From positions 1 through 37,445 of the forward strand of contig SVHZ01000018.1 of NCBI GenBank assembly GCA_015055525.1: a DNA stretch of 37,445 nucleotides, given 5' to 3'. Source of the DNA: Clostridiales bacterium (GTDB taxonomy: Bacteria > Bacillota > Clostridia > Christensenellales > Borkfalkiaceae). This document shows positions 1-37,445 of this stretch, in pieces. Every line of letters starts with the position of its first letter. The first letter of the stretch is position 1. The notes beneath the pieces were generated by a model. The model had not been told where the DNA came from and did not search any database. It was given only the letters and a program-made list of their open reading frames with translations. The position numbers and the translations under genes are program-made.

Positions 1-304
1 ATATAGGTCTATCGGATATAGAGTATAATGAAACGGGATACTCTTCCGAGTCTTCAGTTATTACCTTACCTCCCTTTTTAGAATATTCTTTGATAAGGTT
101 ATCAAAACGCTTACTGTTAAACGCGGATAAATATTCCCTATCATCAAAACCCTTAATCTCTTCTTTGAAAATTGCGCAAGTTGTGGTTGCAAATTGCTTA
201 AAAGAACAGTTAGGATCTATCTCGTTTATAGCCAAGCGCTTATATTTATAATCTATATTAAACGAACCGTCAAGTATGACGAGAGCGCTTTGATATTCCG
301 TCAT
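1..304 (-). CDS. dprA: DprA/Smf-like DNA processing protein, N-terminal part (truncated by window edge)
   Basis: Minus-strand frame from ATG at 304 reads MTEYQSALVILDGSFNIDYKYKRLAINEIDPN...KRFDNLIKEYSKKGGKVITEDSEEYPVSLYSISDRPIY; 'YPxxLxxIxDxPxxLY' is DprA-like; start overlaps the comM stop (ATGA) and comM-dprA adjacency is common. Confidence 0.72.
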   Translation of the reverse strand, partial: MTEYQSALVILDGSFNIDYKYKRLAINEIDPNCSFKQFATTTCAIFKEEIKGFDDREYLSAFNSKRFDNLIKEYSKKGGKVITEDSEEYPVSLYSISDRPI

Positions 305-1824
305 AAGTTAAAATTACTCCTATATCCTACCGCTTCGAGTACGTGCGACGGCATAATATTTTCAGAAAGTTCAAGGTCTGCAATAGTTCTTGCAACCTTT
401 ATAATTCTACTTCTCGCTCTTGCTGAAAGGTTAAGAGATATGAACGCAGTCTTAATAATTTCTTCACACTCTTTTGAAAGTTTACAATACTTTTTAATAT
501 GTTTTTCTCCCATTTCAGCGTTGACGTTTATATCATCGCTGATAAACCTTTCGCGTTGAATAAGCCTTGCAACGTTAACGCGCCTTTTAATTTGAGCGCT
601 AGTTTCTTCCTTAACGTCACTTACCAAATCGCTATACTCTACGCTTTCAACCGAAATATGAAGGTCTATTCTATCCATTAACGGACCAGATATTTTAGAA
701 CGATATTTTTGAATTTGAGAAAGCGTACACTTGCACTCGCCCGTTTTACTGCCGTAATTGCCACAAGGACACGGATTCATACTTGCCACCATCATGAAAC
801 TTGCAGGATATTCTACCGACGCCTTAACTCTTGCAACGGTAACAACCCTATCTTCAAGCGGTTGACGCAAACTTTCTAAAACCGAGCGTGGATATTCGGG
901 AATTTCATCAAGATACAAAACCCCGTTATGCGCTAAACTTATAATACCCGGCGTAACGTTTTGACCACCGCCGATAATAGATACGGTGGACGCCGTGTGG
1001 TGCGGAGTCATAAACGGTCTTGTTGTAACGATACCGTCTTCACTTTTCAAAATTCCGGCAACGCTGTGAATTTTAGTAGTTTCAAGCGCCTCGGAAAAAC
1101 TCATATCCGGCATAATCGTTGGAATACACTTTGCAAGCATAGTTTTACCCGCGCCCGGAGGACCTACGAATAAAATATTATGACCGCCCGCAACCGCAAC
1201 TTCTATCGCCCTTTTAGCAAAGGCTTGACCTTTAACTAAACTCATATCAACGCTAGAACTAAATTTATTGTCGTTAGCCACGTACTCAACGTTATCTAAT
1301 TTTGAAAATTTAACTTGACCGCTTAAAAACTGTTTAGCCTCGGTTAAGGAAGATAAAGCGTAAACCTCAACGTCACCTATAAAACTTGCCTCGGTTGCAT
1401 TTTCTTTGGGAATAATAAATTTATTATATCCGTTTTCCTTAGCCGATATAAGCATTGGAAGAATACCTTGCACTCCCCTTAAACTACCGTCAAGCGAAAG
1501 TTCGCCAATCATAACGAAATCGCTTATATCACCCAATATCTCTTGAGAAGATGCTTTGATAATACCAACGGCAATAGGAAGGTCTAAATAAGCGCCTTGC
1601 TTTTTAACGTCTGCCGGGGCAAGATTTACCGTAATTTTTACGGTTGGAAATTTGCTACCGCTATTTTTAATTGCCGAACGAACTCTCTCTTTTGATTCCT
1701 TAACGGCGGTATCGGGAAGCCCGACTATATCAAAAGAAGGCATACCGTTAGAAACGTCAAGTTCAACGTCAACTGGAAAACCTTGCAATCCACTCAAAGC
1801 GTAACTTTTAATTTTAGCGAGCAT
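301..1824 (-). CDS. comM: YifB/ComM-family Mg-chelatase-like AAA+ ATPase
   Basis: 507 aa; 'GLPDTAVKESKERVRSAIKNSG', Walker A 'FVGPPGAGKTMLAK', 'NGVLYLDEIPEYPRSVLESLRQPLED', 'MNPCPCGNYG'. Confidence 0.95.
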   Translation of the reverse strand: MLAKIKSYALSGLQGFPVDVELDVSNGMPSFDIVGLPDTAVKESKERVRSAIKNSGSKFPTVKITVNLAPADVKKQGAYLDLPIAVGIIKASSQEILGDISDFVMIGELSLDGSLRGVQGILPMLISAKENGYNKFIIPKENATEASFIGDVEVYALSSLTEAKQFLSGQVKFSKLDNVEYVANDNKFSSSVDMSLVKGQAFAKRAIEVAVAGGHNILFVGPPGAGKTMLAKCIPTIMPDMSFSEALETTKIHSVAGILKSEDGIVTTRPFMTPHHTASTVSIIGGGQNVTPGIISLAHNGVLYLDEIPEYPRSVLESLRQPLEDRVVTVARVKASVEYPASFMMVASMNPCPCGNYGSKTGECKCTLSQIQKYRSKISGPLMDRIDLHISVESVEYSDLVSDVKEETSAQIKRRVNVARLIQRERFISDDINVNAEMGEKHIKKYCKLSKECEEIIKTAFISLNLSARARSRIIKVARTIADLELSENIMPSHVLEAVGYRSNFNL

Positions 1825-1984
1825 AACCCCCTCCCATAAAAAATAGCAGTTTGGTATTTATTGTATACTAAACCTTTCAATTTGTAAACTGTTTTTTGAA
1901 AATTTTGCTATCTATATATTATATATAAGGATAAGCGCAAAAAGGAACTATCTCACTAAATATATTTATATAATATATTTATAA

Positions 1985-2013
1985 TTGCATTTTATTAATT
2001 TTAATGTTAAAAT
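1985..2013 (+). promoter_or_regulatory. Putative sigma-A promoter for ung (TTGCAT - 17 nt - TAAAAT)
   Basis: Hexamers read directly; the -10 ends 7 nt before the ung ATG. Confidence 0.45.
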
Positions 2014-2019
2014 AATTTT

Positions 2020-2688
2020 ATGAAAACTTTTTTTAACGAGTGGGACAATCTTCTTGCTCCCCTATTTGCAAACGAAAAATACATAAATATAAGAAACTTT
2101 CTTAAAAAAGAATATAGCGAACAAACTATATATCCCGATATGCACGATATATTTAATTGTTTTGCCCTTACCGATTATTCAAGCGTTAAAGCAGTTATTT
2201 TAGGTCAAGACCCGTATCACGGTTACGGTCAAGCGCACGGGCTTTGTTTTTCGGTTAAAAAAGGCGTAAAATTACCGCCGTCGCTCAACAATATATTCAC
2301 AGAGTTAAAAAGCGATATAGGGGCAAACGTAGGCGCTGACGGTGATCTTACCAAGTGGGCTGAGCGTGGCGTTTTATTACTCAACACCGTTTTAACGGTA
2401 AGAGAGGGAAACCCTAACTCGCACAAGGATTGCGGTTGGCAATGGTTTACCGACGAAGTCATTAAACTGCTTAACGAACGCGAAAAACCTATAGTCTTTA
2501 TTTTATGGGGCGCAAACGCTCGTTCTAAAAAGAAGTTTATCGACACGAGCCGTCATTTTATCGTTGAAAGCGCGCACCCGTCTCCCCTATCTTCATGGCA
2601 AGGTTTTTTCGGCTCAAAACCATTTTCTAAAACCAACGAACTTCTCATAAGCGCAGGCATTAATCCCATAGATTGGAATTTAATTTAA
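2020..2688 (+). CDS. ung: Uracil-DNA glycosylase, family 1
   Basis: 222 aa; 'VILGQDPYHGYGQAHGLCFSV' and 'HPSPLSSWQGFFGSKPFSKTN' motifs. Confidence 0.97.
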   Translation: MKTFFNEWDNLLAPLFANEKYINIRNFLKKEYSEQTIYPDMHDIFNCFALTDYSSVKAVILGQDPYHGYGQAHGLCFSVKKGVKLPPSLNNIFTELKSDIGANVGADGDLTKWAERGVLLLNTVLTVREGNPNSHKDCGWQWFTDEVIKLLNEREKPIVFILWGANARSKKKFIDTSRHFIVESAHPSPLSSWQGFFGSKPFSKTNELLISAGINPIDWNLI

Positions 2689-2695
2689 GAACATT

Positions 2696-2724
2696 AAAAA
2701 AGCAACCGAAACGGTTGCTTTTTT
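2696..2724. terminator. Bidirectional intrinsic terminator (ung / AAC(3)-like gene)
   Basis: AAAAAAGCAACCG-AAA-CGGTTGCTTTTTT hairpin. Confidence 0.85.
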
Positions 2725-2725
2725 A

Positions 2726-3526
2726 TTATTTAATTAACTTTTTATAGGTGTCAACCCATACTGCGCCTAAATCGTTAAGCCAGTTGAAAGGATTTTCAAA
2801 AAGTTCTTTTTGCATAATGGGAACGTATTCTTCAGTTTTATACATAGTAAGAGTTGCCTCACCACACTTTCCGTAATGAACATATCCCTTCTCCGTTAAA
2901 AACTCTTGAACTTTGATTGCCGAGTGGCCAAACCAAACGGGACCGCCACTATTAAAACGTTGAATTTCAGCAAGAGCCTTTTCCCTAACGTCTTCAGGTA
3001 ACGCGTCTAATATATCGTTAGCGTTCTTTTGTTCAGTATAATGCTTAAACGTATTGTAAAGCATACTTACACCTATAAACACTACTTTTGCTTTGAGTTC
3101 ATACATTCTTTCCCACGGAGAACTATGACCAAACGCATAATCACCAAAAGAACCGTATCTCGGCTTTCCTTGAGAGTGAGCCTCGGTTAAATACTTTGCG
3201 TGCTTACCAATAGCCGCTACCGAGTGCGTTTCTTGATTACTGCGTAAAGTTCCTTCCATCTTTCTAAAAGTTTCAGTTATTAAGCCTACGTCGGAAGGAG
3301 TGGTGTTTACGTCCCAATCTTTATAGGCGTCTTGAAAGTTTCTCTGGCGGAGCGTTGGAAAAACCAAAGTTCCGTCTTTAACAACTTCCATTAACGCATC
3401 GATTACCGTTTGAGCGCCACCGTCAACCGTGCCTAAACTCTTAAGTGAAGAGTGAACGAGTAAAGTATCAGTAGTTTCTATTCCTAATTCCTTAAAAGAT
3501 TTGATTATATCTTGCTTTGTAACCAT
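2726..3526 (-). CDS. AAC(3)-family (aminoglycoside 3-N-acetyltransferase-like) protein
   Basis: 266 aa; 'LLVHSSLKSLGTVDGGAQTVIDALMEVV', 'ETHSVAAIGKHAKYLTEAH', 'SPWERMYELKAKVVFIGV' typical of the Antibiotic_NAT family. Confidence 0.88.
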   Translation of the reverse strand: MVTKQDIIKSFKELGIETTDTLLVHSSLKSLGTVDGGAQTVIDALMEVVKDGTLVFPTLRQRNFQDAYKDWDVNTTPSDVGLITETFRKMEGTLRSNQETHSVAAIGKHAKYLTEAHSQGKPRYGSFGDYAFGHSSPWERMYELKAKVVFIGVSMLYNTFKHYTEQKNANDILDALPEDVREKALAEIQRFNSGGPVWFGHSAIKVQEFLTEKGYVHYGKCGEATLTMYKTEEYVPIMQKELFENPFNWLNDLGAVWVDTYKKLIK

Positions 3527-4578
3527 TATAAAACCCCCATTTCAACAAACATTTCTGAAAAACCAAGCCCTACTATACCTACTATCGTTGCAATAATTGC
3601 TATATAGTGAAGGAAAGAAAGTTTTTCTTTAAGGAAAATTCTACTCCACACTACCGAAAGTACGCAGTAAGCAGATATCATAGGAATACCGGCAATAAAC
3701 GTTGACGCCATTACCGCCATATAGAAAATTTGACCTACCGTTTCGCACGCACCACCAAGCACTAAATACTTGCTGAACGGAACGTTCTTTGTAACGGCGT
3801 TGCCGTTTTCGTCTTGTTCAGTTATCTTCATTGAGAACATATTGTCTTTTTTAACGAGTTTAACCCAAGCAAATGCGAAGATTGCAAAACAAACGGATAC
3901 GAGTTCAAACGCCGTGTTTGCAGCGTAATCACTTTCAAAAATTGCAAATTCATAGAGAATTTCATCGCCAACGGTTGCAATAGCATCTAAGAACAAGTAG
4001 ATAATGGGAATTAAAATTGCAATAAAACTCTTAGTGTATTTGAACTTATCGCCTTGAGTTCTTATCATTTTAACTTCATCGCTTTCACGATATTCAACAA
4101 CGCCAAGCCAAATTATACCAAACGTTATAAGAGCAACTGCTATAATATCAACGAAATTTAACGAAGTGGGTTCAGAGAATACGCCAAACAAGCCGAGAAG
4201 AACTATAAGCACGAGCGCAAGTGAACCTGATGCGTTACATATCGGGCTTGAAATTGAAAGTTCTATGTATCTAAGACCAACGTAACCAATTACCATAGCA
4301 AGTAAATAAACGAACGCTACGGGTAAATATTTAAGAAAGTCCATAGCAACGAAGTCAGTATAAATTAAACTCTTAACAAAATCTGGAGCGTCAACTAAAA
4401 CGTCACCAAATAAAAGGGTGCATACGATTGAAATAAGAGCGTGTGCGCCCATAATTGCACCTACCCAAAAGATTACTCTCCAATGACTAAATTTATCTTT
4501 TTGTTCAGTACCCATTTTTGAAAATAAATCAGATCCGCTCCACGAAACGAGAGCGATTAAAGCATATAAAAATTCCAT
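3526..4578 (-). CDS. EamA/DMT-superfamily transporter
   Basis: 350 aa with many hydrophobic segments; terminal 'ISAYCVLSVVWSRIFLKEKLSFLHYIAIIATIVGIVGLG' is EamA-like; 1-nt overlap with the next gene. Confidence 0.75.
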   Translation of the reverse strand: MEFLYALIALVSWSGSDLFSKMGTEQKDKFSHWRVIFWVGAIMGAHALISIVCTLLFGDVLVDAPDFVKSLIYTDFVAMDFLKYLPVAFVYLLAMVIGYVGLRYIELSISSPICNASGSLALVLIVLLGLFGVFSEPTSLNFVDIIAVALITFGIIWLGVVEYRESDEVKMIRTQGDKFKYTKSFIAILIPIIYLFLDAIATVGDEILYEFAIFESDYAANTAFELVSVCFAIFAFAWVKLVKKDNMFSMKITEQDENGNAVTKNVPFSKYLVLGGACETVGQIFYMAVMASTFIAGIPMISAYCVLSVVWSRIFLKEKLSFLHYIAIIATIVGIVGLGFSEMFVEMGVL

Positions 4579-4596
4579 AATTTTCTCCTTAATAAA

Positions 4597-5871
4597 CTAC
4601 AATTTAACGATATTATCGTTAATAAGTTCTTGAAGTGACCTTAAAATACCGATTTTTGCGTGTTCGTAAGTTAAACCGCCTTGGAAATATACGGCGTAAG
4701 GTTCTCTAATAGGACCATCTGCCGAAAGTTCAATAGACGAGCCTTGAACGAACGCTCCCGCCGCCATTATTACCTTGCTGTCATATCCCGGCATGTCCGA
4801 CGGAATAGGCGTTACGTAACTATCAACGGGTGCAGAATATTGAATTCCTCTACAAAAAGCGCACATTGCCTCTTCACTTCTAAGTTTAATTGCTTGAATT
4901 ATGTCGTGCCTGTCTTCAGTTGAGTTGGGAACGACTTCAAACCCTAATTTTTCATAAACGTTTGCGGCAAAAATACTGCCCTTCAACGCGTTTGCGCTAA
5001 CAGTTGGCGCTAAGAATAAGCCTTGATATATTCTTGGCAACACGCCGAGAGTTGCGCCTACTTCGTGGCCAAGACCTGGAGCAGTTAAACGATAACCGCA
5101 TCTGTCGATAAGGTCTTTTCTACCTACTATATAACCACCGATAGGCGCTAAACCGCCACCTGGGTTTTTGATAAGCGAACCAACCGTCATATCCGCCCCA
5201 ACTTCGCTAGGCTCGATAATTTCGGTAAATTCACCGTAGCAGTTATCTACCATAACTATAACGTCGGACTTAATATTTTTAACGAACGATATAAGTTCGC
5301 CGATTTGCTTAACTGAGAAGGTCGGTCTTGTTTGATAGCCTTTTGAACGTTGAATTGCTATAAGTTTTGTTTTTTCATTGATTGCTTTTTCAATGTTAGG
5401 ATAATCAAACCCACCGTCCAATAAATCGACTTGACGATAAGTTACGCCGTATTCTTTAAGCGAACAAGGGCTCTGTCTTATTCCGATAACTTCTTCAAGC
5501 GTATCGTAAGGCTTGCCTGCAGGCGCTAAAAGTTCATCGCCGGGAAGTAAATTCGCAGCGAGAGCGATAGTCAAAGCGTGCGTTCCACAAGTGATTTGAG
5601 GGCGAACGAGCGCAGATTCCGTACCGAAAACGTCAGCGTAAACTCTTTCTAACTTATCTCTACCTATATCGTCGTAACCGTAACCAGTAGACGATTGCAA
5701 ACACGCTACGTCTATTCTATTTTTTTGAAATGCGTATAAAACCTTTGCTTGATTGTATTCCGCTATTTGAGAAATGCTTTCAAATCTCTCTTTGAGAGAT
5801 TTTTCGATTTTATTACCATAGTCAACGATTGCCTCGCTTATTCCAAGATTTCTGTACATGTTGTAGTCCAT
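4597..5871 (-). CDS. Methionine gamma-lyase-like PLP enzyme ('aluminium resistance' family)
   Basis: 424 aa; 'RPQITCGTHALTIALAANLLPGDELL', 'VMVDNCYGEF', PLP-lysine context 'GSLIKNPGGGLAPIGGYIVG'. Confidence 0.88.
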   Translation of the reverse strand: MDYNMYRNLGISEAIVDYGNKIEKSLKERFESISQIAEYNQAKVLYAFQKNRIDVACLQSSTGYGYDDIGRDKLERVYADVFGTESALVRPQITCGTHALTIALAANLLPGDELLAPAGKPYDTLEEVIGIRQSPCSLKEYGVTYRQVDLLDGGFDYPNIEKAINEKTKLIAIQRSKGYQTRPTFSVKQIGELISFVKNIKSDVIVMVDNCYGEFTEIIEPSEVGADMTVGSLIKNPGGGLAPIGGYIVGRKDLIDRCGYRLTAPGLGHEVGATLGVLPRIYQGLFLAPTVSANALKGSIFAANVYEKLGFEVVPNSTEDRHDIIQAIKLRSEEAMCAFCRGIQYSAPVDSYVTPIPSDMPGYDSKVIMAAGAFVQGSSIELSADGPIREPYAVYFQGGLTYEHAKIGILRSLQELINDNIVKL

Positions 5872-5878
5872 AATAATT

Positions 5879-6478
5879 TCACCCGTTAACTATAACGAGA
5901 GCCTCCCCTTTGTCAATTTTAATACTGAATTTATCACTAACTAAGACGTTTGATAAGGTAAGAGTTGCTCCTATCCCCGTTTCCAATCTATCAAGCGGAT
6001 ATTTTAACCCTCTTGAACTATTGAAAACAATTTTTTCAGTTGTTGGAACAATTGATATAAAGCAATTAACTTTACCCGCAAATTCCGTATTTTTATCTTC
6101 ACTAACGTAATAAATCGTTTGACTGTTATCTATAATTTTTGCGCTAATGCCGTTGTTTTTGCAAAATTTTAATAAGTTTATATTGAAGAGCTGATGATCG
6201 AGCCTACCGCCTAAACAAAAATAATAATCTATCTCGGTAGCGCCGAGCGAAATTGCTTTTTTAGTTGCAAGTTCTGTATCGGAACAATCTTTTTCACAAG
6301 GGAAAACTTCCGCGTCTTGCGGAATAAAACCAAGGCTATCGAAATCACCGACGATATAGTCTGGATTTATGCCAAGATTTTTTGCGTATAAATACCCTTT
6401 GTCTGCGCAAATGAGTTTATCGTAAGGTAAAATTTTTACCGCCGTAAACTCCCCGCCTGAAAAAATTGCTATTTTCAT
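5879..6478 (-). CDS. thiN: Thiamine diphosphokinase
   Basis: 199 aa; 'ICADKGYLYAKNLGINPDYIVGDFDSLG', 'DCSDTELATKKAISLGA', 'LGGRLDHQLFNINLL'. Confidence 0.92.
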   Translation of the reverse strand: MKIAIFSGGEFTAVKILPYDKLICADKGYLYAKNLGINPDYIVGDFDSLGFIPQDAEVFPCEKDCSDTELATKKAISLGATEIDYYFCLGGRLDHQLFNINLLKFCKNNGISAKIIDNSQTIYYVSEDKNTEFAGKVNCFISIVPTTEKIVFNSSRGLKYPLDRLETGIGATLTLSNVLVSDKFSIKIDKGEALVIVNG

Positions 6479-7518
6479 AAATCGTTACTTCCAAGATAAG
6501 TTCTTCTAAGTTGACCGCAAGCGCCTTCTATATCCGCACCGAACAACCTTCTAACCGTTGCAGAAAGCCCCGCCTTTTCAAGTTTACCTGCAAAACGATA
6601 GGCTGACTTATCGTCGGTTGCCTTTAATCCGTTTTCCTTAACCTCGTTAAGTCTTATAATATTTATATGGCAAGGACGGTGTTTTAACAGTTTTATAAGT
6701 TCTTCTGCGCACTCATCAGTGTCGTTAACCCCTTTGACTAAGGAATATTCGAAAATAAAACGCCTACCCGTTTTTTCAAAATAATTATCGCAAGCAGATA
6801 ATATCTCGCTTATCTTGTACGCTTTAGAAATAGGCATAAGTTCCGCCCTTTTATCGTCAAAAGGATTGTGGAGCGAAACGGTTAAATTAAGCGGTAAACC
6901 TTCGGTTGCAAATTTAATCATTTCGGGAACTAAACCGCACGTTGACAAACTTATATTTCTCATACTAAAATTAAGCCCGTCTTTGTGTGATAAAAGCCTT
7001 AAAAATTCAACTACGTTATCATAATTGTCAAAAGGCTCGCCACTACCCATTAATACTATATTTGTAACCGAACGCTTATCGAGCGTTCCACCCGTGTATC
7101 TATTTACTGCGGCAACCGTTGCAAGCATCTCGCCAGCGGTAAGGTTACGAACTAATCCGCCTATACCAGACGCACAAAACTTGCAACCCATTCTACAACC
7201 AACTTGAGTTGATAAGCATTGAGTATTGCCGTAGTTATTTTTCATAAAAACACCTTCTATAACGTTGCCGTCATAAAGGGCAAAAAGATATTTTTCAGTT
7301 CCGTCTTTAGAAACTAATTTTTTAATAATTCTAACCGGTTCATCTACGTATTCCGACATTAACTTTTCTCTAAAATTTGCGGATAATTCAGTAATTTCAG
7401 AGATTTTTCTACCACTTTGAAGAGCGCGGAAAATTTGCCCCGCTCTAAAAGACTTCTCATTATAAGAAGTCATTAATTCTTTTAAGTTTTCAAGTGATAA
7501 ATCCTGTAATATCTTCAT
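6475..7518 (-). CDS. rlmN: Dual-specificity 23S rRNA A2503 / tRNA A37 C2-methyltransferase RlmN (radical SAM)
   Basis: 347 aa; 'CLSTQVGCRMGCKFCASG', 'NIVLMGSGEPFDNYDNV', 'SLHNPFDDKRAELMPI'. Confidence 0.97.
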   Translation of the reverse strand: MKILQDLSLENLKELMTSYNEKSFRAGQIFRALQSGRKISEITELSANFREKLMSEYVDEPVRIIKKLVSKDGTEKYLFALYDGNVIEGVFMKNNYGNTQCLSTQVGCRMGCKFCASGIGGLVRNLTAGEMLATVAAVNRYTGGTLDKRSVTNIVLMGSGEPFDNYDNVVEFLRLLSHKDGLNFSMRNISLSTCGLVPEMIKFATEGLPLNLTVSLHNPFDDKRAELMPISKAYKISEILSACDNYFEKTGRRFIFEYSLVKGVNDTDECAEELIKLLKHRPCHINIIRLNEVKENGLKATDDKSAYRFAGKLEKAGLSATVRRLFGADIEGACGQLRRTYLGSNDL

Positions 7519-8765
7519 TATTTCCTCTTAATTTTAGAAAGGTAAAATCCTGCCCCAAGTGATAGATATGGTAAAAATTGCAAACCAAACTTCGTTTTTA
7601 AGTGTGGTAAATTCGAATTGCAATCAACGACTTCAAAACCGCTATTATTTGCTATAAACTTCTCGATAACGCCATCGTTTTCTTCTCTCATTACAGAGCA
7701 AGTTGAATAAACCAACTCCCCTCCTTTTTTTAAGTATCTTGCTGAATTTTCAAGAATTTTAAGTTGAGTTTTTACGATTTCGCTAATCGCGTTATCCGTT
7801 CTATTAAGTTTAATATCTGGGTTATCTTTCATAACGCCGGTGCCTGAACAAGGAACGTCACAAAGTACCCCGTCGAAAGAATTTTCAAACTCTAAATTAA
7901 ATATCGTGCTATCCTTAACCATAGCAGTTATATTTTGCTTATTCATACGGTTTGCATACGATTTTATAAGTTCTACCCTATGCTCGTGAATATCGCACGC
8001 CGTTACGCTTTTATACTTATCACTTAAAAACACCGCTTTTCCGCCGGGAGCAGAACAAGTGTCAAGCAAAGAGTTGCCACCACTAAACACCGAGCATATT
8101 GCAACAGAGCCTATCGATTGAAAGGTATATAAACCGCTATAAAAATCATCGTTTAACGGAAAATGCTTAACTTCAAACGAATTATCAAACGGAGTTTTTG
8201 CAAATTCAACGTTGTTTTCGGCTAAATATTTAGCGCCGTCTATCCCCGTATTAAAACGAATATAGGTTTTATCTTCATCGTAACTTAAAAAATCAAGCGC
8301 AACTTCAAGCCCGTAACTATCAATCAATCTTTTTATTATAAAATCGGGGCAAGAATATCTTATCGATAAAGACAAAACGTCATTACCGCTTGGAAGTTCA
8401 ATTTGAGTTCTCGTAAAATTCCTAAGAACTGCATTTATAAACCCGGAAACACCGCCCTTTCCCATCTTTTTTGCAAGGCTAACTAAATTGTCAGTTACAA
8501 CGTGAGGTGGGGTTTTAAGATAGTTTATTGAATAAAGACCTATTTTTAACAGCGTCTTTATCGCAAGTTTAGGCGATTTTGAACATAGTTTTGACAAAAA
8601 ATATTCAAGCGTAATATCTTTATCTAAAACGCCGTAACAAATTTTGGTAACTCTTGCCTTGTTTAGCGGTTCGACTTGCGTTGATGAAAGCGCCTGCTTT
8701 ATATAAGTTTTATCACTATAAACTTTAGATAAAACGTTGTAACAATCATAATAAGTAACGAGCAT
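7518..8765 (-). CDS. rsmB: 16S rRNA m5C967 methyltransferase RsmB
   Basis: 415 aa; NusB-like N-terminus, 'LLDTCSAPGGKAVFLS', 'GVLCDVPCSGTGVMKDNPDIK', 'LVYSTCSVMREEND'. Confidence 0.96.
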   Translation of the reverse strand: MLVTYYDCYNVLSKVYSDKTYIKQALSSTQVEPLNKARVTKICYGVLDKDITLEYFLSKLCSKSPKLAIKTLLKIGLYSINYLKTPPHVVTDNLVSLAKKMGKGGVSGFINAVLRNFTRTQIELPSGNDVLSLSIRYSCPDFIIKRLIDSYGLEVALDFLSYDEDKTYIRFNTGIDGAKYLAENNVEFAKTPFDNSFEVKHFPLNDDFYSGLYTFQSIGSVAICSVFSGGNSLLDTCSAPGGKAVFLSDKYKSVTACDIHEHRVELIKSYANRMNKQNITAMVKDSTIFNLEFENSFDGVLCDVPCSGTGVMKDNPDIKLNRTDNAISEIVKTQLKILENSARYLKKGGELVYSTCSVMREENDGVIEKFIANNSGFEVVDCNSNLPHLKTKFGLQFLPYLSLGAGFYLSKIKRK

Positions 8766-9679
8766 TAAAATTTATACCCCGCGTTAATTTTATGACCGAG
8801 CAAGAAGTCCTTGCTATTCATACGCTTACTGCCTTCAAGTTGAACTTCGGTAAAACAAATTACCCCGCTACCCGTGTAAACGTTTATACCGCCGTCAAGA
8901 TCTTTAACCGAACCAATCTCACCGCTACCTTCTTTTACCATTGCAGAATAAACTTTTAAGGTTTTCCCTTCAAAGAAGGTAAATGCTATCGGCCACGGAT
9001 TAAGACCACGAATTAAATTGTTTATTTGAGTTGCGGTTTTATTAAAATCAATCAAACCGTCGTTTTTAGAAAGCATTTTAACGTGAGTTGCCAAACTTTC
9101 GTCTTGCTTAATCGGGGTTAATTCCCCACGCTCAATCTTGTCAAGCGCGTCGACTATAGTTTTAGCGCCTAAATCAGAAAGCCTATCAAACAATTCTCCC
9201 GCAGTTTCATTATCTTTAATATCTAACTTTGTTTGCATTAAAATATCGCCCGTATCAACGCCAACGTCAGTTTGCATAACGGTAACGCCAGTTTCTTTAT
9301 CGCCGTTGATAATCGAATACTGTATGGGCGCAGAACCGCGGTATTTTGGAAGTAACGACGCATGCACGTTAATAACGCCGTACTTTGCTATTTCTAATAT
9401 TTCTTTTGATAGTATTTGACCGAAGGCGCAAGTTACCATAATATCGGGATTTAACGCCTTTAAGTCTTCAACTCCTTCATACCTTATTTTTTCATAAGAA
9501 TAAACTGGTAAGCCCAAGTTTTGCGCACACGCCTTAACCGCGCAAGGCGTTATTATTGCCTTGCGACCTACCGGTCTATCAGGTTGCGTTACAACCGCTA
9601 TTACTTGATGTTTTGACGCGTTTATCGCTTCAAGTGGTTTTACCGAAAAATCGGGAGTTCCTAAAAATACTACTTTCAT
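8765..9679 (-). CDS. fmt: Methionyl-tRNA formyltransferase
   Basis: 304 aa; 'MKVVFLGTPDFSVKPLEAI', 'GVINVHASLLPKYRGSAPIQYSIINGDKETGVTVMQ'. Confidence 0.97.
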   Translation of the reverse strand: MKVVFLGTPDFSVKPLEAINASKHQVIAVVTQPDRPVGRKAIITPCAVKACAQNLGLPVYSYEKIRYEGVEDLKALNPDIMVTCAFGQILSKEILEIAKYGVINVHASLLPKYRGSAPIQYSIINGDKETGVTVMQTDVGVDTGDILMQTKLDIKDNETAGELFDRLSDLGAKTIVDALDKIERGELTPIKQDESLATHVKMLSKNDGLIDFNKTATQINNLIRGLNPWPIAFTFFEGKTLKVYSAMVKEGSGEIGSVKDLDGGINVYTGSGVICFTEVQLEGSKRMNSKDFLLGHKINAGYKF

Positions 9680-10149
9680 TATCTATCGCTTGCCTTTACG
9701 TTTTTTGCCTTGTCAATATACAAAGTTCCGTCAAGATGGTCGTATTCGTGGCAAATTGCCCTTGCAATAAAGCCTTCGGCTTTAATTTCAAACCAATCTC
9801 CGTTTCTATCTTGATATCTCACGGTTACTTTATTAGGTCTAGTTACGTCACCTTGCATACCGGGAACGGATAAACAACCCTCAACCCCCGTTTGAGTTCC
9901 GCTTTGCGAAATAATTTCAGGATTGATAAACTCAATGACGCCGTCTCTTACGCTATCCCCGTCAATCACTATAAAAATTCTTTTGAGTACGCCCACTTGA
10001 ACGGCGGCAAGACCTGCCCCGTCTGCTTTTACGAGCGTATCGTACATATCGTCTAAAAGTTGATGCGTTCTTTCGCCAAAATCGGTAACTTCAAACGATC
10101 TTTTTCTTAAAACTTCGTCGCCTTGTTTTACTATTTGTCTAATTGCCAT
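9679..10149 (-). CDS. def: Peptide deformylase
   Basis: 156 aa; 'GAGLAAVQVG', 'EGCLSVPG', 'CHEYDHLDGTLYID'. Confidence 0.97.
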   Translation of the reverse strand: MAIRQIVKQGDEVLRKRSFEVTDFGERTHQLLDDMYDTLVKADGAGLAAVQVGVLKRIFIVIDGDSVRDGVIEFINPEIISQSGTQTGVEGCLSVPGMQGDVTRPNKVTVRYQDRNGDWFEIKAEGFIARAICHEYDHLDGTLYIDKAKNVKASDR

Positions 10150-10156
10150 AATTCTC

Positions 10157-12352
10157 CTAATTCATCGTTGACGGATTAACTTCTACGTAACATAGCACTT
10201 TTTTTGAAGTTAAGCCGTTTGCTATGCTATAAAACTCGTCTTCAATGCGAGCGTAATCGTCTTTTATCCTACAAAGTATTTGATATCTAAATTTATTTTT
10301 AATTCGTTTTACCGGGCTCTTCATTCTATCAAAGTAAATAAATGACGAGTGATAATTTTCCTGAACTTGTTTAGCCTTTTCAAAGGCTTGCTTTAAGGTT
10401 GAAATTGCAAGGCTCTCGTCTTCGCTTTCAACCATAATTCTTACAACGTGCGAAAACGGTGGGAAATACGATGCTTTTCTAACCGCAACTTCACGATTAT
10501 AAAAACTTTCGTAATCGTAATTTACGCTTGCAGTTAACGTTGGGTTTTTAGGCGAATAAGTTTGAAGCACAACTTTTCCTTGCGCTCCCGCTCTACCACT
10601 ACGCCCCGCAACCTGCGTTACAAGTTGAAAAGTCCTTTCCCCAGAACGATAATCTGAAAAATATAAACTCATATCCGCATCGAGTATTCCAACTAAGGTT
10701 ACAGACGGAAAATCGTGCCCTTTTGCAACCATCTGCGTTCCAACTAAAATATCAGCCTTTTTCTCCCCAAATTCTTTAAGAATTTTGAAGTGACCTTCTT
10801 TATTTTGCGTTGTATCGTTATCCATACGGAGTATTTTTGCGTTTGGAAAGAGTTCGTTTAATTCGGTAACGACTTTTTGAGTGCCCGTACCACTATAATT
10901 TATACTAACCGACCCACACTCGGGGCAAGCCGTTAACATGTGATATTGACTACCGCAGTAATGACATTTCAACACGTCGTCCGCCTTGTGATAATTAAGC
11001 GATACGTCACAATTTAAGCACTTTGCAACGTAACCGCACTCACGGCATATTACCTTTTGCGAATAACCGCGCCTATTTAGAAATATTATCGCTTGGTTTC
11101 CACTTTCAAGGGTCTTTTGAAGTTCGGCTTTAAGCGCTAATGAAAATGGCGAGATATTTCCTCTTTTAACTTCTTCACGCATATCGGCAATCACTATTTC
11201 GGGAAGGGGTTTACCGTTTACGCGTTCGTTCATAACCGCCAAATTATATTCGCCGTTCTTTGCTTTAAGATAACTTTCAACCTTGGGAGTTGCGCTACCT
11301 AAAACGAGTTTAGCACCAGAAAGTTTTGCTCTCATCAAAGCAATCTCTTCAGTAACGTATCTAGGCGAAGTTTCACTCTCGTAACTTTGATCGTGCTCTT
11401 CATCGATTATTATTATCCCCAAGTTTTCAAGTGGAGCAAATATCGCGCTACGAGCACCGATTGCAATAGTTGCCTCGTTGCTACGAAGCCTCCACCACTC
11501 GTCAAACTTCTCCCCTGCCGACAATCCGCTATGAAGTATCGCGCATTTATCGCCAAAACGTGAGCGAAGCCTTGAAAAAGTTTGAGGCGTAAGCGAGATT
11601 TCAGGAACAAGCATTATAGCCGTTTTTCCGCTTAAAATAGTTTTTTCAATAAGTTGAAGGTAAACTTCGGTTTTTCCGCTACCCGTAACACCTTTTATAA
11701 GCGTGGGCTTATCACTTAAAATAACCGATTCTACCGCGGATTTTTGCTCGTTAGTTAAAAGAACTCTTCCGCCTTGGTTATCTAAATTTTTATAAGGCGT
11801 TCTTAAAATTTGCTCTTCGGTTACTACTAAATACCCCTTGTTTTTAAGCGCCGTTACAGACGAAGCGGAAAAGGTTTCGTTCAAAATAGAGGCTTTCGTC
11901 TTGCCGTTTTTTTGCAAATATTTAATAACTGCAACCTGCTTGTCCGCTCCCTTTCTTATGCTTGAAAGCATACTTTCAACAGCGATATCTTCCGCAAGCG
12001 AAACGTAATTTGCAGTTTTTTTTCTAACTTTACCCGTGCGCATTTCAGAAGGCAAAAACAATCTTAAAACACTAGCCATTGAAGAGTGATATTTTTTGTG
12101 GATATACTCGGCTAACGCTAAATTTTCTTCCGTCAATGCGGGAACTTCGTCAATTACTCTTATTATCGATTTAAGTTTATCATCGGGAAATTCGGAAATT
12201 TCGCTCGTTTCAATAACGAAACCTTCCGTTTTGAACCTACCAAACGGAACGATAACACGGCTACCCCGAACTGCGCCTGAGTAGCCTATTTTGTAATCAA
12301 AAATTTTATCAAGTTCCGACGTGGCTATATCCACTATGACTTTTGCTATCAT
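10157..12352 (-). CDS. priA: Primosomal replication restart helicase PriA
   Basis: 731 aa; 'LIKGVTGSGKTEVYLQLIE', 'IIDEEHDQSYESETSPRY', Cys-rich zinc region 'CRECGYVAKCLNCDVSLNYHK...CHYCGSQ..CPECGS'. Confidence 0.97.
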   Translation of the reverse strand: MIAKVIVDIATSELDKIFDYKIGYSGAVRGSRVIVPFGRFKTEGFVIETSEISEFPDDKLKSIIRVIDEVPALTEENLALAEYIHKKYHSSMASVLRLFLPSEMRTGKVRKKTANYVSLAEDIAVESMLSSIRKGADKQVAVIKYLQKNGKTKASILNETFSASSVTALKNKGYLVVTEEQILRTPYKNLDNQGGRVLLTNEQKSAVESVILSDKPTLIKGVTGSGKTEVYLQLIEKTILSGKTAIMLVPEISLTPQTFSRLRSRFGDKCAILHSGLSAGEKFDEWWRLRSNEATIAIGARSAIFAPLENLGIIIIDEEHDQSYESETSPRYVTEEIALMRAKLSGAKLVLGSATPKVESYLKAKNGEYNLAVMNERVNGKPLPEIVIADMREEVKRGNISPFSLALKAELQKTLESGNQAIIFLNRRGYSQKVICRECGYVAKCLNCDVSLNYHKADDVLKCHYCGSQYHMLTACPECGSVSINYSGTGTQKVVTELNELFPNAKILRMDNDTTQNKEGHFKILKEFGEKKADILVGTQMVAKGHDFPSVTLVGILDADMSLYFSDYRSGERTFQLVTQVAGRSGRAGAQGKVVLQTYSPKNPTLTASVNYDYESFYNREVAVRKASYFPPFSHVVRIMVESEDESLAISTLKQAFEKAKQVQENYHSSFIYFDRMKSPVKRIKNKFRYQILCRIKDDYARIEDEFYSIANGLTSKKVLCYVEVNPSTMN

Positions 12353-12383
12353 ATATAAATCACGATAAATTTTATTTTATAAA

Positions 12384-12415
12384 TAAAAAACGGCACGCCT
12401 AAAAAAGACTTGCCG
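12384..12415 (-). terminator. Putative intrinsic terminator / attenuator between rpoZ and priA
   Basis: Minus strand CGGCA...TGCCG followed by TTTTTTATTT. Confidence 0.5.
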
Positions 12416-12438
12416 AAGAAAGTTGACTGCGTTAAAAA

Positions 12439-12657
12439 TTAACCGATAACGGTTGTAATTTTTCCGTTTAATATTTCGTTTGCTGCGGCAGTAAGCGGTT
12501 TTTTATCTTCCAAAATTGCCGTGCTATTTTGACTTCTCGTAATATCGATAAGTTGCCTTGCTCTTTTTGCTGCAACTACACAAAGCACGTATTTTGAGCC
12601 TTTGTATTTATCGCCTATATTATCGGTTAAAACGTCGATAGGTGGTTCGTTAATCAT
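12439..12657 (-). CDS. rpoZ: RNA polymerase omega subunit
   Basis: Re-started from the 89-aa ORF at MINEPPIDVLTD (ATG at 12657) with upstream AAAGGAG; 'KYVLCVVAAKRARQL', 'KKPLTAAANEILNGKI'. Confidence 0.88.
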   Translation of the reverse strand: MINEPPIDVLTDNIGDKYKGSKYVLCVVAAKRARQLIDITRSQNSTAILEDKKPLTAAANEILNGKITTVIG

Positions 12658-12670
12658 TATGTATTCTCCT

Positions 12671-13549
12671 TTACTCAATATTTTGTATTTGCTCGCGGAT
12701 TTTCTCAATCTCGCACTTTAATTTCAATGCGTTGTCCGTAACTTCTATATCGTTCGCTTTAGAACAAATAGTGTTTGACTCTCTGTTAAACTCTTGAACT
12801 AAGAAATCAAGTTTCTTACCCACTTCGCCCGTTTGCTCGCAAATCGAACGCAACTGCGATATGTGAGAATATAATCTTGTTATCTCTTCATCAATATTAG
12901 ACTTATCTGCAAAAAGTTGAACTTCCATCAAAAGCCTTGACTCGTCAACTTCGCTACCTTCAAGCACGGTTTGAACTTTTTTAAGTATCTTATCGTGATA
13001 TTCCTTGCTAACAAGCGGTGCGCGTTCCTTAATCACTCCAACCGTTTCTTCAATGGTTTTAACCCTACTTAAAACGTCTGCCTTTAACTTTTCGCCTTCA
13101 AATAAACGCATAGCGTTTAAGTTTTCACACGCCTTGTTGATAGTTTCAACTAAAATAGGTGAAATCTCATCAACGTTAAAACTCTCTTGCGATAATCTTA
13201 AAACGTCAGGCGTTTTCATAAGAGATGAAACGGTAAAGTCGTTTTTAAGAGATGGGAATTGCTTTTTAATTTGCTTTGCAACGGCAACGTAAGCAGTTGC
13301 AAGTTCGCTATCAAGTTCAACTGCGCCTTCTCTATCACCTTGCTTATAGTAATTAACGAAAAGGTCAACCTTACCCCTTGATAAGTGGTTTTGAACGGTT
13401 GAACGCATAACGTCTTGCAAGCAAGTAAACGAGCGAGGACACTTGTAAGATAAATCTAAAAACCTATTATTTACACTTTTTATTTCAACGGTGAGCGTTA
13501 TTCCGTTTGAAGAATATTCCGCCTTGCCGTAACCTGTCATACTTTTCAT
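12671..13549 (-). CDS. YicC-family endoribonuclease
   Basis: 292 aa; 'MKSMTGYGKAEYSSNGITLTVEIKSVNNRFLDLSYKCPR', C-terminal 'GKKLDFLVQEFNRESNTICSKANDIE'. Confidence 0.95.
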   Translation of the reverse strand: MKSMTGYGKAEYSSNGITLTVEIKSVNNRFLDLSYKCPRSFTCLQDVMRSTVQNHLSRGKVDLFVNYYKQGDREGAVELDSELATAYVAVAKQIKKQFPSLKNDFTVSSLMKTPDVLRLSQESFNVDEISPILVETINKACENLNAMRLFEGEKLKADVLSRVKTIEETVGVIKERAPLVSKEYHDKILKKVQTVLEGSEVDESRLLMEVQLFADKSNIDEEITRLYSHISQLRSICEQTGEVGKKLDFLVQEFNRESNTICSKANDIEVTDNALKLKCEIEKIREQIQNIE

Positions 13550-13609
13550 AATATTGCACCCAAATTATGTTAATAATATGATTTTATCATATTTTTTCCT
13601 AATTGTAAA

Positions 13610-17814
<4,205 letters not shown>

Positions 17815-17884
17815 AAAGTTATTATACCATAAAGATACTATCTTTTCAAGTGAATATAAAACAAATATGCGCGCGCAAAAAAAG

Positions 17885-17925
17885 AAATACACTTTCCAAA
17901 CTAAGCACTTTTAGAAAGTGTATTT
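17885..17925. terminator. Hairpin between pcrA upstream region and araC-type gene end
   Basis: AAATACACTTTC ... GAAAGTGTATTT perfect 12-bp arms. Confidence 0.75.
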
Positions 17926-17936
17926 TATAGGCGTTT

Positions 17937-18716
17937 TTATATTTTTACGTCTGTGTTTTTTTGAAAATCTCTTGGGGTTTGATTACTAAGCGCTTTGAAT
18001 ATCCTATTAAAATTTCTTACACTACCAAACCCACACTCGCTTGCTATTGAAGAAATTGATTTTGAGCTATCTCTTAATAACATACAAGCGTAGTCATACC
18101 TAAAATAGTTGATAATCTTTTTAAAATTTAAATTAAAACATTTATTGAATAACGTTGAAAAATAATGGTATTCATAATTTAGGTTTTTAGCAACCATAGC
18201 CATAGTTAAATCAGAATTTAAGTTGGCAGAAATAAAACTTACAACTTCTTTAATAAACTTACCATCTTGATCTACACTCATTACTGTTGCGTTACATAAA
18301 AGTTCCGAGCAAACAATATTAAACCCTGCAATCATCAAGTATTTATCTATGTGATTTTCATGAAAGAGAATATCTTTTAACGTTTCTTCTGATTTTTGTG
18401 AACACTTGAACTTTGAAAAACTCTCGTTTCTATGTTCACTTGAAAAAGCCGGTATAAAATCTTCACTAAAAACACCTACCCATATTGAAGACTTGGCATC
18501 TATATCAAAAGAGTGCGGGCAATATGGCGGCACTAAAATTAAATCTGATTGATAAAGCGTTATAGTGTTGGTGTTTACCCTAACCTCCGCAAATCCTTGT
18601 ATAACGTAAATTAATTCATAATTTCCGTGAAAATGTGATTCGCATTTTTTATTTTTATAAATATAGGCATTATTATTAAAGTTGCCGTGCGAGTTGTTTG
18701 GCTGATGGAACAACAT
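17937..18716 (-). CDS. AraC-family transcriptional regulator
   Basis: 259 aa; cupin-like N-terminus (HFHGNYELIYVIQGFAEVRV) and C-terminal HTH 'SISSIASECGFGSVRNFNRIFKALSNQTPRDFQ'; divergent from the GRE genes. Confidence 0.9.
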   Translation of the reverse strand: MLFHQPNNSHGNFNNNAYIYKNKKCESHFHGNYELIYVIQGFAEVRVNTNTITLYQSDLILVPPYCPHSFDIDAKSSIWVGVFSEDFIPAFSSEHRNESFSKFKCSQKSEETLKDILFHENHIDKYLMIAGFNIVCSELLCNATVMSVDQDGKFIKEVVSFISANLNSDLTMAMVAKNLNYEYHYFSTLFNKCFNLNFKKIINYFRYDYACMLLRDSSKSISSIASECGFGSVRNFNRIFKALSNQTPRDFQKNTDVKI

Positions 18717-18747
18717 AAATCTCCCGAAATCTTAACTTTTGTCTAAT

Positions 18748-18776
18748 ATTGTATAATATATTTCTTTTTTTGTCAA
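18748..18776 (-). promoter_or_regulatory. Putative sigma-A promoter of the AraC-type regulator (TTGACA - 17 nt - TACAAT)
   Basis: Read on minus strand upstream of 18716. Confidence 0.6.
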
Positions 18777-18799
18777 GTGGGATATGATATCATTAAAGT

Positions 18800-19540
18800 A
18801 TGAAAGGCGTAGTTTTTTCAATTGAAGAGTTTTCAGTTTTTGACGGACCCGGCATACGTTCTACGGTATTTTTAAAAGGATGCCCATTGGCGTGCGAGTG
18901 GTGTCATAATCCTGAAGGGCAAGGTTTCGGCATTGAAACTTTTAATGCAAAGGTAATAGGTAAAGAATATTCAATAGATGAACTTTGTTCAAAACTGCTA
19001 AAAAATGCAGACATTTTTAGTTTTAGCGGTGGCGGAGTTACTTTTTCAGGTGGCGAACCGCTCATGCAAAGTGAATTTTTAATTGGGTGTTTAAAAAATC
19101 TAAACGGCAAGGTAAATAGAGCTATCCAAACATCTGGCTATGCAAGCGAAAGAATTTTTTCATCTGTTTTAGAGCATTGTGATTACATTCTTTACGATTT
19201 AAAAATTATTGATTGTGACTTACATAAAAAATATACAGGAAAATCTAACGAAACAATTTTAAAAAACTATCTTACCCTTGTTAATAGTGGCGTTAATTTT
19301 ACAACAAGAGTACCACTCATTCCAACAGTTACAGACACGAAGGAAAATCTAACTAAAATTGCAAACTTGCTTGCTTTTAACAATGTTAAAAAAGTTGAGC
19401 TATTACCTTATAACAAAATGGCGGGCGGTAAATATAAATTGGTTGGAAAAACTTATTTACCAAGTTTTGATGGTAATATTGAACCAAATCCCAGAACTGA
19501 AGCATTTGAAAATTTAGGTATAAGCGTTAAAATTATGTGA
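18800..19540 (+). CDS. Glycyl radical enzyme activating enzyme (radical SAM)
   Basis: 246 aa; 'FSVFDGPGIRSTVFLKGCPLACEWCHNPEG' (CX3CX2C), 'SGGGVTFSGGEPL'; directly upstream of a GRE gene. Confidence 0.93.
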   Translation: MKGVVFSIEEFSVFDGPGIRSTVFLKGCPLACEWCHNPEGQGFGIETFNAKVIGKEYSIDELCSKLLKNADIFSFSGGGVTFSGGEPLMQSEFLIGCLKNLNGKVNRAIQTSGYASERIFSSVLEHCDYILYDLKIIDCDLHKKYTGKSNETILKNYLTLVNSGVNFTTRVPLIPTVTDTKENLTKIANLLAFNNVKKVELLPYNKMAGGKYKLVGKTYLPSFDGNIEPNPRTEAFENLGISVKIM

Positions 19541-19547
19541 GGATTAT

Positions 19548-21497
19548 ATGATTGAAAAAGTAAAACTATTATTAGACGATTTAAACTCTAAAAAATATCA
19601 AACTCTAAGAAAACCTTGCGCCGTTATACCTGAAACTTTTGAAGAGAGAATAGAAAAAGACGTGCCCCTACTTTTTGAAAACGATGATTTTGGATTCAAT
19701 CGTGGTATCGCAGTAAAACTAAGGGGTGGTGTTGGCAACGTTACTCCTAACTACTATTCGGTTTTAAGTAAAGGTTTTGATTTGATTATTAAAAATATTG
19801 AAACTGCTATGAAAAACGAAAGCGATAACAAAAAAATTGAGTATGGCAAAACTACTATTTGCAAATTAGCACTTTGCATAAAAAAGTGCGATGAATACTG
19901 CGAATATGCAAAAAATACGGGCAACATTAAACTGTATAACGCATTGAAAAATATTCCAAGAAAACCTGCTAAAAATTTATATGAAGCGTTGGTTTTTATT
20001 AAACTTTGCGTGTATTTTCTTCGTTGGCATAGCTTTGACCATTTAGGTTTTGGTAGGTTTGATAAAATGTTATATCCTTTTTATCTACAAGAAAAAAACA
20101 GCGGCGTTAGCGATGAAGATATACTTTCTTTGATTGAAGAGTTCTTTATCTCTATTAACCGTGACGTTGATTTATACGCAGGCGTTCAAATGGGAGATAA
20201 CGGACAATCAATAGTTTTTGGTGGCGTTGATGAATATGGAAACAACGATTTTAATGAACTAAGTAACATTTGTTTAGACGCTTCTTATGAACTATCAATT
20301 ATTGAACCTAAAATAAATTTAAGAGTAAATAAAAACACACCATTAGAAATTTATGAAAAAGCAACTCTTTTAACAAAGCAAGGCCTGGGATTCCCTCAAT
20401 ATTGTAACGACGACGTTATAATAAACGGGCTTACTAAACTTGGTTATGATAAAAAAGACGCAGTAAATTATAGCGTTGCGGCTTGCTGGGAGTTTCTTAT
20501 CCCTGGGCTAAGCGCAGAAATATTAAATACGGGAAAGTTTAATTTTCCGTTAGTTGTAAACAATGCCGTGCATAAATATTTGCTAATTGAAGATTCTTTT
20601 GATGATTTTTTACAAAGGGTTAAAAATGAAATTATTTGCGAGTGCGATAGGATAAGAAAGGAAAAAGAAGGATTAAGAATAAACGACTGCCACCTACTTT
20701 CAGTATTTATTGACGGTTGTGCCGAAAATTTAAAGGATATGTGGTGCGGTGGCGCAAAGTATAAAAATTTTGGTTGCCACGGTATAGGAATTGCCAATGC
20801 AACCGACGCGCTTGCTGCAATTAAGCATAGAGTCTATGAAGAAAAATCTATTTCAAAACAGCGCTTAATTGATGCACTTAACGCTAATTTTAATGGCTAC
20901 GAACACGAAAGAAACCTTTTGCTTTCATCGCCAAAGATGGGAAATAACGACGATTATGCCGATAGTTTATCCTTAGAGATAATGCAAACGTTTTCCGATA
21001 ATATGAACAATAAACCAACGCCGTGGGGTGGTGTTTGGCGAGCTGGCACCGGGTCTGCGCACGAGTATTATTATAGCGCGATACACTGCCCTGCAACGAG
21101 CGATGGCAGAAAGGCTTACGATTACTTTTCATCTAGTTTTTCACCATCACTTGGAGTTAAAACGGAAGGAATATTATCAGTAATAAAATCGTTTACTAAA
21201 TACGATTTATCAAACATAATAAACGGCGGACCATTGACTATTGAAGTTCACAATTCAACTTTGCGTAATGAGGAAGGAATTAAAAAAATGGCTGCATTAG
21301 TAAAATATTTCATAGATAACGGCGGACATCAACTTCAATTAAATTCCGTTAATAAAGAAACGTTAAAAGATGCGCAAATTCACCCTGAAAAATACCCCAA
21401 CTTAATTGTTAGGGTTTGGGGCTGGAGCGGATATTTTATTGAACTTGACAAATTGTATCAAGACCACGTTATAAGTAGGCTTGAATATACTTTATAG
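19548..21497 (+). CDS. Glycyl radical enzyme (PFL/diol-dehydratase-like superfamily), substrate unknown
   Basis: 649 aa; thiyl-Cys region 'VAACWEFLIPG' (Cys313, C-x-E) and glycyl-radical loop 'LIVRVWGWSGYFIELDKLYQDHVISRLEYTL' (Gly625). Confidence 0.9.
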   Translation: MIEKVKLLLDDLNSKKYQTLRKPCAVIPETFEERIEKDVPLLFENDDFGFNRGIAVKLRGGVGNVTPNYYSVLSKGFDLIIKNIETAMKNESDNKKIEYGKTTICKLALCIKKCDEYCEYAKNTGNIKLYNALKNIPRKPAKNLYEALVFIKLCVYFLRWHSFDHLGFGRFDKMLYPFYLQEKNSGVSDEDILSLIEEFFISINRDVDLYAGVQMGDNGQSIVFGGVDEYGNNDFNELSNICLDASYELSIIEPKINLRVNKNTPLEIYEKATLLTKQGLGFPQYCNDDVIINGLTKLGYDKKDAVNYSVAACWEFLIPGLSAEILNTGKFNFPLVVNNAVHKYLLIEDSFDDFLQRVKNEIICECDRIRKEKEGLRINDCHLLSVFIDGCAENLKDMWCGGAKYKNFGCHGIGIANATDALAAIKHRVYEEKSISKQRLIDALNANFNGYEHERNLLLSSPKMGNNDDYADSLSLEIMQTFSDNMNNKPTPWGGVWRAGTGSAHEYYYSAIHCPATSDGRKAYDYFSSSFSPSLGVKTEGILSVIKSFTKYDLSNIINGGPLTIEVHNSTLRNEEGIKKMAALVKYFIDNGGHQLQLNSVNKETLKDAQIHPEKYPNLIVRVWGWSGYFIELDKLYQDHVISRLEYTL

Positions 21498-21513
21498 ACA
21501 TAAAAAAGCAATT

Positions 21514-21543
21514 AAAAAAGCGTTAGATCAACTAACGCTTTTA
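21514..21543. terminator. Bidirectional terminator between convergent GRE and MFS genes
   Basis: AAAAAGCGTTAG-ATCAA-CTAACGCTTTT; overlaps the MFS stop codon. Confidence 0.8.
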
Positions 21544-22775
21544 TTAATTTTTGAACGAAGAATTAAGTATATAAACCAAATTAAAGTTACCATTACGCAA
21601 ACGCCTAATATTACGTAAAAGACAACGTTCCAACCATTAGCCTCTGCAATACTTCCTAAAACGTAAGAACTAAGCGCGCTACCTAAATAACAAAAGCCGT
21701 TCGTTATACCTGCAATCTTACCAGAGTTTATACGAGTTTTCATAAATAATGGGAAAACGCTCGTTACAACGCTATTGCACGAAGATATTGCAACGAATAT
21801 TATAACGAAACACATTACCGTTATAGCAACTATTCTATATTCAAGAGCAAATAACACCGCAACAACTAAAACACCTGACAATATAAACATTATTGCAACT
21901 TGAGTTACGAAATCTGGAATTTTTTTATGTAACATAACGGCGATAAAATTAGCAAACACCGCAACGCAAGGAAGAGCAAGCGTTAAAACTATAGATAGCG
22001 AATCTGAAACTCCGTATTCGTTTTTGAAAATTACTGGCGCCCAAGTGTTAAGCCCGTCTTTAATTAAATTGACAAATATTGCTATTATAAAGAAACAAAA
22101 TACCGATAAATATATTCCTTTAATCTCGGTTTTAGTCGCCGTGAGCATTTCTTTTTGAGTTTCAACTTCTGCATCTTTTGGAATTTTTGAAGTAATTTTA
22201 GGAATAAACACGAACCACAAAATAGCAATCAACGGCATCGCTATTCCTGAAAAATAAAAGATTGCCCTGAAAATTCCAAGTTTAACAAAAATTGCAGATA
22301 AACCGTAAACAACGAAAGTTCCAAACGGAACGGTAGTACCTATTACAATACTTGATTTAGCCATATATTCTTTCGTTAAAGTTTCCGCTAAAATTCTAAT
22401 AATTGCAGTCCACAAAAAAGAAAGTGCTATACCGTTTAGCGACCAAAGCACGGCAACTAAAACGAAATCATTTGTAAAACCAACCACCAAGTTGATAATA
22501 CCCGATAAAAATAAGCCTAAAAATATCACAAGCCTTAAGTTATAGCGTTTAACCAAAAAACCGTTTATTATTTGAAAGGTACCGTAAAATATAAAAAGTA
22601 AAGTTCCGATTAAGCCAGACTGACTGTGGGATAGATCTAACGCCTCTTCAATTTGATTGATATTGGCTGTAACACTTAATTTACCAAAATATGAAGAACT
22701 ATACGCAAGCCAACAAAAAAATATTAGTAGATACGAATATTTTTTAACCGTATTGCAAGTTTTTGCTTCAGACAT
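21528..22775 (-). CDS. MFS transporter, OPA (GlpT/UhpT)-like
   Basis: 415 aa, 12-TM-like hydrophobicity; N-terminal 'YSSSYFGKLSVTANINQIEEALDLSHSQSGLIGTLLFIFYGTFQIINGFLVKRYNLRLVIFLGLFLSG' resembles the organophosphate:Pi antiporter type. Confidence 0.78.
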   Translation of the reverse strand: MSEAKTCNTVKKYSYLLIFFCWLAYSSSYFGKLSVTANINQIEEALDLSHSQSGLIGTLLFIFYGTFQIINGFLVKRYNLRLVIFLGLFLSGIINLVVGFTNDFVLVAVLWSLNGIALSFLWTAIIRILAETLTKEYMAKSSIVIGTTVPFGTFVVYGLSAIFVKLGIFRAIFYFSGIAMPLIAILWFVFIPKITSKIPKDAEVETQKEMLTATKTEIKGIYLSVFCFFIIAIFVNLIKDGLNTWAPVIFKNEYGVSDSLSIVLTLALPCVAVFANFIAVMLHKKIPDFVTQVAIMFILSGVLVVAVLFALEYRIVAITVMCFVIIFVAISSCNSVVTSVFPLFMKTRINSGKIAGITNGFCYLGSALSSYVLGSIAEANGWNVVFYVILGVCVMVTLIWFIYLILRSKINKSVS

Positions 22776-22779
22776 AAAA

Positions 22780-22804
22780 AATTCTCCTTAAAACAAGGAG
22801 AATT
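22780..22804 (-). promoter_or_regulatory. RNA hairpin sequestering the MFS gene Shine-Dalgarno (also terminator-like)
   Basis: Minus strand AATTCTCCTT-GTTTT-AAGGAGAATT, followed by TTT.. and the ATG at 22775. Confidence 0.65.
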
Positions 22805-22813
22805 ATAGCACTT

Positions 22814-23425
22814 TTAATTTTTAATGTAAAGATTTTTGACGTTGTTTTGAAAATAAATGGTATTTATTTTCTCTGAACAAACCGAGAGTAAAAACTCAGT
22901 TTTATCAACTGATAAATTATAACTTTTTACCGAATAATCAGCAAGTTCGATTTTTGATGGGTTAAAAGTTTTTGAGTCTAACTTTTTATATACGCTTTCC
23001 TTACCCGTCCACGCAGTTAATAAGAAGTTATTTTTTTCGATTTTATCTAACTTTTTATAAGTTTCAAGTTCAGTTTCGGTCAATATCTTTTTATCAAGAT
23101 TATCGGCTACTATCTTAACCTTTTCTATATCTACTCCAACTTGTGAATTTGAAATGGCAACGCAAACAAAATCATCGCTATGAGATATTGAAAAATAAAC
23201 GCCACTTGCCACCCACTTGCCGTTATCCAACTTTTCAAATTCTAAATCTTTAATTTGTAAATTCAAAGAAGATTTTAACGCGTTTTCTAAAAGTTTCCAC
23301 GAGGCATATTTTTGAGTTTTAACCTTTTCACTTTTGCAAGATAAAATTTCCAAAAGCCTACCTTTTGGATAAACGTCTAAACCGACCGTGTAATTTGAAA
23401 TTTTATCAATGTAAACGTGTAGCAT
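22814..23425 (-). CDS. Sfp-type 4'-phosphopantetheinyl transferase
   Basis: 'YFSISHSDDFVCVAISNSQVGVDIEKV' and 'LTAWTGKESVYKKL'; likely start MLHVYIDK at 23425. Confidence 0.9.
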   Translation of the reverse strand: MLHVYIDKISNYTVGLDVYPKGRLLEILSCKSEKVKTQKYASWKLLENALKSSLNLQIKDLEFEKLDNGKWVASGVYFSISHSDDFVCVAISNSQVGVDIEKVKIVADNLDKKILTETELETYKKLDKIEKNNFLLTAWTGKESVYKKLDSKTFNPSKIELADYSVKSYNLSVDKTEFLLSVCSEKINTIYFQNNVKNLYIKN

Positions 23426-23441
23426 ACAATCCTTTTTAACG

Positions 23442-23488
23442 AAAAAACTCCGCAACTAGCGGTGTTTTTAAGTGGAGCGGGAAACGGG
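23442..23488. repeat. Imperfect direct-repeat copy A: terminator hairpin + 3' tail of tRNA-Gly
   Basis: aaaaaactccgcaactagcggtgtttttaagtggagcgggaaacggg, matches 23584-23628 with a few differences. Confidence 0.85.
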
Positions 23489-23491
23489 GGA

Positions 23492-23547
23492 TTCCCCTAC
23501 TAGGGGAAATGTCCGCAAGGACAAAAGGGTTGCGCCCTGCTAAGGGC
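23492..23547. repeat. Cluster of three short GC-rich hairpins
   Basis: ttcccctactaggggaa (23492-23508), tgtccgcaaggaca (23510-23523), gccctgctaagggc (23534-23547). Confidence 0.75.
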
Positions 23548-23583
23548 CGAACCGTAGGTGAGAGTTCCGTTCCTCGCGAAATG

Positions 23584-23628
23584 AAAAACTCCGCAATTAG
23601 CGGAGTTTTGAGTGGAGCGGGAAACGGG
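23584..23628. repeat. Imperfect direct-repeat copy B: terminator hairpin + 3' end of intact tRNA-Gly
   Basis: aaaaactccgcaattagcggagttttgagtggagcgggaaacggg; hairpin AACTCCGC-TAATT-GCGGAGTT on the minus strand is the likely tRNA terminator. Confidence 0.85.
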
Positions 23629-23688
23629 ACTCGAACCCGCGACAACTGCCTTGGCAAGGCAGTGCTCTACCAACTGAGCTACTCCCGC
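23613..23688 (-). tRNA. tRNA-Gly(GCC)
   Basis: GCGGGAGTAGCTCAGTTGGTAGAGCACTGCCTTGCCAAGGCAGTTGTCGCGGGTTCGAGTCCCGTTTCCCGCTCCA; cloverleaf, anticodon GCC, encoded CCA. Confidence 0.97.
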
Positions 23689-23761
23689 ATTTTCGAAAAC
23701 AAACCGGCCTGCTCAAGCCAACTCATCCCCGAAATGCCTTTTATTCTCTTTCTGAGAAAAG

Positions 23762-23837
23762 TGGTGGGAGTTACAGGGCTCGAACCTGTGACCCTCTGCT
23801 TGTAAGGCAGATGCTCTCCCAGCTGAGCTAAACTCCC
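23762..23837 (-). tRNA. tRNA-Val(UAC)
   Basis: GGGAGTTTAGCTCAGCTGGGAGAGCATCTGCCTTACAAGCAGAGGGTCACAGGTTCGAGCCCTGTAACTCCCACCA; anticodon TAC, encoded CCA. Confidence 0.97.
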
Positions 23838-23871
23838 ACTTGCCTTGCGCCTTTTCTCAAAACGCTCTATT

Positions 23872-23900
23872 AATATAACACTATTTTTTCTTTTTAGCAA
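23872..23900 (-). promoter_or_regulatory. Putative promoter of the tRNA pair (TTGCTA - 17 nt - TATATT)
   Basis: Read on minus strand just upstream of tRNA-Val. Confidence 0.55.
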
Positions 23901-23957
23901 CTGTTTTTAACGCTTTTTTAAACTTTTTTTGGAAAATTTAATATTTGCGATAAAATC

Positions 23958-23986
23958 TTGAAATTAAACAATCATTGTGATATAAT
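23958..23986 (+). promoter_or_regulatory. Putative extended -10 sigma-A promoter of the TIR operon (TTGAAA - 17 nt - TATAAT, TGn extension)
   Basis: ttgaaattaaacaatcattgtgatataat upstream of ATG 24017. Confidence 0.7.
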
Positions 23987-24016
23987 AATTCTAAATATAT
24001 TAGGAAATCTCAATAA

Positions 24017-25591
24017 ATGCCAATTTTTGAAAATTTTATTAGTTATAGACGAAAAGAAACTCTGCTTGAAGTAAAAAATATTTATGACGCTCTAAAAAAT
24101 CGCGGATTTTCAACTTTTTGTGACGTATACACGTTAGACAACGGAAACTTTGATGACAATTTAGTTAAATTTGTTAAAAATTGCACTAATTACATTTTAG
24201 TTATTAACAACAACTCTTTAGATAGGTGCTCTGAAGAAGGAGATTGGCTGTTACGCGAGATTAAACTAGCTCTAAGTAACAATAAAAACATTGTAATAGT
24301 TTTTGTTGGCAACGTTGACTTTAATAACCTACCAGATGAAATAAATGAATTACGCTATAAAAACGGCTTAAAATTTGATACGATTTATTTTGATTCGTTT
24401 GTAGACGAATTGGTTAAACGATTTTTAGTTAAAAGTGAAGACTGGGAAAAATCGTCAGAGAATGATTTTTTAATTGAAGGCACTAAACTTATTAAATATC
24501 AAGGAAATGCACGCCAAGTTATTATTCCATTAGAAATAGAAACCATAGGTTGCTCCGCTTTCAAGGATAACACTTCAATAAAAGAGATTATTTTTAACAA
24601 TAAGTTAAAAATAATTGAAGAATCAGCATTTGAACGCTGTCTTTCGTTATCACACATTGAATTACCTAAAGACGTTAAAATACTTGAAACTCGAGCATTT
24701 GCTCGTTGTTATAGCTTATTAAACGTTACACTAAACGACAACTTAACAACCATTGAAGACGAGTGCTTTGCATTTTGTTCTAACTTAAAACATTTTACTC
24801 TTTCTCAAGGTGTAACTATTTGTAAAGAATCGGCATTTAACCATTGTTCTCTACTTACACAATTTGTAGTCGAAGATGGAAACAAGAGTTTTTCAACCAT
24901 TGAAGGAATATTATATAACTACGATCAAAGCGCGTTGTTAAGATGCCCCACTAATTACACAAAAAATTGCATAATAATTCCTTCAACCATTAACACGATA
25001 GGAAATTACTCTTTTTATAAATGCAGTGAAATCAAAGACGTAATTTTACCCGAATCTACAACAAAAATAGGCGAATACGCATTTGCCGACTGCCGAAACA
25101 TAAGCTATTTATGTTTACCTAGCGAAATAAATGAAATATCAGAAACGTCATTTTTAGGTTGGGAATCAAGCCAAATTATAAATTTTGAAAAAATTAAAAA
25201 TGATGACGTTAAGTCAATTATAGAAAAGTTTACAAATCACACTTCTACAACTGATAACTTAGGCGTAAATTCAGAATATATTCTAGTAAAAACAACTTTC
25301 GAATCCGAACACGAAGCCATAGATATGGCAAAGGGATTATTAGGGAAACACTTAATAACGTCTGGGCAAATTTCAAAATTAAGATCAATATATACATGGG
25401 AAAATAAATTTTGTGACGAAAACGAGTATGAACTTTCTTGTATAACAAGGGGTGAAATGTATTCCGATATAGAAAAATTTATCCACTCTCACCATTCGTA
25501 CGATTTATGCGAACTTATGGTTATCCCTATCGCTCACGTTCCTCAAAATTTTGGAGATTGGGTAACCGATTATATTAAGGAGAAAAAATAA
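24017..25591 (+). CDS. TIR domain - BspA-like LRR (LRR_5) - CutA domain fusion protein
   Basis: 524 aa. TIR: 'FENFISYRRKETLLEVKNIYDALKNRGFSTFCDVYTLDNGNFDDNLVKFVKNCTNYILVINNNSLDRC..DWLLREIKLAL'; repeats such as 'LKIIEESAFERCLSLSHIELPKDVKILETRAFARCYSL'; C-terminus 'YILVKTTFESEHEAIDMAKGLLGKHLITSGQISKLRSIYTWENKFCDENEYELSCITRGEMYSDIEKFIHSHHSYDLCELMVIPI' aligns by eye to CutA. Confidence 0.88.
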   Translation: MPIFENFISYRRKETLLEVKNIYDALKNRGFSTFCDVYTLDNGNFDDNLVKFVKNCTNYILVINNNSLDRCSEEGDWLLREIKLALSNNKNIVIVFVGNVDFNNLPDEINELRYKNGLKFDTIYFDSFVDELVKRFLVKSEDWEKSSENDFLIEGTKLIKYQGNARQVIIPLEIETIGCSAFKDNTSIKEIIFNNKLKIIEESAFERCLSLSHIELPKDVKILETRAFARCYSLLNVTLNDNLTTIEDECFAFCSNLKHFTLSQGVTICKESAFNHCSLLTQFVVEDGNKSFSTIEGILYNYDQSALLRCPTNYTKNCIIIPSTINTIGNYSFYKCSEIKDVILPESTTKIGEYAFADCRNISYLCLPSEINEISETSFLGWESSQIINFEKIKNDDVKSIIEKFTNHTSTTDNLGVNSEYILVKTTFESEHEAIDMAKGLLGKHLITSGQISKLRSIYTWENKFCDENEYELSCITRGEMYSDIEKFIHSHHSYDLCELMVIPIAHVPQNFGDWVTDYIKEKK

Positions 25592-25869
25592 TGATAGGAA
25601 TAGTTGGAAATCTATTGATCAAATATTCAATCGAAAATAAAACTTATTGTGATACGGTCAATATGATATATCAAAAAGAATTTAGCCTCACAGGATGCCC
25701 TGCAATTAAATTTACAATTGATGAAATAACTTATATTGAAGATACAATTTACGGCGTTGAGATTTCATTTGAAGATGAAGATTGGTACGTAAGCGGAAAC
25801 GAACCTACTACTTTTCAAATTGAAAAATATAATATTTCGGGAACAATTGAATTATCATTTTTAAATTAG
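25591..25869 (+). CDS. Hypothetical 92-aa protein in TIR-CutA operon
   Basis: TAATG overlap with upstream stop; AAGGAG Shine-Dalgarno 8 nt upstream; acidic C-terminal half; no family recognised. Confidence 0.75.
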   Translation: MIGIVGNLLIKYSIENKTYCDTVNMIYQKEFSLTGCPAIKFTIDEITYIEDTIYGVEISFEDEDWYVSGNEPTTFQIEKYNISGTIELSFLN

Positions 25870-25878
25870 GAGTTAATT

Positions 25879-26193
25879 ATGGATAATAATTATTGTGTTA
25901 TAATAACAACAACAAATGAAAACAACGCTAAAATTTTAGCCGACAATTTAGTAGTAAACAAACTTGCAGCATGCGTTCAAATGATTAAGATGAATAGCGT
26001 TTACGAGTGGGAAGGCAAAATATGCCACGATGACGAAGTGCTTATGCTTATTAAAACTCGCTCTAAATTGTTTGATGATTGCTGTAAATCAATTAAATCA
26101 TTACACGATTACGACGTTCCTGAAATAATTAAACTAAATATTGACGACGGCAATGAGGAGTATTTAAAATGGATTTCAACCCAAACAAAATAA
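25879..26193 (+). CDS. cutA: CutA-family protein (PII-like trimer fold)
   Basis: 104 aa; 'CVIITTTNENNAKILADNLVVNKLAACVQMIKMNSVYEWEGKICHDDEVLMLIKTR...LHDYDVPEIIKLNIDDGNEEYLKWI'; AGGAG upstream. Confidence 0.95.
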   Translation: MDNNYCVIITTTNENNAKILADNLVVNKLAACVQMIKMNSVYEWEGKICHDDEVLMLIKTRSKLFDDCCKSIKSLHDYDVPEIIKLNIDDGNEEYLKWISTQTK

Positions 26194-26507
26194 CAGAATA
26201 TAAAATTGAAGTTTTTGTTCCCGTAGAATCAAAAGACGTAGTCTTAAATGCAATTAAAAGCTTAAACGTTGGAGTAATTGGAAACTACTACAACTGTATT
26301 TCATGCACAAACGTAATTTCTTCTTGGGATTCCAACCAATACGCTAATCCATTTTTAGGCGAAAAAGGACAAAGTTTTCAAACTGATGAAATAAAAATAG
26401 AAACTAGATGCTCAAAAGAAAAAATACATCACTTAATTGAAAAAATAAAATCAGTCCACCCTTATGAGTCAGTCTGCATAAACGTTATACCAATTTTATC
26501 AATCTAA
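26169..26507 (+). CDS. COG3323/YqfO-insert-like (NIF3-associated PII-like) protein
   Basis: 112 aa; 'YKIEVFVPVESKDVVLNAIKSLNVGVIGNYYNCISCTNVISSW...NPFLGEKGQ...EIKIETRC...VHPYESVCINVIPI' matches the stand-alone YqfO-type domain; GAGGAG at 26155-26160 within cutA. Confidence 0.85.
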   Translation: MDFNPNKITEYKIEVFVPVESKDVVLNAIKSLNVGVIGNYYNCISCTNVISSWDSNQYANPFLGEKGQSFQTDEIKIETRCSKEKIHHLIEKIKSVHPYESVCINVIPILSI

Positions 26508-26520
26508 TTCATATAATAAT

Positions 26521-26550
26521 AAAAAATGCACGGTTTCCGTGCATTTTTTT
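26521..26550. terminator. Bidirectional intrinsic terminator between TIR operon and recG
   Basis: AAAAAATGCACGG-TTT-CCGTGCATTTTTTT. Confidence 0.9.
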
Positions 26551-28558
26551 AGTTTAATGTAACGTTTTTAAGTTCATCGTAAAATTCAAGCGCGTACTTT
26601 CTAAGCGAGGGAACGTTATTAGCATCTTTGAAAGCCTCGTCAGATAACGCCTTTGCCATAAACACGGTTTTACTTGAATATCTTAAACCTTTAAGATGAG
26701 TAAGTATTCTACCCGATTGACGTTCGCCAAGAAGATCTCCGCCACCGCGCATATCAAAGTCAAGTTCACTTATCTTAAACCCGTCTGAACACGATTTTAT
26801 AGCGTTAAGACGTTCTATCGCCTTTTCACTTTCCTTGGTTATAAACAAGAAACAATAACTCTTTTTATCAGACCTTCCAACTCTACCCCTTAACTGATGA
26901 AGTTGTGAAAGACCAAACCTTTCAGCGCTCATTATTACCATAACCGTAGCATCAGGCACGTCAACCCCCACCTCGATTACAGTTGTTGAAACTAAAACGT
27001 CATACTTTTTGTTCTTAAAATCGTTCATAATAGATAGTTTTTCACTATCTTTCATCTTGCCGTGAAGAAGCCCTACGTTTACGCCTGAAAGAGTTGCGGT
27101 AAGTTCTTCGTAAAGTTCTTTAACTGAAAGAGTTGTGCTTTCATCGTCGCCATCAATTTTAGGACATACAAAATACGTTTGAAAACCTTTTTTAGCCTGC
27201 TCTTTTACAAAGCCTAACATATCTTCATACTTCTTAGTGTGAACAATATTAGTTTGAATCTCCGCTCTTTCCTTAGGCTTATCAAGTATTGTTGAAATAT
27301 CAAGGTCGCCATAGAAAATAAGAGAGATAGTTCTAGGGATAGGCGTTGCACTCATAACCAAAACGTCTGTGAGTTCACCCTTTTCTTCAAGGGCGCTACG
27401 CTGGGCTACGCCAAAGCGTTGCTGTTCGTCACACACGCACAATGCTAAATTTGAAAACTCGACGTTATCTTGAATAACGGCGTGAGTTCCAACAAGTAAA
27501 TCTATCTCGCCACTTTTTAAGCGTTCTTTAATCTTTTTCTTTTCGCTTGCAGTTAAACTGCCTGATAAATAACCTATTTCAAACTCGCTTAAATATTTTT
27601 TAGCAATCTCGTAATTTTGCTTTGCAAGAACTTCAGTTGGAGCAAGTAAACTTGCTTGATAACCAGATTTTAGCGCTATATATAAGGCGCATAAAGATAC
27701 GGCGGTTTTACCGCTACCAACGTCGCCTTGAAGTAACCTATTCATAGTAAAAGGGGAAGTTAAATCTTTATAAACTTCGTTGACGGCAGACTTTTGCCCA
27801 TCTGTAAACTCAAAGGGAAAGCGTTTTATAAATGACAGTAAATCTTCCGAATTTACCGAATATTTTCTCGGTTTTGCTTGTTTTTTATCTCCCTTAATTA
27901 TTCTAAAAGCCGATATCAACTTAAAATATTCTTCAAGCGCAATTCTATTTGATGCGTTAGAAAGAGAGTTCAAACTCGTTGGAGAGTGAACTTCTAAATA
28001 AGCGTTATAAAGTGAAGTTAAGGCGTACTTTTGATGAAGATAGTAAGGAATTGATGAAGTTGGGGAAACTGATTTTACAGCGCTTTGACAAATCGTCTTC
28101 ATAGCGCTTTGAGTAAGACTACCTTTAATTGTGTAAACGGGCATAAAACCTTTGAGCCTAGACCTATTGCCAACAGGCTCAAATATCGGATTAGTCATTG
28201 AAACCATACCGTATTTTACGTTTACTCTACCGTAAAAAAAGTATTCTTCCCCACTTTTAAGTTTACCTGCAACGTATGGTTGATTAAACCAAATTACACT
28301 AAAAGTGTCCGCTCCTTGCGAACAGTATGCCTTAACGTACTTTACCCTTCCGCCAACCGATTGACGCGGTTCTATATCAACTCTTGCAACAGTCAAAACC
28401 ACGTCGTTATTATAAGCCTCGGAAAGCGGCGTAACGACGGTTAAATCTAGATAGTTTCTAGGAAAGTATTTAATTAAATCTTCCGCGGTGTTGATAGAGA
28501 GTTTTTTAAGGTCTTTTATCCTACCGTCGGAAACGTACTTAACCTCTTTTAAGTTCAT
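26549..28558 (-). CDS. recG: ATP-dependent DNA helicase RecG
   Basis: 669 aa; 'LLQGDVGSGKTAVSLCALYIA', 'MSATPIPRTISLIFYGDLDISTILDKP', 'QLHQLRGRVGRSDKKSYCFL'. Confidence 0.97.
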   Translation of the reverse strand: MNLKEVKYVSDGRIKDLKKLSINTAEDLIKYFPRNYLDLTVVTPLSEAYNNDVVLTVARVDIEPRQSVGGRVKYVKAYCSQGADTFSVIWFNQPYVAGKLKSGEEYFFYGRVNVKYGMVSMTNPIFEPVGNRSRLKGFMPVYTIKGSLTQSAMKTICQSAVKSVSPTSSIPYYLHQKYALTSLYNAYLEVHSPTSLNSLSNASNRIALEEYFKLISAFRIIKGDKKQAKPRKYSVNSEDLLSFIKRFPFEFTDGQKSAVNEVYKDLTSPFTMNRLLQGDVGSGKTAVSLCALYIALKSGYQASLLAPTEVLAKQNYEIAKKYLSEFEIGYLSGSLTASEKKKIKERLKSGEIDLLVGTHAVIQDNVEFSNLALCVCDEQQRFGVAQRSALEEKGELTDVLVMSATPIPRTISLIFYGDLDISTILDKPKERAEIQTNIVHTKKYEDMLGFVKEQAKKGFQTYFVCPKIDGDDESTTLSVKELYEELTATLSGVNVGLLHGKMKDSEKLSIMNDFKNKKYDVLVSTTVIEVGVDVPDATVMVIMSAERFGLSQLHQLRGRVGRSDKKSYCFLFITKESEKAIERLNAIKSCSDGFKISELDFDMRGGGDLLGERQSGRILTHLKGLRYSSKTVFMAKALSDEAFKDANNVPSLRKYALEFYDELKNVTLN

Positions 28559-28614
28559 ATAAATAAAGGGAACGAACTAAACCGTCGCTCCCTTCCCCTT
28601 TATGTATTATTAAA

Positions 28615-30237
28615 TTATTCAAGCGATACAACGAAATAATAAACCGCTTGACCGCCAAAGAAAAGTTCAACGTCTAAAGACGGGAATCTATCTTGAACGG
28701 ATGCACATATTGTTTCGGCATCTTCTTCGCTAACGTCTGCACCATAGTAAAGATTGATTACAGAGTGAGAATCGGTTGCGAGTTTTTCAACGAGTTTAAT
28801 AACGCAATCACAAATATCGTCAGACTTTGCAAGTATCTTTTTATCATTAAGCGCTATAATATCGCCAGATTTTAAGTTGAAACCGTCAGTTTTGCTCGTT
28901 CTAACCGCATAAGTTACTTGACCTGCAACAACGTTTTCAATAGCGTGAAGCATATTAACCTTGTTAACCGACGGAGATTCTTCCGGATTGAAGGCAAGCG
29001 CCGCAAGTATACCTTGAGGAACGTTCTTGGTTGGAATAACGTGAACAATTCTACCTTCAACGAGTTGCTTTGACTGTTCGGCTGCAAGCGTAATATTTTT
29101 ATTGTTCGGGAATACGAACACGTTGCTTGCGTTAATTCTTTGAATAGCGTCTGCAATATCAGATGCAGATGGATTCATTGTTTGACCACCTTCAACAACA
29201 CCGTCAACACCAACGTCTTTGAAAATTTGCTCGAAACCTTTACCTGAACATACTGAAAGCATACCCATTTCTTTCTTTTCCGCTTCGTACTTTTTCATAA
29301 GTTCACGGTTTTGTTCAAGCATGTTTTCAATCTTAACTTTATCAACTTCGCCAAGTTCAAGCGCGTGAGATATAGCGTTACCCGGTCTATTAGTGTGAAC
29401 GTGAACCTTAACGAAATCAAGATCGCCAACAACGATTACGCTATCGCCAATACTCATTAAATACTCGCGAAGCCTATCGATTGCGGCAAGCGTAGTCTTT
29501 TTCTTTATATTAATAATGAAAAATTCAGTACAATAGCCAAACTCGATAGCGCCTAAACTCATAATGTCTGCATGGTCGGCTTCTACGGGTGTTTCTTGAA
29601 CTGTTTCTTCAACGATAGACTCAATTTCCTCGCCTAAAAGGGCTTTGTTCATACCCTTAAAGATTGTGAGTAATCCCATACCGCCAGAGTCAACTACGCC
29701 CGCTTTTTTAAGAACGGGAAGTTGTTCAGGAGTGTAAGCAAGCGCCACTTCGCCCGCATCGATAACATCTTTGAATAAGTCTTCAAATTCTTTTGCTTTA
29801 GATGCACTCGCGCCTTCGCTCATAGCCCTGCAAACGGTAAGCATCGTGCCTTCCTTGGGCTTAGATACTGCGCTATACGCAACGTCAGTAGCCGTTTTAA
29901 GAGCCTTGACAAATACCTTAACGTCAACCTCTTGAGCCTTGCTAAGAACAAGACAAATACCCCTAAATACCTGAGAAGTAATAACGCCCGAATTACCTCT
30001 TGCTCCACGCAACGCACCCTTGGTTACGATATCGCACACTTCGGAAATCTTAACGTTTTTATTGTTGAGCTTTAGATCCTTAACAGCAGATTTTACCGTT
30101 AAAGACATATTCGTACCCGTATCGCCATCCGGAACGGGGAATACGTTAAGAGCGTCAATTTTCTCCCTATTCAAATCTAATAATTTAGATGCGTTTGCCA
30201 TCATCTTTGAAAGCATAACGCCATTAATCGTTTTCAT
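28615..30237 (-). CDS. fakA: DAK2/FakA-like (fatty acid kinase catalytic-type) protein
   Basis: 540 aa; 'LNVFPVPDGDTGTNMSLTVKSAV', 'GALRGARGNSGVITSQVFRG'; adjacent to asp23-type gene and recG. Confidence 0.92.
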   Translation of the reverse strand: MKTINGVMLSKMMANASKLLDLNREKIDALNVFPVPDGDTGTNMSLTVKSAVKDLKLNNKNVKISEVCDIVTKGALRGARGNSGVITSQVFRGICLVLSKAQEVDVKVFVKALKTATDVAYSAVSKPKEGTMLTVCRAMSEGASASKAKEFEDLFKDVIDAGEVALAYTPEQLPVLKKAGVVDSGGMGLLTIFKGMNKALLGEEIESIVEETVQETPVEADHADIMSLGAIEFGYCTEFFIINIKKKTTLAAIDRLREYLMSIGDSVIVVGDLDFVKVHVHTNRPGNAISHALELGEVDKVKIENMLEQNRELMKKYEAEKKEMGMLSVCSGKGFEQIFKDVGVDGVVEGGQTMNPSASDIADAIQRINASNVFVFPNNKNITLAAEQSKQLVEGRIVHVIPTKNVPQGILAALAFNPEESPSVNKVNMLHAIENVVAGQVTYAVRTSKTDGFNLKSGDIIALNDKKILAKSDDICDCVIKLVEKLATDSHSVINLYYGADVSEEDAETICASVQDRFPSLDVELFFGGQAVYYFVVSLE

Positions 30238-30253
30238 TAAAAACCTCTTATAA

Positions 30254-30604
30254 TTAAAGTTTAACTCCCGCGATATTAACGTTCACGGTATCAACAATCA
30301 TACCCGTAAACTTTTCGACGTTATACTTAATAGTTTCCTTCAAACTGTCTGCCACTGCTTGGATTGATACGCCGAATTTAATAATCACGAAAACTTCAAT
30401 AAAGATACGATCGCTAACAGTTGAAACCTTAACGCCTTTTGCCCCTCTACCTTTATTGAACAATACAAAAAGAGAGTCCGCAAAATGTGGCGATACAAGT
30501 TCAACTATACCATAACAGTCCATCGATGCGTGCGCTGCGACTTTTGCAATAGCGCTATCCGATATGGAAATATTACCGCAAGAATTATGTGTTTTAACCG
30601 CCAT
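30254..30604 (-). CDS. Asp23/Gls24-family envelope stress protein
   Basis: 116 aa; 'GNISISDSAIAKVAAHASMDCYGIVEL', 'VSIQAVADSLKETIKYNVEKFTGMIVDTVNVNIAGV'; AAGGAGG upstream. Confidence 0.92.
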   Translation of the reverse strand: MAVKTHNSCGNISISDSAIAKVAAHASMDCYGIVELVSPHFADSLFVLFNKGRGAKGVKVSTVSDRIFIEVFVIIKFGVSIQAVADSLKETIKYNVEKFTGMIVDTVNVNIAGVKL

Positions 30605-30733
30605 GACTCCCTCCTTAATTTTTATATATATACTTATTTTACAATATTACTCTAAATTTTGCAACAAAAATATAAAGTTTTCCTAATTTTTTGATAAATA
30701 AAAAAAATAATTGATTTATTACGCTCAAAATTG

Positions 30734-30762
30734 TTGCATTTTTTAGCGAATAATGATAAAGT
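30734..30762 (+). promoter_or_regulatory. Putative rpmB promoter (TTGCAT - 17 nt - TAAAGT)
   Basis: Hexamers and spacing upstream of rpmB. Confidence 0.5.
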
Positions 30763-30810
30763 ATATATGCAAAAAACAATATCAGCATTTTTTTCGGAGG
30801 TGCATTTATT

Positions 30811-30999
30811 ATGTCAAAAGTATGTAGTGTTTGCGGAAAAGGCAAATTATCTGGCAACAAGGTAAGCCACAGCAACCGTAAAACTCCCCGTTTGTATAAT
30901 GCTAACGTTCAAAAAGTTAGAGTTATTAACGACGGTGTTGTTAGTTCTGAATACGTTTGCGCACGTTGTCTTAAGAGCAATAAAGTTGAAAGAGTCTAA
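30811..30999 (+). CDS. rpmB: Ribosomal protein bL28 (zinc-binding, C+ form)
   Basis: 62 aa; 'CSVCGKGKLSGNKVSHSNRKTPRLYNANVQKVRV...YVCARCLKSNKVER', two CxxC pairs; GGAGGTG SD. Confidence 0.96.
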   Translation: MSKVCSVCGKGKLSGNKVSHSNRKTPRLYNANVQKVRVINDGVVSSEYVCARCLKSNKVERV

Positions 31000-31006
31000 A
31001 ACATTT

Positions 31007-31037
31007 AAGACCGACTGAGTTTTCATGCGGTCTTTTT
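31007..31037 (+). terminator. rpmB terminator
   Basis: AAGACCG...CGGTCTTTTT. Confidence 0.75.
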
Positions 31038-31061
31038 GTTTACTCTTTGATAAGGTGAAAT

Positions 31062-31598
31062 ATGAACGAATTTGATAAAATTTTAATTTCTCAAGAAGAT
31101 ATTGCTAAAAGAGTTAAGGAATTATCTCAACAAATTAGTAGAGATTACAAAGATCTTAACCCTCTTTTCGTATGTATATTAAAAGGTAGCGTAATCTTTA
31201 CCGCAGACCTTCTCCGCAATATAGATACCCCTGCTCAAATTGATTTTATGTCCGTTTCAAGTTACGGTTCAGGCACGGAATCATCAGGCGTATTAAATAT
31301 TAAAAAGGACCTTTCAGTTGATATTGAAGGTAAGCACGTTATCGTTGTTGAAGACATTATTGATTCTGGCAACACGCTTTTTAACCTTAAAAACCTTCTC
31401 TTATCAAGAAATCCCGCATCGCTTAAAATATGCACGCTCCTTGATAAACCTGAAAGACGTGTTCAAGATATTAACGCTGACTATACAGGATTTTCAATCC
31501 CCGATGAATTCGTAGTTGGTTACGGGCTTGACTATAATGAAAATTATAGAACACTTCCAGACGTTAGAGTTTTATCTAGATGCGTATACGAAAAATAA
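31062..31598 (+). CDS. hpt: Hypoxanthine phosphoribosyltransferase
   Basis: 178 aa; PRPP motif 'VIVVEDIIDSGNTL', 'FVGYGLDYNENYRTLPDVRVL'. Confidence 0.95.
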   Translation: MNEFDKILISQEDIAKRVKELSQQISRDYKDLNPLFVCILKGSVIFTADLLRNIDTPAQIDFMSVSSYGSGTESSGVLNIKKDLSVDIEGKHVIVVEDIIDSGNTLFNLKNLLLSRNPASLKICTLLDKPERRVQDINADYTGFSIPDEFVVGYGLDYNENYRTLPDVRVLSRCVYEK

Positions 31599-31610
31599 TT
31601 AATAAAAATT

Positions 31611-31639
31611 AAGGCGTGGTTTTACACCACGCCTTTTTA
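31611..31639. terminator. Bidirectional terminator hpt / M20 peptidase
   Basis: AAGGCGTGG-TTTTA-CCACGCCTTTTT type hairpin. Confidence 0.85.
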
Positions 31640-31649
31640 TTTGCATTAT

Positions 31650-32810
31650 TTAGATATTGCTTATTACAAGCGCTAGTCTTTTTGCAGATTCTGAAAGAGA
31701 TATAAGATCCGCCTCTTCATATATAGAGTGCGCACGTTCTCCTTTTACACCCAAAGAATCTACGCAAGGGATACCGTAACTGCTAACGTCAGCCGCGTCA
31801 GAACCACCCCTACGCTTACCCGCTGAAAGTTCCGCCATACCGTTATCTCTAAATATAGCGTTCATTTTATTGAGCAGGTCTACGTTTTTATCACACAACT
31901 CCATTGAAGTGCGAAAACTTAATTGTTTTAAGGTGGTAACGCAACCTTTAACGAATTGCTTATCGGCAATTTCTTTTAATTTTTCTTTAATCCATTCCAT
32001 TTGAGTTTTGTTTGAAAATCTAACGTCAACTTCAAACTTACACTCTCTTGCAACGGTATTTACAACGCTACCGCCTTTTATAACGCCAACGTTACAAGTT
32101 ACGCCTTCATCATCTTTGAATTTTTCAAGTTCAATTATCTTATACGCCGCCTCTTTTATGGCGTTTGCGCCTTCCTTTGCGCAGTACGAGGCGTGAGTTT
32201 CTATACCGAGAACTGAAAATTCGTATTTCAATATACCCTTTCTTTCAATACACGCTTTCCCCTCAAAAAAACCTTCGTGCCCTTCTAAATTAAGAAATGC
32301 AACGCAATTTTTTGACTTTTCGCACATAAATTTAACGGTTTCTTTATTGCTCGTTCTACTACTGTTTTCTTCATCGGTTTGCAACAAGAGTATAACGGGT
32401 CTCTTATCAAACCCACACTCTTTTAACGCGTGCATTGCTAAAATACCCGCAACTACACCGCCTTTGCAATCCATTACACCCGGCCCGTAAATTTTATCGT
32501 TTTGAATTTTTACCGCGGGCGAGCCAAAACTACCAACAGGATGAACGGTATCAATGTGCCCGGAAATAGCAACGGGCTTACCGCTTGCATTTTCGTTCAT
32601 AGTTATACAAACGGCGTTTCCGGAAACCTCTTGCTCTAAAACTTCTACCTTCCAACCAAATTTTTTAGCAAGATTAATAAAGTATAACCCTACCTCGTCA
32701 ACGCCTTGTTTATAACTCGTTGGGCTTTCAATATTACAAATATCTTCCCAAACCGATACGTATTCACTATGTAATTCATCTATTTTTTTAATTAAACTTG
32801 ATAAAGACAT
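31650..32810 (-). CDS. M20-family metallopeptidase (carboxypeptidase G2/ArgE-DapE-like)
   Basis: 386 aa; 'VAISGHIDTVHPVGSFG', 'GPGVMDCKGGVVAGILAMHAL', 'LLQTDEENSSRTS', 'GKRRGGSDAADVSSYGIPCVDSLG'. Confidence 0.93.
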   Translation of the reverse strand: MSLSSLIKKIDELHSEYVSVWEDICNIESPTSYKQGVDEVGLYFINLAKKFGWKVEVLEQEVSGNAVCITMNENASGKPVAISGHIDTVHPVGSFGSPAVKIQNDKIYGPGVMDCKGGVVAGILAMHALKECGFDKRPVILLLQTDEENSSRTSNKETVKFMCEKSKNCVAFLNLEGHEGFFEGKACIERKGILKYEFSVLGIETHASYCAKEGANAIKEAAYKIIELEKFKDDEGVTCNVGVIKGGSVVNTVARECKFEVDVRFSNKTQMEWIKEKLKEIADKQFVKGCVTTLKQLSFRTSMELCDKNVDLLNKMNAIFRDNGMAELSAGKRRGGSDAADVSSYGIPCVDSLGVKGERAHSIYEEADLISLSESAKRLALVISNI

Positions 32811-32831
32811 ATCTTCCCCCCCAACCGATAA

Positions 32832-35354
32832 TTAACTTAAATCTCTACTTTCATGACAAGTAAAGTACAAAATTTGCATATCTTTAGAAAGTCCTTCAAT
32901 CAAGGTTTTAACTTTTTGTAAATGGTTATTATCTAAATGCACGAAAGGATCGTCAAGCACGATAAACGGAAGAACGTTTTTATACATATTTTTAATAAGC
33001 GCAAGCCTAAAACACAACGCGCATACACTCTTTTGACCAGAACTTAAATGCTTATCACTTCTAGGCTTTCCGTTACGCTCAAAGTTAATTTCAAAATCTT
33101 TTGTCATTATAACTTTTTCGCCTAAAACTTTTTCTAAAAGGCTAGCGTAAGTTATAAACTCGTCTTTCACGGGTTTTACGTACTTGTCTTTAAGGTTTTG
33201 CTCGGCAAGGCTTAAAAACTCTTCGGTAGCCACTAATAGGTTATATTTCTTTTTATAAGTAGCAAGCCTTTCTTCTGCGCTACGCTTATCAATCTCATAA
33301 CCGTCAAGCCTTTCAACTTCACTCTCGTCTGCATCGATTGAGCGTTTTAACATGGCAACTTCATCTTGTAACTTTATAAGAGCGTCGTTCAAATAAGTTA
33401 AGTCAACGCTCTCACCTTGAGGTTTTTCCGTGAGATTTTTTTGCTTTTTATAATCACTTGCGCTACTTTCATACCTAGTTAAGTTTTCTCTCTCGCTATT
33501 GAGCGCGTTTATATCTGCTTTTATTTCGTCAAGATTTGAAACGCCGTATTTTTGATAAAAGGCGTTTATTATTAAATTATTGTTAGAAATCGCTTGGTTT
33601 ATAGCGCCTTGATTTTTAGTTGCGCTATCTAACCTTGATTTAATATTTAGATATTTTGAAACGTTTTCTTTTAATATTGAAAAACGTTCAAAAAAGTTGC
33701 CTTGCACCACGTTATAATAACTGAAGAAAGCAAGTAATTTAGAAGTAATAATTTCTATTTCACTTTTAATAACTTTAAGGTTTTCACGTTCTAAATTCTT
33801 CTTTTCTAAAACAGTTAAATAAGTTTGATAATCGTTTCTAAACTCAACGAAATCATAGATAACGCCACCACCCGTTAAATAACCGTAAAAAGCAAGGGTA
33901 TTTTTAATTTTATCTTCTAAAGAAGATAGTTCTACTTTAAGTTTAACTTTTTCTGCATTTTCAGTCTGGACTGGCGCAGATTTTTTGTTGAGATATATAA
34001 ACCCTATCGCTAAAAGACTTAAAACTGAAACGCCTAACAAGCACGCGCCTATGATAACGTTTATAAATAGTAACGCAATTCCCGCTACCCCAACTAAACC
34101 TAATAATACTGCTATAACTTTATAGGCGGTGGGAGTTTTCTTTGTTTCTATCTTAGATAAAAAGTCCCCCATCGTTTGATATTCTTGGGTTTTACGCTTA
34201 AACTCTTCAACTAACGCGTCGTTTTCCATTATCTTTTCTTTAGTTAACGGCGCGCGAGAAAAATTATCTATAATAGACTTTTCTTTGGGCGTATAAGAAC
34301 TTTCTTCAATTGATTTTCTTTCTGCATCGAGTTTAGATAATGCGTTTATATCGCTAAGAACTTCCGAGAACTGCTCGCTTGATGGAACGCCTTTTGAAAA
34401 AATAGTCGATTTTTCATTATAAAAGGCAAGTTCTTCGTTGGTTACGCTATTTATTTGCGATGCGTTAAGTTCTCTATTTTTTATAAGAAGTTCGCTTATC
34501 TTTTCAGTTTCTTCAAGCGTTGGGATTCCGTTTTTATATTTTAAGTTTATCTCTTCAATTTTAAGGGCGCTTGCGTTTACAAAAGAAAGCAATCTTTCGT
34601 AATGCTCGTAACTAGCAAGTTGCTCGTTAAGTTTTTGACTTTCTACTATCTTTTGAGATAACTCTTTTACCTTTTGCTCTTTACAAGTAAGTTCTTGATT
34701 TTTTTGTTCAAGTGATAAAGATATTGACTTTACGTTGGCTATTTTAGAAGTCAACTCTAAAATCAGTTCTTGCTCTTTTGAAATCTCGCTTTTACCCTGC
34801 TTACTCTTTTTGTAATGCTTTTGAGTGGCAACGAGAATATCCATAGCGTCGTCAATAGAAACGTCGTCTATATTCCCCTCTAAAAACTCGCTGAGTTTAG
34901 AGTTTATGCTAGACGTTGACTTTATCTCAATTTCATCACTTGAAACGGTAATAACTCGCTCAAACGACTGCTTATCAAGACCAAAAATAGTTTTGCCAAC
35001 TTCTAAACCCAACTCGTTTGTTTCAACACCGTTATGATAAACTTTTAAGGTATCGCCCGTTTCGCTTTTATCGGCGAAAAATCTCTCTATCTTGTATTCC
35101 TTGCCGTTGTGATTAAAAGTTAAATTTCCACCGAATTGACCGCCTGAAAACGGGCAGTAATGAAGCCTATCAGAAAACCCGATAGAATTTATCTTATAAC
35201 TGTCAAGCCCGTAAAACATAGCCTTTATAAAGGCAACGAGCGTGCTTTTACCAAAACCGTTTTCTTGCAAAATTACGGTTAGGTTTTCATTGAAGAAGTA
35301 CTCTTTATTCGATATGCAACCGAAATTTTCTATGTAACAAGAAATTAATTTCAT
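32832..35354 (-). CDS. SMC-like AAA ATPase, YhaN/SbcC-related, with internal transmembrane hairpin
   Basis: 840 aa; N-terminal 'LTVILQENGFGKSTLVAFIKAMFYGL', C-terminal signature 'HLSSGQKSVCALCFRLALIKNMYKNVLPFIVLDDPFVHLDN'; partner of adjacent phosphoesterase. Confidence 0.88.
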   Translation of the reverse strand: MKLISCYIENFGCISNKEYFFNENLTVILQENGFGKSTLVAFIKAMFYGLDSYKINSIGFSDRLHYCPFSGGQFGGNLTFNHNGKEYKIERFFADKSETGDTLKVYHNGVETNELGLEVGKTIFGLDKQSFERVITVSSDEIEIKSTSSINSKLSEFLEGNIDDVSIDDAMDILVATQKHYKKSKQGKSEISKEQELILELTSKIANVKSISLSLEQKNQELTCKEQKVKELSQKIVESQKLNEQLASYEHYERLLSFVNASALKIEEINLKYKNGIPTLEETEKISELLIKNRELNASQINSVTNEELAFYNEKSTIFSKGVPSSEQFSEVLSDINALSKLDAERKSIEESSYTPKEKSIIDNFSRAPLTKEKIMENDALVEEFKRKTQEYQTMGDFLSKIETKKTPTAYKVIAVLLGLVGVAGIALLFINVIIGACLLGVSVLSLLAIGFIYLNKKSAPVQTENAEKVKLKVELSSLEDKIKNTLAFYGYLTGGGVIYDFVEFRNDYQTYLTVLEKKNLERENLKVIKSEIEIITSKLLAFFSYYNVVQGNFFERFSILKENVSKYLNIKSRLDSATKNQGAINQAISNNNLIINAFYQKYGVSNLDEIKADINALNSERENLTRYESSASDYKKQKNLTEKPQGESVDLTYLNDALIKLQDEVAMLKRSIDADESEVERLDGYEIDKRSAEERLATYKKKYNLLVATEEFLSLAEQNLKDKYVKPVKDEFITYASLLEKVLGEKVIMTKDFEINFERNGKPRSDKHLSSGQKSVCALCFRLALIKNMYKNVLPFIVLDDPFVHLDNNHLQKVKTLIEGLSKDMQILYFTCHESRDLS

Positions 35355-36406
35355 TATTCCACCTCTTTCCCGCTAAGAGCCTTCAAGCCGTAGGCAATAA
35401 TTTGCGCCTTGTCTTCATCGGTATAGTCTTTACTTTGATAAACGAGCCTAACAAACTCGCCTTTTAACGAAAGGTCGTTTTCATATTTAGAAACGTCAAT
35501 CTTCTTCGTAGTGTTATCCTTAACGTCAGCATATTTAACTTCGTTTGATAAAAAACTCTTAACGTCGTTTGCGAAATCTTCAACCTGCGCGTCAACTTCG
35601 CCGTAAAGTTCAACTCTATATAAGTCGTTAATCGAGAACCTGCCTACTTCGCACGCCTTTTGATACATTGAGTAAGCGTCGTTAAGACCGCTAACGTCAA
35701 CGGAAACAAGGCTAATTTTTCTTTCAGAAAAAGGAATAAACTCGTGAGTTATTTTATCTGAAATAGTGAGCAGTATAAAACCTTTATCTCCCGTTTCGTC
35801 ATAACCTCTACCCTCTAAACAACCGCTGTAAGCATAAACACCGCGATTATCTATTGCGCCCGTAGAATAACTGTGATAATGCCCAAGCGCAAGATAGTCA
35901 ACGTTTTTATCTTTGAGTTTTATTAAGTTGATTTTATCAACTCCAACGCTATCTGAAACTTCGCCGTGAAGCATAACTACGTTTAACTTATTTTCTAAAA
36001 GAGAAAGCGTTGAGTAAATTGAAGTTGCGTTATCACTCGTCATTTCAACGCCCGTTAAGATAACTTCGCCTAAATCGTAACTCGTCCACTCGTTTGAAAA
36101 GGTTTTTAAGTTGGAATATTTTTCACTATCACTAGACTCGTCGTGATTACCGCGAAGATAATAAAAATCAATAGACGGATTGTTTTTTACTATACTAAAA
36201 AAGAAGTCCTTATCCTTTTGAAAAGGTCTGTCAGACTCGAATAAATCTCCGCTTATTATAATTGCTTGAACTTCGTTATTTCTTGCAAAGTCAACCATGC
36301 GCTTAAAAGAGTTCCTTAATTCTTCCTTGCGAGCGTCAGATATATCTTTTGGAAAAGTATTAATTTTAGAGCCTAAATGTATATCGGCGGTGTGAATAAT
36401 CTTCAA
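35354..36406 (-). CDS. SbcD/YhaO-like DNA repair metallophosphoesterase
   Basis: 'IIHTADIHLGSKINTFP', 'IISGDLFESDRPF', 'YYLRGNHDESSDSEKY', 'VVMLHGEVSD'; TTG start at 36406 preceded by AAGGAG is better supported than the ORF start at 36463. Confidence 0.9.
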   Translation of the reverse strand: MKIIHTADIHLGSKINTFPKDISDARKEELRNSFKRMVDFARNNEVQAIIISGDLFESDRPFQKDKDFFFSIVKNNPSIDFYYLRGNHDESSDSEKYSNLKTFSNEWTSYDLGEVILTGVEMTSDNATSIYSTLSLLENKLNVVMLHGEVSDSVGVDKINLIKLKDKNVDYLALGHYHSYSTGAIDNRGVYAYSGCLEGRGYDETGDKGFILLTISDKITHEFIPFSERKISLVSVDVSGLNDAYSMYQKACEVGRFSINDLYRVELYGEVDAQVEDFANDVKSFLSNEVKYADVKDNTTKKIDVSKYENDLSLKGEFVRLVYQSKDYTDEDKAQIIAYGLKALSGKEVE

Positions 36407-36424
36407 AATCTTTCTCCTTAAAAC

Positions 36425-36446
36425 TTGTGTTATAACTATAACACAA
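36425..36446. promoter_or_regulatory. 22-bp perfect dyad operator overlapping the -10 of the sbcD/yhaO-like operon
   Basis: TTGTGTTATA-AC-TATAACACAA; minus-strand promoter TTGAAA - 17 nt - TATAGT overlaps it. Confidence 0.7.
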
Positions 36447-36549
36447 CAAAAGTGTTTTTTCAAGGGCTTTAATAAAATTTGCTACAATCGTTGCAATTTA
36501 TTTTTGCGTGTGATAATATATTATAAGCAAACTAACAGGAGATGCTTAT

Positions 36550-37278
36550 ATGAAAAATTTTGTTAAAAAAGCGTTAATTATGGCGCTTAGCGCTTTCACT
36601 ATTTGCAACGCATTAACTTTAACCGCTTGTGAAAAAACTACCGACCTTTCAACTTTATCAATAAGTTGCATAGGCGATAGCCTTACTTTGGGGCAAGGCA
36701 TTGAAAATGACTATCCAAGCATTTTAGCAAGCGATTATAATATGAAAAACGTTAGAAACTACGGTATAGGTTGGTCAACCTGCTCTATCATTGACAACTG
36801 TTCTTGCCACAAGGGTAGAAAAGACGCGCACAACGCTTTGTGCTTGCGCTATCCACAAATACCCACTAACGCTAACGTTATAGCAGTTATGTGCGGTGTT
36901 AACGATTCCGGTTTATCAGTTCCATTAGGAACTATTGATGATGATACGGGTTACACTTTCTACGGAGCGCTTAATATTTTGTGCCAAGGCTTGAAAAACG
37001 AATATCAAAAGAGTTACGTTTTCTTTATGACGAGTTTTCACTACGATAGCGCCGAACAATTAAACGACTTGGGCGTAATGCGTAAAGATTACTACGAAAA
37101 GGCTATTAAAGAAATTTGCCAAAAATACGGATTTGACGTTTTAGATACTTATAATCAACTTGACTTTGACACCCAAAGAGATACCGTTGACAACGTTCAC
37201 CCAAACCAAAACTTTGTTTCAAACGTATGGATTCCTGCAATAGTTGATTTCTTATCACACAACTACAAGGCTCAATAA
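36550..37278 (+). CDS. SGNH/GDSL-family hydrolase, putative lipoprotein
   Basis: 242 aa; signal peptide with lipobox 'LTLTAC', block I 'ISCIGDSLTLGQG', 'VIAVMCGVNDSG', C-terminal 'DNVHPN'. Confidence 0.9.
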   Translation: MKNFVKKALIMALSAFTICNALTLTACEKTTDLSTLSISCIGDSLTLGQGIENDYPSILASDYNMKNVRNYGIGWSTCSIIDNCSCHKGRKDAHNALCLRYPQIPTNANVIAVMCGVNDSGLSVPLGTIDDDTGYTFYGALNILCQGLKNEYQKSYVFFMTSFHYDSAEQLNDLGVMRKDYYEKAIKEICQKYGFDVLDTYNQLDFDTQRDTVDNVHPNQNFVSNVWIPAIVDFLSHNYKAQ

Positions 37279-37335
37279 ATTAAAAAGGAGAGAACTTAGG
37301 TGCGTCACTCATAGGGATTTTTTAGACATTATAAA

Positions 37336-37361
37336 AGGATAGCAAAATTTTGCTATCCTTT
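37336..37361 (+). terminator. Intrinsic terminator downstream of SGNH hydrolase
   Basis: AAGGATAGCAAAATTTTGCTATCCTT perfect palindrome followed by tactttttg. Confidence 0.65.
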
Positions 37362-37445
37362 ACTTTTTGCTTTGCAAAACACACGACTTTCTTTTGAAAG
37401 TATAGTGTGCTACACTTTTGAAAATTTTTCCACAAAGAATATCAA

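Follow-up and report, generated by a model that had tools for sequence, protein, structure and literature searches.

A TIR-LRR-CutA protein encoded with a free CutA: a candidate partner-controlled TIR effector in Clostridia

The window analysed here is the whole 37,445-nucleotide stretch of contig SVHZ01000018.1 from a Clostridiales gut bacterium, and it carries a run of four genes that form one tight operon (Table 1). The arrangement given in the preliminary description, four genes on one strand with two overlaps and a single 9-nt gap, was reproduced: genes 1 and 2 overlap by 1 nt, genes 2 and 3 are separated by 9 nt, and genes 3 and 4 overlap by 25 nt. The placement of the operon between a promoter and a terminator likewise held, both signals being predicted from the DNA. 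All four genes are coding-like by codon use; gene 2 had a codon-use score of 0.048, while the highest of 1000 shuffles reached -0.029, which rules out a non-coding open reading frame. Each gene is preceded by a Shine-Dalgarno-like match, the weakest being that of gene 1 (-4.2 kcal/mol, against -9.2, -6.8 and -8.9 kcal/mol for genes 2 to 4). The G+C content of the operon (0.28-0.32) is lower than that of recG and most other neighbours (0.33-0.41).

Table 1. Features of the operon in window coordinates; L033 and L077 are the two related loci described in the text.
Feature	Position	Strand	Basis or remark
Promoter-like site TTGAAA-17-TATAAT, extended -10	23958..23986	+	11/12 consensus; 30 nt ahead of gene 1 ATG; predicted
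Gene 1, TIR-LRR-CutA, 524 aa	24017..25591	+	Pfam domains; orthologues in L033 and L077
CutA-family tail within gene 1	25262..25588	+	Derived: I[TV]S in place of AAC, C in place of P, I/F in place of K
Gene 2, 92-aa protein without detectable family	25591..25869	+	Coding by codon use
Gene 3, stand-alone canonical CutA, 104 aa	25879..26193	+	Pfam CutA1
Gene 4, stand-alone COG3323/YqfO-insert type protein, 112 aa, HPYE motif	26169..26507	+	NIF3-insert match
Bidirectional terminator, common to operon and convergent recG	26521..26549		Predicted from sequence

The gene 1 product consists of a TIR domain (residues about 6-137), a BspA-type LRR region (about 150-410) and a CutA-family tail (about 415-524). 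Pfam assigns TIR_2 to residues 7-101, LRR_5 from residue 162 and CutA1 to residues 423-518 (E 6e-21), and the tail scores 74.5 bits against CutA1 (PF03091), over the curated cut-off of 22.4. A profile of the tail retrieves many CutA proteins among solved structures, the best being 1uku (E 6e-14). The solved structures nearest to the TIR domain are SARM1 and tir-1 (E 7.7e-17). The SARM1 motif DWVHKE, whose last residue is the catalytic E642, aligns with DWLLRE of gene 1, so that E81 occupies the position of the catalytic glutamate, and the BB-loop glycine aligns as well. The same W-x-x-x-E glutamate is kept in both relatives described below, as D-W-L-x-x-E, and NAD+ cleavage is a predicted activity of this domain. 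There is no extension N-terminal of the TIR domain that could serve as a signal peptide. The AlphaFold model is confident for the LRR solenoid (most blocks 80-95), moderate for the TIR domain and poor for the CutA tail (pLDDT about 35), the last because the alignment contained three sequences only.

Gene 3 is a typical CutA (Pfam CutA1, E 3e-35). Gene 4 has a partial Pfam CutA1 match barely above the cut-off and matches NIF3 proteins over their PII-like insert (2gx8 residues 163-260, E 7e-12); with its length and the motif KSVHPYES it fits the stand-alone YqfO-insert proteins of COG3323 / DUF34 subgroup D-E, as that class is defined in PMC8469502. COG3323 and CutA share a CutA/PII-like domain type, and the three CutA/PII-like products of the earlier count come from genes 1, 3 and 4. 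Gene 2 matched no family and no credible relative, two matches spanning 37 and 20 residues, and its AlphaFold model is strand-rich at low confidence (pLDDT 43.5).

Two further proteins with the same TIR-LRR-CutA architecture were found, one in horse-gut Clostridia (locus L033, genome G522, JAKSRG010000035.1) and one in an uncultured Acetatifactor of the Lachnospiraceae (L077), with 46% and 41% identity to gene 1, respectively; one member of this set of three is cut at its 5' end. JAKSRG010000035.1 was the one additional fusion in a class-wide search of 388 genomes. It and L077 came from a contig scan with two exact short peptide patterns, and because such a scan has low recall, more members probably exist. 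With the tail profile, at thresholds of 1e-8 and 1e-6 that divergent free CutAs can escape, no further member was found in the G522 order (188 genomes), the L077 family (397 genomes) or the L077 genus (138 genomes), and the class and phylum samples contained no other long CutA fusion.

In all three cases (3/3) a free CutA gene follows the fusion gene on the same strand. It starts 10 nt downstream of the fusion in L033 and 11 nt downstream in L077; in the window the two are separated by the 92-aa gene. Ribosome binding weaker for gene 1 than for CutA, as predicted in the window, does not hold in L033. The third gene varies: it encodes the COG3323 protein in the window, a 149-aa zinc-ribbon protein at L033 and a protein with two TIRs at L077. 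Homology of the zinc-ribbon protein with the gene 2 product was considered and is unsupported (E 0.13). Neither COG3323 nor the 92-aa gene was found beside the fusion in L033 or in L077, the latter being a short contig, and none of roughly 45 CutA or COG3323 loci compared had CutA and COG3323 genes within about 1.5 kb of each other.

Since both relatives have the free CutA 10-11 nt downstream, we read TIR-LRR-CutA plus CutA as the conserved unit. The four-gene set with its three CutA/PII-like products is, by the same comparison, a local elaboration of this two-gene core, because COG3323 and the 92-aa gene are unconserved in the two relatives and CutA and COG3323 lie apart elsewhere. The linkage proposed in the preliminary description therefore stands for CutA, in three lineages, and fails for COG3323 and the 92-aa gene; COG3323 drops out as a conserved component, and the three CutA-type products do not constitute one conserved set.

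The idea that all four genes form one system, with the COG3323 and 92-aa proteins as obligate regulators, draws on the tight spacing, overlaps and common terminator in the window and on the CutA/PII-like domain type of COG3323; given that both genes are missing from the two relatives (one of them a short contig) and that CutA and COG3323 are unlinked in the loci compared, we consider it improbable.

In L033 the fusion lies directly 3' of a large serine recombinase gene. A MobA/MobL relaxase is encoded upstream, and the downstream stretch carries macro-domain genes and additional TIR genes. On that stretch, past the cassette, a gene for a zinc-ribbon/TIR protein sits between two macro-domain genes that are nearly identical, the first being truncated (L033 12814-13158, 15295-16464 and 16490-17002). 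In L077 the gene after CutA (1792-2581) encodes two TIR-like domains, one of them ThsB-like, and its reading frame appears shifted near 2309, by error or decay.

The fused and free CutA domains differ consistently. The three tails group as a single clade (100/100) in a tree of 38 CutA sequences, with a long stem of 2.2 changes per site. Compared with most free CutAs, all three have I/[TV]/S in place of A30/A31/C32, I/F in place of K59, C in place of P81 and F-G in place of Y95-L96, so that the canonical AAC, K59 and P81 are absent from the gene 1 tail. The tails retain L29, S40, Y42, W44, E53, H76, Y78 and W98. Apart from a few exceptions, the partner CutAs retain the canonical residues. They form no clear clade, the window partner standing apart from the other two, and long co-evolution with the tail is therefore unsupported by the tree. 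Such an asymmetry would suit a pair in which one chain serves regulation or docking and the other is ligand-competent.

Several observations indicate that the operon was acquired. PF03091 matches occur in only 1 of 201 same-family genomes, that of the window, and all three matches are inside the operon; a housekeeping role for this CutA is ruled out, as the rest of the family has none. We recovered recG in eight same-genus genomes, most of which, where enough flank was available, have the tRNA pair beside it (an MFS gene follows in L087). In four of these relatives (L087, L088, L092 and L094) about 85-250 nt separate recG from the tRNA pair, with no operon in between, and the pair is inverted in two of the four; in L089 a different gene occupies the site, and in L093 prmA adjoins recG. 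The tRNA-Gly/tRNA-Val pair (window 23613-23837) has the opposite orientation in L087, L088 and L089, three close relatives, and the site has therefore been rearranged. Because the site is variable and same-genus genomes lack the operon there, the operon is best regarded as an insertion and as an acquired accessory cassette. Binning contamination is unlikely, recG and a downstream dak-type gene being syntenic in same-genus genomes. Phage and plasmid sequences gave only LRR or unrelated CutA matches, and no relative of the tail was found in viral contigs.

The notion of a defence island at the window locus was not borne out, the neighbours being recG, tRNA genes, a PPTase gene and an MFS gene. 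Further away in the window (18800-21497), genes for a radical-SAM activase and its paired glycyl radical enzyme, next to those for an AraC-type regulator and an MFS transporter, probably make up an anaerobic catabolic operon. The whole 1.53-Mb genome (G000) encodes nine TIR domains, at loci such as L070 2887-5208 and 5219-6121 (contig C10), L072 3577-5256 (C27), L074 3452-6181 (C4) and L075 3884-5272 (C3). By sequence reading these proteins include a TIR-FtsK look-alike, a TIR-LRR protein that lacks CutA, and two further TIR proteins, one with tetratricopeptide-like repeats and the other with an acetyltransferase-like C-terminus.

Conserved pairing in three lineages and an accessory cassette fit the regulatory partnership suggested in the preliminary description, in which small CutA-fold proteins act on the TIR effector; this part carries over to the free CutA, while the role given to COG3323 does not. 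The reading we prefer, at a probability of about 0.45, is a TIR NADase immune effector controlled through its CutA tail by the free CutA, with restraint by mixed trimers. Gene 1 would be a SARM1-type TIR enzyme of the cytosol, predicted to cleave NAD+, with the LRR solenoid as a likely recognition or spacer part and the C-terminal domain as the trimerisation element by which the tail would enter CutA-type trimers. With gene 3 CutA in excess, mixed trimers would each contain at most one TIR and stay quiet. An infection signal, sensed either by the LRR or in the ligand cleft of CutA, might then cause trimer exchange or rearrangement, bringing several TIRs together so that NAD+ would be consumed and the infected cell stopped. 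The COG3323 and 92-aa proteins would be local additions, perhaps modulators. We infer the NADase activity, the mixed trimers, the direction of restraint, the trigger and the defence role. The more specific formulation, a bacterial TIR NADase switched by subunit exchange, in which the make-up and ligand of mixed trimers of fused and free CutA would set TIR clustering, we put forward tentatively, as possible but doubtful.

Restraint by mixed trimers is our first choice, and activation by a ligand-loaded CutA comes second. In the latter, the free CutA would be an activator or ligand carrier that binds an infection-linked metabolite or metal, docks on the tail and triggers the TIR. The partner's canonical residues, several of which the tail has lost, would suit such a role, and in het-B the PII-like protein triggers rather than inhibits (PMC10890737). 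A constant, tight operonic pairing is, however, equally expected of a toxin with its inhibitor; the sequences fit either direction, and we regard activation as a rather doubtful though serious candidate. It is unlikely, in our judgement, that the module is non-immune, serving as a metabolic or metal/redox-stress regulator whose TIR is tuned by CutA ligands, or in gut host interaction. CutA and DUF34/COG3323 have long been tied to metals or small-molecule signalling (PMC8469502), BspA-type LRRs are frequent in gut bacteria and gave many matches in our searches, and the window neighbours are housekeeping genes. Set against this, the patchy presence, the variable insertion site and the mobilisable stretch of L033 with its further TIR and macro genes resemble a defence cassette, and gene 1 leaves no room before the TIR for a signal peptide. 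The derived tail, fused to an effector, is also reminiscent of integrated decoys and might be bait for an invader factor that attacks CutA or PII-like proteins; yet the host family has no CutA outside the operon, hence nothing to guard, and phage records lack a CutA of their own, the three matches being bacterial-looking cutA genes, two of them in Salmonella contigs. We hold a decoy to be very improbable.

The function of CutA, a widespread protein, is unsettled, and a conserved pairing of CutA with a CutA-tailed, SARM1-like TIR offers it a concrete, testable partner. Within the CutA1 family (PF03091) gene 3 is typical, and the gene 1 tail differs in being fused and in having lost several canonical residues. 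No TIR defence protein with a CutA domain was found in PADLOC, NCBIfam or the literature searched, nor was a description of TIR-LRR-CutA with CutA, which may exist elsewhere; the sole paper relevant by its title was PMC10890737. As the free CutA adjoins the CutA-tailed TIR in all three known cases, the module suggests an on/off switch of a bacterial immune protein that is undescribed in that literature. If the subunit-exchange formulation is correct, it would provide a trimer-titration switch for immunity together with a biological role for CutA.

Among known systems, Thoeris and other bacterial TIR defences likewise place a TIR effector or synthase in accessory cassettes, but the matches of gene 1 to ThsB are weak (E 2e-7), and the window operon contains no ThsA-type effector and no SIR2, SLOG, macro or other effector. 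SARM1 and TIR-1, the nearest TIRs by sequence among solved structures, with aligned catalytic glutamate and BB-loop glycine, are TIRs controlled by oligomerisation; gene 1 differs in being bacterial and in having LRR and CutA regions and no ARM or SAM domain, and its activity is predicted from sequence. The nearest analogue of the module as a whole is, by analogy of arrangement, fungal het-B (Bh/Bp) of Podospora anserina, in which the trigger of a TIR-like HET effector is a PII-like protein encoded next to it; 89 PII-like/HET gene pairs are reported in fungi (PMC10890737). In both, the gene for a TIR-like effector of cell death, predicted in the case of gene 1, neighbours one for a small protein of a trimeric type, PII-like in the fungus, and the C-terminal part of the het-B effector is thought to receive the partner. 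The fungal partner, however, is of the PII-like BP family rather than a CutA, the effector has a lectin fold and no fused CutA, and het-B works as an allorecognition trigger in which the small protein triggers rather than restrains, whereas the window shows adjacency only. If our reading is correct, it would show in bacteria, too, a connection of TIR-like death effectors with PII-like proteins, for which fungal allorecognition is so far the known case.
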